Assembly (NCBI GenBank): GCA_017540565.1
Contig: JAFYAU010000008.1
Coordinates: forward strand, 1 to 64,000
Direction of reading: 5' to 3'
Source of the DNA: Oscillospiraceae bacterium
GTDB taxonomy: Bacteria > Bacillota > Clostridia > Oscillospirales > Oscillospiraceae
Length of the DNA stretch: 64,000 nucleotides
Shown here: positions 1 to 64,000 of the stretch, piece after piece
How positions within the stretch are numbered: position 1 is the stretch's first letter
Layout of the letters: the number at the start of each line of letters is the position of its first letter
Position numbers and translations under genes: made by a program
The notes under the pieces: generated by a model
The model's input: the letters and a program-made list of their open reading frames with translations, nothing else
What the model was told of the DNA's origin: nothing
Database searches by the model: none

Positions 1-77
1 AGATGATCCTTCGGTACCAAGGCATCGATGTCTGTGATCACCGCGTCTCGCCGTGCATCTTTTCTCCATTCTTCCAT
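1..77 (-). CDS. Transposase N-terminus, partial (IS1182-like)
   Basis: An open frame runs off the left edge of the window. Read from the ATG at 77-75 it encodes about 25 residues ending in IDALVPKDHL, which resembles the 'DLVPxDHLLRKI' start of IS1182-type (DUF772) transposases. No catalytic residues are inside the window, so the family call rests on this short motif only. Upstream is an imperfect inverted repeat (83-116) that may be the end of the element or a leader hairpin. It could also be a dead remnant. Confidence 0.45.
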   Translation of the reverse strand, partial: MEEWRKDARRDAVITDIDALVPKDH

Positions 78-82
78 GACTT

Positions 83-116
83 CGCCCCCGTTTCTATTTT
101 ACCAGAAACGAGGGCG
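83..116. repeat. Inverted repeat upstream of the transposase fragment
   Basis: The arms CGCCCCCGTTTCT and AGAAACGAGGGCG flank a loop of about 8 nt, with one mismatch. The repeat lies between the transposase start and the end of the trxA unit. It may be an insertion-sequence end or a leader hairpin; the sequence does not decide. Confidence 0.4.
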
Positions 117-140
117 CTAGCATAGTTTTTTGACAGACTG

Positions 141-180
141 ACATCCCGCGCCGCATTTGAACAATGCGGCGCGGGATGTT
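141..180 (-). terminator. Strong hairpin downstream of trxA
   Basis: A near-perfect inverted repeat of about 16 bp (ACATCCCGCGCCGCAT and its complement around TTGAACA) begins 20 nt past the trxA stop. There is no clear U-tract on the minus strand, so it is called a probable terminator or 3'-end stabiliser. Confidence 0.55.
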
Positions 181-200
181 CTGTTTACATGCAAACCTTT

Positions 201-509
201 TTACAGCAGAGCGAGGACCTGTTCCTTCGGGATATACCCGACGGAAACGTTGGTCACCTTCCCCTGCTTCATCACCACCAGCATGGGAATACTGCTGGCC
301 TGGAAAGCGGCGGCGAGTTCCGGTTCCTCATCCACATTGATCTTGGCGATCTTCAGCTCGCCTTCCTTCTCCGCGGCGATCTCCGACAGGATGGGGGAGA
401 GCATGCGGCAGGGGCCGCACCATTCGGCCCACAGATCCACCAGAACGGGGATGTCGGACTGCAGCAGTTCCTGCTCGTAATTCTGTTTTGTCACCTTGAC
501 TTCAGCCAT
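201..509 (-). CDS. trxA: Thioredoxin
   Basis: A 102-residue single-domain thioredoxin, a cytoplasmic dithiol/disulfide oxidoreductase. The active site WCGPC is at residues 30-34 and the cis-proline is in SIPMLVV (P75); both are intact and the length is normal for the family. The RBS GGAGGA lies over the end of the upstream gene, and only 4 nt separate the two genes, so they are almost certainly co-transcribed. The upstream gene carries a C-terminal ferredoxin:thioredoxin reductase catalytic domain. This thioredoxin is therefore the obvious candidate for its electron acceptor. No thioredoxin reductase gene (trxB) is in the window. Confidence 0.95.
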   Translation of the reverse strand: MAEVKVTKQNYEQELLQSDIPVLVDLWAEWCGPCRMLSPILSEIAAEKEGELKIAKINVDEEPELAAAFQASSIPMLVVMKQGKVTNVSVGYIPKEQVLALL

Positions 510-513
510 GGGA

Positions 514-1722
514 TCATTCCTCCTCGTAAGATTTATAATACAGCATGCAGTGGCAGAAGCCTTCGTAGTCCGGATCAGCGATCTGATCCCGAAATTCTCT
601 GCACATGCATTTGTTTTCCTCAGTACGTTCCAGACGGCAGGGACAGTACCCGCCCTTCTGTTTCAGCCCTTCCTTCACGGTCTTTACGATCTCGGGGTCC
701 GGATTCAGAGAGATCCTCGGTTTCAGCAGGGAACGGGCAGCCCGGACCATGGACGACAGGTTTTCCTCCGGCGTGTCCGGCGGAAGATCGCAGCCCGGAG
801 CAAGGATGAACCCGGTTGGAGCGGATAGGCACAGTTCCCGAGCCTTTTCGAACAGCGCATCCGGGGACATGGTAAGCATACACTGGACGGTATTCAGGTT
901 GCCGAAGATGGCGAAATCCCCCCTGGCCTGCTCGAATGCGAAAGCGAGAGGCACGTCGTCCATGCTGTAGATGTTGATGCCGCTGCCGACCAGCGGGGCG
1001 ACCCGCGGCGAACTGCTGCCGCAGATATGCAGCATGACGGGATTATCCTTGCTGCGGAATTCCCCGGCGATCCTTCGGATACGTGGCAGGGAGAAGCGCT
1101 CGAAGAACTCCTCGCTGATGAGATTTACAGCGGAAACGGGATCGGCAATGGAGATGCCTGTGGCGCCGTTATCCAGCTGGAAACGGAGAGCGGCAATGGT
1201 GATATCCGTGCACAGATCCAGAACCCTTTCCATTCCCTCGGGGTCCTCAGTCAGGAAGGTCATGAGGGTTTCCATCCCCATGAGTCCGGCTGCGGAAGTC
1301 AGCGGTCCGGCGGAAAAGGCCAGGATGGGTTTTCTGCCGGCCAGCCTGGTGTTCATTGCCTGCAGGAGACCGGCCAGTCTTCTGCACAGAGGACGCTCCG
1401 CTGCCCGGCGAAAAACGTCCTCCCCTGAAAGGCCGGAGGCATCGGCAGGACCGGTCAGAGGAGGCGTGTGTCCCGTCATGGCGGAGAGAGTTTCGCGTAC
1501 GGCTCCTGAGGCCAGCGGTCCCACATAGGTCATATCGGAGCCTATGCGGTCGTACTGGTCCAGGATGAAGGCGGCAGCCTCTTCTTCGGACATGGCGTAC
1601 AGATCCTGTTCCGTCATGCCGTTTCGTTTCAGGAACCAGTTGTAGCCGTCGAGGACGGCGACGGGGGGACGTGGTACGGGTTCGTACCGGATCGCTTTGC
1701 GTATCAGGTCAAAAGACGTCAT
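514..1722 (-). CDS. Corrinoid methyltransferase-like (UroD/MtaA family) protein fused to a ferredoxin:thioredoxin reductase domain
   Basis: A 402-residue two-domain protein. Residues about 1-335 are a UroD-superfamily barrel. It has HIC (H232, C234) and, 76 residues after C234, C311 in APGCDLPPDTP. This is the H-X-C-Xn-C zinc motif of MtaA/MtbA/CmuA-type methyltransferases rather than true uroporphyrinogen decarboxylase. Residues about 340-402 carry CPC (360-362), CMC (372-374) and CHCMLY (390-395), the six-cysteine signature of ferredoxin:thioredoxin reductase catalytic chains (4Fe-4S cluster plus redox disulfide). The middle pair is CMC instead of the usual CPC. The start is the ATG at 1722, preceded by GGAAGGAG; a GTG three codons earlier overlaps that RBS. 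trxA follows after 4 nt and cbiL (cobalamin synthesis) lies 99 nt upstream on the same strand. The substrate is unknown. That the fusion reduces thioredoxin is inference. Confidence 0.85.
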   Translation of the reverse strand: MTSFDLIRKAIRYEPVPRPPVAVLDGYNWFLKRNGMTEQDLYAMSEEEAAAFILDQYDRIGSDMTYVGPLASGAVRETLSAMTGHTPPLTGPADASGLSGEDVFRRAAERPLCRRLAGLLQAMNTRLAGRKPILAFSAGPLTSAAGLMGMETLMTFLTEDPEGMERVLDLCTDITIAALRFQLDNGATGISIADPVSAVNLISEEFFERFSLPRIRRIAGEFRSKDNPVMLHICGSSSPRVAPLVGSGINIYSMDDVPLAFAFEQARGDFAIFGNLNTVQCMLTMSPDALFEKARELCLSAPTGFILAPGCDLPPDTPEENLSSMVRAARSLLKPRISLNPDPEIVKTVKEGLKQKGGYCPCRLERTEENKCMCREFRDQIADPDYEGFCHCMLYYKSYEEE

Positions 1723-1821
1723 GTGGATCACTCCTTCCGGCTGTCATAGTATGGCGGCTCTTGCCATCGGACGGCATCTTTTCTATAATGGATGTATGGG
1801 AACCGCAAGAGAAGACGTGCG

Positions 1822-2523
1822 TCAGGTTTCGTAACCCGGTGCGTCCTCCTTCGCGATGATCAGGGAGAAATATCCGGACTGGTCCGGGATATCCTCAAGG
1901 CTGAGATAGCGTTTTTCATCCGGCATGCCGCAGTTTTCCACCATCATCACGCGGCGGCCGGTTTCCTGCAGTTTCTGTTTGACCTGTTCCATCTTCGTGC
2001 CGGATTTCATCAGCACGTAGTTTCCGGGCATATCCAGAGCGGCATCCAGCTTGTGAACGGCGGGGATGATATGCAGCGGCTGCGTCCACTCCGTCAGAGG
2101 CTGTCCGAGCGCGGCTGCCGCGGCGCAGAAGGAGGGGACGCCGCTGACCAGACGAATCTGGTATCCGTCTGCCTCCACTATGTGCTGCACGTAGGAAAAA
2201 GTGGAATAGACGGTTACGTCGCCGAGGGTGAGAAACACCACGTTTTTCCCGGTGTCCAGGACCTTTTCCAGTGTTTTTGCAGCAGCACGATGGTATTCTT
2301 CCTGCTTCCTGCGATCCATGACCATGGGGAAATTGAGGGAGAGAAGCGTCTTGTGTGCCAGTTCCGGAACCGTCTGGACCGCAATCAAATAGGCGGTGGT
2401 CTCCTTTGCCACGGGGCCGGGGAGGGCGATGACGTCATTTTCACGGATCGTCCGGATCGCCTTTACCGTCATCATTTCCGGATCGCCGGGACCTACGCCT
2501 ACGCCGATCAGTATTCCTGCCAT
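1822..2523 (-). CDS. cbiL: Precorrin-2/cobalt-factor II C20-methyltransferase
   Basis: A 233-residue SAM-dependent tetrapyrrole methyltransferase that methylates C20 of the corrin precursor in cobalamin synthesis. The N-terminal GVGPGDPE (9-16) is the family hallmark, and TLGDVTVYST followed by VSGVPSFCAAAA match the CobI/CbiL group. The start has a GGAGG RBS and is served by a good sigma-A-type promoter (2559-2587). No other cobalamin genes are in the window, so it is separated from its pathway. Its position upstream of a corrinoid-methyltransferase-like gene may be meaningful. Confidence 0.88.
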   Translation of the reverse strand: MAGILIGVGVGPGDPEMMTVKAIRTIRENDVIALPGPVAKETTAYLIAVQTVPELAHKTLLSLNFPMVMDRRKQEEYHRAAAKTLEKVLDTGKNVVFLTLGDVTVYSTFSYVQHIVEADGYQIRLVSGVPSFCAAAAALGQPLTEWTQPLHIIPAVHKLDAALDMPGNYVLMKSGTKMEQVKQKLQETGRRVMMVENCGMPDEKRYLSLEDIPDQSGYFSLIIAKEDAPGYET

Positions 2524-2558
2524 GTTCAGTACCTCCGGAAAGAGTATTCGCCGGAACT

Positions 2559-2587
2559 ATATTACTATTTCCGCAGACCCGAGTCAA
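2559..2587 (-). promoter_or_regulatory. Promoter of cbiL
   Basis: On the minus strand, -35 TTGACT (2587-2582) and -10 TAATAT (2564-2559) are separated by 17 bp, with cbiL starting about 35 nt downstream. Confidence 0.7.
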
Positions 2588-2639
2588 TGAGCGGATCCCG
2601 TGCGGAAGTCCGAGATCCGATGGAAAGAGGTGGGGCGCC

Positions 2640-3203
2640 GTGCGTACGGTGGCTTTCGATGTGGAAACGCCAAATATGAGGAACGATACGATCTGTTCCA
2701 TAGGCATCTGTGTGTTTGAAGATGGCCGGCTGAAAGAATCCGGTCACTATCTGGTGGACCCGGAGACGGATTTTGACGCCCTGAACATAAGCATTCACGG
2801 AATCCGGCCGGAGGACGTGGCGCAGGCGCCGGCGTTTCCGGAACTGTGGCCGCTGATCGGGCCGGTGCTGCACAGCGGCATCGCTGTAGCGCACAATGCG
2901 GCGTTCGATCTGGGGGTGCTGAGGAGGCTGTTTCTCCGGTACGACATGGAGGAAGAGCCCATGACTTACGTCTGCACCTGCCGGATGACGAGAAAACTGA
3001 TTCCATCTCTGCCGGACCATCGGCTGCCGACGCTCTGCCGGGCGTACGGTATTCCGCTGGATCACCACGACGCGGGAAGCGACAGCCGCGCGTGCGGGGA
3101 AATCCTCCAGCGTCTGCTGGAGCGCGGGGTATCGTTGGAGCCTTTCCTCCGGGAATACCGGTTCGGTCCGGAGGGCGGCACGGTGAAGCGAAGGAGGTGC
3201 TGA
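2640..3203 (+). CDS. DnaQ-like 3'-5' exonuclease (DEDDh family)
   Basis: A 187-residue exonuclease domain of the DNA polymerase III epsilon superfamily. The DEDDh residues are visible: D7 and E9 in FDVET, D90 in HNAAFD, and H143 and D148 in HDAGSD. There is no attached polymerase, helicase or BRCT domain, so it is a stand-alone proofreading or nucleic-acid-trimming exonuclease of unknown substrate. The start is GTG at 2640 after GAAAGAGGTGGGG. A histidine-phosphatase gene begins 1 nt after the stop, so the two are translationally linked. Confidence 0.88.
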   Translation: MRTVAFDVETPNMRNDTICSIGICVFEDGRLKESGHYLVDPETDFDALNISIHGIRPEDVAQAPAFPELWPLIGPVLHSGIAVAHNAAFDLGVLRRLFLRYDMEEEPMTYVCTCRMTRKLIPSLPDHRLPTLCRAYGIPLDHHDAGSDSRACGEILQRLLERGVSLEPFLREYRFGPEGGTVKRRRC

Positions 3204-3204
3204 C

Positions 3205-3744
3205 TTGGGCAGCGTATATTTCATCCGACACGGACAGACCGTGTGGAATGTGCAGCACAGGATAGCAGGCGTAACGGATGTCGAGCTCACGGAGGAGGGA
3301 TACCGTCAGGCGCGGGCGGCTGCAGAAGAATTGCGAAACAGCGGGATCCGGATAGACGAGATTTGGAGCAGTCCGCTGAGAAGGGCTTCCGAAACCGCGA
3401 GGATCCTTTCGGAAGCGACGGGGATCCCTTGGCGGAGCGAGCTGCGGCTGAAGGAGCAGAACTTCGGCAGATGGGAAGGGAAGGCGACTGTGGACGAGGG
3501 ATTCATTCTGGAGAAACAGCAGTTCACGCGCCGCTGCGGCGGAGGCGAATCCATGCTTCAGGTGGCGCAGCGGGTGTATGATGTGCTGGACGAACTGAAG
3601 CAGGTACCGGACAGAACGAGGATCCTTGTGGCTCACAACGGGATTGCCAGAGTGGTGCGGTCCTATTTTGAGGAGATGACCAACGAAGAGTTTGCCCGCT
3701 GGACTGTACCGAACTGCAGGCTGATGCGGTTTGATTATCCGTGA
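3205..3744 (+). CDS. Histidine phosphatase family protein (phosphoglycerate-mutase-like)
   Basis: A 179-residue branch-1 histidine phosphatase. RHGQT (8-12) holds the phospho-accepting His9. The second catalytic histidine is H144 in VAHNG, and E84 (KEQNFG) fits the proton-donor position. The length matches broad-specificity phosphatases (PhoE/CobC type) rather than glycolytic mutase. CobC-type activity on alpha-ribazole phosphate is possible but not shown by sequence. The start is TTG at 3205 with RBS AAGGAGGTG at 3191. It is followed by a strong terminator. Confidence 0.85.
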   Translation: MGSVYFIRHGQTVWNVQHRIAGVTDVELTEEGYRQARAAAEELRNSGIRIDEIWSSPLRRASETARILSEATGIPWRSELRLKEQNFGRWEGKATVDEGFILEKQQFTRRCGGGESMLQVAQRVYDVLDELKQVPDRTRILVAHNGIARVVRSYFEEMTNEEFARWTVPNCRLMRFDYP

Positions 3745-3768
3745 CGACTGGAAACGAAAGAAGAACAA

Positions 3769-3806
3769 AGGCCGAAGCCTCCCCGCGGGGAGGCTTCGGC
3801 CTTTTC
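3769..3806 (+). terminator. Rho-independent terminator, shared by convergent genes
   Basis: The stem AGGCCGAAGCCTCCCC/GGGGAGGCTTCGGCCT is followed by TTTTCT on the plus strand. It lies between the convergent histidine-phosphatase and yhaM genes and probably serves both. Confidence 0.88.
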
Positions 3807-3827
3807 TGTTATTTTCGTCCGCAGGGA

Positions 3828-4784
3828 TCAGTCCGTCAGGAAATGGCGGTACACGGATTTTCCGAGGGAAAAAACCGGGGCGCTGAAGTTTCCCTCGGGC
3901 ACGGATTCGCAGGCTTTCGTATAGATCTCCATCCGGCTGTCGATCCGGTCGATCATGCTCAGAAGCTCGCTCTCCGCACAGCGGGGAGGAACGCAGGCTC
4001 CAAATTCCGGATCCCCGTGGTGGGACAGGATCATGTGCTGAAGCAGGACGGATTTCTCCTCGGGTATTTCCAGTTCGTGGCATACGTCCGCCGTTTCCTG
4101 CGCGCCGAGGTACAGATGGCCGAGCAGATCCCCGGAGACGGTATATCCCGATACCAGCCCCAACGGGGAGAAGGAGAATTCCTTGTCTTTCGCGAGATCG
4201 TGAAGAAGGGTGCCCGCCAGAAGAAGGTTCCTGTCGATGATGTGACTGTACAGATCAGCCAGATAATCCGCGGTCCGCATCATGTAGGCGGTGTGCATCA
4301 GAAGTCCATGCAGATATTCATGATGAACGCTCTTGGCTGCCGGAATGGTGCGGAAAGTCTCCATATGCCGTTCGAGCATCGTCTGAGCCGCACGGCGGTA
4401 GTCGGGATCCGAGATAGAACCTGTCAGCTCTCTGACGTCCGCCAGCGCCCGTTCCGTATCGATGGGCGCACAGGGGAGCAGGTCCTCCGTCCGATAGCGG
4501 CCGGCGTCCCGTTCGTCAGCCGCGCGCAGCTGGCGAATCGTGACCTGGGGCTGGGCATTGAATTCCGTGACCGTCCCCTGTACTTTGACGACACGGGCGT
4601 TGTCCTCCTCGGAGAGAGGTCCGCTGTAATCCCACATCTTGGCCGGCAGGCTGCCGGAGGCATCGGAAAGCGAGGCCGTAAGGAAGGGCCGTCCGTTGCG
4701 GTCGCTGCGCACATGGATGTCGGATATGACGTAATAGTCTGTGAAGCTGTCGCCGATCTGCAGATCGGCCATGCGGGTGCTCAT
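3828..4784 (-). CDS. yhaM: 3'-5' exoribonuclease YhaM
   Basis: A 318-residue protein with an N-terminal OB-fold nucleic-acid-binding domain (about 10-90) and an HD metal-dependent hydrolase domain. HD residues are H164 in HHEYLHGLLMH, H195/D196 in LLHDLAKD and H255/H256 in ILSHHGD. This architecture and length match Bacillota YhaM, which trims RNA 3' ends and can act on single-stranded DNA. The gene has its own promoter (4817-4845), with AGGAGG before the ATG. Confidence 0.9.
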   Translation of the reverse strand: MSTRMADLQIGDSFTDYYVISDIHVRSDRNGRPFLTASLSDASGSLPAKMWDYSGPLSEEDNARVVKVQGTVTEFNAQPQVTIRQLRAADERDAGRYRTEDLLPCAPIDTERALADVRELTGSISDPDYRRAAQTMLERHMETFRTIPAAKSVHHEYLHGLLMHTAYMMRTADYLADLYSHIIDRNLLLAGTLLHDLAKDKEFSFSPLGLVSGYTVSGDLLGHLYLGAQETADVCHELEIPEEKSVLLQHMILSHHGDPEFGACVPPRCAESELLSMIDRIDSRMEIYTKACESVPEGNFSAPVFSLGKSVYRHFLTD

Positions 4785-4816
4785 GACGGAAGACCTCCTG
4801 ACAATTATGTATTTCT

Positions 4817-4845
4817 ACTATAGACCAGTCGCTCCGATCCCGCAA
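4817..4845 (-). promoter_or_regulatory. Promoter of yhaM
   Basis: On the minus strand, -35 TTGCGG (4845-4840) and -10 TATAGT (4822-4817) have a 17-bp spacer, about 33 nt before the start codon. Confidence 0.6.
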
Positions 4846-4856
4846 GAGGAAAGGAC

Positions 4857-4885
4857 GGCCGGAGCCACGGGAGGCGGCCCCGGCC
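4857..4885 (-). terminator. Terminator of the Rrf2 regulator gene
   Basis: The stem GGCCGGGGCC/GGCTCCGGCC starts a few nt after the stop codon at 4890 and is followed on the minus strand by a pyrimidine run (GTCCTTTCCTCTT). Confidence 0.6.
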
Positions 4886-4889
4886 GGAA

Positions 4890-5303
4890 TCAGCCGCGCG
4901 CGGTTTTTTTCAGAAGATCGCTCAGACGCTTTCCGTAGAAATAATCGTGCGTAAGACGGTCGTATTCCGCCCACAGGGGAAGAGTCTCGCAGTCGGCAGC
5001 TCTCGGGCACGGAGCGGCTCCGTCAGCCAGGCAGGCGACAGAAGACAGGGAACCTTCCATCAGTTCGATGATCTCGCCGACGGGATATTCCTCGGGACTG
5101 CGGCAGAGCTTATAGCCTCCGCCTTTCCCGCTGGCCCCGACGAGAAGTCCGCCGCCGACCATATCCTTTACGATGATCTCCAGGTACTTTTTGGAGATCC
5201 CCTGCCGGGCGGCGATGTCTTTCAGGGGGATGTATGCCCCGTTGTCGTTTTCCGCCAGGTCGATCAGGACCCGGATCGCATAGCGACCTTTTGTTGAGAT
5301 CAT
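4890..5303 (-). CDS. Rrf2/IscR-family transcriptional regulator
   Basis: A 137-residue Rrf2 regulator that begins MISTKGRYAIRVLIDLA, with a winged helix (about 1-65). Its cysteine motif C-X7-C-X5-C (SVACLADGAAPCPRAADC) resembles the Fe-S ligands of IscR. The start is the ATG at 5303, preceded by GAAGGAGGGA; the frame is open further upstream but crosses the promoter. It is divergent from nifS-iscU and likely represses that operon and itself according to cluster status. Two matching dyads (5329-5352 and 5379-5403) overlap the two promoters and are candidate operators. Confidence 0.9.
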   Translation of the reverse strand: MISTKGRYAIRVLIDLAENDNGAYIPLKDIAARQGISKKYLEIIVKDMVGGGLLVGASGKGGGYKLCRSPEEYPVGEIIELMEGSLSSVACLADGAAPCPRAADCETLPLWAEYDRLTHDYFYGKRLSDLLKKTARG

Positions 5304-5328
5304 GGAAATCCCTCCTTCGGATTCTGCC

Positions 5329-5352
5329 CCTATTATACAGTGGGTAAATAGG
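5329..5352. promoter_or_regulatory. Candidate Rrf2 operator 1 (over the Rrf2 gene promoter)
   Basis: The dyad CCTATT-N12-AATAGG covers the -10 element of the minus-strand promoter. The right part GTGGGTAAATAGG matches GTAGGCGAATAGG in operator 2. Assignment to the neighbouring regulator is inference from position. Confidence 0.55.
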
Positions 5353-5360
5353 CAAAGCAA
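5332..5360 (-). promoter_or_regulatory. Promoter of the Rrf2 regulator gene
   Basis: On the minus strand, -35 TTGCTT (5360-5355), a 17-bp spacer and -10 TATAAT (5337-5332) lie about 29 nt upstream of the chosen start. Confidence 0.7.
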
Positions 5361-5378
5361 GAGGCTGAAGCATAAAAA

Positions 5379-5403
5379 CCTATTGACACGGTAGGCGAAT
5401 AGG
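5379..5403. promoter_or_regulatory. Candidate Rrf2 operator 2 (over the nifS promoter)
   Basis: The dyad CCTATT-N13-AATAGG spans the -35 and spacer of the nifS promoter. A regulator bound here should block RNA polymerase. Confidence 0.6.
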
Positions 5404-5411
5404 AATATAAT
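5383..5411 (+). promoter_or_regulatory. Promoter of nifS-iscU
   Basis: Consensus -35 TTGACA (5383-5388), 17-bp spacer, consensus -10 TATAAT (5406-5411). Such a strong promoter fits one held by a repressor. Confidence 0.85.
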
Positions 5412-5442
5412 TGTAACAGATAAGACGGAAGGAGCGCACAAC

Positions 5443-6627
5443 GTGATTTACGCAGATAACGCAGCCACAACAAAAATGAGCCGGACCGCCGTGGAAGCCA
5501 TGCTCTCGGTGCTCGGGGAATCCTGGGGAAACCCCTCGAGCCTGTATGAACACGGCCAGCGGGCGAAGGATGTACTGGAGGCCGCCCGGAAAGACGTGGC
5601 CGCCGTGATCGGAGCGGATCCGAGAGAGATCCTGTTCACCTCCGGAGGCAGCGAAGCGGACAACCAGGCGATCCGCTCCGCTGCCGCGCTGGGAGCGAAG
5701 TCTGGGAAGAAGCATATCATTTCCACTGCATTCGAGCACCATGCCGTTCTCCACACCCTGGAGAGGCTGAAGCAGGAGGGTTACGAGATCACCCTTCTGG
5801 ACGTTCACGAAAACGGGATCGTTCTGCCTGAGGAAGTGGAGGCCGCCATACGGGAGGATACCTGTCTGGTATCGGTCATGTACGCCAACAATGAGATAGG
5901 GACGATCCAGCCCATCCGGGAGATCGGGGCGGTATGCCGTGCAAGGAACGTGCTGTTCCACACGGACGCTGTGCAGGCGGTGGGACACATCCCGGTGAAC
6001 GTCGGAGAAGACAACGTCGACCTGCTCTCCGCTTCCGCCCATAAGTTCCACGGGCCGAAAGGCGTAGGCTTCCTGTATGCCAGAAAGGGCGTCAGGCTCA
6101 CCAATCTCATCGAAGGCGGCGCTCAGGAGCGCGGAAAGCGCGCCGGGACGGAAAACGTGCCGGGGATTGCCGCGATGGCGGCGGCCCTGAAAGAGGCAGA
6201 TGCGGCGAGAGAGGCAAACGCCGCCCGGCTCACGGTGGTCAGAGACCGGCTGATTGCGGAACTGAAGCAGATCCCTCACTCGGCCCTGAACGGGGACGAG
6301 AAATGCCGGCTGCCGGGGAACGTGAACTTCTGTTTCGAAGGGATCGAGGGAGAATCTCTGCTGCTTCTTCTTGATGACAAAGGTATCGCGGCATCGTCCG
6401 GAAGCGCCTGTACATCCGGCTCCCTGGATCCGAGCCATGTTCTTCTGGCGATCGGACGGGTACATGACGTGGCCCACGGATCGCTGAGGCTGAGCATCGG
6501 CGAGGACATCACGGATGAGCAGGCGGACACCATCGTGCGTTCCGTGAAGGAGGTCGTGGAATACCTCCGCGGCATTTCTCCCATCTGGAGAGACCTGACA
6601 TCCGGAAAAAAGGATTTCATTCTGTGA
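5443..6627 (+). CDS. nifS: Cysteine desulfurase
   Basis: A 394-residue class-V PLP enzyme that takes sulfur from cysteine for iron-sulfur cluster assembly. The PLP lysine is K201 in SASAHKFHGPKG. The catalytic cysteine is C323 in SSGSACTSGS, in the short loop of the NifS/IscS class. The start is GTG at 5443 after GGAAGGAG. iscU follows after 13 nt and an Rrf2 regulator is divergent upstream, giving a minimal Clostridia-type ISC unit. It is called nifS by similarity to the clostridial group; iscS would be equally fair. Confidence 0.95.
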   Translation: MIYADNAATTKMSRTAVEAMLSVLGESWGNPSSLYEHGQRAKDVLEAARKDVAAVIGADPREILFTSGGSEADNQAIRSAAALGAKSGKKHIISTAFEHHAVLHTLERLKQEGYEITLLDVHENGIVLPEEVEAAIREDTCLVSVMYANNEIGTIQPIREIGAVCRARNVLFHTDAVQAVGHIPVNVGEDNVDLLSASAHKFHGPKGVGFLYARKGVRLTNLIEGGAQERGKRAGTENVPGIAAMAAALKEADAAREANAARLTVVRDRLIAELKQIPHSALNGDEKCRLPGNVNFCFEGIEGESLLLLLDDKGIAASSGSACTSGSLDPSHVLLAIGRVHDVAHGSLRLSIGEDITDEQADTIVRSVKEVVEYLRGISPIWRDLTSGKKDFIL

Positions 6628-6640
6628 GGAGGCAGCGAAA

Positions 6641-7024
6641 ATGGCTTTATACAGCGAAAAAGTGATGGATCATTTCCGCAATCCGCGGAACGTAGGTATC
6701 ATTGAGGACGCCAACGGCATCGGAGAGGTCGGCAACGCAAAGTGCGGAGATATCATGAAAATGTATCTGAAGATCGAGGATGATATCATCCGGGACGTGA
6801 AATTCGAGACGTTCGGCTGCGGAAGCGCCATCGCTTCCAGTTCCATGGCGACGGAGCTCATCAAGGGAAAGCCCGTGTCGGAGGCAATGAAGCTGACCAA
6901 TCAGGCGGTGGCCGAGGCACTGGACGGCCTGCCGGCCTATAAGATGCACTGCAGCGTCCTGGCGGAGGAAGCGATCCAGTCCGCGCTGGAGGACTACAGG
7001 AAGAGGACTGGAAAAGAAGAATAA
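6641..7024 (+). CDS. iscU: Fe-S cluster assembly scaffold IscU/NifU-like
   Basis: A 127-residue scaffold with the three ligand cysteines C35 (in AKCGD, with D37), C60 (FGCGSA) and C104 (MHCSVLAEE). It receives sulfur from the desulfurase encoded 13 nt upstream and assembles the nascent cluster. There is no C-terminal NifU domain. The unit ends with a terminator at 7069-7102. No hscA, hscB or fdx follow, as is usual in Clostridia. Confidence 0.94.
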   Translation: MALYSEKVMDHFRNPRNVGIIEDANGIGEVGNAKCGDIMKMYLKIEDDIIRDVKFETFGCGSAIASSSMATELIKGKPVSEAMKLTNQAVAEALDGLPAYKMHCSVLAEEAIQSALEDYRKRTGKEE

Positions 7025-7068
7025 CGGAAATCGAAGGAAAAGGAATTTTATTAGAATCTATTGACACA

Positions 7069-7102
7069 GCAGGCGGCCGGTATCTACCGGCTGCCTGCTT
7101 TT
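7069..7102 (+). terminator. Terminator of nifS-iscU
   Basis: The stem GCAGGC-G-GCCGGT/ACCGGC-T-GCCTGC is followed by TTTTC. The sequence just before and into it (7058-7075) closely resembles the operator at the nifS promoter. Confidence 0.8.
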
Positions 7103-7185
7103 CTGCCGGTTTCGGCAGATAAGGAAAGGCTGCACGGAAGAAACCGGGAGGTAAAACAGGAAGAATCCTGCTGGGCAAAAAGCGA

Positions 7186-7214
7186 TTGAACGGAGCACGG
7201 AACTATAGTATAAT
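7186..7214 (+). promoter_or_regulatory. Promoter of uvrA-uvrB-recD2-mreB
   Basis: -35 TTGAAC (7186-7191), 17-bp spacer, -10 TATAAT (7209-7214), about 60 nt before the uvrA start. No LexA-box-like sequence was recognised near it. Confidence 0.75.
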
Positions 7215-7274
7215 AAAATACTACGTTTGCAGCGGAACGGTCGCCGAGACAGGGACGGAAAGGGGTGCTGCGTC

Positions 7275-10121
7275 ATGCATGACGTCATCAGGATCAAGGG
7301 AGCCCGCACCAACAATCTGAAGAACATAGATATCGAGATCCCCCGGGATAAACTCGTGGTCTTTTCCGGCCTTTCCGGGAGCGGAAAATCCTCGCTGGCG
7401 TTTGATACGCTGTACGCGGAGGGGCAGCGGCGTTATGTGGAATCCCTGTCCTCCTACGCGAGGCAGTTCCTCGGGCAGATGGAGAAACCGGATGTGGATC
7501 TCATTGAGGGACTGTCCCCGGCGATCGCCATCGACCAGAAGACCACCAGCCGGAATCCCCGATCCACCGTTGGGACGGTGACGGAGATCTATGACTATCT
7601 GCGGCTTCTGTGGGCAAGGGTCGGGATTCCGCACTGCCCGAAATGCGGAAAGGAGATCCGCCGGCAGACGGTGGATCAGATCGTCGACCAGATCATGGCA
7701 ATCCCGGAAGGGACCAGGCTGCAGATCCTGGCCCCGGTGGTGCGTTCCCGAAAGGGCGAGAACAAGGCGGTATTTACGGACGCGAGAAAGAGCGGCTATG
7801 TCCGCGTGCGGGTCGACGGGAACATGTACGATCTGGGAGAAGAGATCCCGCTGGACAAGAACAAAAAGCACGACATCGAGATCGTGGTAGACCGTCTTGT
7901 GGTGCGGCAGGACATGCAGCGGCGTCTGACGGATTCCGTGGAAACGGCGTCCGCGCTGTCCGGGGGACTCGTCATAGCGGATCTGGTCTCCGAGGGGAGA
8001 GAAATCCTGTTCTCCCAGAATTACGCGTGCGAGGACTGCGGCGTGTCCATCGAGGAACTGACGCCGCGCATGTTCTCCTTCAACGCGCCATACGGCTCCT
8101 GCCCCCACTGTACAGGACTGGGCACTGTGCTGCAGGTCGATCCCGACATCATCATCCCGAACCGCGGCATGAGCATCCTGGAGGGAGCCATCACCGCCAG
8201 CGGATGGGGCAGCGTAAAGGATGACAGCATCGCCAGGATGTACTTCGATGCCCTGGCCAAGAAATACAAGTTCAAGCTGACGACCCCGATCCGGGATCTG
8301 CCGGAGGGAGTGCTGGACGTCATCCTGTACGGGACGAAAGGGGAAAAGCTGTCCCTCACCTATGAGCGGGAGAGAGGGAAAGGAACACTATCCCAGCCGT
8401 TCGAAGGTATCGTGAACAACCTCCAGCGAAGGTACAAGGAGACCCAGAGCATGTCCATGCGCTGGGAACTGGAGCAGTACATGAGCGAACACCCCTGCCC
8501 GGAGTGCCACGGAGACCGGCTGCGTCCGGAGGTCCTTGCCGTCACCGTGGGAGGAATGAACATCGCCCGGTTCACCGATCTGTCCGTCACGGAAGCGCTG
8601 GAGTTTATCAACGGACTGCGCTTTGAGGGGCAGCAGGCGATGATCGCGGACCAGATCCTGAGGGAGATCTGCGCCAGGCTCGGATTCCTGAACAGCGTGG
8701 GGCTGGGATATCTTACCCTGAGCCGGCAGGCCGGAACCCTGTCGGGAGGGGAGGCGCAGAGGATTAGGCTGGCTACGCAGATCGGGTCGGCGCTGATCGG
8801 CGTGCTGTATATTCTGGACGAACCCTCCATCGGTCTGCATCAGCGGGACAATGCGAAGCTTCTGGCCACCCTGAAGGAACTGAGGGACATGGGCAACACC
8901 GTTGTGGTTGTGGAGCATGACGAGGACACCATCCGCGCGGCGGATCATGTCGTGGATATCGGACCCGGCGCAGGTGTACACGGAGGATTCGTCGTTGCCG
9001 CCGGGACCCCGGAACAGATCATGGAGTGTTCCGAATCCGTTACGGGACAGTATCTGAACGGCACGAAAAAGATCCCGGTCCCGTCCCAGAGGAGAAAAGG
9101 GAACGGAAAGCGGCTGGTGATCCGCGACGCGTCGGAAAACAACCTGAAGCACATCGATGTGGAATTCCCGCTGGGGGTCATGACCTGCATCACCGGTGTT
9201 TCCGGCAGCGGAAAGTCCTCCCTGATCAACGAGATCCTTTACAAGTCTCTGGCAGGAGAACTGAACAGAGCGAAGATCCGGCCGGGAAAGTGCGGCAGGA
9301 TCGAAGGGACCGAGCATTTGGACAAAGTGATCAATATCGACCAGTCCCCGATCGGCAGAAGTCCGCGCTCCAATCCCGCCACCTACACCAATCTGTTCAA
9401 CGATATCCGCGATCTCTTCGCCGCCACCCAGGATGCGAAGGCCAGAGGATACGGACCCGGAAGATTCAGTTTCAATGTGAAGGGCGGGCGGTGCGAAGCC
9501 TGTGCCGGGGACGGCCTCATCAAGATCGAGATGCATTTCCTTCCGGATATCTATGTGCCCTGCGACGTGTGCAGAGGGCAGCGGTACAACAGGGAGACGC
9601 TGGAAGTGCGGTATAAGGGCAAAAACATCTCCCAGGTGCTGGAGATGACCGTGGAGGAAGCCTATACGTTCTTCGAGAATCTTCCGAAGATCCGGGACCG
9701 CCTCCAGACACTGCTGGATGTCGGACTTGGATATATCAAGCTGGGTCAGCCCAGCACCACCCTTTCCGGGGGAGAGGCTCAGCGGGTGAAGCTGGCCACG
9801 GAACTGAGCAAGCGGGCGACCGGACGGACGCTTTATGTGCTGGACGAACCGACGACGGGCCTGCATACGGCGGACGTTCACCGGCTGCTGGACGTTCTTC
9901 AGCGCCTCACGGATGCGGGGAACACGGTGGTCGTGATCGAACACAATCTGGACGTGATCAAGTCCTGCGACCATGTGATAGATCTGGGACCCGAGGGCGG
10001 AAATGCCGGAGGGGAGATTGTGTGCGCGGGGACGCCGGAGCAGGTAGCCATGCATGAGACGAGCTACACGGGACAGTTCCTCAGGCCGCTGCTTTTTCCG
10101 GAGAGCGGGAAAACGGAATGA
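7275..10121 (+). CDS. uvrA: Excinuclease ABC subunit A
   Basis: A 948-residue damage-recognition ATPase of nucleotide excision repair. It has two ABC modules with Walker A motifs GLSGSGKSS (about 32-40) and GVSGSGKSS in the second half, two LSGGEAQR signatures and zinc-finger CxxC pairs (CPKCGK, CEDCG...CPHC, CPECHG, CEACAG...CDVC). The ATG at 7275 follows GAAAGGGGTG and begins [17 protein letters not shown], the usual UvrA N-terminus; the 16 codons open upstream are not conserved. uvrB follows after 22 nt. Confidence 0.97.
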
Positions 10122-10143
10122 ACGGAACGGAAGGAGGGCCGTC

Positions 10144-12107
<1,964 letters not shown>

Positions 12108-12111
<4 letters not shown>

Positions 12112-14339
12112 CCGTGGAAAACAGAGACGACGGGATCACCATTCAGGGCATTGCTTCCTCGGTGATCTACCAGAACCCGGAAAACGGCTACGCCGTCCTC
12201 CGGGTGGACGTGGCGGGAGAGACTGTCACCTGCGTCGGCTGCATGCCGGGCATATCCCCAGGGGAAGAACTGGAACTTACGGGGCGCTGGAAGGATCATA
12301 CCTCCTACGGAGAACAGTTTCAGGCGGACTACGTGGTGCGCAGGCTGCCCACGGGGACCGCGGCCATCTTCCGCTATCTGGCGGCGGGCTCTCTGAAATA
12401 TGTGGGGCCGGCCAAAGCCAGGGAGATCGTGGACCGGTTCGGGAACAAGACGCTGGAAGTGCTGGAGAACGAGCCTCTCCGGCTGGCGGAGATACGCGGC
12501 ATCAGTGAGAAAAGGGCTGCTGAGATCGGGGAAGCCTTTCGCAGGCAGATCTGTCTGCGCCGCCTGATGGAGCTGCTGAACCAGTATGGGGTCCGGCCTT
12601 TCGTGGCCGTGCAGATGTACCATCACGCCGGGGAGCAGGCTTTGGATATGGTCCGGGACAATCCCTATGTGCTGACGGCGTATGGAGCGGAGTTCTTTGA
12701 AGCGGACGCCATGGCGCTGGACATGGGCTTCGAGGGGGATTCCCCCCAGCGCATGGAGGCGGCGCTGCTGTTTGAACTCGCCCACAATACGAACAACGGG
12801 CATGTTTTCCTTCCCCGGAGAAAGCTGGTGGAGGCCACCGCACAGCTGCTGGATACGCAGACGGAACCTGTGGAGGAGGCGCTGTGCGTCCTTTGCGAGA
12901 CCGGGGACGTGATTATGGAGGAGGTCGCCGGGCAGGAAGCCTGTTACCTTGAAGAACTGTATCGCGCAGAGAGGGATGCCGCCGTCCTGCTGGAGAGGAT
13001 GGCGGAGAATACCGCGTTCCCCGATGAGAGGACCCGCCAGCTGATCGGCCGCGTGGAGAAGGAACAGGCTGTGACCTATTCCCCGGGACAGAGGACAGCG
13101 GTGGAACAGGCGGCATGGAACCGAGTAATGGTGCTGACGGGAGGACCGGGAACGGGAAAGACGACCTGTGTGCGGGGGATTCTGGCGCTGTTCGACCATC
13201 TGCGGATCAGAACACTGCTGTGTGCGCCTACCGGGCGCGCAGCCAAGCGGCTCAGCGAGGTCTGCCAGAGGGAAGCCGCCACCATCCACAGGATGCTGGG
13301 TGTGCTGCCCGGAGAGGGAAATACGCTGGTCTTCGATCACAACGAGGAGAATCCTCTGGAATGTGATGCGGTTATCGTGGACGAGACCAGTATGGTGGAT
13401 ATCCTGCTGTTTGCCTCCCTGCTGCGGGCACTGCCTGCCGGTTGCCGGCTGATCCTTGTGGGGGATGCTGACCAGCTGCCGTCCGTGGGACCAGGCAACG
13501 TGTTCGGAGATATCATCCGCAGCGGATCGGTATGCACCGTGCGACTGACGGATATTTTCCGGCAGGCCGAGAGCAGCAAGATCGTGCGGACAGCGCATCA
13601 GATCAACGGGGGAACGGTGCCGGAGTGGAAAAACGAAGGCGGTGACCTGTTCTTCCTGCGCCGGTCGGATGTGATCCGGGCGGAGGAGACTGTGCTGGAA
13701 CTCTGTCGGGAACGTTTGCCGGGAAAGATGGGGATCCCATTCGAGGAGATCCAGGTGCTGTGCCCCTCGCGGAAACAGACGCTGGGAACGGAGAATCTGA
13801 ACCGGCGGCTGCAGGAGGCGCTGAATCCTCCGGACAAGGGGAAAAAGGAGAAGAACTGGGGCGACTTTATCTTCCGCGAGGGAGACAAGGTGATGCAAAC
13901 CCGCAACGACTATGATATAATGTGGAAATCACCGGACGGCTGCATCGCCGGAAACGGCGTGTTCAACGGGGACGTGGGCGTGATCCGCGCCATCGACCAC
14001 CAGCGAGAGACGGTCACGGTGGATTATGAGGACAAGCAGGTCAGCTATCTGTTCGAGCAGCTGGGAGAACTGGAACCAGCCTGGGCGCTGACCGTGCACA
14101 AGGCGCAGGGGAGCGAATACCGGGCGGTCATCCTGGTATGTCTGGACGCTTCTCCGCGGCTGCTGACGAGAAGCGTGCTGTACACAGCCATCACCAGGGC
14201 GAGACAGCTGCTGGTCATCGTGGGCAGCGACGGCGTCGTGGCGCGCATGGTTGAAAACAACCATCGGTCGCGCCGGTACAGCGGGCTGCGGGCCCGACTG
14301 GCGGACGGCATGCTCACGCCGCCGGACAGTATAAAGTGA
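12108..14339 (+). CDS. recD2: RecD-like 5'-3' DNA helicase RecD2
   Basis: A 743-residue SF1B helicase. The long N-terminal region has an OB-like start and helix-hairpin-helix repeats ([28 protein letters not shown]), which separates RecD2 from RecBCD-type RecD. Walker A is [10 protein letters not shown], motif [10 protein letters not shown], motif [14 protein letters not shown], and the C-terminal UvrD-like motif is [12 protein letters not shown]. No recB or recC is nearby, as expected for RecD2 genomes. The GTG start at 12108 overlaps the uvrB stop (GTGA); a GTG at 12114 is an alternative. Confidence 0.9.
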
Positions 14340-14354
14340 GGGGAGAAGCAGCGT

Positions 14355-15386
14355 ATGATCCTGTTTGAAAGAGATCTTGCCATCGACCTCGGGACGACCA
14401 ACGTTCGGATCGCCGCCCGCGGGAAGGGGGTCATCCTCCAGGAGCCCTCGGTTGTGGCCATGGACAAGAATTCCGGCCGCCTGCTGAAATACGGCATGGA
14501 GGCGCAGAAGATGCTGGGAAGGACCCCGGCGAATATCGTGGCCATCGATCCCATGAAAGCCGGCGCCATCTCGGATTATGAGATGACGGAGCGCATGCTG
14601 CGTGAAATGGTGAAAAGCGTCACCTCCTTCAGCCTGCTCAAGCCGCGGATGCTCATCGGCGTCCCTTCCGGAATCTCCGAGGTCGAGGAACGCGCCGTTA
14701 TCGATGCGGGCATGGAAGCGGGAGCTAGAAAAGTCTATCTGATGGAGACTCCGCTGGCCGCCGCCCTGGGAGCCGGCCTGGATCTCAGTGGCGCAGACGG
14801 AAAGATGCTGGTTGATGTAGGCGGCGGGACTACGGATGTTGCGGTGCTGTCGCTCAACGGTGTGGTGGAATCCGATTCTGTCAAGGTGGCCGGGGACTCG
14901 TTCAACGAGGCGCTGATCCGGTACGTGAGGCGCAAGTACAACCTGATGATCGGGGACGCGACGGCGGAGGAACTGAAGCGGCAGATCTGCTGCATTTTCC
15001 CAAGAGAGGATGTCGTCTCCGTGGAGGTCAAGGGAAGATGCCTGATGACCGGGCTGCCCAGAGTGATCGAGCTGAATTCCAACGAAACGCTGGAGGCACT
15101 GGAGGAGACCGGAGAGAGAATCGTAGAGGCGGTGATCCGCGTCCTTGAAAGCACACCTCCGGAACTGATCGCGGATATTTCCGCCAACGGCATCGTCCTA
15201 ACAGGCGGAGGAAGCCATCTGTGGGGTTTTGACCGGCTGATCGAGACGCGTACGGAAATCCCGGTGCGGATCGCGGACGATCCGGATATGTGCGTGGCGT
15301 TCGGTCTGGTCAAAGGTCTGGACTGGCTGGACGACATGAACGAAGGTACGCTGAATCTGAACCGCAGAAGGCAGCTGAAACAGTAA
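14355..15386 (+). CDS. mreB: Rod-shape-determining protein MreB (actin-like ATPase)
   Basis: A 343-residue bacterial actin. The phosphate-1 loop DLGTTNVRI follows a short amphipathic N-terminus (MILFERD) that likely contacts the membrane. Phosphate-2 is DVGGGTTDVAVLS and the adenosine motif is GIVLTGGGSHL. The length is typical of MreB/Mbl/MreBH. It guides lateral wall synthesis. No mreC, mreD or rodA is adjacent; the gene is the last of the uvrA-uvrB-recD2 unit (15-nt gap) and is followed by a terminator. It may be a second paralogue (Mbl-like). Confidence 0.92.
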   Translation: MILFERDLAIDLGTTNVRIAARGKGVILQEPSVVAMDKNSGRLLKYGMEAQKMLGRTPANIVAIDPMKAGAISDYEMTERMLREMVKSVTSFSLLKPRMLIGVPSGISEVEERAVIDAGMEAGARKVYLMETPLAAALGAGLDLSGADGKMLVDVGGGTTDVAVLSLNGVVESDSVKVAGDSFNEALIRYVRRKYNLMIGDATAEELKRQICCIFPREDVVSVEVKGRCLMTGLPRVIELNSNETLEALEETGERIVEAVIRVLESTPPELIADISANGIVLTGGGSHLWGFDRLIETRTEIPVRIADDPDMCVAFGLVKGLDWLDDMNEGTLNLNRRRQLKQ

Positions 15387-15400
15387 CATAGGCAGCAACA

Positions 15401-15432
15401 CAACGCCACCGGATACGGTGGCGTTGCGTTTT
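15401..15432 (+). terminator. Terminator after mreB
   Basis: The stem CAACGCCACC/GGTGGCGTTG around GGATAC is followed by CGTTTT. Confidence 0.82.
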
Positions 15433-15434
15433 GG

Positions 15435-15449
15435 AGGGAATAATTCCCT
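15435..15449. promoter_or_regulatory. Palindrome upstream of the ECF sigma gene
   Basis: Perfect 7-bp arms AGGGAAT-A-ATTCCCT. GGGAAT recurs at 15479-15484. It could be an operator or part of an autoregulated promoter; this is not established. Confidence 0.35.
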
Positions 15450-15526
15450 AAGACTGATATTTCAGCAGGATGCTATGTAGGGAATCGCCAGAAAAACCTA
15501 CTTATAGGATGAAGGGAGGCGAGGAC

Positions 15527-16084
15527 GTGGAAGACGCGAAAATCATCGAACTGCTGTTTGAACGGCAGGAGCAGGCGCTCCGGGAGCTGGAAAAACAGTA
15601 CGGAAAACTGTGCTATCAGCTTTCCCTGCGGATTGTCTCCGATAAGCGCGATGCGGAGGAATGCGTCAATGAAGCGTATCTCGGCGTGTGGAACGCGATT
15701 CCTCCGGCCAGGCCGCGATCCCTGTCGGCGTTCCTGTGCAGGATCGTCCGGAATATTTCCCTGAACTGCTATCACAGAAAGAAAGCGGAGAAAAGAAACA
15801 GCGAGTATGACCTGGCCCTGCATGAATGGGAAGAAGTGACGGGAAAAGAGGATCCGGTAGCGGAACGCGCGGAACTGGAAGAGACCGTCCGGACGATACA
15901 GGGGTTCCTCGATACGCTGTCGTCACAGGACCGGAAGCTCTTTCTGCGGAGGTACTGGTTTTTTGAAAGCCACGGCACGATCAGCCGGGAAACCGGGCTG
16001 TCCGAGAAAAACGTTTCCGTCAGGCTTTCCCGCCTTCGCCGCAAATGCAGAGAGTACCTGGAAGAAAGGGGGCTTGGCAGATGA
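15527..16084 (+). CDS. ECF-type RNA polymerase sigma factor
   Basis: A 185-residue sigma-70 family factor with region 2 (LCYQLSLRIVSDKRDAEECV, NEAYLGVWNAIPP) and a region 4 helix-turn-helix (GTISRETGLSEKNVSVRLSRLR); region 3 is lacking, as in ECF factors. The chosen start is GTG 15527, 7 nt after GGAGG, giving MEDAKIIELLFERQEQAL, typical of clostridial relatives. An ATG at 15509 would place the RBS inside the gene. Its stop overlaps the ATG of a membrane protein, a usual sign of a sigma/anti-sigma pair. The stimulus is not evident. Confidence 0.9.
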   Translation: MEDAKIIELLFERQEQALRELEKQYGKLCYQLSLRIVSDKRDAEECVNEAYLGVWNAIPPARPRSLSAFLCRIVRNISLNCYHRKKAEKRNSEYDLALHEWEEVTGKEDPVAERAELEETVRTIQGFLDTLSSQDRKLFLRRYWFFESHGTISRETGLSEKNVSVRLSRLRRKCREYLEERGLGR

Positions 16085-18054
16085 GCGCCGAACTCTGGCT
16101 GGAAGCCATGGGTGAGATCGACGGATCCTATATAGAAGAGGTGCTGGCTGAGCGCCAGGCAGAACACAGAAGGCGCGTTCGCAGGGCATGGCTGGCAGCG
16201 GCAGCCTGCTTTGTGATCGTCCTGTCAATAGCGATCCCGTCCATGCTCCGGCAGCGGACGGAAACCCCGCCTGAAGATGGAACCACGGCGCTCACGGAGC
16301 CGGAAGTCCCGCAGAAACCTCCTTCCGCCGAAGGGGAGGACGTACCGCCGCATGATAACGGGAAGGGGACGGAAGAGATGCCCGCCGGAGAAACGCCCCC
16401 TGCGGACGATCCCGCCCCGTCCGAAGGGGAGACTGGATATACGGGCCAATACTACGGCGCAGGGACGGGGCTGCAGGAAGCGTACAGCACCCTGATATTC
16501 AGGGACGTGAAGACGGAGCTGAAGCTGCCCGGCCTCCTTGCGGGCGACGGAGTCCGAAGCCTGCCGGTCTATTCCTATCAGAAGACGATGGATGAGCAAT
16601 CCGCCCTGGAGCAATGCGAGATGTTTCTGGAGTACCTGGACGGACGGGTCGATCTTCTGCCGGAGCGTATGGTCACGCAGACAGACATCGTACTGACCAT
16701 GACCCTGCATTATTGGGAACCTGGTGAAAGCAAGGAAGGCTACAGCCATCATAACGCCAGCCTGCATGTACCGCTGATCTCAGGGGCGCCGGCGGGAACG
16801 CCGGAGCTGTCCGTCAGTTTTCAGTGCAAGGGGATATCAGAGCATATGGCGGACACGGAATTCATGGAAAAACTGACGGGGTCCGATCCCGTTATGACAG
16901 CCTTGCTGGAATACGCGCAGATCACCGATCCCGAACTGACGTACGTCTGCGACTATGGCTTTTTGGGTCAGCAGCAGCAGGTCCATTATGAGATCGTCCA
17001 GGCACGCGATGCGGCGGGAGAAGAGACGGAAGAGCTTCTGGCACAGGTCGTTTCCATAGACATATACGGTGAGAATGACCACTGTACCGTCTCCTGCCTG
17101 CGCAGGGACGCGCTCGTACAGGAGGAGAAGCACGAGCTGATACCTTACGAGACCATGGAGGAGGCATTCTGCCGGCAGTATAAGGTGTCGCACCAGAATA
17201 TCGTCACGGCCGGATTTTCCTACGATTACGTTCCGGAGACGGGCCTGTACGGCCCCGCGTATACGTTCGTGATCCGCGGAAACAACACGCTGTATTCCAG
17301 ATTCGGGGTGGATACGGCAGACTGGGAGGACTATGACATCATAACCGTGCCGGCGTTCCTTTCCGACGGACAGACGGAACCGGATTTTCCCGCCGAATGG
17401 GCGAGATCACACGGTGATATCATGGGAGTCCAGATGCTCGAAATCAATGGGAAGACTTATCTCTGGACGGCAATGGAGCGGGAAAGGACGGACGACGCCT
17501 GGGAGGCCGGCCGGGGCAGATTCGCGCAGGGTGAGGAATGGATCCCTGAGGGATTCTTTCGGTACGCCGGCCTGGATGAGGTGCCCATGGTGAACTCCAA
17601 CGACAGTCCCGGCCCATGGTCGGACCTGAGATATGAAGGAACGGTCTACACATCCGACGACTGTCCGGACGTGATCTACGTTCTGATCACCGTGACACAG
17701 GACGGCGAGGTGATGTGGGACATCGATCGGTACGTTGCACGCTACACGACGGAGGCAATCGGGCGGAATCTGATCCTGTGTCATAATGGAAAACGGTATC
17801 GGCTGAATCAGGACGCCGACAGTGAAATGGAACGGCTACCGGAAGGCGCGGTCGAGATCGGGACGATCCGTTACGTTGGCCGGGATCACGTGCCGACCGG
17901 GGAACTGGAAACGAACCGGGAAGAGGACACCTGTTATGAGAGTTATCCGCTGGAGGGCAAGAGCGTTTACTCCGTCCCCGGCGATGAGACCGTCCTGTAC
18001 ATTTTCCTTGAAAAGGGGAAGCTTGTGATGACGGCAACTCTGATGCAGGAATAG
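16081..18054 (+). CDS. Membrane protein, probable anti-sigma factor with large external domain
   Basis: A 657-residue protein. The N-terminal cytoplasmic segment (1-40, MSAELWLEAMGEIDGSYIEE) resembles proteins that partner clostridial ECF factors. One membrane helix follows (about 42-62, AWLAAAACFVIVLSIAIPSM), then a Pro/Glu-rich linker (about 65-130) and about 520 residues predicted outside. No enzyme motif or named domain was recognised in the external part. The start overlaps the sigma stop by ATGA, implying coupled translation. Anti-sigma function is inferred from context; sensing by the external domain is a guess. Confidence 0.7.
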   Translation: MSAELWLEAMGEIDGSYIEEVLAERQAEHRRRVRRAWLAAAACFVIVLSIAIPSMLRQRTETPPEDGTTALTEPEVPQKPPSAEGEDVPPHDNGKGTEEMPAGETPPADDPAPSEGETGYTGQYYGAGTGLQEAYSTLIFRDVKTELKLPGLLAGDGVRSLPVYSYQKTMDEQSALEQCEMFLEYLDGRVDLLPERMVTQTDIVLTMTLHYWEPGESKEGYSHHNASLHVPLISGAPAGTPELSVSFQCKGISEHMADTEFMEKLTGSDPVMTALLEYAQITDPELTYVCDYGFLGQQQQVHYEIVQARDAAGEETEELLAQVVSIDIYGENDHCTVSCLRRDALVQEEKHELIPYETMEEAFCRQYKVSHQNIVTAGFSYDYVPETGLYGPAYTFVIRGNNTLYSRFGVDTADWEDYDIITVPAFLSDGQTEPDFPAEWARSHGDIMGVQMLEINGKTYLWTAMERERTDDAWEAGRGRFAQGEEWIPEGFFRYAGLDEVPMVNSNDSPGPWSDLRYEGTVYTSDDCPDVIYVLITVTQDGEVMWDIDRYVARYTTEAIGRNLILCHNGKRYRLNQDADSEMERLPEGAVEIGTIRYVGRDHVPTGELETNREEDTCYESYPLEGKSVYSVPGDETVLYIFLEKGKLVMTATLMQE

Positions 18055-18117
18055 AGAGAAGGAAAAACAGGACCAGATAAAAACTGTATTTACCCGTTGA
18101 ACGAACCATGGAATACA

Positions 18118-18173
18118 ACAGCACCTGAATCGGTACGGAACTTCCGCAGCCGAAACAGGTGCTGTTTTGTTTT
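18118..18173 (+). terminator. Terminator of the sigma/anti-sigma unit
   Basis: The arms AACAGCACCTG and CAGGTGCTGTT enclose a loop of about 30 nt and are followed by TTGTTTT. Confidence 0.7.
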
Positions 18174-18254
18174 AACTCTTGTAGTTTACTTACAAAGGGG
18201 CGCACTGCAGGATTCAACGTGCCCATTGTGATACAGAAAACGTATGAGGCCCGC

Positions 18255-19154
18255 TCAGTGCAGCTTTTCCAGAAAGATGTCGTTGACCGGGGTGGGGATA
18301 CCGTGCTTTTTTCCGAGAGCACAGACCGTGCCGGCAAACAGCTGCACCTCTGTGGGGCGGCCGGCTTTGCTGTCCTGCCGCATGCTGGGCTCTCCGTCGG
18401 GATTGAGGCCATCGATAGTGGCGGTCCAGTCAGACACGTCCTGCTCCGTCAGACCGATCCCTTCGGCGTTGGCGACGGCGACGACCTCCCGCATGGCGGC
18501 CTGCATCATGTCCCGCGCAGGGCCGCGCTGATGGACAAGGCCGTAACCGCCTTCCAGCAGACTGCAGGTCTGGTTGACGCCAACGTTGCACAGGAGCTTG
18601 CTCCACATGTCCCGCCGGATGTCTTTCGGAAGGGCGTAGGGAAACCCGATGCGCTCGAACAGAGCGACCACGGCCCGCAGATTATCCTCCGTGCCGCCGT
18701 CACGCACGCCGAGAGCAAGCTCTCCGTGGTTCTTGCACACGGCCCGGTTTCCTTCCTTGCCGGCATCCATTTTTCTGGCGATGCAGTACACAATCTTGTC
18801 GGTGCCGAATCTGTCGGCGAGATCCTCTTCACTGCGGATCCCGTTCAGCACCGAAAGAATGACGGTGTCCGGCCCAATCAGGTGAGCGGTCTCTTCCATC
18901 GCCTGCGACAGAGCACCGTACTTGACGGCGTACAGGATCAGCTGGGCGTACCTTGTTTCGGAAGCGGCGTCGCAGAACGAGAGGTCACAGGGGACGCCAT
19001 TGAAGGAAACGCCCTCCCTGCGATATCTTTCGGTTCGGGAGGCGTCAGCGAGCACACGGACGTTCTCCCTTCCAAGTGTTTTGGTGAAATCGCAGGCATA
19101 CATGGTACCCAGTGCGCCGAGGCCGACAATATCCACAGTGGAAATGGTCTTCAT
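18255..19154 (-). CDS. panE: 2-dehydropantoate 2-reductase (ketopantoate reductase family)
   Basis: A 299-residue NADPH-dependent reductase. The N-terminal Rossmann motif is GLGALGTMYA (11-20), with a second-half helical domain containing KLLCNVGVNQTCSLL and the conserved SMRQDSKAGRPTEV. It reduces ketopantoate to pantoate in coenzyme A synthesis, although several clostridial paralogues act on other 2-keto acids. GGAGG precedes the ATG. It lies 17 nt after nnr on the same strand and is probably co-transcribed. Confidence 0.85.
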   Translation of the reverse strand: MKTISTVDIVGLGALGTMYACDFTKTLGRENVRVLADASRTERYRREGVSFNGVPCDLSFCDAASETRYAQLILYAVKYGALSQAMEETAHLIGPDTVILSVLNGIRSEEDLADRFGTDKIVYCIARKMDAGKEGNRAVCKNHGELALGVRDGGTEDNLRAVVALFERIGFPYALPKDIRRDMWSKLLCNVGVNQTCSLLEGGYGLVHQRGPARDMMQAAMREVVAVANAEGIGLTEQDVSDWTATIDGLNPDGEPSMRQDSKAGRPTEVQLFAGTVCALGKKHGIPTPVNDIFLEKLH

Positions 19155-19171
19155 TGAGGTTCCTCCAGAAA

Positions 19172-20680
19172 TCAGAGTAAGGACTTCATTGCGGGGGGGA
19201 TGGCGGAGATCAGATCAGTAGCGGTTACGGAATATTCACCCAGTGCCTCTGCGCACAGGTCACCGGCCCGTCCGTGCAGCCACACCGCGGTGACGGCGGC
19301 TCTCCAGGGTTCCAGACCCTGCCCGAGAAGGGCCGTGATCATCCCGGCCAGCACGTCACCGCTGCCACCCTTCGCCATGGCGGGCCCGCCGGTGGTGTTC
19401 AGGAAAGCGCGGCCGTCGGGGAGCGCGGTCACGGTCCGGTGTCCTTTGAGAACGACAATGCAGCCGTATTCGCGGGCGAAAGCCAGCGCTCCGGCCAGAC
19501 GTCCCTGTTCCGTACTTCCGCCGAGACGGGCGAATTCACCTGGATGAGGAGTTATGATCACGGGGGCTTTTGCCTCCTTCAGAACGGAGGGGTCCGCAGA
19601 GATGGCGTTCAGCGCGTCTGCGTCCAGAACGACGGGGATCGTCGATTCCCGAATCAGCAGTTCAATCAGCGAGGTCAGTTCATATCCGCGCCCGAGACCG
19701 GGCCCGGCGAGCGCAGCCTGGCAGGCACCAAGCATGTCGCGCAGATAGTCCTTCGCCTTCCAGCCGACGACGCCGTCGTCGTCGCATGGGACGGGATGGG
19801 GCATGGCCTCCGTGCACCGTATGGCGACGATGCTGTAGATGGGATCCGGAACGGCCAGATACACGAGGCCGGCGCCAGAGCGCAGAGCTGCTTCCGCTGC
19901 CATGACAGGGGCTCCGGTATAACCGATGCTGCCGGCAAGGATCAGATCCCGGCCAAAAGAGCCCTTGTGGGCCAGCGGATCGCGGGCGGGAAGCGACAGG
20001 TCGTCCCGCACGACGGCGGAAACGGAACATGATACTGTGTCCTGCGCCTCCGCGGGGATCCCGATATCCCACACAGTGATCCGGCCGCAGCAAGTGCATC
20101 CCGGTTCGGTGAACTGACCGATCTTCGGCAGGGAAAAGGTGACTGTCTCGTCTGCGCGCACGGCGTCACCGAGGATCTCTCCGGTATCGGCGGAGACGCC
20201 GGTGGGCATATCCGCCGCGATGACGTACGCCGGAGAGGCGTTGACCGTCTGGACGGCAGCCAGCACGCCGCCGCGCAGAGGCGCGTTCAGGCCGGTGCCG
20301 AGCATGGCGTCGATGATGACAGATGCCTCGGCAACACAGGAATCCGCATCCGGAGCGTCGGCATAACGCTCCGCGGTGCCGCCCAGTTCTTCCAGACGGC
20401 GGAGCATTTCCCGGGCGTCCGGGGTCAGTCTGGCGGGGTCACTTACGAAAAACACCCGCACGGAACGCCCCCGGAGCAGCAGTCCGGCGGCTGCGCACAG
20501 TCCGTCGCCGCCGTTGTTGCCGCTGCCGCACAGGACAGCAATGGGGCCGGATGGCGCCCGGCCGACGGCGGAAAGCAGGCCCTCAGCAGCGTTTCGCATC
20601 AGCAGGGTTGAGGGAATGCCGAGATCGTGTATGGCATGGGCATCCAGCGCTTTCATCTGAGCGGAATCCGCGAGTTTCAT
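19172..20680 (-). CDS. nnr: Bifunctional NAD(P)H-hydrate epimerase / ADP-dependent NAD(P)H-hydrate dehydratase
   Basis: A 502-residue metabolite-repair enzyme. The N-terminal YjeF_N domain (about 1-210) has GSGNNGGDGL for epimerase activity. The C-terminal carbohydrate-kinase domain has TPHPGEFARL, LKGHRTV and GGSGDVLAGMI, the ADP-dependent dehydratase site. Together they repair hydrated NADH/NADPH. The start is the ATG at 20680 after AAAGGGAGG; 20 non-conserved codons are open upstream. A promoter (20739-20768) lies back to back with the SRP RNA promoter. Confidence 0.93.
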   Translation of the reverse strand: MKLADSAQMKALDAHAIHDLGIPSTLLMRNAAEGLLSAVGRAPSGPIAVLCGSGNNGGDGLCAAAGLLLRGRSVRVFFVSDPARLTPDAREMLRRLEELGGTAERYADAPDADSCVAEASVIIDAMLGTGLNAPLRGGVLAAVQTVNASPAYVIAADMPTGVSADTGEILGDAVRADETVTFSLPKIGQFTEPGCTCCGRITVWDIGIPAEAQDTVSCSVSAVVRDDLSLPARDPLAHKGSFGRDLILAGSIGYTGAPVMAAEAALRSGAGLVYLAVPDPIYSIVAIRCTEAMPHPVPCDDDGVVGWKAKDYLRDMLGACQAALAGPGLGRGYELTSLIELLIRESTIPVVLDADALNAISADPSVLKEAKAPVIITPHPGEFARLGGSTEQGRLAGALAFAREYGCIVVLKGHRTVTALPDGRAFLNTTGGPAMAKGGSGDVLAGMITALLGQGLEPWRAAVTAVWLHGRAGDLCAEALGEYSVTATDLISAIPPAMKSLL

Positions 20681-20738
20681 GGGAAAACCTCCCTTTGGAA
20701 GCGTGAGAGGGAATCGGAAAGCCGGCCCCTTTTTCTTC

Positions 20739-20768
20739 ATTATACGATAGGGCGGACGTCCGTGACAA
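20739..20768 (-). promoter_or_regulatory. Promoter of nnr-panE
   Basis: On the minus strand, -35 TTGTCA (20768-20763), 18-bp spacer and -10 TATAAT (20744-20739). Its -35 is 13 bp from the -35 of the divergent SRP RNA promoter. Confidence 0.65.
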
Positions 20769-20780
20769 GGAATAAAAGAG

Positions 20781-20809
20781 TTGCGAACGCGGGGGGAAGT
20801 GTGTATAAT
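20781..20809 (+). promoter_or_regulatory. Promoter of SRP RNA (and probably dnaX)
   Basis: -35 TTGCGA (20781-20786), 17-bp spacer, -10 TATAAT (20804-20809), predicting a start near 20816. Confidence 0.78.
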
Positions 20810-20817
20810 ATCGTATG

Positions 20818-21144
20818 CTTACCCCGTACCTTCCGGCGCGGGGCAAGGCCGCACTAGTCGGGGAGATAGCGGTGCCCTGTGACCTGCAATCCGCTATAGC
20901 AGGGAGGAATTCCATTCCCCAGGATCTGTGATGTGTCGTCTGCCTCGGATGGGCAGCGTTGAAGGGTCGGTCTTGCGCAACATAAATTCGTGAACCATGT
21001 CAGGCGGGGAACCGAGCAGCATTAAGCGAAACCTTATGTGTGCCGCGAGGCAGCCGATCCGGAGTCAGCCGTCCGGGTAACGGGCATATCCCAGCTTCGA
21101 AGGATGGTGTGCGGTCTTGCCCCGCGCCGGAGTCATTCCGGGAC
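20818..21144 (+). ncRNA. ffs: Signal recognition particle RNA, large Bacillota type
   Basis: About 325 nt. The Alu-type 5' domain contains the conserved run CTAGTCGGGGAGATAGCGGTG and AATCCGCTATAGCAGGG. The domain IV apical hairpin carries ATGTCAGG...GAGCAGCAT, the Ffh-binding loop. The ends pair over a long stem (20833-20850 with 21113-21130, one interruption). Placement directly upstream of dnaX is the same as for Bacillus scr. The exact ends are estimated from pairing. No U-run terminator is seen before the dnaX RBS, so the 3' end is probably made by processing. Confidence 0.93.
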
Positions 21145-21159
21145 AGGAGAGGTGAGAAC

Positions 21160-22842
21160 ATGGCGTATCAGGCGCTTTACAGAAAATGGAGACCCCGCAC
21201 GTTCGATGACGTAGTGGGGCAGCAGCATATCACGGAAACACTGAAACGACAGGTAGCTGGAGGCCGCCTGAGCCACGCATACCTCTTTGTGGGGACGCGA
21301 GGAACGGGAAAGACTACATGCGCAAAGATCCTTTCCCGGGCAGTGAACTGTGAGCATCCTGTGGACGGGAATCCCTGCAACGAGTGCGCGGCGTGCCGCG
21401 GAATAGAAGACGGTTCCATCCTCGAAGTCGAAGAGATCGACGCCGCGAGCAACAACGGCGTGGACAACGTCCGCATCCTGCGTGATGAGGCGATGTATTC
21501 GCCGGCGTCCGTACGGAAACGGGTCTACATCATCGATGAAGTGCACATGCTGTCCGCGGCGGCGTTCAACGCGCTGCTCAAGATCCTGGAGGAACCGCCG
21601 GAGCATCTTCTGTTCATCCTGGCAACGACGGAACTGAACAAGGTGCCGGCTACGATCCTGTCGCGTTGCCAGAGATTCAATTTCCGACGCATTACAACTG
21701 ATGACATCGTCGGAAGGCTCACTTACGTGGCCTCGCAGGAAGGGATAGACCTGACGCCGGAGGGAGCGGCCATGCTGGCCCGGCTCGCCGACGGCGGTAT
21801 GCGCGACGCTCTGTCGCTGCTGGATCAGTGCAGCGGCGACGTAGTGGACGAGAACAGAATCCTGAACGCTATCGGGATGACCGGCGCGCCGGAGATCCTG
21901 ACGCTGTTCCGGTCGATTCGCGCGGAGGATCCCGTGGGGATCCTTCAGCAGACTGACCTCCTGTACAGGGGCGGAAAAGACATGACCGTAATGCTGGGCG
22001 AACTGCAGCAGCTGCTCCGGGATATCCTTGTATACCAGCTGGCCGGCGGCCGTGACAGCGGCCTTCTCAGCGGGATGTACAGCCCGGCGGAACTGGCTGA
22101 AGCCGCCGAAGGACTGGCGCCCGCAACGGCCATGAAATGGATGGAAACGCTGCGGGACGCCGGAGGAGACCGGGCCGACCAGAAGTCCGTCCGCCTGAGG
22201 GCGGAGACTGCGCTGCTGAAACTGAGCAGCGCCAGGCTGAGAACAGATGCGGAGGCGCTGGCCGACAGAGTCGCCGCACTGGAGCAGAGGTTGGAAAGCG
22301 GAGACGCAACTGCTCCGTCCCCCGCAGAAAAGAAGGAGAGGGAACCTGAGAGAATCGCGCAGAAAGATGTTCCCGTCCGGGAAGAAGAGGAACCGGCTTC
22401 TGAGCCTGAAGAGGAGATCCTGACGGAAGGCGCCGGGGAAGAGCCCGCCGCTGCGCCCGTGGAGCAAATGCCGGAGAAACCGGCACAGGCCCCGGAGGAG
22501 GCCCCAGAAGAGAGTGGAAGCGCCGGGTGGAAACAGGTGCTCGACGCGCTGAAGGGCAAGGTGGATGACCCGACCTACATCATGCTGGCGGATCCGGATG
22601 CCTATGAGGGGGAAAGACAGGGAGTCCGCCTGATCGTAAGATGCGGAAATCCCTTTGCCCGGATCATGGCGGATACGCAGGAGATCCAGACGGCGCTGAA
22701 AAAAGCGGCGGAAGCAGTGTTCGGAAGACCTACCCCCGTGATCCTGGCGGATCGCGGAGAGACCGTGCCGGAACCGCCGGCAGAAAAAAAGGCAGACAAA
22801 CTGGATGAACTGGCGGCTTTTGACATCGTCCGGTTCAAGTGA
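21160..22842 (+). CDS. dnaX: DNA polymerase III subunit gamma/tau
   Basis: A 560-residue clamp-loader ATPase. Walker A is GTRGTGKTTC, the zinc-binding cysteines are in CEHPVDGNPCNECAAC, Walker B is IIDEVHML, the SRC sensor is LSRCQRF, and domain III is helical. An acidic Pro/Glu-rich linker (about 390-460) leads to a tau-type C-terminal domain. The ATG at 21160 after AGGAGAGGTGAG gives the usual MAYQALYRKWRP start. ybaB follows after 29 nt. Confidence 0.96.
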   Translation: MAYQALYRKWRPRTFDDVVGQQHITETLKRQVAGGRLSHAYLFVGTRGTGKTTCAKILSRAVNCEHPVDGNPCNECAACRGIEDGSILEVEEIDAASNNGVDNVRILRDEAMYSPASVRKRVYIIDEVHMLSAAAFNALLKILEEPPEHLLFILATTELNKVPATILSRCQRFNFRRITTDDIVGRLTYVASQEGIDLTPEGAAMLARLADGGMRDALSLLDQCSGDVVDENRILNAIGMTGAPEILTLFRSIRAEDPVGILQQTDLLYRGGKDMTVMLGELQQLLRDILVYQLAGGRDSGLLSGMYSPAELAEAAEGLAPATAMKWMETLRDAGGDRADQKSVRLRAETALLKLSSARLRTDAEALADRVAALEQRLESGDATAPSPAEKKEREPERIAQKDVPVREEEEPASEPEEEILTEGAGEEPAAAPVEQMPEKPAQAPEEAPEESGSAGWKQVLDALKGKVDDPTYIMLADPDAYEGERQGVRLIVRCGNPFARIMADTQEIQTALKKAAEAVFGRPTPVILADRGETVPEPPAEKKADKLDELAAFDIVRFK

Positions 22843-22871
22843 CGGAATGAATAACGAAAGGAAGAGCTGAC

Positions 22872-23213
22872 ATGGCAAAAGGAGCGTTTCGGGGCGGAAG
22901 CTACGGCGGCGGAATGAACGCCAATATGATCAAGCAGGCACAGAAAATGCAGCAGGAGATGCTGAAAAGCATGGCCGAAATGGAGGAGAAGACCTATACG
23001 GCCCAGTCCGGAGGCGGAATGGTTGCCGCTACGGTGAACGGAAAGTACGAGCTGGTAAGTCTGACCATAGAGCCTGACGCAGTGGATCCCGAGGATGTGG
23101 AGATGCTTCAGGATATGGTCGTGGCAGCCGTGAATGAGGCGATGAGGGCTGCGCAGAACGCCGCCAACGCCAACATGAGCAAGTTTACCGGAGGACTGAA
23201 CCTGGGGTTCTGA
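22872..23213 (+). CDS. ybaB: YbaB/EbfC family nucleoid-associated protein
   Basis: A 113-residue small DNA-binding protein with a Gly-rich N-terminus, a coiled helix (IKQAQKMQQEMLKSMAEME) and the family core GGGMVAATVNGKYELVSLTI. It probably acts as a dimer on the nucleoid. dnaX-ybaB is the standard bacterial order, but recR, normally next, is absent here and a terminator follows at once. Confidence 0.92.
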   Translation: MAKGAFRGGSYGGGMNANMIKQAQKMQQEMLKSMAEMEEKTYTAQSGGGMVAATVNGKYELVSLTIEPDAVDPEDVEMLQDMVVAAVNEAMRAAQNAANANMSKFTGGLNLGF

Positions 23214-23244
23214 TTCCCTGGAAGGAATGTTCGGAACAGAAAAA

Positions 23245-23277
23245 CCCCCGTCGGGCTGATTCCCGACGGGGGTCTGT
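23245..23277. terminator. Bidirectional terminator between ybaB and hsp20
   Basis: A perfect 11-bp stem CCCCCGTCGGG/CCCGACGGGGG around CTGATT. An A-run precedes it (giving U-run on the minus strand) and T-rich sequence follows. Confidence 0.85.
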
Positions 23278-23311
23278 TGCTGTTTTGGAAGGGACAAATG
23301 CCCGGTGGGCG

Positions 23312-23755
23312 TTATCCTTCGATCATAATGGTCTTCTTTTCGGGAAGAGCGGGGGCTTTCTTCGGCACTGTCAGCTTCAGCACGCCATCCTCGAATCTGG
23401 CCTTGATATCCTCTTCCGAGAGGCCTTCGCCGACATAGAAACTGCGCTGCATGGAGCCGGTATAACGCTCCTGGCGAATCAGTTTGCCTTTTCTTGTCTT
23501 CTCTTCCTTATCCACGCCTTTGGAGGCACCAACGGTAAGATAGCCGTTCTCCAGCGCCAGGTGGATTTCTTCCTTCTTGAAGCCGGGCAGATCGATATCC
23601 ACTTCATACTGATCGTCGTGTTCATGAACGTCCGTCTTCATCACTCTGTCCGCATGCTTGCCGTAAAGTTTCCGGTCGATATCCGGAAAATCCGGCCATT
23701 CGAAGTTCATCAGGTCATCGAACAGGTTTTCATTAAAAATACGCGGGTACAACAT
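23312..23755 (-). CDS. Small heat-shock protein, Hsp20/alpha-crystallin family
   Basis: A 147-residue ATP-independent holdase chaperone. The alpha-crystallin domain spans about 35-135, with the family signature in VDIDLPGFKKEEIHLALENG and the conserved GVLKLTVPK near the end. It is the sole gene of its unit. The promoter overlaps a perfect CIRCE element, so HrcA should repress it. The 5' untranslated region of about 110 nt is unremarkable. It is close to clostridial Hsp18. Confidence 0.92.
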   Translation of the reverse strand: MLYPRIFNENLFDDLMNFEWPDFPDIDRKLYGKHADRVMKTDVHEHDDQYEVDIDLPGFKKEEIHLALENGYLTVGASKGVDKEEKTRKGKLIRQERYTGSMQRSFYVGEGLSEEDIKARFEDGVLKLTVPKKAPALPEKKTIMIEG

Positions 23756-23874
23756 AGGTCATTTCCTCCTTTACTCATCACATTTGTTCCTATGCTCTGA
23801 GCATTGGGACGGAGGCTTCGGATCGTTGCAGGGATTCCTGTTTCTGATCGTCTCTGTTCCTTTGTTCTGACTGT

Positions 23875-23902
23875 ATTATAGCACAGAATTAGCACTCGTC
23901 AA
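23875..23902 (-). promoter_or_regulatory. Promoter of hsp20
   Basis: On the minus strand, -35 TTGACG (23902-23897), 16-bp spacer, -10 TATAAT (23880-23875). The CIRCE element covers the -35 region. Confidence 0.75.
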
Positions 23903-23915
23903 GGGAGAGTGCTAA
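23889..23915. promoter_or_regulatory. CIRCE element (HrcA operator)
   Basis: A perfect match to TTAGCACTC-N9-GAGTGCTAA, here with spacer GTCAAGGGA. It overlaps the hsp20 -35, so HrcA binding would exclude polymerase. Confidence 0.96.
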
Positions 23916-23960
23916 TTTTCTTTTTTAACTTTTTATGAACGCCGAGACGCACATAAAAAC

Positions 23961-23990
23961 CCGGCACGGATACTTGATTTTCCGTGCCGG
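23961..23990 (-). terminator. Terminator of the zinc-ribbon membrane protein gene
   Basis: The stem CCGGCACGGA/TCCGTGCCGG is followed on the minus strand by GTTTTTAT. Confidence 0.82.
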
Positions 23991-24026
23991 GATCCTGTAA
24001 ATCATCCTGGAAAAAAAGGAAAAGGA

Positions 24027-24974
24027 TCAGTTTTCCGGATTGAACTCATCGAGCATATCGGAAGCGGCGTCTTCTGCGTTCTTCAGCGCCTGTTCGGCAT
24101 CATTCGCGGCAGATGCAGCACCCTCTGCCGCCTGTTCGACGGCTTCTTCCGCCTCCTCGGCGGCTTCTTCGGCCGGAGCGGCAGGAGGCTCGGGTTCAGT
24201 CACTGCCGGAGCGGAGGGTCCTTCAGCGCGGGGATCGGCATGCAGGGGAGCGCCGCAGTTCTGGCAGAAAGCGCTCTTTGAATGAACGTAAGTCCCGCAG
24301 GCGGGGCAGCGGGAACTGCCGTTGGCTTCAGCCTTGATCTCCTCATAGAAAGCCGCGCGCACCAGTCCGATGAACAGGGGAAGGAACGCGAAGCAGGCGA
24401 TGGCAAACAGGAACAGGACGATCCCGAACAGAGCGCCGATATAACGGATGCGGGCAAGCAGGCCGAGGATCAGGACGACCACGTAAACGGCGACGACGAT
24501 CAGGACATCCGCGCCGAACATGCGGCTCTTCCATCCTTCGGTACGCTCGCGGGAGAGCTTGATGGCATCCGTAGGAGCGACGTTAGGCTCCTGCATCAGG
24601 ATGTACGGGGTAAGACGGTAGCGGTAGACCCGGATCAGCGCGAAGATCCAGCCGACGACAGGGATCAGCGCCCACAGGAAGATCCACAGGTTCATCCAGC
24701 CCATGCCGCACAGAACACGCTTGATGGTGGACCAGTCGCGGAAACAGTCGAAGAGCATCAGCACGTTGACCCTGTTTCCGCGGTATCCGTGGAGGAAGAT
24801 CAGCGTCATGCTTGTGCTCAGCAGCCATCCGAGGCACATGGCCACGCCGGGAATGATGCCGAACAGCGTCCAGGCCAGGCCTGTGAGGAAGATCTGCAGC
24901 AGAGAGATGCCCCACAGCACGAATGGTTTCTTGACCAGAACAGCCATGGCTTTCGCGTAAATATTGAAGATCAT
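24027..24974 (-). CDS. Polytopic membrane protein with C-terminal zinc ribbon (DUF975-like)
   Basis: A protein of about 315 residues with four to five membrane helices (for example KPFVLWGISLLQIFLTGLAW and DVLIVVAVYVVVLILGLLA). A central segment RLTPYILMQEPNVAPTDAIK resembles the 'YxLTPYIlaDnP...AIk.S' core of DUF975 proteins. After the last helix there is a zinc ribbon (CPACGTY...CQNCGAPL), then a Pro-rich stretch and an Ala/Glu-rich helical tail. The ATG at 24974 is preferred over one 20 codons upstream because MIFNIYAKAM begins just before the first helix; neither start has a strong RBS. Function unknown. Confidence 0.72.
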   Translation of the reverse strand: MIFNIYAKAMAVLVKKPFVLWGISLLQIFLTGLAWTLFGIIPGVAMCLGWLLSTSMTLIFLHGYRGNRVNVLMLFDCFRDWSTIKRVLCGMGWMNLWIFLWALIPVVGWIFALIRVYRYRLTPYILMQEPNVAPTDAIKLSRERTEGWKSRMFGADVLIVVAVYVVVLILGLLARIRYIGALFGIVLFLFAIACFAFLPLFIGLVRAAFYEEIKAEANGSSRCPACGTYVHSKSAFCQNCGAPLHADPRAEGPSAPAVTEPEPPAAPAEEAAEEAEEAVEQAAEGAASAANDAEQALKNAEDAASDMLDEFNPEN

Positions 24975-25074
24975 GGAAACCCCAGCTTTCAAATAGGATA
25001 CTGTAATTATAGGGCGGCTTTCGGGCAAAGTCAACGAACCAGGCAGGGAAAAAGCGGCGCCGGATCCTAATAAA

Positions 25075-25102
25075 GGGAGGCCGTCCCTGTGGACGGCCTC
25101 CC
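25075..25102 (-). terminator. Terminator of the uppP-ftsK-gltX unit
   Basis: A perfect 12-bp stem GGGAGGCCGTCC/GGACGGCCTCCC with loop CTGT, followed on the minus strand by TTTATTA. Confidence 0.85.
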
Positions 25103-25120
25103 TTCAGAAAGAGCGGGAAT

Positions 25121-26614
25121 TCAGGCGGTCATCAGCCGAGACATGGCCTGGCTGATGCGGTTCAGCGTTTCGTAGCGACCGAGGATGTGGCAGATCTCCA
25201 CCGCACCGCCGGGAGTGACCTGCTGTCCGGATACGGCGATACGCAGAGGCCACATCAGCGTGGCGTTCTTTACGCCCAGACGCTCCGCTTCGGCGATGAG
25301 AGCATCATGGATCGTAGTCTGCTCCCAGTCCGGAAGAGTCTGGAACAGGGGAAGAACGGCCAGGAGCATATCCAGCGCGATCTCCGGATTGCATTTGCTC
25401 TTCTTGTTGGAGAAAAGCTCCAGATCATACTCCGGCAGCGTCTGGAAGAAAGCGATCTTTTCCGGGATATCCGTCAGCCGTTCGGTCCTCTGCTGCAGCA
25501 GAGAGGCGATCTTGGCGGCGCTGAAGTCCTCGTTGGGAACGGCGCTGCGGATGTACGGCTCTGCTATGGAAGCAAAGGCCTCCGGGGACAAGGCACGGAT
25601 ATACTCGCTATTGAAATAGGTCAGTTTGTCAATGTCGAAGATAGCCGGGGATTTGCTCAGCCCGCCGATATCGAAGACCTCGCAGAGTTCAGGCAGAGAG
25701 TAGATCTCCCGCTCGCCGCCGGGATTCCAGCCCAACAGAGCGACATAGTTGACCACGGCCTCACTGAGATAGCCCATGGAGAGAAGATCCTCGTACGAGG
25801 GGTCCCCGTGCCGTTTGCTCATCTTGTTGTGCGCATCGCGCATCACGGGGGAGCAGTGGATATAAGCGGGGATCTCCCAGCCGAACGCCTGATACAGCAG
25901 ATTGTATTTCGGCGCACTGGACAGATACTCGCTGCCGCGGACCACGTGGGTAATTCCCATCAGGTGGTCATCGATCACGTTGGCAAAATTATAGGTGGGG
26001 AGGCCATCGCTCTTCAGAAGGATCTGGTCGTCGAGACTGTCGTTCGGGACCTCAATGGTGCCGAAGACCAGATCGGTGAACGATGTCGTTCCCTCCCGCG
26101 GGATCTTCTGCCGGATCACGAAGGACTCGCCGGCGGCCAGCCGGCGCGAGACCTCTTCAGGGGGGAGGTCGGGACAGCTGCATTCGTGCTTTTTGATCTC
26201 GCCGCCCGCGGCAGCGGTCTCGTGGGCATGCTCCTTCTCACAGAAGCAGTAGTAGGCTCCGCCCTTTTCCACCAGCAGCTCCGCGTATTTTCCATAGAGG
26301 TCCATGCGTTCCGTTTGAACATAGGGGCCGACGGGACCCCCGATGTCGGGGCCTTCGTCATGCTGCAGGCCGCACTTCTTCAGTGTCGCGTAAATCAGAT
26401 CGACGGCGCCTTCCACCAGCCGGTTCTGGTCGGTGTCCTCAATGCGGAGGATAAAGTCGCCGCCCATCTTCTTTGCGATGAGGTAGGTATACAGAGCCGT
26501 GCGCAGGTTGCCGACATGCATATAGCCCGTGGGACTGGGAGCAAAGCGGGTGCGGACACGCCCTCTGGGGATGGCAGCTTCCTTCGCTTCAAACCAGGAT
26601 CTGTCAACTGTCAT
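25121..26614 (-). CDS. gltX: Glutamate--tRNA ligase
   Basis: A 497-residue class I aminoacyl-tRNA synthetase. The HIGH-type motif is in RFAPSPTGYMHVGNLRTAL, and the KMSKS-type motif is KMSKRHGD. The length is normal. The ATG at 26614 has GGAAGGAG upstream and gives MTVDRSWFEAKEAAI; ten open codons before it are not needed. It is the last gene after ftsK, 39 nt downstream. Whether it also charges tRNA-Gln (non-discriminating form) cannot be told; no gatCAB is in the window. Confidence 0.95.
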   Translation of the reverse strand: MTVDRSWFEAKEAAIPRGRVRTRFAPSPTGYMHVGNLRTALYTYLIAKKMGGDFILRIEDTDQNRLVEGAVDLIYATLKKCGLQHDEGPDIGGPVGPYVQTERMDLYGKYAELLVEKGGAYYCFCEKEHAHETAAAGGEIKKHECSCPDLPPEEVSRRLAAGESFVIRQKIPREGTTSFTDLVFGTIEVPNDSLDDQILLKSDGLPTYNFANVIDDHLMGITHVVRGSEYLSSAPKYNLLYQAFGWEIPAYIHCSPVMRDAHNKMSKRHGDPSYEDLLSMGYLSEAVVNYVALLGWNPGGEREIYSLPELCEVFDIGGLSKSPAIFDIDKLTYFNSEYIRALSPEAFASIAEPYIRSAVPNEDFSAAKIASLLQQRTERLTDIPEKIAFFQTLPEYDLELFSNKKSKCNPEIALDMLLAVLPLFQTLPDWEQTTIHDALIAEAERLGVKNATLMWPLRIAVSGQQVTPGGAVEICHILGRYETLNRISQAMSRLMTA

Positions 26615-26652
26615 GGATAAGTCTCCTTCCATCGTTTCCGCCATGGCGGAAG

Positions 26653-29406
26653 TCAGTCCTCTCCTTCATCGTAGGGAGGGAAGTCATCTCCGGATTCATA
26701 GTCCGGGAAGGGGTCTTCCGGCTCCGGAGGAAGCGTTTCCGCCGGGGCGGTGCCCTGGATCATCTGCATTTCCTGCCACTGGGCGCGGCTGATGAGCACC
26801 GGACGGGGCTTGGCGCCCTCATACGGGCCGATCACGCCGAGTTCCTCCATCTGATCCACTACCCGGGCAGCTCGGGAGTAGCCCAGTTTCAGCCGGCGCT
26901 GCAGCATCGAGACGCTGACCTGTCCGGCGTCCAGAGCCACGTCGACGGCCTCCGGGAGGATTTCGTCATAATCGGAGAAAGGATCGCCGTCGTTTCCGGA
27001 GGAAGCCTCTTCGGCCTTCCCGCCGGACTTGCTCTCCGCCAGGCGGTCCATTTCGGCGATCATCTCGTCATCATACTCGGCGCCTCCGGCGTGCTCCTTC
27101 AGGTAATTGATCACGGCTTCCCGCTCCTCGTCGGAGACCCAGGTGCCCTGAATGCGCTTGGGCTTGTTGGTGCCGATTGGAGCATAGAGCATGTCGCCGT
27201 TGCCGATGAGCTTCTCCGCTCCGCCGCCGCTGTCCAGAATGATCCTGGATTCCAGCGAACTGGAGACCTTCAGCGCACAGCGGGAGGGGATATTGGCCTT
27301 GATCAGGCCGGTGATGACATCGGCGCGGGGACTCTGCGTGGCGACAACCAGATGGATGCCGGCGGCGCGGCCCATCTGGGCGACACGGCAGATACTGTCC
27401 TCCACTTCCTTGGCAGCGACCATCATCAGGTCGGCCAGCTCGTCGATGATCACGACGATCCTGGGCAGAGGCTTGTTCTCTCCGCCGGTCCGCTGACGGT
27501 CCAGCATGAGGGTATTGTACGTGTCAATGTCCCTGGTGTTCTCCTCGGAGAACATGCGGTACCGCTTCATCATTTCCACGACGGCCCACTGCAGGGCCCC
27601 AGCCGCTTTTTTGGGATCGGTGACGACAGGACTCATCAGATGAGGGATGCCGTTATAGATCTTGAACTCCACCATCTTGGGGTCGACAAGGATGAAGCGG
27701 ACATCCTCCGGCGTCGCCTTGTACATAAGGCTGAGGATCAGGCTGTTGAGACATACGCTCTTTCCGCTGCCGGTAGTTCCGGCGATGAGCAGATGAGGAA
27801 GTTTGTTGATGTTTCCGACCTCGGCATCGCCTGCGATGCTCTTGCCCAGTGCGAATGTGAGCTTGCTGCCGGCTTTCTGGAAGGCGTCCGACTCGATGAT
27901 CTCCCGCAGGTAAACGGTGCTTACGGTACGGTTGGGGACCTCGATACCCACGGTGGAGGCCTTGTTGGGGACAGCGGCGATGCGTACTCCGGAGGTACCC
28001 AGAGCCAGGGCGATATCGTCCTCCAGATTCATCAGCTTGCTGAGCTTCGTTCCCGGTTCGATCTCCGCCTCATAACGGGTCACGTTGGGGCCGAGGATAT
28101 AGTTGGAGACCGCAAGGTTGATACCGAAGCTGCGGAAGGCCTGCTCCAGACGGGCGGAAGCCTCTTCTGCCCGGACGGGGCTTTTTGCGGCTACGGGAGG
28201 GTGAAGGAGTTCCAGCGGGGGGAAGGAATAGGCCGGCGCTCCGGGAGCCGGCGCCTGCACGGGAGCCGCGGCTTCCGCCGGCTTTTTCCGCTCCGCTCCC
28301 TCCGAGGAGCGGGGTGGCGTCCGCTCAGAACGCAGAACGGAATCGGAAGCGGGAGAGGGTTTCCTGCGGCGGCCTTCCGGAGCCGAGTCTCTGGTGAATT
28401 CGGGGACGCTGCCGCCGTTCCCCTCAGTCTCGCCTCTGGCGCGGCGGTTCCGGTTGGACTCGCCGTCGGCGGCGCGTCCGCTGCTGTCTATGGCTTTCTG
28501 GCGAGCCTCGGCGGAACGGAAGAACCAGTCCCAGTTGGAAACAGGTTCTGTATTCGGATCCGATGGTACGGGATCCGCGGCGCGGGGATCGGTTTCCGGA
28601 ACGGCCGGACCGGAGGATCTGCCACCGAAGGTGCGGTCGCGTTCCTGGTCGTAGATGCCCCGCTGTCCGGAGGGTGTACGTCCGGAGGGAGCAAACTGGT
28701 CGCCGGCGTGCGGCTGCCGTTCCTGCCCGCGGAGACGTTCGTCATATTCGTCGGCTCTCCGCTTCTGTTCGGACGCCTGCCGTTCTTTCCTGGCCTGCTG
28801 TCTGGCAGGAGCGTTTTCCCTGTAGCTGGTGAACAGTTCCCGGAAATTTACATTGAGGGCGGCGGCAATCAGCAGAAGAATGGCGGGGATCAGGACGATC
28901 CACGTCCCGGCCGGAGTGAAAAGACGCACCAGAAGGTTCGTCAGCGCGCCGGAGATGATCCCGCCCGAGGACAGAGACATGCCGGAAGCCCAGAGACTTC
29001 CTTCCGGCGCGGCCGATCCGGAGATCAGCTGCATGATGCAGCCGAACAGAGGGATCACGCCGAGCAGAGCGGCGCTGCGCCAGATGGCCCAGGGCTTGTC
29101 ATAACGGTATATCAGGAGTACGCCCGCAATGATGAGCAGCGGAGGCGCGACGAAATAGCCCCAGCCGAAAAAACCGCGGAACAGGTTGCACAGAGCACGG
29201 ACGAAGGAACCGTCTTTTCCCCAGTCAAAATATCCCAGGGCGGCATAGATCCCCAGCAGGAAAAAGACGATGACGACTATGAGCCTGGTTTTGAAAGGCG
29301 TCATGCCGCGCGGAAGAAGTTCCGGAGACCGCGTCTTTTTGCGCGTACGCGCTCCGGCGGACGACGGAGAGCGGCTGGAAGGGCGTTTTTTTCTGGTGTC
29401 AGCCAA
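26653..29406 (-). CDS. ftsK: DNA translocase FtsK/SpoIIIE
   Basis: A 917-residue septal DNA pump. Four N-terminal membrane helices (about 35-200) lead to a long Arg/Pro/Glu-rich linker (about 200-390) and the alpha/beta motor with Walker A GTTGSGKSVCLN and Walker B VVIIDELADLMM. The gamma winged helix (VSVSMLQRRLKLGYSRAARV) follows, then an acidic tail of about 40 residues. The start is taken as TTG 29406, 8 nt after GGAGGG and 17 nt after the uppP stop; the longer frame would overlap uppP. It could be FtsK or the sporulation SpoIIIE; sequence alone does not separate them. Confidence 0.93.
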   Translation of the reverse strand: MADTRKKRPSSRSPSSAGARTRKKTRSPELLPRGMTPFKTRLIVVIVFFLLGIYAALGYFDWGKDGSFVRALCNLFRGFFGWGYFVAPPLLIIAGVLLIYRYDKPWAIWRSAALLGVIPLFGCIMQLISGSAAPEGSLWASGMSLSSGGIISGALTNLLVRLFTPAGTWIVLIPAILLLIAAALNVNFRELFTSYRENAPARQQARKERQASEQKRRADEYDERLRGQERQPHAGDQFAPSGRTPSGQRGIYDQERDRTFGGRSSGPAVPETDPRAADPVPSDPNTEPVSNWDWFFRSAEARQKAIDSSGRAADGESNRNRRARGETEGNGGSVPEFTRDSAPEGRRRKPSPASDSVLRSERTPPRSSEGAERKKPAEAAAPVQAPAPGAPAYSFPPLELLHPPVAAKSPVRAEEASARLEQAFRSFGINLAVSNYILGPNVTRYEAEIEPGTKLSKLMNLEDDIALALGTSGVRIAAVPNKASTVGIEVPNRTVSTVYLREIIESDAFQKAGSKLTFALGKSIAGDAEVGNINKLPHLLIAGTTGSGKSVCLNSLILSLMYKATPEDVRFILVDPKMVEFKIYNGIPHLMSPVVTDPKKAAGALQWAVVEMMKRYRMFSEENTRDIDTYNTLMLDRQRTGGENKPLPRIVVIIDELADLMMVAAKEVEDSICRVAQMGRAAGIHLVVATQSPRADVITGLIKANIPSRCALKVSSSLESRIILDSGGGAEKLIGNGDMLYAPIGTNKPKRIQGTWVSDEEREAVINYLKEHAGGAEYDDEMIAEMDRLAESKSGGKAEEASSGNDGDPFSDYDEILPEAVDVALDAGQVSVSMLQRRLKLGYSRAARVVDQMEELGVIGPYEGAKPRPVLISRAQWQEMQMIQGTAPAETLPPEPEDPFPDYESGDDFPPYDEGED

Positions 29407-29423
29407 GGAGAGATCCCTCCAAA

Positions 29424-30263
29424 TCAGAAAATAACGGAGATCAGGATCGTCAGTGCGCCGACGATCCAGCAGTAGGTGCACAGATGGCCGAATCTGCCCC
29501 GCTGCATCAGGCGAATAAGCAGACGGATGGCGAAAATCCCGACAACGGCGGCTACGGCGAAGCCGGCGAGAAACGCCGGAAGAAGAGACCACTGGATGCC
29601 TGAGGACACGCAGCGGACGAGGCTTACGATCAGAGATCCGGCTACGGCGGGAATGGAAAGAAGCAGACAGAAGCGCAGCGCGTATTTCCGGGTGCAGCCG
29701 CGGGAAAGGGCAGCAGCCAGACTGACCGCGAGGGTGGACAGACCAGGCAGAACGGCACAGGCCTGCGCGAGCCCGATCCAGAGCCCGTCTACGGGCGAAA
29801 TGGTGCGTGGGCCCTTGTTTCCCGGGCGGATCATCCGGTCACAGACGAACAGGAGGAAGCCATTGCCGATCATGGCCACGCCGATGAAGCCCGGCATGGC
29901 AAAAAGAGGCGCGATCCTTCCGCTCAGAAGGAGAACGACCAGCAGCGGCACGGTCCCGAGGGCGATGCAGAGGAGCTGGCGTGTCGGCGGGATCAGAGGA
30001 TCTCCGAAGACAGAGAAATCCATCTGCCCCTGAAGCAGGCGCATGCCGCCTTTGGCCATTTTTACGATATCCTCCCGGCAGACAACGCATATGGCGACAA
30101 GGGTGCCCAGGTGAAGAAGAACATTAAAGAACATCAGCTGCTGTTCCGTACAGCTGACGGGAAACAGCTGTTCGAGCACAGCCAGATGTCCGGAGCTGGA
30201 GACAGGGATGAATTCCGTCACGCCCTGAACCAGCCCAAGCAGAATGGCAAGCCAGACTGACAT
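29424..30263 (-). CDS. uppP: Undecaprenyl-diphosphatase
   Basis: A 279-residue polytopic BacA-family phosphatase that recycles the lipid carrier of wall synthesis and confers bacitracin tolerance. The signature EFIPVSSSGHLAVL starts at residue 17, and a second catalytic block is near PGLSTLAVSLAAALSRG (the family PGxSRS-like region, here GLSTLAVS). About eight membrane helices are present. GGAGAGGAGGG precedes the ATG. A TATAAT (30331-30326, minus) lies upstream with a weak -35. ftsK follows after 17 nt. Confidence 0.93.
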   Translation of the reverse strand: MSVWLAILLGLVQGVTEFIPVSSSGHLAVLEQLFPVSCTEQQLMFFNVLLHLGTLVAICVVCREDIVKMAKGGMRLLQGQMDFSVFGDPLIPPTRQLLCIALGTVPLLVVLLLSGRIAPLFAMPGFIGVAMIGNGFLLFVCDRMIRPGNKGPRTISPVDGLWIGLAQACAVLPGLSTLAVSLAAALSRGCTRKYALRFCLLLSIPAVAGSLIVSLVRCVSSGIQWSLLPAFLAGFAVAAVVGIFAIRLLIRLMQRGRFGHLCTYCWIVGALTILISVIF

Positions 30264-30408
30264 TACGGACCCTCCTCTCCGGTCTTGCCGGCTTCCGAAA
30301 GGGAAGCGGGACTAAAGTTCCTGTTATTATATCATATGATGAGACGATTTTCCACCGAAAAGAGAGAAAGAGAGCGGCTGCCCCGAATCCGGGACAGCCG
30401 GTGAGAAC

Positions 30409-31230
30409 TCAGTCGCAGAGAGAGAACGGAACGAAGCGCCCGTCGATGAACTGCAGAATCTCGTCAAAGCCCGCGTCCCGCGCACTCTGAACGCCGAGAT
30501 CAAGGCCTGCCGTCAGATACGGAGCGTAGTGGCAGTCCGCAGACAGGGTAACGCTGCCTCCCAGTTCCCGCAGCCGGCGCAGAAGGAAGGGTGCGGGATA
30601 AGGGACGCTGCGGAGTCCCTTTGCCGCGGCGCCGGAGTTGATCTCGAACACGGCACCGCTGGCGAGGCAGGCCTCGAGAGCCTGCAGAGCAAGATCCCGG
30701 TATTCGTCCGAGTCCTCGTCAAAAAAACGGCCTCTCTCGTTGTATTTCGTGATCAGGTCGAAGTGGCCGAGGACCAGGGGGCGCTTTTCGGAAGCGGTCA
30801 CCATGTTGGCATAATAATCGCGGACCATGTCCATCGCGTTCCCGTGAAACAGGGATCGGATGACGTGCAGGAGATCCTCCACGGACCCGTCGACGGGAAC
30901 GAATTCGCCGGTGGAGCGGTCCCTGGCGTAGTGCACGTCCCCGATACGGTAATCGTACCGTTCCGGCATTGCGGAGGGGGCGAAAAGGTCCTCCTCGATC
31001 CCCGTGTACAGACGCAGGCGGCCGGAACATGCATTCCGAAGGCCGGCCATGGCGGTCAGGTATTCCTCTTCGCCCGGAATGGAATAGGCCGGGTCGAAAG
31101 GGGCGTACCCGTGGCAGGACATGCCGAAATCCGTAAAGCCGGCGGCGGCCGCCGCGGAGATCATTTCTTCCGGAGAGCTTCTGCCGTCGCACATGGTGCA
31201 GTGGTTGTGAAGGGTTGACAGGATCTTCAT
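30409..31230 (-). CDS. PHP-domain phosphatase, histidinol-phosphatase-like
   Basis: A 273-residue metal-dependent phosphoesterase. The N-terminal LHNHCTMCDG is the first PHP motif; GMSCHGYAP, the E in GIEEDLF, LGHFDLITKYN and SADCHYAPYL supply further metal ligands. It resembles HisK-type histidinol phosphatases of Bacillota. No other histidine genes are present, so the true substrate is open. A promoter with -35 TTGCAT (31287-31282) and -10 TATGAT (31265-31260) fits upstream. Confidence 0.82.
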   Translation of the reverse strand: MKILSTLHNHCTMCDGRSSPEEMISAAAAAGFTDFGMSCHGYAPFDPAYSIPGEEEYLTAMAGLRNACSGRLRLYTGIEEDLFAPSAMPERYDYRIGDVHYARDRSTGEFVPVDGSVEDLLHVIRSLFHGNAMDMVRDYYANMVTASEKRPLVLGHFDLITKYNERGRFFDEDSDEYRDLALQALEACLASGAVFEINSGAAAKGLRSVPYPAPFLLRRLRELGGSVTLSADCHYAPYLTAGLDLGVQSARDAGFDEILQFIDGRFVPFSLCD

Positions 31231-31285
31231 GAGAGCCTCCTGATTCTCAGATATACGCTATCATACCATAAAAGAACGCAAATGC

Positions 31286-31330
31286 AACGCCCGGCGGGAC
31301 CGCCTGCAGCTGGCCGGCGTTTTTCTTTTC
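31286..31330 (+). terminator. Plus-strand terminator between divergent genes
   Basis: The arms AACGCCCGGC and GCCGGCGTT (one bulge) are followed by TTTTCTTTTC. It precedes the promoter of the next plus-strand gene, and no annotated plus-strand gene ends before it. Confidence 0.6.
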
Positions 31331-31337
31331 AACGGCA

Positions 31338-31366
31338 TTGAATTCATGCGGAAAAGCGGGTAAAAT
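31338..31366 (+). promoter_or_regulatory. Promoter of the AI-2E family permease gene
   Basis: -35 TTGAAT (31338-31343), 17-bp spacer, -10 TAAAAT (31361-31366), 42 nt before the start codon. Confidence 0.65.
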
Positions 31367-31407
31367 AAACCCGAAGGATCTGAGTGCTTTTCGGGAGGAG
31401 GGATTCC

Positions 31408-32661
31408 ATGAGACGATTCGACAAACTGAAAGGGCAGCGCTGGTTCGCATATACCATCGCGGGCTGCATCACGGTAGCGCTCTATCTCGTGCTGTCCCAT
31501 GTCGGATTCCTGTCCCGCGGCATCCGTACGGTGCTGTCCTATCTCGGACCTCTGATCGGCGGCTGCGTTATCGCCTTTATCATGAACTCGCTGGCGAAGA
31601 TTTACCAGCGGCTGCTGTTCCGGAAAGTGAAAAAGGAAAAGACGGGCTGGCGCCTGTCCATCCTTCTGACGATAATTACCGTGCTCGCTTTCCTTGTCCT
31701 GATGACGGCCATCGTCGTTCCGCAGCTGGCCTCCAGCATCTATAAACTGGCCAGGAATCTGAACACCTACGTGGCGACGCTGCAGGGATGGCTTGAAAAC
31801 TGGGGTCTGGGACACAATGCCCTCGGAAGACTGCTGAACATCCAGCAGCTGGCAGACTCCTCGGAGGCGCTGCTGGAAGCTATCGTGAAATATCTGTCCG
31901 AAAACACCGGGAAGATCATATCCGCCTCCACCGTGGCGGGCAAAAGCATCTTCAATTTCGTCATCGCTTTCATTATGTCCGTCTATCTGCTGCTGGAAAA
32001 AAAGAACCTCAAGGCGGGCATGCACCGGCTGATGAGGGCGGTTTTCATCCGGGAGAAGCGGCATGATTTCGTCATCGCGGTCATTCGCAAGTGCAACATC
32101 ATCCTCAACCGGTATGTGGTGTTCAATCTGATCGACAGTATCATCGTTGGAGTGGCCAACGCCATCTTCATGGCGATATGCGGCATGGAATACATCGGGC
32201 TGGTATCCTTCCTGGTGGCAGCGGCCAATCTGGTCCCGACTTTCGGTCCTCTGGTCGGGGGCATCTGCGGAGCGTTTATCCTGGTGCTGACCCGTCCGCT
32301 GCACGCGCTGCTGTTCATCGGATTCACCATTATCCTGCAGTTCCTGGACGGCTATGTGCTGAAACCTCGCCTGTACGGGAGTTCCCTGGGAATCTCCGGG
32401 CTGCTGGTCCTGACGGCAATCATCGTGGGCGGACGCATCGCAGCGCTGGTGGGCATCCTGCTGGCGGTGCCCGCGGCGGCCATTCTGGATTATCTGTATG
32501 CGGACTGCTTCCTCCCCTGGCTGGAAGCCAGACGCCGCCGGAAGATCGACCGGGAGGCCGGACAGGAGATTTCGCCGGTACCCGGAGATGAGCCGGAGGC
32601 CGCCGATCCGGAGACCGGGACTCCGGGAGATGCGGAGCCGCCGGCGGAAGCCGGAGAGTAA
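31408..32661 (+). CDS. AI-2E family transporter (UPF0118 membrane protein)
   Basis: A 417-residue polytopic membrane protein with about eight helices. The C-terminal half holds the family core (LVPTFGPLVGGICGAFI, LQFLDGYVLKPRLYGSSLG, GILLAVPAAAILDYLY). Members export small solutes or drive Na+/Li+ antiport; AI-2 export is shown for only a few. The tail (about 385-417) is acidic and Pro-rich. The ATG at 31408 follows GGGAGGAGGG. No luxS is in the window, so a link to AI-2 is not supported. Confidence 0.88.
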   Translation: MRRFDKLKGQRWFAYTIAGCITVALYLVLSHVGFLSRGIRTVLSYLGPLIGGCVIAFIMNSLAKIYQRLLFRKVKKEKTGWRLSILLTIITVLAFLVLMTAIVVPQLASSIYKLARNLNTYVATLQGWLENWGLGHNALGRLLNIQQLADSSEALLEAIVKYLSENTGKIISASTVAGKSIFNFVIAFIMSVYLLLEKKNLKAGMHRLMRAVFIREKRHDFVIAVIRKCNIILNRYVVFNLIDSIIVGVANAIFMAICGMEYIGLVSFLVAAANLVPTFGPLVGGICGAFILVLTRPLHALLFIGFTIILQFLDGYVLKPRLYGSSLGISGLLVLTAIIVGGRIAALVGILLAVPAAAILDYLYADCFLPWLEARRRRKIDREAGQEISPVPGDEPEAADPETGTPGDAEPPAEAGE

Positions 32662-32669
32662 AAAACGGA

Positions 32670-32708
32670 AGACCGTCTTCGAAAGACATTTCGAAGACGG
32701 TCTTTTTC
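32670..32708. terminator. Bidirectional terminator
   Basis: A perfect 15-bp stem AGACCGTCTTCGAAA/TTTCGAAGACGGTCT with loop GACA. TTTTT follows on the plus strand and an A-run flanks the other side. It ends the AI-2E permease gene and the convergent dehydratase-like unit. Confidence 0.9.
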
Positions 32709-32710
32709 TG

Positions 32711-33991
32711 TCAGTTTTCGGCGGCCAGTTCCTTTTCCAGGTTTTCCCGGGCGTTGCTCAGCATGAGCTTCAGCCGGTTTTCCTGATTGACGCGGGTTGC
32801 CCCGGCATCGTAATCGATAGCCACGATGTTGATGTCCGGATTGTGCTCCTTGATGGGTTTCATCATGCCCTTGCCGCATATGTGGTTGGGAAGGCAGCCG
32901 AAGGGCTGTGTGCATACGATGTTTTTGACCCCACTGTGGCCGAGCTCCAGCATTTCTGCGGTGAGGAGCCATCCCTCCCCCATCTTCGTCCCGATGCCGA
33001 TGGTCCCCTCAGGACAGCGGATCGTATCTTCGAAGCGGGTCATGGGAGTGAAGGTTCCCTCTTCCTCCATGATGCGGATGATGTCGTTCTTCTTCCTTGA
33101 CAGGTAGGAGGTGGCGACGCTGTTAATGACGGACGAGAACCAACGGTCCTTCCGGATCCTGTATTCCAGCACGTTGTTATAGGTACAGTACATCATGAAA
33201 TCCAGAAGGCCGGGGACGACGACCTCGGCTTTCTCATTGACGAGGAACTGCTCCAGATCATTGTTGCCCAGAGGGGAGTACTTGACGAAGATCTCCCCGA
33301 CGATGCCGACCTTCACAGCCGGGAAACGCTCCACCGGCAGTTCCGCGAACGAGCGGATGATCTCACGGTAGTTCCGTTTGACGTCGGAATAGCGGATGCG
33401 GCTTCCGCTGCCGAGCTCCGTTCCCAGCTTTTCCACCCAGCGTGCGGCCAATGCCTGGGCGGAACCTTTTTCCTTCTCGTAGGTACGGCACTGATTGACC
33501 AGCGACATCAGAAGATCGCCGTACAGAAGCGCGTACACAAGGCCGTGCATCAGAGGCAGCGTCAGCTCCAGCCCGGGATGCTTCTCCATGCCGGCCAGAC
33601 TCAGGGAGATCACCGGTACCTGGCTGTATCCGGCGCGCTCCAGCGCCTTGCGGAGGAGGGGAATGTAATTGCTGGCCCGGCATCCGCCGCCGGTCTGGAA
33701 CAGGATCAGAGCCGTGCGGTCGGGGTCGTAGGCGCCGGACCGGATGGCGTCGATAAACTGGCCGATCACCAGGATGGCGGGATAGCAGGTGTCATTATGC
33801 ACGTACTTCAGGCCGGCCTCCACAACGGAGGGGCCCGAGGTCTCCAGCAGACGGCAGTCGTAGCCGTAGGTCTTCATCACGGCCATGATCATCTTGAAAT
33901 GCATGGGAAGCATGTTCGGGATGAGGATGGTATGGGTCTTCTTCATTTCCTTTGTGAAGGGAATGTAGTTGGGGGCTTGCTTCCTGCTCAT
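32711..33991 (-). CDS. 2-hydroxyacyl-CoA dehydratase-like (HgdB/DUF2229-related) protein
   Basis: A 426-residue protein related to the C-terminal third of the large 'acyl-CoA dehydratase activase' proteins of Clostridia. Cysteines in HNDTCYPAILVIGQF, GGGCRASNYI, CTYNN, RCPEGTIGIGTKMGEGW and CTQPFGCLPNHICGKG could bind an Fe-S cluster as in HgdA/HgdB. The ATG at 33991 overlaps the stop of the activase gene (ATGA), so the two halves are translated together. The substrate is unknown; these proteins are widespread and often lack a pathway context. Confidence 0.75.
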   Translation of the reverse strand: MSRKQAPNYIPFTKEMKKTHTILIPNMLPMHFKMIMAVMKTYGYDCRLLETSGPSVVEAGLKYVHNDTCYPAILVIGQFIDAIRSGAYDPDRTALILFQTGGGCRASNYIPLLRKALERAGYSQVPVISLSLAGMEKHPGLELTLPLMHGLVYALLYGDLLMSLVNQCRTYEKEKGSAQALAARWVEKLGTELGSGSRIRYSDVKRNYREIIRSFAELPVERFPAVKVGIVGEIFVKYSPLGNNDLEQFLVNEKAEVVVPGLLDFMMYCTYNNVLEYRIRKDRWFSSVINSVATSYLSRKKNDIIRIMEEEGTFTPMTRFEDTIRCPEGTIGIGTKMGEGWLLTAEMLELGHSGVKNIVCTQPFGCLPNHICGKGMMKPIKEHNPDINIVAIDYDAGATRVNQENRLKLMLSNARENLEKELAAEN

Positions 33992-36945
33992 GCGGTCTCC
34001 TCTCCCTCTTTCGCCTCCAGTGCGCCGAGGAGGCTGCGCAGGCGGATTCTGACGGCTCCGAGATTCGTGATCTCGTCGATCTTCAGCTGGGTATAGAACT
34101 TGCCTTCCGGTTCGAGGATGCTGCGGCATTCATCCGTGGTGATCGCATCGATCCCGCATCCGAAGGAGACCAGCTGTACCAGTTCGGTGTCCTTGTGATG
34201 GGTGGCGTATCGGGCGGCGCGGTACAGGCGGCTGTGATAGGTCCACTGGTTCAGGACACGCGTCCTCTGCGGTTCCTCCAGATGGCAGACGCTGTCTTCG
34301 CTGACAACGACGAAGCCCAGTTGGACGGCGAGCTTGTCGATGCCATGCCCGATCTCCGGATCGATGTGGTACGGCCGGCCGGCTAGGATCATGATCCGCT
34401 TTCCTTCGGCCCGGGCATAGGCTACGGCACGTTCGCCCTCTGCCATGACGTCGCGGCGGAAGCGGTCGTATGCCTCCAGACCGGCCTCGACGGCCCGGCG
34501 GCATTCCCCTCTCGTGACTGAGGGGTCGTGACGGTGCATCGCCTCGAACAGTGTGGCGGTGAAAGCCCGCGGAGAGTTGATGTTCAGATTGGGATAAAGG
34601 AAAGTGACTTCTTTCAGCCTGTCCATGTTCCCGTTGAGCAGTTCGCTGTAATAGGCCACGATGGGACAGTTGTAGTGGTTGGTGCCGCCCTGCTCGTCCA
34701 CGTTGTAGGTAAGGACCGGATAGAACAGGGTATCGAGACCCTCGTCCATCAGTTCCTCCATATGGCCGTGCATGATCTTTGCCGGATAGCAAGCGGTATC
34801 CGAAGGGATGGAGAACTGGCCTCTTTCATACGTGCGGCGGGTGGACAGGCGGCTGAAGACGACTTCATATCCGAGCTCGGTGAAAACGGCGTGCCACAGG
34901 GGGGCCAGTTCGTACATGCCCAACGCCATGGGGATCCCGATCTTTCCACGTTTGCCGGGACGGCCGGTGAGCCCGGCCAGATAATCGCGTTTGTATGCGT
35001 AGAGATTGGGGAGTTCCGCGTCGGGAGCGTCCAGGCCCAGACCGCGCTGGCACTGGTTGCCTGAGATCAGACGGCGGCCGTCCGCGAAGGTATTGATGAT
35101 GAGACGGCATTGATTGGTGCAGCCCCGGCAGACGGCGGCGCGGGAGGTATGGGAGAAGGAAGCCAGGGATTCTCTTGAGAGCAGGGTGCTTTTCCGGAAT
35201 TTCCTGGCGTACAGCGCGGCGCCGTATGCCCCCATGAGGCCGGCAATGGCAGGACGGATCACGGGTCCGTCCATCTCCATTTCGAAAGCGCGCAGAACAG
35301 CGTCGTTCAGGAAGGTCCCGCCCTGTACCACGATGTGCTGCCCGAGTTCCCGGGCGGATGAGGCGCGGATCACCTTGTATACGGCGTTTTTCACAACGCT
35401 GACGGACAGTCCGGCAGAGATGTCCTCGACGGTGGCGCCCTCCTTCTGGGACTGCTTGACGGAACTGTTCATGAAGACCGTGCAGCGGCTGCCCAGATCC
35501 ACGGGACTTTTTCCCCTCAGCCCGAGCGCAGCGAACTCCTCGATGCCGTAGCCCATGGAACGAGCAAACGTCTCGATAAAGGAACCGCAGCCGGAGGAAC
35601 AGGCCTCGTTGAGCATAATGCTGTCGATGGCGCCGTTCCTGATGCGGAAGCATTTGATGTCCTGTCCGCCGATGTCCAAGATGAAGTCCACATCCGGCTG
35701 GAAATAGCGGGCGGCGGTATAATGGGCGATGGTCTCGACGACACCGGCGTCAACCTGAAATGCCGCTTCGATCAGCTGCTCCCCGTACCCGGTGACGGCG
35801 CTGCCCCGGATTGTGATCCGGTCTCCGCACAGCTCGTAAATCTTTGACAGCTGTTCCCTGACCAGCTCCACGGGATTCCCGCGGTTGGAACTGTAAAAGC
35901 TGTAAAGGATACGGTTCTCGTCGCTGATCAGCGCAAGTTTGGTGGTCGTGCTGCCGCAGTCGATGCCCAGCCAGGCATCCCCGGCGTAGGAGGAGATGTC
36001 ATCCTCCTCGACCGTGGCCTTCGCGTGACGGTCCCTGAACGCCAGGTATTCATCCTCCGAAGCGAACAGCGGGGGAAGCCTGTGCCCGACGGTCACGGCA
36101 CCTTCGGCATTGGCCAGGGCTTTGGTAATTGTCTCGTAGGAAAACTGGCGGGAGTCCTTCCGGCTGAACATAGCGGCGCCCATCGCGACGGCAAAACGTC
36201 CGTATTCCGGGAATACGGCAGTCTCATCCGTAAGCTTCAGCGTCTCACGGAAACGGTCGCGGAGGCCCTGGCAGTAATGGAGAGGTCCGCCGAGGAACAT
36301 GACCTTTCCGGAGATCCGGCGCCCCTGGGCAAGTCCGGAGATGGTCTGGTTGACCACCGCCTGATAGATGCTTGCGGCGACATCCGCCTTCGCGGCGCCC
36401 TGATTCAGCAGCGGCTGAATGTCCGTCTTGGCAAAGACGCCGCAGCGTGAGGCGATGGGATACAGCCTGGTATGCTGCAGGCTGGCGGCGTCCATCTCGT
36501 CCACGGTCATATTCAGAAGGATCGCCATCTGGTCGATGAAGGCACCGGTCCCGCCAGCGCAGGTGCCGTTCATGCGCTCATCGGTCCCGCCGGCGAAGAA
36601 AATGACTTTGGCGTCCTCGCCGCCCAGCTCGATGACGACGGAGGTGTCCGGCTCCAGCGCCTTGACGACCTCGCCGGTGGCGTAGACCTCCTGTACGAAA
36701 GGAAGACCGGCGGCCTCGGCCAGTCCGAGCCCGGCGGAGCCGGAGATGGCAGCGGTAAACGCCCTGCCGATGAGAAGATCCCGTATCTCGGTGATCATCT
36801 CCAGCGCCTTGGTCCGCACCTGAGACAGATGCCTTTCGTATTTTTCATACAGGACGGTGTTGCCCTCCATGAGGACCACTTTTGCAGTAGTACTCCCGAT
36901 GTCGATGCCCAGGGAGCAGAGGGCAGAGGATCCCGAAGCAGTCAT
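33988..36945 (-). CDS. Acyl-CoA dehydratase activase (BadF/BadG/BcrA/HgdC family), double ASKHA
   Basis: A 985-residue protein. Two ASKHA ATPase modules are in tandem: GIDIGSTTAKVV with NGTCAGGTGAF and IASRCGVF (about 12-270), and GIDCGSTTTKLA with NEACSSGCGSF and LGSRCTVF (about 320-580). Each keeps the paired cysteines that bridge a 4Fe-4S cluster in HgdC. A DUF2229 region follows (KRGKIGIPMALGMYELAPLW, DTACYPAKIMHGH, NHYNCPIVAYYSELL). Such proteins pass electrons, energised by ATP, to radical dehydratases. The ATG at 36945 follows AGGAG. The partner half is the overlapping downstream gene. Confidence 0.85.
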   Translation of the reverse strand: MTASGSSALCSLGIDIGSTTAKVVLMEGNTVLYEKYERHLSQVRTKALEMITEIRDLLIGRAFTAAISGSAGLGLAEAAGLPFVQEVYATGEVVKALEPDTSVVIELGGEDAKVIFFAGGTDERMNGTCAGGTGAFIDQMAILLNMTVDEMDAASLQHTRLYPIASRCGVFAKTDIQPLLNQGAAKADVAASIYQAVVNQTISGLAQGRRISGKVMFLGGPLHYCQGLRDRFRETLKLTDETAVFPEYGRFAVAMGAAMFSRKDSRQFSYETITKALANAEGAVTVGHRLPPLFASEDEYLAFRDRHAKATVEEDDISSYAGDAWLGIDCGSTTTKLALISDENRILYSFYSSNRGNPVELVREQLSKIYELCGDRITIRGSAVTGYGEQLIEAAFQVDAGVVETIAHYTAARYFQPDVDFILDIGGQDIKCFRIRNGAIDSIMLNEACSSGCGSFIETFARSMGYGIEEFAALGLRGKSPVDLGSRCTVFMNSSVKQSQKEGATVEDISAGLSVSVVKNAVYKVIRASSARELGQHIVVQGGTFLNDAVLRAFEMEMDGPVIRPAIAGLMGAYGAALYARKFRKSTLLSRESLASFSHTSRAAVCRGCTNQCRLIINTFADGRRLISGNQCQRGLGLDAPDAELPNLYAYKRDYLAGLTGRPGKRGKIGIPMALGMYELAPLWHAVFTELGYEVVFSRLSTRRTYERGQFSIPSDTACYPAKIMHGHMEELMDEGLDTLFYPVLTYNVDEQGGTNHYNCPIVAYYSELLNGNMDRLKEVTFLYPNLNINSPRAFTATLFEAMHRHDPSVTRGECRRAVEAGLEAYDRFRRDVMAEGERAVAYARAEGKRIMILAGRPYHIDPEIGHGIDKLAVQLGFVVVSEDSVCHLEEPQRTRVLNQWTYHSRLYRAARYATHHKDTELVQLVSFGCGIDAITTDECRSILEPEGKFYTQLKIDEITNLGAVRIRLRSLLGALEAKEGEETA

Positions 36946-37007
36946 AGCGTCAAAACTCCTGAAATAATATGCCTTCCTCAGGGGAAAGCAGCGAACCATT
37001 ACCATTC

Positions 37008-37036
37008 AGTATACCACGAAAAGCCCGCCTGCACAA
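37008..37036 (-). promoter_or_regulatory. Promoter of the activase/dehydratase-like unit
   Basis: On the minus strand, -35 TTGTGC (37036-37031), 17-bp spacer, -10 TATACT (37013-37008), about 63 nt before the start. Confidence 0.55.
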
Positions 37037-37193
37037 TTGCGGAACGGCCTTTTCCGCCGGCAGACGTGTTCAGCCGGGAACATCGTAACGCAGAAAACGG
37101 ATCCCGGGCGGGTATTTACAATAATTTTATGATCCCACAGAGGGAAAATCGGAGTATACTGAAAGGCAGTGAACACACACGGAGGCATGACGG

Positions 37194-37895
37194 ATGTCAT
37201 TTATCAGATTTGAACATGTGAGTAAAACATACCGTTCCGGACAGGTGGAGGTCCAGGCGCTTAAGGACGTCTCATTTGAAGTGGAATCCGGAGAGATCTG
37301 CGTGATCGTCGGCCAGTCCGGCGCGGGAAAGACCACGCTGCTGAACATCCTGGGGGGCATGGATACACTGACCGGAGGAACGATCGTCATGAACGGGCAG
37401 GAGGTCTCCGCCCTGACGAACCGGCAGCGGGCCGGTTACCGCAGGACAGAGATCGGATTCGTCTTTCAGTTCTACAACCTGATCCCGAACCTGACCGCAC
37501 TGGAGAACGTGGAGATCGCCGCGCAGCTCGTGAAGGAGGCCCTTCCGGCGCAGGAAGTGCTGGAACGGGTGGGCCTTGCGGACCGCATGGGCAATTTTCC
37601 CGCACAGCTGTCCGGCGGAGAGCAGCAGAGGGTTGCCATCGCCAGAGCGCTCGCCAAGAATCCCCGGCTGCTGCTGTGCGACGAACCGACGGGCGCGCTG
37701 GACTACGAGACCGGAAAGCAGATCCTGGCGCTTCTGCAGGAGCAGAGCAGGAAGAACGGAATGACGGTGATCATCATCACGCACAATTCCGCTCTGACGG
37801 CCATGGCTGACCGGGTCATCCAACTGCAGAGCGGCACCGTAAAATCCGTAGCAAAGAACGAATCACCGGTGCCTGTTGAGGAGATCGAATGGTGA
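37194..37895 (+). CDS. ABC transporter ATP-binding protein (MacB/LolD-like)
   Basis: A 233-residue ATPase with Walker [10 protein letters not shown] (40-48), Q-loop in [12 protein letters not shown], signature LSGGEQQR (139-146), Walker [13 protein letters not shown] and H-loop IITHN. The sequence belongs to the MacB/LolD/FtsE-like class that works with FtsX-type permeases rather than classic importers. It overlaps the permease start by 7 nt. A TATACT lies at 37155-37160 with no convincing -35, so control by an activator is possible. Confidence 0.92.
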
Positions 37896-40800
37896 TGAGA
37901 ACGTCGGCTTTCGCAAAAAACAGCTGGCGGGAGATCAGGAGGACCTTGGGAAGATACATCGCGATCCTGGCGATTATCGCCCTGGGGGTCGGTTTTTTCT
38001 CCGGACTGCGTGTAATGAGGCAGGCTATGGTCAGGACGGGGGACGATTACCTGCGGAAGCAGAGGTTTTATGACTTCCGCATGCTGTCGACCATGGGATT
38101 CACGCAACGGGATGCCGACGCCGTCTCCGGAGAGGAAGGCGTCGCATTCGCGGAAGGCTCCGTCAGCGGGGATTTCCTGATTGAAAACGAAGAGGGCAAG
38201 GAGACGGCCTGGAAGGCCCTGATGATCTCCGAACTCAACGCTCCAGCGCTGAAAGCGGGGCGGATGCCCGTGCGGGCGGATGAGGTGCTGGCGGATCATC
38301 TGGCTTTCACAGAAGAAGACATCGGGAGAAAAATAACCGTTCCGGAAGAGGACGGAGGTCCGCTCCTGTTCCGGGAGTATACAATCAGCGGCCTGTGCAG
38401 CAGTCCGCTGTATCTGAGCGTTGAAAGAGGTACCACATCTCTTGGAAACGGAAAGCTCGCGGGTTTCTTCTGCTTCCGGCCGGAAGGGCTGGATACGGAG
38501 ATTTTTACCGAACTCTATGTCGCCATGGAGGAGACGGCGGAGATCTTCTCGGAAGAATACGACAGGCAGCGGGAGCAGGAGAGACCGCTGCTGGAGGCGG
38601 CACTCGAGCGCAGGGCGGAGGAAAGGTTTCAGGAAATTCTGACGGAGGCGGAAGAAGCGTACGCCGATGCCGAGGAGGAATACTTGGAGGGGAAGCGCTC
38701 CTATGAGGAGGAGCGGAAGAACGCCGAAGAGGAGCTGGACGAGGCACTGAAGAAACTGGAGGATTCGAAGCGCGAACTGGATGATGCCGGAGCGGAGCTG
38801 GACAGCACGGCTGTCCGCCTGGCTGATGCGGAAGAGGAGATCCGCAGGGGAGAAAAACAGTATTATGACGGCTGCGCTGGCATGAAGGCCGCCAGAGAAG
38901 AATATGAAACGAAGAAGACGCAGACGGAGGAGGAACTAGCCGGCAAAAGGCAGGAACTGGCTGAGGCAAGGGCGCAGGCGGAGAGCGCGGCTGAGACTCT
39001 GGAGGCCGCTGGAGCAGAGGAGATCCTCCGCCAGTACGCGGAACTGCAGCAGACGGCATCCGCGCTGGAACTGCAGATGCAGCAGCCGGAGCTGGATGAG
39101 CAAAGCAGGACTGCCGCAGCGGCGCAGCTGGAACAGGTCCGGGCAGCGCTCGGGCAGATAGAAGCGTCGGGGGTCCCGGAAGCCTGGCAGGCGGCACAGA
39201 GTGCGCTGGAGCAGACGGAAACGGCACAGAAGGCACTGGACGCTGCGGAGGCTGAGGCTCAGAACGCTTTTGCAGAAGCCGAAAAGCAGCTGAAAGACAC
39301 GGAGGAGCAGCTGTATGCCGGATGGATGAAGGTGAGTGCTGCAAAAAGAGAACTGGAGGCCGGGAAGGAAGCCTACGCCAGAGGACTGACGGAATACCAG
39401 GACGGAAAAGAGAGCTATGAACAGGGGCTGGAAGACTATGAGCAGGCCAAAAAGGATGCGGCGGACCAGTTTGCCGAGGCGGAGGAGGAACTGAGCGAGG
39501 CCGAAAGGGAACTGGCTGACGCCAGGGAGGAGATCGACAGCCTGCAGCCGCCGGAGACCTGGCTGCTGGACAGAGACAGCAATGCGGGCTATCTGGCCTA
39601 TGACAATGACAGCCAGATCGTTCAGGGCATATCACGTGTGTTTCCGCTGTTCTTCTTCCTTGTAGCCGCGCTGGTGTGCGTCACGACCATGACCAGAATG
39701 GTGGACGATCAGCGCACGCAGATAGGGACTCTGAAGGCTCTTGGTTTCAGCAATGCCCGGATCACGTGGAAATACGTTTTCTATTCCGGCTCTGCTGCGC
39801 TGATCGGAGCGGTCGCCGGCTTCCTGGCGGGATCAGCGCTGTTTCCCGTCTGCATATGGAAAGGATACTCCCTGCTGTACGGATTCGGACGGATCAGGAT
39901 CGTCTACAACTGGGGACTGGGTGCGGCTGCGCTGGTTGTCGCGCTTCTGTGTTCTGCCGGGGCAACGTACGCGGCCTGCCGGAAGGAACTGCACAGCGTT
40001 CCGGCGGAGCTTATGAGACCGAGAACTCCTCCCGCAGGGAAGAGAGTGTGGATCGAGCGCATCGGTTTCCTCTGGCGGAGATTCTCCTTCCTGCACAAGG
40101 TGACTGCCCGCAATATCTTCCGGTACAAGAAGCGGCTGATCATGATGGTTCTGGGGATCGGCGGATGTACGGCGCTGGTCATTACCGGGCTCGGGCTGAG
40201 GGACAGCATCTGCGATATCGCGGAGGATCAGTTCGGAAAGATCATGACCTACGATTATTCGATCACCTTCCGGGAGGATGTCTCTGAGGAGGACAGAAAG
40301 ACCTTCGGGGAAACGGCGGGGAACCGCCTCTCCATGTGTGTGCCTGTCTGTTCCGATACGGTGGAGGGAGAAGGAAACGGCAGGACGAAGCAGGTGAACG
40401 TGCTCGCCTGCTCAAATCCTGAGATATCCTCGCTGGTCCATCTGAAAACGGATGACGGGGAGTTGCCGTGGCCGGAAGACGGAAGCGTCATCATCAGCAA
40501 CAATCTTGCGGAAGTGCTCGGACTTGCCGAAGGGGATATGCTTCGCCTGAAGACGGACGACGTCCATACCACGGAAGTGCCCGTCACCGGCATATTCCGG
40601 AATTATGTCTATTACTACGCCGTGATGACGGACGCGACCTACGAGGCCATTCTCGGCAGACAGGTGAAGATCAACACCGCCTATGCCGATGCGGGGGACG
40701 GCGACGTACACGCGGTAGCGGCCTCTCTCTCCGGAGAGGAGAGCGTCGCGGCCATCTCGGTCATGGCGGATCTCCGGACCATGGTGGGGAACATGCTCAA

Positions 40801-41206
40801 GAGCATGAACTATATCGTCGCTCTGGTGATCGGATGCGCGGCGGCGCTCGCTTTCGTTGTCCTGTTCAATCTGAGCAACATCAATATCAGCGAGCGAGTG
40901 AGGGAAATAGCGACCATCGAGGTCCTGGGATTCTCCGAAAGGGAAACGGCGGCGTATGTTTTCCGGGAGAATCTGGTGCTGACGCTGATGGGGGCCGTTC
41001 TCGGACTTCCTCTGGGAAAACTGCTGCATGCGTTCGTTATGGACCAGATACGGCTGGATATGGTCTGTTTCGAAACAAAGGTGACGCCCCTGAGTTATGT
41101 GATTGCGGTGATCCTGACCTTCGTATTCACCGTGACGGTGGATCTGATCATGAGGAGAAAACTGAGGCGTATAGACATGGCAGAGGCGCTGAAAAGCGTG
41201 GAATGA
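37889..41206 (+). CDS. FtsX-like ABC transporter permease with long coiled-coil insert
   Basis: A 1105-residue type VII (mechanotransmission-like) permease. An N-terminal membrane helix (about 22-45) leads to an external region holding a Glu/Ala/Gln-rich coiled coil of about 320 residues (about 240-560). The first FtsX core (about 585-690, VFPLFFFLVAALVCVTTMTR) and a second duplicated part (FRYKKRLIMMVLGIGGCTAL; C-terminal helices about 970-1090, EVLGFSERETAAY) follow. The start is the ATG at 37889, 5 nt after AGGAG; an ATG 6 nt later is possible. The substrate is unknown; the coil may reach into or across the wall. A terminator follows. Confidence 0.87.
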   Translation: MVMRTSAFAKNSWREIRRTLGRYIAILAIIALGVGFFSGLRVMRQAMVRTGDDYLRKQRFYDFRMLSTMGFTQRDADAVSGEEGVAFAEGSVSGDFLIENEEGKETAWKALMISELNAPALKAGRMPVRADEVLADHLAFTEEDIGRKITVPEEDGGPLLFREYTISGLCSSPLYLSVERGTTSLGNGKLAGFFCFRPEGLDTEIFTELYVAMEETAEIFSEEYDRQREQERPLLEAALERRAEERFQEILTEAEEAYADAEEEYLEGKRSYEEERKNAEEELDEALKKLEDSKRELDDAGAELDSTAVRLADAEEEIRRGEKQYYDGCAGMKAAREEYETKKTQTEEELAGKRQELAEARAQAESAAETLEAAGAEEILRQYAELQQTASALELQMQQPELDEQSRTAAAAQLEQVRAALGQIEASGVPEAWQAAQSALEQTETAQKALDAAEAEAQNAFAEAEKQLKDTEEQLYAGWMKVSAAKRELEAGKEAYARGLTEYQDGKESYEQGLEDYEQAKKDAADQFAEAEEELSEAERELADAREEIDSLQPPETWLLDRDSNAGYLAYDNDSQIVQGISRVFPLFFFLVAALVCVTTMTRMVDDQRTQIGTLKALGFSNARITWKYVFYSGSAALIGAVAGFLAGSALFPVCIWKGYSLLYGFGRIRIVYNWGLGAAALVVALLCSAGATYAACRKELHSVPAELMRPRTPPAGKRVWIERIGFLWRRFSFLHKVTARNIFRYKKRLIMMVLGIGGCTALVITGLGLRDSICDIAEDQFGKIMTYDYSITFREDVSEEDRKTFGETAGNRLSMCVPVCSDTVEGEGNGRTKQVNVLACSNPEISSLVHLKTDDGELPWPEDGSVIISNNLAEVLGLAEGDMLRLKTDDVHTTEVPVTGIFRNYVYYYAVMTDATYEAILGRQVKINTAYADAGDGDVHAVAASLSGEESVAAISVMADLRTMVGNMLKSMNYIVALVIGCAAALAFVVLFNLSNINISERVREIATIEVLGFSERETAAYVFRENLVLTLMGAVLGLPLGKLLHAFVMDQIRLDMVCFETKVTPLSYVIAVILTFVFTVTVDLIMRRKLRRIDMAEALKSVE

Positions 41207-41212
41207 CGGAGA

Positions 41213-41246
41213 GGGGCTCCGGACGGAACGTCCGGAGCCCCTTTTC
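41213..41246 (+). terminator. Terminator of the ABC transporter unit
   Basis: A perfect 12-bp stem GGGGCTCCGGAC/GTCCGGAGCCCC, loop GGAAC, then TTTT. Confidence 0.88.
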
Positions 41247-41270
41247 GGCGCTGTATCAATTGTGGGAGAT

Positions 41271-42143
41271 TCACACGGTCAGCGTCTCGCCGGTGAGCAG
41301 CTCGTAGGCCTGCAGATACTTGGCGATGGTCTTTTCCACGATATCCTCGGGCATTGTCCAGTTGTGATCGTGGGACTTCAGCCAGTCGCGGGCAAACTGC
41401 TTGTCGAAACTGGGCTGTCCGTGGCCGACCTCATATTCCGCGGCCGGCCAGAAACGGCTGGAATCCGGGGTCAGCATCTCGTCGCCGATGAGGAAATTGC
41501 CTTCGTCGTCGAGACCGAACTCAAATTTCGTGTCAGCGATGATGATGCCCCGCGCCAGAGCGTAGGCGGCGCATTTTTCGTACAGGGCAAGCGAGGTGTC
41601 CCTCAGCTTTTCAGCGTACAGCCGGCCTTTGCCGGGAAAACGCTTTTCCAGATAATCGATGCTCTGTTCGAAGGTGATGTTCTCGTCGTGATCGCCGATC
41701 TCCGCCTTGGTGCTGGGGGAGTAGAGCGGTGCCGGGAGCTTCTGGCTTTCCTGAAGTCCCGAGGGAAGGCGGACGCCGCCGACCTCACCCGTCTCACGGT
41801 AGGAAGTCCATCCGCTGCCGGATAGATATCCGCGCACGATACACTCCACCGGCAGCATCGTCAGCTTCCGGCATTTCATGCTCTTGCCGGCAAAGCCGGG
41901 CTGACGGAAATACTCCGGCATGTCCGCGGGATCGACGGACAGCATGTGGTTCGGGACGATGTCTTTTGTGAACTCGAACCAGAACCGGCTCATCTGCGTG
42001 AGCACGGTGCCCTTCCCCTTCACGATGTTGTGAAGGATCACGTCGAAGCAGCTGATGCGGTCAGTGGCCACCATGATGAGGCTGTCGCCGACATCGTAGA
42101 TCTCACGGACCTTTCCTTCCTTGACAGGACTAAAAATCTCCAT
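41271..42143 (-). CDS. purC: Phosphoribosylaminoimidazole-succinocarboxamide synthase
   Basis: A 290-residue SAICAR synthetase that joins aspartate to CAIR in purine synthesis. It has the N-terminal KEGKVREIYDVGDSLIMVATDRIS (ATP-binding), PVECIVRGYLSGSGW, ADTKFEFGLD and DEMLTPDSSRFW. The ATG at 42143 follows AAGGAG. It lies downstream of birA on the same strand and apart from other purine genes, except hpt in another operon. Confidence 0.95.
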   Translation of the reverse strand: MEIFSPVKEGKVREIYDVGDSLIMVATDRISCFDVILHNIVKGKGTVLTQMSRFWFEFTKDIVPNHMLSVDPADMPEYFRQPGFAGKSMKCRKLTMLPVECIVRGYLSGSGWTSYRETGEVGGVRLPSGLQESQKLPAPLYSPSTKAEIGDHDENITFEQSIDYLEKRFPGKGRLYAEKLRDTSLALYEKCAAYALARGIIIADTKFEFGLDDEGNFLIGDEMLTPDSSRFWPAAEYEVGHGQPSFDKQFARDWLKSHDHNWTMPEDIVEKTIAKYLQAYELLTGETLTV

Positions 42144-42226
42144 TGTCAGAGCACTCCTTTTTCTTGCCGGAAATTGGGAAAACAAAACGGGAAGGGGGAC
42201 GGGATGCGGGGAGGTTTTCGCACAGT

Positions 42227-43039
42227 TCATGTGTAACCGTACAGCCCGCGGACAGAGACTTCTCCGGAACTGACAGAAGCGGAAGAGCCGTCCTCATACT
42301 GCACCAGAAGAGAAAAGTCGTCGTTGACGCCGAGGCACTTTGCCGGCCGTCTTTCCGATCCGGAGAGGATCAGAACTTCCCGCCCGGGGTTCAGACAGTG
42401 ACTGCGGTAGAGTTCCAGCGCCCGGGCGTGGCCGGCGGGAAACTCCGCCGCCAGAGGGTCGAGACAGCGCAGGACGGTCTCCAGCATGGTGCTCTCACTG
42501 GGAAGCACACGGGGGGAGAGAGAAGCCAGAGAGACAGCGACCTTTGAAAGCTCGGGGCCGAAATCCGCATCCGTCTGATACAGATTGATGCCGATGCCGA
42601 CGATGGCGCACAGGGAGCCGTCGGAGGGATCCGGCATGGCTTCCGTCAGGATGCCGCAGAGTTTCCGGCCTTCGCAGACAACGTCGTTCGGCCATTTGAT
42701 GGAGGGGCGGACGTCCGTGCACCACTCCACGGCTTCGCATACGGCGACTGCCGTCCGGGGCGTGACAGAGCTCAGTTCCTCCGGTGTGCATCGGGGACGC
42801 AGGAGAAGGGAGAAATACAGACCCTTGCCTCTGAGCGACTGGAATCGCCTGCCCTTGCGGCCGCGGCCGGCCGTCTGGGTAAAAGCAGCCACCACAGTGC
42901 CACCGGGGGCACCGAGAAGCATCTTGTCCCGCAGGACGTCACTGGTGGACGTGACGGAATCGTAGACATACAATTCCCTGCCGGCGACCTGTCCGGCCAT
43001 CCGGTTACGGATCCTCTCTATTTCATCAGGCGTAATCAT
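42227..43039 (-). CDS. birA: Biotin--[acetyl-CoA-carboxylase] ligase
   Basis: A 270-residue biotin-protein ligase. The central domain has GRGRKGRRFQS (58-68) for biotinyl-AMP and KWPNDVVCEGRKLCGIL, followed by a short SH3-like C-terminal domain. It lacks the N-terminal DNA-binding helix-turn-helix, so it is a monofunctional ligase and not a repressor. It lies directly after pyruvate carboxylase, whose biotin lysine is its likely substrate. AGGAGG precedes the ATG. Confidence 0.93.
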   Translation of the reverse strand: MITPDEIERIRNRMAGQVAGRELYVYDSVTSTSDVLRDKMLLGAPGGTVVAAFTQTAGRGRKGRRFQSLRGKGLYFSLLLRPRCTPEELSSVTPRTAVAVCEAVEWCTDVRPSIKWPNDVVCEGRKLCGILTEAMPDPSDGSLCAIVGIGINLYQTDADFGPELSKVAVSLASLSPRVLPSESTMLETVLRCLDPLAAEFPAGHARALELYRSHCLNPGREVLILSGSERRPAKCLGVNDDFSLLVQYEDGSSASVSSGEVSVRGLYGYT

Positions 43040-43062
43040 AGGGGCCTCCTGAGGCAGAGCAC

Positions 43063-43087
43063 ACCGGAAGGCGGTCGGCCTTCCGGT
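43063..43087 (-). terminator. Hairpin between pyc and birA
   Basis: A perfect stem ACCGGAAGGC/GCCTTCCGGT without a U-tract. It may be a weak or partial terminator or an mRNA processing site separating pyc from birA. Confidence 0.4.
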
Positions 43088-43112
43088 GCTGCTTGCGTGA
43101 TGGGTCTGCGGG

Positions 43113-45366
43113 TCAGGCGAGAGTGATCAGAAGCTGCCCGCCTTTGACGGCTGAACCTTCCTCCACATGGATCTCTTTGATGACCCCGTCTTCGGGGGCG
43201 GTGACGGCCGTCTCCATCTTCATGGCTTCGACGGTGATCAGGGTCTGGCCCTTGGTTACCTTGTCGCCCTTCTTTACGGAGATCTTGCTGACGGCACCGG
43301 GGATGGAGGCGCCGATCTGCTTCGGGTCGTCCTCGTCGGCCAGAGGAACCTTGACGATGGTCTTCTGGGCCTCTTCATCGGGAACGGTCACGTCTCTGCG
43401 GACGCCGTTCAGTTCAAAACTCACGGTGCGCATGCCGTCCTTGTCCACGTCGCCGAGGCCGAGGTACTTGATGACGAGAGTCTTGCCGTCGGCGATCTCA
43501 ACGATGTTGGTCTCGCCCACGGCCAGGCCGTGGAAGAAGACATGGCTGCCCAGCAGCATGATGTAGCCGTATTCCTTCTGCTGCTTCATGTAGTCGCGGA
43601 CCACCTGCGGATACATGACATATCCGAGAATGTCACGCCAGTTGGGGTCCTCTGTGAACTCTTTCATCTCCTCGCGGATGGCGTCGAAATCAACAGGCGG
43701 GAGAAGGGAACCGGGACGTACGCTGATGGCCTCGTCATACTTGTCCTTCAGCACGACCTTCTTCAGATCTTCGGGGAAGCCCCAGGCAGGCTGGCCCATC
43801 ATGCCGGAGAAGAAGCTGATGGAGGAATCCGGGAAGCTCAGGGAAGCGCCCTTTTCCACGATGTTTTCCGGGGTCAGGTTGTTCTGGGTCATGAAGATGG
43901 CTAGGTCTCCCACCATCTTGGAGGAGGGAGTGACCTTGACGATGTCGCCCAGCATCTCGTTGACCTTGCGGTAGTTCTCCTTGACTTCCGCAAACCGGGT
44001 GCCGAGACCGAGGGATTCGACCTGCGGCTTCAGGTTGGTATACTGGCCGCCGGGGATCTCATACCGGTAGATGTCGGTAGTGGAATACTTCAGACCGTTG
44101 TCGAAACTGTCGTAGCGCTTGCGGATATCCTCCCAGTAGTCGGTCAGATACTGCAGACGCTCGGGATCCAGGCCGGTATCCCTCTCCGTGCCCTGCAGGG
44201 CGGAGACGACGGCGTTCAGGGAAGGCTGACTGGTCAGACCGGCCATGGAGGAGATGGCGCAGTCCACGATGTCGACGCCGGCCTCGGCAGCAAGCAGAAG
44301 CGCCGCCACCTGATTTCCGGTGGTATCGTGGGTGTGCAGGTGGACCGGGATGCCGATCTCCTGTTTCAGGGCGGAGACCAGCTTCTTTGCGGCATAGGGC
44401 TTCAACAGACCGGACATGTCCTTGATGGCCAGCATGTGTGCACCGCGCTTCTCCAGTTCCTTGGCCATGTTGATGTAATACTCGAGCGTGTACTTGTCGC
44501 GCTTCGGATCCAGGATATCGCCGGTGTAGCAGATGGAGGCCTCACAGATCTTGCCCTGTTTCAGGACCTCGTCCATTGCAATCTCCATGCCGGGGATCCA
44601 GTTCAGGGAGTCAAAGATGCGGAACACGTCGATGCCGGATTTCGCGGACTCCTTGACGAACTCACGGATGACGTTGTCGGGATAGTTGGTATAGCCGACG
44701 GCGTTGGCCCCGCGCAGCAGCATCTGCAGCAGGACGTTGGGGGCCTTTTCGCGGATCAGATCCAGTCGCTCCCACGGGGACTCGCGCAGGAAGCGGTAGG
44801 CGACATCGAAGGTCGCCCCGCCCCAGCACTCGAAGGAGAAGGCGTCACCGAGGATCTCGCTGATGCCGTCCATGCCCTTGATGATATCTCTGGTGCGCAG
44901 GCGGGTGGAGAGCAGGGACTGGTGAGCGTCACGGGTGGTGGTGTCGGTGATCAGCAGTTTCTTCTGATCAAGGACCCACTTCGCGACAGCTTCGGGGCCC
45001 TCCCGGTCAAGCATCGGCTTGAGGCCCTCCGGACGCTGTCCGGTGACAGGCGGGAAGCGGGGCTTTTCATAGAACTTGTGGCCTTCCCGCTCCTTGACGA
45101 CGATGTTGGCGATGTATTTCAAGACCTTGGTCGCACGGTCCAGGCCGTAATTGATGTCGAAAAGCTCCGGCGTCTCGTCGATGAACTTCGTGTGGCATTT
45201 TCCCTCGCGGAACACGGGGTTGTTCAGGATATTCGTGACGAAGGATATGTTGGTCTTCACACCGCGGACGTGGACCTCGTTCAGAGCACGGGCAGCCTTG
45301 TCGCACGTGGAGTTGAAGTTGCGGCCGGAGGCGGTGATCTTCACCAGCAGGGAGTCGTAGTAGGGG
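43113..45366 (-). CDS. pyc: Pyruvate carboxylase, C-terminal part (end of biotin carboxylase, carboxyltransferase, biotin carrier)
   Basis: About 748 residues after the frameshift. It starts at YYDSLLVKITA (end of the biotin-carboxylase domain). The carboxyltransferase TIM barrel opens with LLITDTTTRDAHQSLL and holds the metal-binding LHTHDTTGN. The allosteric/linker region follows, and the biotin-carrier domain is at the C-terminus with the biotinyl lysine in VEAMKMETAV. The frame stays open upstream to 45497, but that stretch is out-of-frame coding sequence. No RBS-backed start was found at the break, so it would be made only if the frameshift is not real. Confidence 0.8.
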
Positions 45367-46531
45367 AGATGACAGCACCGGTGTAGGCGTTGCCGCCGTC
45401 GAGACGGATGCCGAAACCGCCGGGAGAACGCCAGGCGGTGATCTTGCCGGTGTCGGGCGCGAAGTTGTTGGCGGGGTCTTCCGTGGTCACGCGGCACTGG
45501 ATCGCGTAGCCGTTGACCTTGATCTCGTCCTGGCAGGAGATGCCGATCTGGGGATCGCTGAGAGGATAGCCCTCGGCAATCAGGATCTGCGCCTGGACAA
45601 GGTCGATGCCAGTCACCTGTTCGGTCACGGTGTGCTCGACCTGGATGCGGGGGTTCATCTCGATGAAATAGTGTCCGCCGTTCTTGTCCACCAGGAATTC
45701 CAGGGTGCCGGCGTTGATATAACCCACGTGCTTGGCGATCTTCACCGCATCCGCGTGGAGCTCGGCCCGCACGGATTCAGGGACCGACCAGGCGGGGGCG
45801 AATTCGACGACCTTCTGGTATCTGCGCTGCAGAGAGCAGTCGCGCTCATACAGATGGACGAGATTCCCATGCTCGTCTCCCAGGACCTGCACCTCAATGT
45901 GCTTGGGTTCTACTAGGAACTTCTCCATAAAGATGTCATCGTTGCCGAAGGCCTTTTTCGCCTCAGCCTTGACAAGATCGTAATTGATGCCGACCTCTTC
46001 CACGGTGTCGCAGCGGCGCATGCCTCTGCCGCCGCCGCCCGCCGCTGCCTTCAGGATGACGGGGAAGCCGAACTCGAAGGCCAGTTTCTGAGCCTGTTCC
46101 TTGCTCTGCAGCGGCTCCGTGGTGCCGGGGATCGTGGCTACCTTGCACTCCTGAGCCAGATGCTTCGCGGAGAGCTTGTCGCCCATCATGTCCAGAACGC
46201 CGGAGGTGGGGCCGATAAATTTGATGCCCGCAGCCTCGCAGGCGCGCGCGAAGTCACCGTTTTCGCTGAGGAAGCCGTAGCCGGGATGGATGGCGTCCAC
46301 GTTGTGCTGCTTCGCGATCTGGATGATGCGGGGAATGTTCAGATAGGCGCCGAGAGGAGTCTCGTTCTCGCCGATCAGATAGGATTCGTCGGCGGCGGTA
46401 CGGAAACTGCTGTACAGGTCTTCCTTGGAGTATATGGCCACGGTCTTGATCTTCAGATCATGGCAGGCGCGGAAGATGCGCATGGCGATCTCGCCGCGAT
46501 TGGCGATCAGTACTTTTTTGAACTGCGGCAT
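45341..46531 (-). CDS. pyc: Pyruvate carboxylase, N-terminal part (biotin carboxylase domain)
   Basis: 396 residues. The start KKVLIANRGEIAMRIFRAC is the classic biotin-carboxylase N-terminus, followed by the ATP-grasp glycine loop KAAAGGGGRGMR, EKFLVEPKHIEVQVLGD and FIEMNPRIQVEHTVTE. The last six residues (TTTPCW) are a frameshift product. GGAGGA precedes the ATG at 46531. Alone it would lack the end of the domain and the catalytic partner domains. Confidence 0.85.
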   Translation of the reverse strand: MPQFKKVLIANRGEIAMRIFRACHDLKIKTVAIYSKEDLYSSFRTAADESYLIGENETPLGAYLNIPRIIQIAKQHNVDAIHPGYGFLSENGDFARACEAAGIKFIGPTSGVLDMMGDKLSAKHLAQECKVATIPGTTEPLQSKEQAQKLAFEFGFPVILKAAAGGGGRGMRRCDTVEEVGINYDLVKAEAKKAFGNDDIFMEKFLVEPKHIEVQVLGDEHGNLVHLYERDCSLQRRYQKVVEFAPAWSVPESVRAELHADAVKIAKHVGYINAGTLEFLVDKNGGHYFIEMNPRIQVEHTVTEQVTGIDLVQAQILIAEGYPLSDPQIGISCQDEIKVNGYAIQCRVTTEDPANNFAPDTGKITAWRSPGGFGIRLDGGNAYTGAVISPTTTPCW

Positions 46532-46606
46532 GGAAGTTCCTCCTCTTGATCAATTCTGCTCTGCCGGCCGGCGCAATGCGTCCGGCTGCATAGGAAAACA
46601 CACTTT

Positions 46607-46636
46607 AATATACAACAGGAAACGGCTTCTTGGCAA
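46607..46636 (-). promoter_or_regulatory. Promoter of pyc-birA-purC
   Basis: On the minus strand, -35 TTGCCA (46636-46631), 18-bp spacer, -10 TATATT (46612-46607), giving a leader of about 70 nt. TTGGC/GCCAA repeats around it (46630-46652) could be an operator. Confidence 0.6.
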
Positions 46637-46691
46637 CAAAAAAACTTGGCCAAATGTGACGGAATTCCCATCCGGATGACGATAACCGCTC

Positions 46692-46720
46692 TTGCAATTT
46701 GCCGAAGGGTATGGTAAAGT
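46692..46720 (+). promoter_or_regulatory. Putative promoter of the DUF1846 gene
   Basis: -35 TTGCAA (46692-46697), 17-bp spacer, -10 TAAAGT (46715-46720). The next feature downstream is a terminator-like hairpin. Confidence 0.45.
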
Positions 46721-46725
46721 CAAAA

Positions 46726-46762
46726 AGCGGATAGGAACTGGGCTGTCCGCGCTTTTTTTGTT
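46726..46762 (+). terminator. Terminator-like hairpin in the DUF1846 leader
   Basis: GCGGATAG pairs with CTGTCCGC (one G-U) and is followed by GCTTTTTTTG. It lies just after the putative promoter and 16 nt before the start codon, so it may act as an attenuator. No plus-strand gene ends here. Confidence 0.5.
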
Positions 46763-46778
46763 TTCGGGGGAGTGAAAG

Positions 46779-48263
46779 ATGTTTAAGGTCGGTTTTGACA
46801 ACGAGAAGTATCTGAACATGCAGTCTAAGCATATCGCCGAACGCATCCGCCAGTTCGGAGGGAAGCTGTACCTGGAATTCGGGGGAAAGCTTTTCGACGA
46901 TTATCACGCATCGCGCGTGCTGCCGGGCTTCGCTCCGGACAGCAAGATTCGCATGCTCTCCCGTCTGAAGGATCAGGCGGAGATCGTGATCGCCATCAAC
47001 GCCTCCGACATCGAAAAGAACAAGGTGCGCGGGGATATTGGAATCACCTACGATCTGGACGTCCTTCGTCTCATCGACGCCTTCCGCGGGTTCGGCCTGT
47101 ATGTCGGCAGCGTCGTGCTGACCTGCTACACGGGACAGGCGAGCGCCGAGGCATTCTCCCGCAAGCTGGACGCACTGGGAGTAAAGGTGTATCATCACTA
47201 TCCCATCGCAGGCTATCCGTCCAATCTGAAGCTGGTGGTGTCCGACGAGGGATACGGGAAGAACGACTATATTGAGACCTCCCGGGAACTGGTCGTGGTC
47301 ACGGCGCCTGGTCCGGGCAGCGGAAAGATGGCAACGTGCCTGAGCCAGCTTTACCATGAACAGAAACGCGGCATACGGGCCGGCTATGCCAAGTTCGAGA
47401 CGTTCCCCATCTGGAACCTGGCACTGAAGGATCCGGTGAACGTCGCCTATGAGGCGGCCACCGCGGATCTGAACGACATCAACATGATCGATCCCTTCCA
47501 TCTGGAGGCATACGGAGTGACTACCGTCAACTACAACCGCGACGTGGAAGTTTTCCCGGTCGTAAGAGCCTGTCTGGAACGGATGCTGGGAGAATGCCCC
47601 TACAAATCCCCCACGGATATGGGAGTGAACATGGCGGGCAACTGCATCGTGGACTGGGACGCCGTGCACGAAGCCTCCCGCAATGAGATCATCCGCAGGT
47701 ATTACGAGGCGCGCTGCAAGGTCGCGAGAGGCGAGGGAGTCCCAGAGGAGGCTCAGAAGATCGAACTGCTGATGGAGCAGACCGACATCGACGCTTCCGA
47801 GCGTCCGGTCATCGCCGCGGCCAACGAGAAGGCCGCTCAGACGGGAGAGCCCGCGACCGCGCTGGAACTTCCAGACGGAAGGATCGTCACGGGAAAGACC
47901 AGTTCCCTGCTGGGGGCCAGCTCGGCCATGCTGCTGAACGCGCTGAAAGCCCTGGCCGGTCTGGACAGCGCCATCCAGCTGCTGCCGGCAGAGGTGATCG
48001 AGCCGGTCATGGATCTGAAGACCAGCCGTCTGGGGAATCACAACCCGAGGCTTCACACGGACGAGATCCTGATCGCGCTGTGCATCTCAGCCGTTACGGA
48101 CGATAACGCGAAGAAGGCGATGGACCGGCTGGGTGAGCTCCACAACTGCGAGGCTCATTCCTCGGTCATGCTCAGCAGCGTGGACATCAACGTGTTCAAG
48201 AAACTGGGCGTGAACATGACATGCGAGCCTGTCTATCAGACGAAAAAGCTCTACCACAAATAA
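46779..48263 (+). CDS. DUF1846 domain-containing protein
   Basis: A 494-residue conserved cytosolic protein of Bacillota and Actinobacteria. Typical family stretches are MFKVGFDNEKYLNMQSKHI, LYLEFGGKLFDDYHASRVL, VVVTAPGPGSGKMATCLSQL (a P-loop-like GPGSGK) and TDMGVNMAGNCIVDW. A member from Streptococcus has a known structure, but the cellular role is not established. RBS GGGGGAG. It is a single gene between its own leader hairpin and a bidirectional terminator. Confidence 0.88.
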   Translation: MFKVGFDNEKYLNMQSKHIAERIRQFGGKLYLEFGGKLFDDYHASRVLPGFAPDSKIRMLSRLKDQAEIVIAINASDIEKNKVRGDIGITYDLDVLRLIDAFRGFGLYVGSVVLTCYTGQASAEAFSRKLDALGVKVYHHYPIAGYPSNLKLVVSDEGYGKNDYIETSRELVVVTAPGPGSGKMATCLSQLYHEQKRGIRAGYAKFETFPIWNLALKDPVNVAYEAATADLNDINMIDPFHLEAYGVTTVNYNRDVEVFPVVRACLERMLGECPYKSPTDMGVNMAGNCIVDWDAVHEASRNEIIRRYYEARCKVARGEGVPEEAQKIELLMEQTDIDASERPVIAAANEKAAQTGEPATALELPDGRIVTGKTSSLLGASSAMLLNALKALAGLDSAIQLLPAEVIEPVMDLKTSRLGNHNPRLHTDEILIALCISAVTDDNAKKAMDRLGELHNCEAHSSVMLSSVDINVFKKLGVNMTCEPVYQTKKLYHK

Positions 48264-48294
48264 CTCCCCGCAGGAGAAATAACGGAAAAGAAAA

Positions 48295-48335
48295 GCAGAC
48301 CCGTCCGGGAGAAATCCCCGGCGGGTCTGCTTTTT
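48295..48335. terminator. Bidirectional terminator
   Basis: The stem GCAGACCCG-T-CCGGG/CCCGG-C-GGGTCTGC (one mismatch) has TTTTT on the plus strand and TTTTCTTTT on the minus strand. It separates the convergent DUF1846 and NrdD-like genes. Confidence 0.88.
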
Positions 48336-48343
48336 CGGATCGA

Positions 48344-48613
48344 TCAGCCGATACCGTGCTTGACGCGGTCGGCCTCCTCGGCGCGCTTCCCGTTGTTAAA
48401 GCGGTCCAGCGTGCCCACCAGATAGCCGGTGATTCTGCGGATGCGCTCAAAGGGCACGGTCTCCCAGTGGTATGTGATGTCGGCAAAGTCCCCGTCGAGC
48501 GTGATGTCCATGGAGGAGATGCGCTTGTCGGGATACTGTTCCCTTGCCCTGCGGATATAGGCTTCCTTCTCGGCGTCCGTCATGACGCCGCCCTTGACGT
48601 TGACCTGGATCAT
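48344..48613 (-). CDS. Small NrdD-like protein with glycyl-radical-type C-terminus
   Basis: 89 residues. The second half, RRITGYLVGTLDRFNNGKRA and DRVKHG, matches the very C-terminus of anaerobic ribonucleotide reductase NrdD, where RVCGYL holds the radical glycine. The catalytic barrel is absent, and so are all cysteines of the NrdD zinc finger. The N-terminal half (MTDAEKEAYIRRAREQ) is a short helix plus strands. It may be a stand-alone glycyl-radical module, comparable in idea to GrcA/YfiD, or a domain recruited for another use. No nrdD or nrdG is nearby. The ATG at 48613 follows AGGAGG; a promoter (TGGACT, TATAGT at 48679-48684) is possible. Confidence 0.7.
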   Translation of the reverse strand: MIQVNVKGGVMTDAEKEAYIRRAREQYPDKRISSMDITLDGDFADITYHWETVPFERIRRITGYLVGTLDRFNNGKRAEEADRVKHGIG

Positions 48614-48735
48614 AATAGGTATGCCTCCTGAATAAACACAAGATGTTGGGGTTGAACTCATTTCTGATTTCTAGATAAACTATAGCACCGCAGTCAAGAG
48701 GAGTCCAGTTCGGTTTTTGCATGAAATGATGATAA

Positions 48736-48773
48736 ACAGGACATGACCGCCTTTTTGGGGGATCATGTCCTGT
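48736..48773 (-). terminator. Terminator of the gdpP-to-ftsH operon
   Basis: The arms ACAGGACATGA/TCATGTCCTGT are followed on the minus strand by TTATCATC, 12 nt past the ftsH stop. Confidence 0.72.
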
Positions 48774-48784
48774 CTGATGCGTCC

Positions 48785-50815
48785 TTATTCTTCCACGGAG
48801 GGAGGATCGTTGTTTACAGAGTCTTCCGGGAGAGGAGCTGCCTCGTCCCGAGAGACGGCCGGGGGTGCCTGGTCAGGGAGTTCTGTCCCTTCGGGCACCT
48901 CAGGTGAGGAAGTGCTGTCGGGAACGGGCGGTTCCGGCTTCGTCTCCGGCTCCGGCGGAAGCTCTCCGCCGTGGCTGCAGATGTAGGTGAAGGTCTCTCC
49001 GCTCATGGTCTCGTTGGCCAGCAGATACTCCGCTACCGTGACGAGCAGGTCCTTGTGCTCCGTGAGGATCTCTTCGCATTTGGCGACGGCCTGGTCGAAG
49101 ATTGCGTGGACCTCTTCGTCGATCATTGCGGCCGTTTCTTCGGAATAGGCTTTGGTGTGGCCGAAGTCCCGCCCGATGAAAACGCTTTGGCTGCTGTCCT
49201 CGTAGGAGATGGGGCCGAGGCGCTCGCTCATGCCGTATTTCGTAACCATGCTGCGGGCGATGGCCGTCGCCTGCTGGATGTCGTTGGACGCCCCTGTCGA
49301 AATGTCATCCAGGAAGAGTTTTTCCGCCATGCGGCCGCCGAGACTGGTGACGATGCGGTCGAACATCTGTCCGCGGCTGTTGAAGGACTGGTCCTCCGTG
49401 GGACGGTAGATCGTCATGCCGCCTGTCTGCCCGCGGGGGATGATGGTAATCTGGTGCACGGGGGCCTCGTGATCGAGATGGTAGGAGGTGACGGCGTGGC
49501 CGGCCTCGTGATAGGCGGTGAGCTTCCGCTCCTTGTCGCTGACGACACGGGATTTCTTTTCTGGACCGGCGATCACCTTCAAAGCGGCCTCGTCCATTTC
49601 CGCCATGGTGATGAAGCGCTTGTTCCGGCGCGCGGCCAAAAGGGCGGCCTCGTTCAGGAGATTCTCCAGATCGGCGCCCGTAAAGCCGGGAGTGCCGCGG
49701 GCGATGCTCTTCAGATCGACATCCTCTCCGAGCATCTTGTTCCGCGCATGGACTTTCAGGATGGCTTCGCGTCCCTTGATGTCGGGAACGCCCACATAGA
49801 TGGTGCGGTCAAAACGGCCGGGACGCAGGAGAGCGTTGTCCAGGATGTCCGCACGGTTGGTGGCAGCCATGACGATGACGCCCTCGTTGCTGCTGAAACC
49901 GTCCATTTCCACCAGCAGCTGGTTCAGCGTCTGTTCTCTCTCATCGTGTCCGCCGCCGAGTCCTGCGCCACGCTGACGTCCTACGGCGTCGATCTCATCG
50001 ATGAAGATGATGGCGGGGGCCAGCTTCTTCGCCTGGTCGAACAGGTCGCGGACGCGGGAGGCACCAACGCCCACGTAGAGCTCCACGAAATCGGAGCCGG
50101 AAATGGAAAGGAACTGGGTGTTGGCCTCGCCGGCCACGGCTTTGGCGATCAGCGTTTTTCCGGTGCCCGGAGGGCCCACGAGCAGAACACCCTTGGGAAT
50201 GCGGGCGCCCAGCGCGGTATACTTCTGGGGATCCTTGAGGAAATCCACGATCTCGGCGAGTTCTTCCTTTTCCTCATCGGCTCCGGCGACGTCGTCAAAT
50301 GTGACCTTGCGCTTCTCCTCGCTTCCCAGACGGGTGCGGGCTTTCCCAAAGCGGGCGACCCCCTTGTCCCCGCCCATGCCGGCCCGGTTGGCCATGACGA
50401 TCCACAGGACCAGGAAAGCACCCATGATGAGGATATAGGGCAGCATGCTGACCCACCAGGGGATCTCCGTGGAGGGCACGTAGTTGTAGCTGAAGTCTTC
50501 CTTCGTCGTCATCAGCTCGTCGATCTTGTCCGCCATATCGTTATAGAAGATGGAGACGCTGTAAAGGTCATGAGTTACGATATCTGTCTCCGTGTCCCCG
50601 TAGGTATGGGTGAGCTTCATGGTCAGCGTGTCGTCTTCTATGGTAAAGCGGGTCACCTCGTCGTTGTCGAACAGACGGCGGACCTCGGAATAATCCTCGA
50701 TCTTCGTGCTCGTTTTGGGCGAAGGTGAGGTGATCATCACGATGACAGCGACGACGATGACCAGGATCAGGACATAATAGCCGATGTCTCGGGGCGAAAA
50801 CTTACGTTTTTTCAT
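48785..50815 (-). CDS. ftsH: ATP-dependent zinc metalloprotease FtsH
   Basis: A 676-residue membrane-bound AAA+ protease. Two membrane helices (about 10-30 and 122-142) flank an external domain. Walker A is [13 protein letters not shown], Walker [12 protein letters not shown], the second region of homology [19 protein letters not shown], and the zinc site HEAGH. The C-terminal about 70 residues form a Pro/Glu/Ser-rich tail longer than usual. It lies 54 nt after hpt, the common tilS-hpt-ftsH order of Bacillota. It degrades misfolded and regulatory membrane proteins. Confidence 0.96.
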
Positions 50816-50869
50816 GTAAGGAGAATCCTTCCTTCCGGTTGATGTGAAAGGCAGCCGCGGCCGCCGGGG

Positions 50870-51409
50870 TCACTCGTAGATCTCGGGTTTGAGAACGCCA
50901 ATGAAGGGGAGATTGCGGTATTTTTCCGCATAGTCAAGGCCGTACCCGACAACGAAGTTGTCCGGGCAGACAAACCCGACGTAATCGGCGGCGATGTCCG
51001 CTCTTCTGCGTGCGGGCTTGTCCAGCAGCGTGCAGATCCTGACGGAAGCCGGGCGGCGGTTGAGAAGATAACTCTTCAGATAGGAGAGGGTGACGCCGCT
51101 GTCCAGGATATCTTCCACGATCAGGACATCCCGTCCTTCGATGTCGCGGGAAAGGTCCTTGGTGATGGAAACGGCTCCGGTGGTGCTGGTGCCGTTTCCG
51201 TAGCTGGAAACAGCCATGAAATCTATGTCGCACGGCAGATCGATACAGCGGCACAGATCGGCCATGAAGATGAAACAGCCTTTCAGGACCCCGATGAGAA
51301 ACGGCGATTTTCCGGCATACTCTTCCGTGATGAGAGCCCCCAGTTCTTTCACCTTTTCCTGAAGGGCCTCCTGACTGTAAAGGACGTAAGCGATATCTTC
51401 TTTCATCAT
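50870..51409 (-). CDS. hpt: Hypoxanthine phosphoribosyltransferase
   Basis: A 179-residue purine-salvage enzyme converting hypoxanthine/guanine and PRPP to IMP/GMP. The PRPP-binding motif is DVLIVEDILDSGVTL, with the flexible loop SYGNGTSTTG and the base-binding VGYGLDYAEKYRNLP. Its start (ATGATG at 51409) overlaps the tilS stop, so translation is coupled. In relatives Hpt and TilS interact and may regulate ftsH; that is known for Bacillus and only inferred here. Confidence 0.95.
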   Translation of the reverse strand: MMKEDIAYVLYSQEALQEKVKELGALITEEYAGKSPFLIGVLKGCFIFMADLCRCIDLPCDIDFMAVSSYGNGTSTTGAVSITKDLSRDIEGRDVLIVEDILDSGVTLSYLKSYLLNRRPASVRICTLLDKPARRRADIAADYVGFVCPDNFVVGYGLDYAEKYRNLPFIGVLKPEIYE

Positions 51410-52740
51410 TGCAAGGACTCCCTGATCAGTATTCTGCAGACGGCATCTCCGGGCTCCGGTTTCCCGCGGACGCAGGGACCGAAGGGATACACCGCCAGGA
51501 TTCCGGCTTCATCGGAAAATACGGGAACGGCGCCGCGCTTTTCAACGGGGACGGATGCCTCGTTAAAGAGTTTTTTCAGCGACTTTGTACAGCCGCGTGT
51601 CCGAAGCGTATATCGGTCGCCCGGCAGGCGCGGTCTGACGACGATTTTACCACAGACATCGTCTGTTTTGAACAGATATTCAGTAAACGATTTGTTAACT
51701 CTGCCGTCGAAAATCCCTCGCGAGAGAGTTACATGGAGACCGGCTTCCGGAAGGAAGAGCGGAATATCCTGCTCCAGTTCCGTCTCGGAAAGAACCGGGA
51801 CGAGAGGGGTGCCGAACGCGAGTTCCGAACCGTCGCTCCGAACCTGCCCGCCGGGAAGAGACAGCGTTCCTGATCCGGAACGGCACAGCCGGAGGACGGC
51901 GTCGGTGTGGTCAAAGGAGAGCGCACTCCCGGCCATCAGGCGTATGACCCGGAGAGCGACCGCATCGGGAAGGGACGCCAGAGCGGCCACGGGGATCTTT
52001 CCGGTTTCCGCATACGGACGGGCCGCTTCCTCCGCCAGAGCGGAGAGAGCCTTCTCGTCAAGTGCGGCCAGCAGGGTCAGCCGGCGGCAGGCATCGGCAA
52101 ACGCGGGATTCATGTCTTTCAGCACGGGGATCACCTGATGGCGGAGCCTGTTGCGGAGAAGAGAATCGTCTCCGTTCGTACTGTCTTCGATCCAGGGGAT
52201 TCCTCTGGCAATATTGTATTCTTCGATTTCTGACCGGGAGACGGAAAGCAGCGGCCGGATCACCCGCCCGTACTGCGGCTGGATGCCGCACAGGCCGGCG
52301 GTCCCGGTCCCCCGGAGCAGATGCATGAGTACGGTCTCTGCATTGTCGTCGGCGTTGTGGGCGGTGGCGACGAAGACAGCGCCGGTCTTCTCCCGGATCG
52401 TTTCGAGGAACCGATAGCGTCGTTCCCTCCCCGCGGCCTCCGTCCCCATATGGTTTTCTTCGGCCCAGAGAGAGACATCCTCTCTCGCGGAGTAGAAGGG
52501 AATGCCGGCCGCCGCGCAGTGACTGCTTACGAAGTTCTCGTCCCTGTCGGACTCTTCGCCGCGCAGGCAGTGGTTGAAATGGGCGGCGCAGACGGTCCAT
52601 CCGTATTCGCGGGAGATACCGTGAAGCACATCCAGCAGGCACATGCTGTCCGCTCCTCCCGAAACGGCCGCCACGGCACAGGAGCCGGCGGGCGGCAGAA
52701 GTCCCCGTTGCCGGAGGAAGGAGAGAACGAGGTTTTTCAT
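51406..52740 (-). CDS. tilS: tRNA(Ile)-lysidine synthase
   Basis: A 444-residue enzyme that modifies C34 of the AUA-reading tRNA-Ile to lysidine. The PP-loop motif is AVSGGADSMCLLDVL near the N-terminus, with NHCLRGEESDRDENFV and ATAHNADDNAETVLMHLLRGTG. A C-terminal substrate-binding domain ends with RTRGCTKSLKKLFNEASVP. The ATG at 52740 overlaps the dnaB stop (TGATG), and its stop overlaps the hpt start. Confidence 0.95.
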   Translation of the reverse strand: MKNLVLSFLRQRGLLPPAGSCAVAAVSGGADSMCLLDVLHGISREYGWTVCAAHFNHCLRGEESDRDENFVSSHCAAAGIPFYSAREDVSLWAEENHMGTEAAGRERRYRFLETIREKTGAVFVATAHNADDNAETVLMHLLRGTGTAGLCGIQPQYGRVIRPLLSVSRSEIEEYNIARGIPWIEDSTNGDDSLLRNRLRHQVIPVLKDMNPAFADACRRLTLLAALDEKALSALAEEAARPYAETGKIPVAALASLPDAVALRVIRLMAGSALSFDHTDAVLRLCRSGSGTLSLPGGQVRSDGSELAFGTPLVPVLSETELEQDIPLFLPEAGLHVTLSRGIFDGRVNKSFTEYLFKTDDVCGKIVVRPRLPGDRYTLRTRGCTKSLKKLFNEASVPVEKRGAVPVFSDEAGILAVYPFGPCVRGKPEPGDAVCRILIRESLQ

Positions 52741-54098
52741 CAGCCGGCGCCGTCCTCTCTGTGGATGCGGTCGACGGAGGTGAAGGTGGTGTATTCCGGG
52801 ATCCATTCCAGTTCGATGGTTCCGGTCTCTCCGCGGCGGTTTTTCAGCACGATGCACTCGGCGAGATTGCCGACCTCGGAATTTTTGTTGTAATAATCCT
52901 CACGGTACAGGGCAAGGACGATGTCCGCATCCTGTTCGATGGCGCCGGATTCGCGCAGATCGCTGAGCATGGGGCGCTTGTTCTGCCGGGCTTCGTTGGC
53001 ACGGGACAGCTGGGACAGACAGATGACGGGAACGTTAAGTTCCTTGGCCATGATCTTCATCATTCGGCTGATATCGGACACTACCTGCGTCCTGCTTTCC
53101 GCGGCGTAGCGGCTGCTGCCGGTGGCGCTCTGCATCAGCTGCAGATAATCGATGACGACGAGCCCCAGATCGTCGATCCGGCGGCACTGGGCGTTCATGT
53201 CCGCCACCGTGAGAGAGGGGTTGTCGTTGATGAACAGCTTCAGTCCGCTGAGCGAGGAGGCAGCACGGGCAAGCTTCTTCCATTCCTCGGCGTTCAGCAT
53301 GCCGGACTGCAGCTTCTTGTTGTGGATGAAGGACTCGGAGCTGAGGAGCCGGAGAGCCAGCTGTTCCCGCGACATCTCCAGAGAGAAGACGGCAACGGAT
53401 TTGCCGGAACTCTTTGCCGCTTTCAGCGCAAGATTGAGCGCCATACTCGTTTTTCCCATACCGGGACGGGAGGCAATCAGGATCAGGTCGGAGTTGTTCA
53501 GGCCCATGATGGCGCTGTCCAGATCCGGCAGACCGGTGCTGAGGCCGGGGATGCTGCTGCCGGACTTCGAGGCTGCGGTGAGCTGCTCGTAAACGGAAGC
53601 CAGGACCCGGGAAACAGGGAGAAGTCCCGTGGTGTTCCTGCCCTGACGGAGAGCGTAGATCTTCTGCTCGGAGGAGTCCAGAATGTCTCCCGCGGAACCG
53701 AAGCCCTCCATCGCCATGGTGTTGATCTCGCTGCCTGCGGTGGCGATGCCCCGCAGCAGAGCCTTGTCCCGCACGATGTCGGCATATTCCTTGACGTTCG
53801 TGGACGTGGGCGTCAGATTCATCAGTTCGATCAGGTATTCTCCCAGCCGCTCGGTCGCCGTTCCGTTTTCGCGCATCTGCGCAAGAACGGTAACGAGATC
53901 TATGGTCTTGGAGTAGCTGAACATGGAATAGATGGTCTCGAAAACGGCACGGTTGACGTCCGAGAAGAAATCGTCTGCCTTCACGGTGCCGCACACGTCG
54001 CCGATGCACCGGGGGTCGATAAGCATACTGCCGATCACGGCCTGTTCCGCCTCAAGGTCATGAGGCATCTGCCGGCCCAGCAATTCGTCTGCTGCCAT
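52740..54098 (-). CDS. dnaB: Replicative DNA helicase DnaB
   Basis: A 452-residue hexameric helicase of the replication fork. The N-terminal DnaG-binding domain starts MPHDLEAEQAVIGSMLIDP. The RecA-like C-terminal domain has Walker A ASRPGMGKTSMALN, Walker B LVVIDYLQLM and the arginine-finger region. No intein is inserted. In Bacillus this gene is called dnaC. The order rplI-dnaB is widely conserved. tilS overlaps its stop. Confidence 0.96.
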   Translation of the reverse strand: MAADELLGRQMPHDLEAEQAVIGSMLIDPRCIGDVCGTVKADDFFSDVNRAVFETIYSMFSYSKTIDLVTVLAQMRENGTATERLGEYLIELMNLTPTSTNVKEYADIVRDKALLRGIATAGSEINTMAMEGFGSAGDILDSSEQKIYALRQGRNTTGLLPVSRVLASVYEQLTAASKSGSSIPGLSTGLPDLDSAIMGLNNSDLILIASRPGMGKTSMALNLALKAAKSSGKSVAVFSLEMSREQLALRLLSSESFIHNKKLQSGMLNAEEWKKLARAASSLSGLKLFINDNPSLTVADMNAQCRRIDDLGLVVIDYLQLMQSATGSSRYAAESRTQVVSDISRMMKIMAKELNVPVICLSQLSRANEARQNKRPMLSDLRESGAIEQDADIVLALYREDYYNKNSEVGNLAECIVLKNRRGETGTIELEWIPEYTTFTSVDRIHREDGAG

Positions 54099-54156
54099 GG
54101 GAATAAGCTCCTTTCCTGCGTGAGTGTTCGCTGAAAAGCGGATGACTGCCGGATCG

Positions 54157-54603
54157 TCAGGCTTCCGTGACTTCTACAGTGATGTTGGCGCTGACTTCGT
54201 ATCCGAGCTTGACTTTGACGGGAAAGGTCCCGAAGGTCTTGATAGGCTCGTTCTGGACGATCTTGTTCTTTTCCACGACAATTCCGCACTGCTGCGACAG
54301 AGCGTCGGCGATCTCCTTGCTGGTCACGGCGCCGAACAGTTTCCCGGCGCCTCCGGATTTTGCGGAGATGTGGACCGTCGTGCCTTCCAGCTGCCGGCCG
54401 GTATCCCGGGCCTGATCCTTCTCGCGTTCGATCTGGGCCAGACGGGCTTTTTCCTTGATGTTATAGGCGTTCAGGTTGTCCGGAGTGGCCTCCAGGGCCA
54501 GCTTTCTCGGAAGGAGATAATTGCGGGCGTATCCGTCCGAGACCTCGATGGTCTGGCCCTTTTTCCCCTTTCCTCTGACGTCCTGCTGAAGAATGACTTT
54601 CAT
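54157..54603 (-). CDS. rplI: 50S ribosomal protein L9
   Basis: 148 residues. The N-terminal rRNA-binding domain has [20 protein letters not shown] and [17 protein letters not shown] long connecting helix leads to the C-terminal domain ([16 protein letters not shown]). The length is full. It lies 38 nt after gdpP and 58 nt before dnaB. Confidence 0.97.
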
Positions 54604-54641
54604 GAGAGTTCCTCCTGAAATACAGTTTGTTTTGCAAGCGC

Positions 54642-56663
54642 TCAGGTGGACTGAGCGATGTTGTTGCGGGCGAGATAGGCGTCCACGGCCTCAGTGAGGC
54701 GTCCGCAGGCTTCCTCCGACGTTATGCCCGAGAGCTGCACACCGGCGGTGGAGCGGTTTCCGCCGCCGCCGAGCGCCTCCAGGATCTGCTGTACGTCCAC
54801 ATCGCCGATGCCACGGCCGGAGATAGCCACGCCGCCTTCCACAGGAGACAGGACGAAACTGGTAGTGATGCCCGAGATATTGAGAAGTTCGTCTGCGGCC
54901 TTGGCGATCACCACACGGTCGGCGGGGATGTCCGATACTGCGAGGGCGATCCCGTTTCCGTAGTCTCTGGCCTCGCTGATGATGGAATAGCGCAGCCGTG
55001 CGTCGGTCATGTCCGACTGAAGCAGCAGCTTGACGGACGCGGTGTTGGCGCCGCAGCGTTCGAGGAAAGCCGCCGCATCGAATGTGCGGCTGTGGGTCCT
55101 GATGGTAAAACTCTTCGTGTCGAGAACAATGCCGGATAGCATGGCATCCGCTTCGGCGGGAAGGATATCCGCCGGTTCCGCGATGTACTGAAGCAGTTCG
55201 CAGAGCAGTTCACACGCCGAACTGGCGCCCGGCTCGTGGAAGTTCAGATCGGGCTTCTCGATGTAATCCACCGCCCTGCGGTGGTGGTCGATCACGGCGA
55301 CCCGGTTGCAGGAGATGAGGAGGGATTCGCTCTCCACCTGGGACGGGCGGTTGGTATCCACCACGGTGAGGAGCGTTCCGCTGTCCGCCATCAGGATGGC
55401 CTCCTGTGCCGAGATGAAAACGCCCTCATATTCCGGAAGCACTTCCAGTTTCTCGACGAGCTGCGAGGCGAAGGACGCCTCCCGGTTCACCACGATGCGG
55501 CAGGGGATGTTCTGCTTGCGGGCGATGCAGCACACGCCCGCGGCAGCCCCGACGGCGTCCAGATCCGCAAGCTTGTGTCCCATGACCAGCACCATGCTGG
55601 CATCCTTGACAAGTTCCGCAAACGCACCGGACATGACCCTTGAGCGGACGCTGGAGGAACTTCCCTGCTCCTCGGAATGGCTGTCGTAGAACGTGAAATT
55701 CAGCGCGTCCTTCAGGACCACCTGGTCGCCGCCCCGGCTCAGGGCCATCTCCAGACTCAGCGAGGCGAAACGGAAAATCTCATCGAAGCTTTCGCCGCCC
55801 TTGCCGAGGCCGATACTGAGCGTGGCGCGGACGCCGCCGGAGCCGGTCAGCTCCCGGACGGAATCCAGGACGGAAAAGCGGCCTTCCTCGAGGCGGGGAA
55901 GGAAGCGGTCCTCGAATATGAAGAGATAGCGGTCACGGTCGGACTTGGTGAGGAAGCCTCCGCAGCCGGAAGCCCATTCCGTGATCCTGTCGTCGATGGA
56001 GGAAAGAAGGGCGGATTTGTCCTTCTCCGACAGACCTTTCAGCAGTTCGTCGTAGTTGTCCAGAAGGATCTGGGCGGCCACCGGCCGGGAATTGGTGTAT
56101 TCCTCGTAGGTGTCCGCGAATTCTGTGACGTCGACCCAGTAGGTCACGGCAAGAAAATCCCTGTCCGCGTTGGTGCGGTCGCTGCGGATGATGCTTCCGA
56201 AAACCTTGAACTTCCTGCCTCCGTGAGAGGTCAGACGGGGACTTTCGCGGTTACCTTCGCTCAGCCAGGTGCCGTCATAATCCGGGATCACGTCGGACAG
56301 GTTGATCTCAAACAGATGCTCCCGCTCGCCGGACAGTTCGGCAAACCGAGTGTTTGACCAGAGAATGCGGTCCGTGGAGATGTTGTAGATCACGGCAGGC
56401 ACCGGAAAGTTCACCATGTTGTCCCGCGCCGCGGTCCCCACACTGTCGGTGATGTTCTCGATGTAACTGACGAGTTCGCGCTTCCGCTTGCGGTCGGAGA
56501 TGATGGTAAAAATGAGCAGGAGCACGATGATGCTGCCTTCGCAGATCACCATCAGGATCCAGTGACCGCGGAAGAGGAAGCCGAAGCCGGCAAACAGGAT
56601 CAGCACGAAGAAGTAAAGACGCATGCTGGGCTGCAGAGCCTTCGGCAGGGTAATTTTATGCAA
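54642..56663 (-). CDS. gdpP: Cyclic-di-AMP phosphodiesterase GdpP
   Basis: About 673 residues. Two membrane helices (about 15-60) are followed by a PAS-like domain (about 75-165), a degenerate GGDEF domain (about 170-295; [15 protein letters not shown]) and a DHH-DHHA1 phosphodiesterase (about 330-665; [30 protein letters not shown]). It hydrolyses c-di-AMP and so affects potassium and wall homeostasis. The start is taken as TTG 56663, 8 nt after AGGGGGAG. The ATG at 56693 lies at the predicted transcription start and has no RBS. First gene of the operon. Confidence 0.9.
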
Positions 56664-56704
56664 GAAGCTCACTCCCCCTTGAAAAGCGTACACATTGACA
56701 CTCT

Positions 56705-56733
56705 ATTATAGCAGACAACATACGGCGATTCAA
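56705..56733 (-). promoter_or_regulatory. Promoter of gdpP-rplI-dnaB-tilS-hpt-ftsH
   Basis: On the minus strand, -35 TTGAAT (56733-56728), 17-bp spacer, -10 TATAAT (56710-56705). Transcription would start near 56698, leaving a leader of about 35 nt before the TTG start. Confidence 0.75.
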
Positions 56734-56770
56734 CCGGTAAGTGGGGAAGGACCGGCCGGGAAAGGAAAAC

Positions 56771-56795
56771 GGCGGGCGGCCGAAGGCCGTCCGCC
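56771..56795 (-). terminator. Terminator of the cupin gene
   Basis: The stem GGCGGGCGGCC/GGCCGTCCGCC (one mismatch) with loop GAA, followed on the minus strand by GTTTTCC. Confidence 0.72.
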
Positions 56796-56824
56796 TGTCT
56801 GCAGAACAACAGTAACCGATGGGA

Positions 56825-57154
56825 TCATGTTTTCACAACGGCGATATAGATCTGCATGTCCGTGTCCCCCGTGTTCCGTATGCTGTGCCGGGAGCCTCTG
56901 GGACAGAAATGACACGTACCCGGAGCCAGCGGCTCCTCTGCCCCGTCGCAGAGGGCGGTCCCCGTACCGGTGACGATGAAATTGAAATCCATATCCTGTT
57001 CGTGGGTATGGGCGCCTATAGAGCAGCCCGGGGGAATAACGGCGAACATAACGCTTCCCGTTTCGCCGGGGATCACCTTGGCGAAAACAGTGCCTTCGCC
57101 GCCGTTGAGATGAGGGATGGAGTAATTGACGGCCTGGTTGAAATCATATGTCAT
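56825..57154 (-). CDS. Cupin domain-containing protein
   Basis: A 109-residue single-domain cupin. The first motif is GAHTHEQDMDFNFIVTGTG, with two histidines and a metal-ligand acid; the second is PGTCHFCPRGSRHSIRN. It probably binds a divalent metal. Whether it is an enzyme (isomerase, dioxygenase) or a sugar-binding protein cannot be told. Single gene, own terminator, divergent from the MBL-fold hydrolase. Confidence 0.82.
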   Translation of the reverse strand: MTYDFNQAVNYSIPHLNGGEGTVFAKVIPGETGSVMFAVIPPGCSIGAHTHEQDMDFNFIVTGTGTALCDGAEEPLAPGTCHFCPRGSRHSIRNTGDTDMQIYIAVVKT

Positions 57155-57285
57155 AACGGAACCTCTCTTTCTGAAAACTGCAGACGGGCAGGATGGCCGG
57201 GGACAAATCTTTCCGTTTCCATACTATCACATGCGGAGGGGGAAAGCACGAGGAAATCTTGGGGGAGCGGGACCGGTGCGGAGCT

Positions 57286-57313
57286 TTGATTCCCCGGGGT
57301 TTTGTGGTATATT
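57286..57313 (+). promoter_or_regulatory. Promoter of the MBL-fold hydrolase gene
   Basis: -35 TTGATT (57286-57291), 16-bp spacer, -10 TATATT (57308-57313), 33 nt before the chosen start. Confidence 0.6.
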
Positions 57314-57346
57314 AAAAACAGATCATCAGAGAAAGGACGAGGACAG

Positions 57347-58063
57347 ATGCCGGAAATGGAAAGAAAGCCTTACGAAACGGTTCCCGCCGGAGGGAAAGCA
57401 TGGAGCATCGAGGACAACGGAGTGAGGGCGCTCCTGTTTGAGGGAGAAAAGACGGCGCTTCTCGTGGATACCGGGTTCGGGGCCGGCGGAAGTCTGAAGG
57501 CGGTCACAGAACAGCTGACCGACAGGCCAGTGACGGTCGTGAACACGCATGCGGATCCCGACCATACCGGATGCAACGCGGAATTCGGAACTGTACTGAT
57601 GCATCCGGCGGAGTTCTCGGCCTATCACGCGAGGAAGCCGGGCATGCCTGTGGCACCCCTCTGGGAGGGCGATGTGATCGACCTGGGAGGAAGATCCTTC
57701 GAGGTCATTCATATTCCCGGCCATACGCCCGGGAGCATTGCGCTTCTGGACAGGGCAAACCGTCTTCTCCTGGCGGGAGACAGCGTCTCCCGCGCGCCGA
57801 TTTTCATGTTCGGCGAAGGGAGGAGCCTTCTGGCGCACCGCGAGAGCATGAGGAAGCTGCTCGGCATGGAGGACGCCTTTGACATCTGCTGGGCCGCTCA
57901 CGGGCCGATGGAGGTGGAAAAGGAGCAGATCCGCCGGCTGATCGAAGCGGCAGGCATGATCATAGATGGAAAAGTGGAAGGGAAGGAGCCCCCGATGCCC
58001 ATTCCCGCGAAAGAGTACGCGTGGTCCGGGGCGGCCTTTTTCTGCTCCGCAACGCAGCTGTGA
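57347..58063 (+). CDS. MBL fold metallo-hydrolase
   Basis: A 238-residue metallo-beta-lactamase-fold hydrolase. The metal motif is THADPDHTGC (H68-X-D-X-D72-H73), so the second histidine of the usual HxHxDH is aspartate, a variant seen in other clostridial members. Further ligands are H in IPGHTPGSI, D in LLAGDS and H in WAAHGP. Glyoxalase-II-like or lactonase activity is possible; the substrate is unknown. The ATG at 57347 follows AAAGGACGAGG and lies downstream of the promoter. Confidence 0.85.
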   Translation: MPEMERKPYETVPAGGKAWSIEDNGVRALLFEGEKTALLVDTGFGAGGSLKAVTEQLTDRPVTVVNTHADPDHTGCNAEFGTVLMHPAEFSAYHARKPGMPVAPLWEGDVIDLGGRSFEVIHIPGHTPGSIALLDRANRLLLAGDSVSRAPIFMFGEGRSLLAHRESMRKLLGMEDAFDICWAAHGPMEVEKEQIRRLIEAAGMIIDGKVEGKEPPMPIPAKEYAWSGAAFFCSATQL

Positions 58064-58254
58064 GCCGGACGGTCCGGAAAGCCCGGGAAAGGGGAAAGCG
58101 GGACCCGGATATACGCGGAAAAGAGCGGGTTCTCGGTTGACAAGGAAAACCGGTTGTGCTACTTTGTTTTATTATATAATTCTTGACCGGCCCGTCGTGG
58201 GACCGGGAGAACGCGGCAGGCCGCCGGCGCGCGCCCTGCGGAAAGGATGTCATC

Positions 58255-59322
58255 ATGGAGATCAAGATCACGAAAACGACTGCTCCGAAAGAAAAGCCGA
58301 AGGCAACGGAGCTTGGATTCGGCAAGTACTTTACCGATCATATGTTCCTGATGGATTATGACGGGGAGAAATGGGAGGATGCACGCATCGTTCCCTTTGG
58401 AAATCTTTCCCTGCATCCCGCCTCCACGGTGTTCCACTACGGCGCCGAGGTCTTCGAGGGCATGAAGGCGTACCGCACCCCCGAGGGGCGGATCCAGCTG
58501 TTCCGGCCCGAGGAGAACGCCCGCCGTCTGAACAGTTCGGCGGAACGCATCTGTCTGCCGCAGGTTCCGGAGGAAGCGTTCCTGCAGGCGGTGGACGCGC
58601 TGGTCGCGCTGGACGCAGACTGGGTGCCCTCCGAACCCGGAACCAGTCTTTATATCCGGCCGTTCCTGTTCGGCAACGATCCGTTCCTGGGCGTCCATAC
58701 CGTCCAGAAAGCGGTTTTCATGGTAATCTGCAGCCCCGTGGGTAATTACTATAAGGAAGGGCTCGCGCCTGTCTCCATCATGATCGAGGAGGAGGACGTC
58801 CGGGCCGTCCGCGGCGGCACCGGCTACACCAAGTGCGGCGGCAACTACGGCGCCAGTTTCAGGGCAGGCAAAAAGGCGGAGGAGAAAGGCTATTCCCAGG
58901 TCCTCTGGCTGGACGGTGTGGAGCGCAGATATATCGAGGAAGTCGGGTCCATGAACGTCATGTTCCGGATCGGTGACGAGATCGTGACGCCCGCTCTGAC
59001 GGGGTCCATCCTTCCCGGCATCACGAGAAAGAGCTGTGTGGAACTGCTGAAGTCCCGCGGCTATCAGGTGAGCGAGAGGCTGCTGAGCCTGGAGGAGCTG
59101 ACGAACGCCTGCCGCACCGGCGAGCTGAAGGAAGCCTGGGGCACCGGCACCGCCGCCGTAGTGTCTCCCATCGGACATCTGGTCATCGAGGACGAGAGCT
59201 TCACCATCAACGGCAACGAGATCGGTTCCGTGACGCAGGAACTCTACGACACCCTGACCGGAATTCAGTGGGGACGGCTGGAGGATACTTTCGGCTGGAC
59301 GCATCCGGTCACAGCGGAATAA
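58255..59322 (+). CDS. ilvE: Branched-chain amino acid aminotransferase
   Basis: A 355-residue fold-type IV PLP aminotransferase, last step of leucine, isoleucine and valine synthesis. The PLP lysine is K193 in GYTKCGGNYGAS. The family stretches YGAEVFEGMKAYR, RPFLFGND, VLWLDGVERRYIEEVGSMN and GTGTAAVVSPIG are intact. The ATG at 58255 follows GGAAAGGATG. A TATAAT lies at 58175-58180. The leader of about 70 nt has no T-box or peptide attenuator that I can see. Confidence 0.95.
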   Translation: MEIKITKTTAPKEKPKATELGFGKYFTDHMFLMDYDGEKWEDARIVPFGNLSLHPASTVFHYGAEVFEGMKAYRTPEGRIQLFRPEENARRLNSSAERICLPQVPEEAFLQAVDALVALDADWVPSEPGTSLYIRPFLFGNDPFLGVHTVQKAVFMVICSPVGNYYKEGLAPVSIMIEEEDVRAVRGGTGYTKCGGNYGASFRAGKKAEEKGYSQVLWLDGVERRYIEEVGSMNVMFRIGDEIVTPALTGSILPGITRKSCVELLKSRGYQVSERLLSLEELTNACRTGELKEAWGTGTAAVVSPIGHLVIEDESFTINGNEIGSVTQELYDTLTGIQWGRLEDTFGWTHPVTAE

Positions 59323-59339
59323 CAGAGAACAGAGCGAAT

Positions 59340-59372
59340 CGCCGCGGCTGTACGGCCGCGGCGTTCTTTTTC
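59340..59372 (+). terminator. Terminator after ilvE
   Basis: The stem CGCCGCGGC/GCCGCGGCG is followed by TTCTTTTT. The GGAGG of the next gene begins 2 nt after the T-run, so the small gene downstream depends on read-through or an unseen promoter. Confidence 0.82.
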
Positions 59373-59383
59373 GGGAGGAAGCC

Positions 59384-59605
59384 ATGAACGACGAACTGGA
59401 TATTGACGAACTGCTGGCCGCCGGGACAGATCTCCGGAAACTGTCCATACCGGAGAGGCAGACGCTTCTGAATGACGTTCGCGAGGCACTGGCCTGGCTG
59501 GACGGCAACGAGCCGAAGCGACGGAGCGGGGAGGCGTACGAAATCTGGTGCGACTGCCATGAGGATCTGGAGGATCTGGCGGAAGACCTGGAAGAACTGC
59601 TTTGA
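59384..59605 (+). CDS. Small acidic protein of unknown function
   Basis: 73 residues, strongly acidic. It is predicted to be all helix, with a repetitive tail (HEDLEDLAEDLEELL) and a CDC pair in EIWCDCHEDL. RBS GGGAGGAAG, 21 nt before alr, so it is likely co-transcribed with alr. The codon pattern resembles its neighbours. I recognise no family. It could be a small adaptor or simply a conserved hypothetical. Confidence 0.65.
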   Translation: MNDELDIDELLAAGTDLRKLSIPERQTLLNDVREALAWLDGNEPKRRSGEAYEIWCDCHEDLEDLAEDLEELL

Positions 59606-59626
59606 GCGGGACACGGGGGAACAGAG

Positions 59627-60766
59627 ATGAACGAACCGAAACGGACGTGGGCCGAGGTGGATCTCGGAGCGATCCGGCACAATTATGAGCAGATGAGGAA
59701 ACGGGCGGGGGACGGAGTGAAGTTCCTCGGGGTAGTGAAAGCGGATGCCTACGGACACGGCGCGCTCCAGGTGGCGGGAATGCTGCAGCGGGCCGGGGCG
59801 GACTATCTGGCAGTGGCCTGCTTGGATGAGGCGGAGGCACTGCGTCAGGGAGGCATTACGCTGCCCATTCTCATCCTCGGAGTAACGGATCCGAAGTACA
59901 CGGAGGAACTGATACGGATGGAGATCACCGCAGCGGTCGCGGATATGCATACCGCCGGGGAGATGTCGAAGATCGCAACCGGCCTCGGACGCAGGGCAAA
60001 GATCCATCTGAAGGTGGATACCGGAATGGGACGTATCGGCTTCATATGCCGCGGAGACCGGGATCCGGCCGCGCTGCTGGCGCAGGCCGCGGATCTGCCG
60101 GGACTGGACGCAGAAGGGATCTTTACCCACTTTGCCACCTCAGACATGCCCGGCGAAGGCGACGCCTACACGGAGGAACAGTATGAAGCCTTCCGCACGG
60201 TAGTGCGGGAAGCTGAACAGATCCGTGGGAAAAGGTTCCCGATCCGCCATTGCGCCAACAGCGGAGCGATGACTGGACATCCGGACAAGTTCCTGGATAT
60301 GGTCCGTCCGGGAATAGCACTGTACGGCTGCTACCCGAGCGAACTGACCGGCAATCTGGACCTGCGGCCGGCCATGTCGGTAAGGACGAGAGTCGTTCAG
60401 GTCAGGGAACTGATGCCCGGCGATTCGGTGAGCTACGGAAGGAGATTCATCGCTGAAAGACCGGTACGCACGGCGGTCGTTCCCATCGGCTATGCCGACG
60501 GCCTGCACCGGGTCCTGTCCGGCAGGATCGACATGCTGGTCCGGGGAAGGAGAGCACCTCAGATCGGAAGGATCTGCATGGACATGTGCATGCTGGACGT
60601 GACGGATATTCCGGAGGTCCGGGAAGGCGATGTCGTCACGCTTTTCGGAGAAGACGGAGGCGCCCGTATACCGGTGGAGGAACTGGCGGAGAAAGCCGGC
60701 ACCATCTCCTACGAGATGCTCTGCGCCATGTCCCCCCGGGTGGAACGGGTCTGGGTCGAACACTGA
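59627..60766 (+). CDS. alr: Alanine racemase
   Basis: A 379-residue fold-type III PLP racemase supplying D-alanine for peptidoglycan. The PLP lysine is K38 in VVKADAYGHG and the catalytic tyrosine is in SVSYGRRF. KVDTGMGRIGF, HCANSGAM and GRICMDMCMLDVT are conserved. Full length. It is followed by a bidirectional terminator shared with glmM. Confidence 0.96.
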   Translation: MNEPKRTWAEVDLGAIRHNYEQMRKRAGDGVKFLGVVKADAYGHGALQVAGMLQRAGADYLAVACLDEAEALRQGGITLPILILGVTDPKYTEELIRMEITAAVADMHTAGEMSKIATGLGRRAKIHLKVDTGMGRIGFICRGDRDPAALLAQAADLPGLDAEGIFTHFATSDMPGEGDAYTEEQYEAFRTVVREAEQIRGKRFPIRHCANSGAMTGHPDKFLDMVRPGIALYGCYPSELTGNLDLRPAMSVRTRVVQVRELMPGDSVSYGRRFIAERPVRTAVVPIGYADGLHRVLSGRIDMLVRGRRAPQIGRICMDMCMLDVTDIPEVREGDVVTLFGEDGGARIPVEELAEKAGTISYEMLCAMSPRVERVWVEH

Positions 60767-60773
60767 TGCATGA

Positions 60774-60823
60774 AACAACCGGCCGCGGGAGAGGAGATCC
60801 TCTTCAGCGGCCGGTTGTTTTTA
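60774..60823. terminator. Bidirectional terminator between alr and glmM
   Basis: The arms AACAACCGGCCGC/GCGGCCGGTTGTT are followed by TTTT on the plus strand; the convergent glmM stop is 13 nt away. Confidence 0.85.
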
Positions 60824-60835
60824 ATTCACTGTTTA

Positions 60836-62185
60836 TTATTCGGTGACATGCCCTTTGCTGCGAATCACGTCAATTACGGCATCCACGTATTTTTCACACA
60901 GCTCTTCGGTGTCAGCCTCGACCATGACCCGAATCACAGGCTCGGTCCCGCTTTCACGTACCAGGATGCGCCCCTGGTCGCCCAGTGCTTCGGCCACATC
61001 GGCCACCGCTTTCTGTACGTCCGGATCGTTCTGGGCTTCCGGCTTGCTCCTGACCCGCACATTCTTCAGCACCTGCGGGTAGAACACCACGGGAGCAGCC
61101 AGTTCGCTCATGGGTTTTCCCTTGGCCAGCATGACTTCCATCAGCTTCAGAGACGTGAGGATGCCGTCGCCGGTCGTCTCGTATTTCAGGAAGATGGTAT
61201 GCCCGGACTGCTCGCCGCCCAGCCGGTTCCCGGTCTGGACCATGTTTTCATAAACATATTTGTCGCCGACCTTGGTCTTGTCATACTCAATGCCGACCTT
61301 GTCCAGTGCCTTGTACAGGCCGAAGTTGCTCATGACGGTGGTCACAACCTTGTTGTTGATTAGTTTGCCGCGCTCCTTCATGTACAGGCCGTAGATGTAA
61401 AGAGTGTGATCGCCGGTGACCACATTGCCTTTTTCGTCTACGGCGAGACACCGGTCCGCATCGCCGTCGAAAGCAAATCCAACGTCAAGGCCGTTCTCCA
61501 CGACGAATTTCTGAAGGTGCTCGATGTGGGTGCTGCCGCAGTCCGTATTGATATTGAATCCGTCCGGACTGTCATTCATCACAAAGGTCCTGGCGCCAAG
61601 CGCGTCGAAAACGGCCTTGGCGATCTGCCAGGCGGCGCCGTTGGCCACATCAAGGCCGACCTTCACGTCCTTGAAACTGTAGTTGGACATGGAGATCAGG
61701 TGCCCGATATAGCGGTTGCGGCCGGCCACGTAGTCTACGGTGCGGCCGATCTGGTCACGCTCGGTGAGGGGGACCTCCGTCTTGCCGTCGATGTAATCCT
61801 CCACTTCGAGGATCGTCTCCTCATCCATCTTCTCGCCGCTGCCGTTGATCAGCTTGATTCCGTTGTCGTAATAGGGATTGTGGGAGGCGGAGATCATGAT
61901 GCCGCAGTCAAACCCGTCAACTCTGGTGATATAGGCCACGGACGGCGTTGTGGTGACGTGCATGATATAGGCGTCCGCGCCGCTGGCCATGAGGCCGGTG
62001 CAGAGAGCGTACTCGAACATATAGCTGGAACGGCGGGTGTCCTTGCCGATCACGATCTTGCACTTTTTGCCCAGACGGGCGCCGTAATACCAGCCGAGGA
62101 AGCGGCCAATCTTTATGGCATGTTCGAAGGTGAGCGTCTTGTTGGCTTCTCCGCGGAAGCCGTCGGTTCCGAAATATTTACCCAT
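60836..62185 (-). CDS. glmM: Phosphoglucosamine mutase
   Basis: A 449-residue alpha-D-phosphohexomutase converting GlcN-6-P to GlcN-1-P for UDP-GlcNAc synthesis. The phosphoserine is S101 in SASHNPYYDNG, the metal loop is DGDADR, the sugar loop GGEQSGH, and the phosphate-binding loop RESGTEPVIRVM. It is the last gene of the ribozyme-controlled nagB operon, its ATG overlapping the upstream stop (TGATG). Confidence 0.95.
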   Translation of the reverse strand: MGKYFGTDGFRGEANKTLTFEHAIKIGRFLGWYYGARLGKKCKIVIGKDTRRSSYMFEYALCTGLMASGADAYIMHVTTTPSVAYITRVDGFDCGIMISASHNPYYDNGIKLINGSGEKMDEETILEVEDYIDGKTEVPLTERDQIGRTVDYVAGRNRYIGHLISMSNYSFKDVKVGLDVANGAAWQIAKAVFDALGARTFVMNDSPDGFNINTDCGSTHIEHLQKFVVENGLDVGFAFDGDADRCLAVDEKGNVVTGDHTLYIYGLYMKERGKLINNKVVTTVMSNFGLYKALDKVGIEYDKTKVGDKYVYENMVQTGNRLGGEQSGHTIFLKYETTGDGILTSLKLMEVMLAKGKPMSELAAPVVFYPQVLKNVRVRSKPEAQNDPDVQKAVADVAEALGDQGRILVRESGTEPVIRVMVEADTEELCEKYVDAVIDVIRSKGHVTE

Positions 62186-62847
62186 CAGTCTTCTCCTTTT
62201 TCCACGATGACTCCATTATCCTTGAAGATGCAGTTTGCCGGGACGACGCCGCGGACGCAGGATGTGGGATAGATATTGCTGTGCCGTCCCACGACCGAAC
62301 CGGGATTGAGAACGGAGTTGCAGCCCACCTCGACATAGTCGCCGAGCATGGCGCCCACCTTTTTGATGCCGGTGGCAATCTGCTCCGAACCGTCGCGGAT
62401 CACGACGAGTTTTTTATCCGACTTCACATTGGAAGTGATGGAACCGGCGCCCATATGGGAACGGTATCCGAGAATGGAGTCCCCGACGTAATTGTAGTGC
62501 GGCGTCTGGACGTTGTCGAACAGGATCACGTTCTTGAGTTCCACGCTGTTCCCGACTACGCAGTTGGCTCCGACAAGGGCGGAACTGCGGATGAACGCAC
62601 AGTGGCGGACCTCCGTCTCCGGACCGATGATACACGGGGCGCCGAGATATGCGGACGGATAGACGACGGCCGTCTTGTGTACCCATACGTGTTCGGAGAT
62701 CTCCCGGTAGTCTTCTCCCAGGGTCGGACCGAGGGAAAGGATCAGATCCTTGATGCCCTTCAGTGCCTCCCACGGATAAGTGAAACCGGACAGGTAGTCC
62801 TTTGCCAGCGTGTGGTCGAGGTCGTACAGATCGGCAATGGTATACAT
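62185..62847 (-). CDS. Left-handed beta-helix acetyltransferase, GlmU C-terminal-like
   Basis: A 220-residue hexapeptide-repeat protein. The beta-helix core (about 55-205) shows turns of the [LIV]-G-x-x-x-x type. TPHYNYVGDSILG, with H117 and Y120, followed by HMGAGSITSNVKSD, aligns with the GlmU acetyltransferase site (HLTYLGD...GAGTITCNYDG). The uridylyltransferase domain of GlmU is missing. It probably acetylates GlcN-1-P or a related aminosugar phosphate. It sits between nagB (3-nt gap) and glmM (1-nt overlap), which strongly supports a role in GlcNAc-1-P formation. Exact activity is inferred. Confidence 0.78.
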   Translation of the reverse strand: MYTIADLYDLDHTLAKDYLSGFTYPWEALKGIKDLILSLGPTLGEDYREISEHVWVHKTAVVYPSAYLGAPCIIGPETEVRHCAFIRSSALVGANCVVGNSVELKNVILFDNVQTPHYNYVGDSILGYRSHMGAGSITSNVKSDKKLVVIRDGSEQIATGIKKVGAMLGDYVEVGCNSVLNPGSVVGRHSNIYPTSCVRGVVPANCIFKDNGVIVEKGED

Positions 62848-62850
62848 GAC

Positions 62851-63642
62851 TTACAGTCTCTCTTTCTTTTCGATGTCAAGAAAGTACTTGTAGGTATCTA
62901 CGGTGAGCTCGCCGCAGGCCGCTTCGTCGCAGGCGATGATGGCTCCGTTGTGCATCTGGAGAGCAGAGCACGTCCATTTCTGGCTGACGCTTCCCTCCAC
63001 AGTAGCTGCAAGTGCTCTGGCCTTGTTGTGGCCGTTGATCAGGATCAGCACCTCTTTGGAATCCGTTACGGTGCCGACGCCGACGGAGAGCGCCTGCGCG
63101 GGGACCTTCTCGGGATCGTTCCCGAAGAAACGGGAGTTTACGATGCGGGTATCCGTCGTCAGACTGCGCAGCCCGGTGCGGGAGGTCAGACTGGTATAGG
63201 GCTCGTTGAAGGCGATGTGGCCGTCCACGCCGATGCCGCCCAGGAAAAGGTCGATGCCGCCGTAGGAATTGATCTTCTCCTCATAGCGTGCGCATTCCGC
63301 TTCGGGATCGTCCGTCATGCCGTTGAGGATATTGATGTTCTCGGGCTTCATATCGACCAGATGGTCAAAGAAATTGTCGTGCATGAAATACCAGTAGCTC
63401 TGGTCGTGCTCGTGCGGCAGACCGACGTACTCGTCCATGTTGAAGGTCACCACGTTGGCAAAGGACAGCTCGCCGGCGCGGTTCTGCCGGACCAGCTCCT
63501 GATAGACCCCGATTGGGCTGGAACCAGTGGGGAGCCCAAGCACGAAAGGCCGGTCCTCCTTGTGATTCCTGATTTTGGCGGCGATATAGTCGGCCGCCCA
63601 TTTGCACATTTTCTCGTAATTGTCCTGAATGACTACTCTCAT
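62851..63642 (-). CDS. nagB: Glucosamine-6-phosphate deaminase (possibly working in the synthetic direction)
   Basis: A 263-residue NagB-family enzyme interconverting GlcN-6-P + H2O and fructose-6-P + NH4+. Catalytic residues are D70 (NMDEYVGLP), D140, H142 ([11 protein letters not shown]) and E147. Signature [14 protein letters not shown] is intact. Its start follows AAGGAG. A glmS ribozyme lies immediately upstream, and GlmU-like and glmM genes lie downstream. This makes a biosynthetic role, replacing GlmS, more likely than sugar catabolism. No nagA or sugar transporter is adjacent. The direction of flux is inference. Confidence 0.93.
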
Positions 63643-63679
63643 ATACGTTACTCCTTCGGCTTGAGCCGCTGATGACTTG

Positions 63680-63817
63680 TTCTGGGCATCGGGAGAAGCT
63701 CTGTTACAGTGTTGATTCTGCTTTTTTCAACTCTCTTACGACCTGCCCCGGCCGCGGCAGCATCCGCCGAATCTTTCGATAACTGCCGTCCTCGTCAACC
63801 TTTCCGGTCCCGGCGCT
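63680..63817 (-). ncRNA. glmS ribozyme/riboswitch (GlcN6P-activated self-cleaving RNA) in the nagB leader
   Basis: On the minus strand the conserved core is present in order. It starts with AGCGCC at 63817-63812 (predicted cleavage between A63817 and G63816), then a short P1 ACC-GGAAA-GGU, then UUGACGAGGA. Next come CGGCAG pairing with CUGCCG around UUAUCGAAAGAUUCGGCGGAUG, the hallmark of the glmS active site. A 3' portion with GUUGA/UCAAC and GGGCA/UGCCC pairings follows. It ends about 38 nt before the nagB start. In known cases GlcN6P triggers cleavage and loss of the mRNA. The 3' limit is approximate. Confidence 0.93.
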
Positions 63818-63944
63818 AACAGCCTCTCTGTCCGCTGTTCCCCCTTTCCACGGAGAGACGGTTTTACAGATCCCTGCGCGCGGGAAGGGAAAAGCCCCCG
63901 GCGCGGCAGGAAGGGTCCGCACGGATGCGGACCATAACTATTAG

Positions 63945-63973
63945 ATTATACTGCAGCCGCCGTGGATTCGCAA
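63945..63973 (-). promoter_or_regulatory. Promoter of the nagB-glmM operon
   Basis: On the minus strand, -35 TTGCGA (63973-63968), 17-bp spacer, -10 TATAAT (63950-63945). The transcript would start near 63938 and carry the ribozyme from its nucleotide ~120. Confidence 0.75.
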
Positions 63974-64000
63974 GAAATTTCACGCGCAGGGTACGGCCGG

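Follow-up and report, generated by a model that had tools for sequence, protein, structure and literature searches.

A fused gene upstream of thioredoxin

The window, a 64,000-nucleotide stretch of an Oscillospiraceae genome (contig JAFYAU010000008.1), carries on its minus strand a single open frame (514–1722, stop codon at 514–516) that encodes both an MtaA-like URO-D domain and a short catalytic domain of ferredoxin:thioredoxin reductase (FTR), as seen in the open reading frame listing and in the sequence itself. The predicted product is 402 amino acids long. The listing begins the frame at a GTG (1731), which gives the 405-amino-acid reading to which the Pfam residue ranges below refer. Because this GTG lies inside a perfect AAGGAG Shine–Dalgarno sequence (1731–1736, minus strand), read directly 8 nucleotides before the ATG at 1722, and because unfused URO-D relatives align with the fusion protein from the same MTS start, the true start is almost surely the ATG.

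Four base pairs downstream, on the same strand, is a thioredoxin gene (201–509) with a WCGPC active site (TIGR01068, 114.9 bits against a cut-off of 96.8). Its Shine–Dalgarno sequence, GAGGAGG, lies within the final codons of the fusion gene, and fusion and thioredoxin genes are directly adjacent in the same order in all three fusions that we found (this window, L002 and L003).

Directly upstream of the fusion gene is cobI/cbiL (1822–2523, minus strand). We considered it as a hint to function and rejected it, as cobI is not a neighbour of the fusion in L002 or L003; a promoter and terminator scan returned no minus-strand promoter that decides whether cobI and the fusion gene are co-transcribed. 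Within about 5 kb of the fusion, at 4890–7024, are genes that we named by reading their sequences as an Rrf2-type regulator and NifS-like and NifU-like genes of Fe–S cluster assembly.

Composition of the two halves

The N-terminal half (residues 1–334; 721–1722, minus strand) matches the URO-D family with an E value of 8.8e-45 (PF01208, 153.6 bits against a gathering cut-off of 23.9, residues 8–334 of the longer reading). Its best sequence match in the PDB is 4ay7, an MtaA-type methyltransferase of Methanosarcina mazei (3.7e-20), and a Foldseek search with the whole predicted model gave 4ay8, also of URO-D fold, as its first match (7.0e-09). Three predicted zinc ligands, H232 and C234 in the motif H-I-C (1021–1029, minus strand) and C311 in LAPGCDLPP (790–792, minus strand), align to H246, C248 and C325 of the 4ay7 chain (H237, C239 and C316 in the published MtaA numbering). 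All three are invariant in the six orthologues aligned, and the H-X-C-X76-C pattern of the preliminary description is exact, with 76 residues between the two cysteines. The zinc-site region has a pLDDT below 50 in the predicted model of the fusion protein, too low a confidence for the model to show how the FTR cluster packs against it. A His-Cys-Cys set is the zinc sphere reported for S-methyltransferases of the URO-D superfamily (PMC10418091).

Against the curated MtaA/CmuA model (TIGR01463) this half scores 141.4 bits, below the cut-off of 235.4, and we describe it on sequence grounds as MtaA-like, not as a filed MtaA member. Uroporphyrinogen decarboxylase (HemE) was rejected, with 57.1 bits for TIGR01464 against an equivalog cut-off of 302.95. 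By analogy, the domain would be expected to act as a thiol- or selenol-directed methyltransferase with a methyl-corrinoid donor. No corrinoid protein gene adjoins the fusion in the window, L002 or L003. Corrinoid methyl transfer is plausible in this organism, since contig C13 of the window genome encodes a free corrinoid protein next to a methyl-THF:corrinoid methyltransferase, and the genome has, in addition, two RACo-like activases and another 14 URO-D homologues. A scan of viral contigs for further URO-D relatives found none.

The C-terminal half (residues 335–402, 68 amino acids; 517–720, minus strand) is assigned to the FTR/FDR catalytic domains by Pfam, AlphaFold2 (AF2) and structure matches. 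FeThRed_B (PF02943) covers residues 340–400 of the longer reading (E value 6e-5) and exceeds its curated cut-off of 22 bits both in the fusion (23.5) and for the FTR domain alone (27.9), as it does in all 17 members of the short FTR family tested; recognition of this family is marginal, with scores just above the cut-off. The preliminary description had placed a six-cysteine motif, CPC-X9-CMC-X15-CHC, about 50 residues beyond the zinc site, and we find exactly this motif 48 residues after C311 (547–645, minus strand; C360, C362, C372, C374, C390 and C392). All six cysteines align with those of canonical bacterial FTRs in a profile–profile comparison (97.6% probability, E value 3.7e-12), and the fused FTR part is 60–93% identical to 53 homologues. 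Modelled alone, the domain reaches a pLDDT of 94.5 (AF2), and its predicted fold matches 4tpu, 7pwe, 1dj7 and FTR–thioredoxin complexes; the Z scores, 5 to 6, are modest alone, and all eight entries among the matches listed are FTR or FDR structures, with which the motif agrees. Pfam finds just URO-D and FeThRed_B in the fusion protein, which has no rubredoxin domain of the kind present in 4tpu. By analogy with these enzymes, the C-terminal half would carry a [4Fe–4S] cluster, take electrons from ferredoxin and pass them to thioredoxin.

Short FTRs in Clostridia and the origin of the fusion

Of 394 genomes from the same order, 115 (about 30%) have a short FTR, as do 58 of the 391 genomes in a sample of the class; both surveys are samples, in which rarer fusions elsewhere may be missed. 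Short FTRs are normally separate genes of 64–70 codons (L005–L079), with products 60–80% identical to the fused domain, and every member that we read has the pattern CPC-X9-CxC-X15-CHC. The methionine of the middle motif, which had been taken for an unusual replacement of proline, is typical of these proteins: it is present in 95 of 101 rows, the others having isoleucine, leucine or valine. Canonical bacterial FTRs differ in cysteine spacing and include a CPC-X9-CPC class. In two FTRs of that class (L139 and L140) the last CxC motif contains a TGA codon in frame, which may encode selenocysteine; NCBIfam includes an FtrB selenoprotein family.

Enough flanking sequence is available for 64 short-FTR loci, and in 40 of these a thioredoxin gene lies on the FTR strand no more than 150 bp away, upstream or downstream; no other recurrent partner appears in more than six. 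Most of these thioredoxins have WCGPC. Because this linkage is conserved, the cysteine set is complete and the fold agrees, the FTR module of the fusion should reduce the thioredoxin encoded at 201–509. The thioredoxin could also be reduced by a second route, as the window genome has a TrxB-type reductase (L158, contig C38 of G000, 1498–2406), which at 341 bits falls just under the TIGR01292 cut-off of 343.

The URO-D/FTR fusion is present in the window genome and in two further species of its genus (L002 in G002, 88% identity; L003 in G001, 67% identity). None was found outside this genus (g1) in a locus scan and in the order and class samples; the scan relied on six peptide patterns taken from the query, and rarer fusions may be missed. 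Searches of the literature for a URO-D/FTR fusion found nothing. A sequencing error or assembly artefact is rejected, as the same junction occurs in three assembled species and both halves are under purifying selection: between the window and L002, dN/dS is 0.094 in the URO-D half and 0.084 in the FTR half. From these values we conclude that both halves are functional. In each of the three genomes the fused copy is the sole short FTR detected.

The two halves also occur apart in the genus. URO-D is unfused in G003 and G004, the latter with its FTR on a different contig, where the FTR gene adjoins an apparent cobalamin-biosynthesis cluster (L110, 2489–6000). The genome of L004 has an unfused URO-D orthologue and no detectable short FTR; several genomes are incomplete, which makes such absences weak. 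Unfused URO-Ds stop at the fusion junction or no more than a few residues from it; the junction consists of a four-residue linker followed by Pro335 where separate FTRs have their initiator methionine. The most likely origin is that a URO-D gene came to lie before an FTR–thioredoxin gene pair and lost its stop codon, although the postulated ancestral order of unfused URO-D, FTR and thioredoxin genes was seen in no genome surveyed. Monophyly of the fused URO-Ds is not rejected in the URO-D tree (p-AU 0.096). As the tree does not settle a single origin, fusion followed by loss in L004 is possible.

FTR domains had been described as normally separate small proteins, which does not always hold: glutaredoxin is fused to one in 7pwe, and L229 (contig C1 of G1038, 1397–2113, plus strand) in a genome of the same taxonomic class, joins an NrdG-like radical-SAM activase to a C-terminal FeThRed_B domain. 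In L229 the FeThRed_B score is 22.2 bits against the cut-off of 22 and the NrdG-like part is below the NrdG cut-off; this architecture would fit an FDR that feeds anaerobic ribonucleotide reductase. Long frames over FTR genes in G630, G502, G555 and G648 were rejected as fusions after the sequences were read; they look like separate FTR genes before which the frame happens to stay open.

A probable tethered methyltransferase and thioredoxin reductase

We hypothesize that the gene encodes a bifunctional protein, formed when a stop codon was lost and an S-methyltransferase-type enzyme became tethered to the ferredoxin-linked reductase that serves the adjacent thioredoxin, and we consider this account probable. 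The N-terminal half would be a His-Cys-Cys zinc enzyme that transfers a methyl group, with a corrinoid protein on one side and a thiol or selenol on the other. In the C-terminal half, electrons from ferredoxin would pass to a [4Fe–4S] cluster and a redox-active cysteine pair, and the pair would reduce the thioredoxin encoded directly downstream. The score of the URO-D half below the MtaA/CmuA cut-off, the lack of an adjacent corrinoid gene and the presence of a TrxB-type reductase count against this account. According to a statement cited in PMC6262447, a thioredoxin-like protein is reduced by the FDR of Methanosarcina, which serves a class III ribonucleotide reductase.

A closer coupling of the two activities is conceivable but rather unlikely. 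The fused FTR, directly or through thioredoxin, could keep the methyl-accepting thiol, its disulfide form or the cysteine ligands of the zinc reduced, so that methyl transfer would track the ferredoxin pool. Retention of the tether in three species, with selection on both halves, is what such gating would lead one to expect; a disulfide reductase is chemically sensible beside a His-Cys-Cys zinc enzyme that acts on a thiol (PMC10418091), and FTR-type domains are fused elsewhere to redox partners (7pwe) and to the NrdG-like protein. Yet L004 carries its URO-D orthologue without a detectable short FTR, the two genes are on separate contigs in G004, and this URO-D lineage never lies beside a separate FTR in 75 other loci. 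Each module is found without the other in some species, and this speaks against an obligatory coupling. The earlier suggestion that methyl transfer, or reactivation of the corrinoid partner, is redox-coupled through ferredoxin is not supported: the conserved neighbour of the FTR is thioredoxin, in the 40 loci as in the three fusions.

At the other extreme, the fusion may be a neutral accident, in which a stop codon was lost and two independent halves gained nothing from their tether. The perfect end-to-end join with its four-residue linker and the restriction to three species of one genus would suit such an event. We regard it as improbable, since the fusion has been retained since the divergence of species at 67% identity, although neutral tethers can persist too. 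It is possible that the tether brings a benefit, as it is kept in three species.

The attachment of an Fe–S domain to a corrinoid-type methyltransferase might also suggest that the domain activates the corrinoid partner reductively, in place of RamA or RACo, and would take Co(II) to Co(I) with electrons from ferredoxin. This is very improbable, as two RACo-like activases are already encoded in the genome, the domain retains the complete FTR disulfide motif and lies before a thioredoxin gene, and separate FTRs as a rule have no corrinoid neighbours.

The URO-D/FTR architecture offers a testable link between an MtaA-like methyltransferase and the ferredoxin–thioredoxin system of gut anaerobes. 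The frequency of short FTRs, in about 30% of the sampled genomes of the order, bears on how thioredoxin is reduced in these anaerobes. Redox gating, if true, would tie one-carbon and sulfur metabolism to the redox state of the cell.

The N-terminal half shares the URO-D fold and the aligned His-x-Cys...Cys positions with MtaA of M. mazei (4ay7 and 4ay8), with the soluble CoM methyltransferases and with MtaA-like proteins (Mlps); it differs from MtaA in scoring under the MtaA/CmuA cut-off, in having no adjacent corrinoid protein and in its FTR domain. The C-terminal half has the fold and all the cysteine motifs of the FDR of Methanosarcina acetivorans (4tpu), which is fused to rubredoxin, and of the glutaredoxin–FDR of Desulfotalea psychrophila (7pwe); these are likewise fusion domains that need no variable subunit, whereas here the partner is a methyltransferase, the spacing is X9/X15 and the domain has about 68 residues. 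The catalytic chain of cyanobacterial and plastid FTR (1dj7 and 7c2b), which works on thioredoxin, has the same fold (Z about 5.3) and the six-cysteine set. Plant-type FTR has the motif CPC-X16-CPC-X8-CHC and forms a dimer in which a variable chain is the second subunit, in contrast to the fused domain with its CPC-X9-CMC-X15-CHC. The short Clostridia FTRs have the same motif and are usually adjacent to thioredoxin but encoded separately; their fusion to a methyltransferase is confined, among the genomes surveyed, to a single genus.
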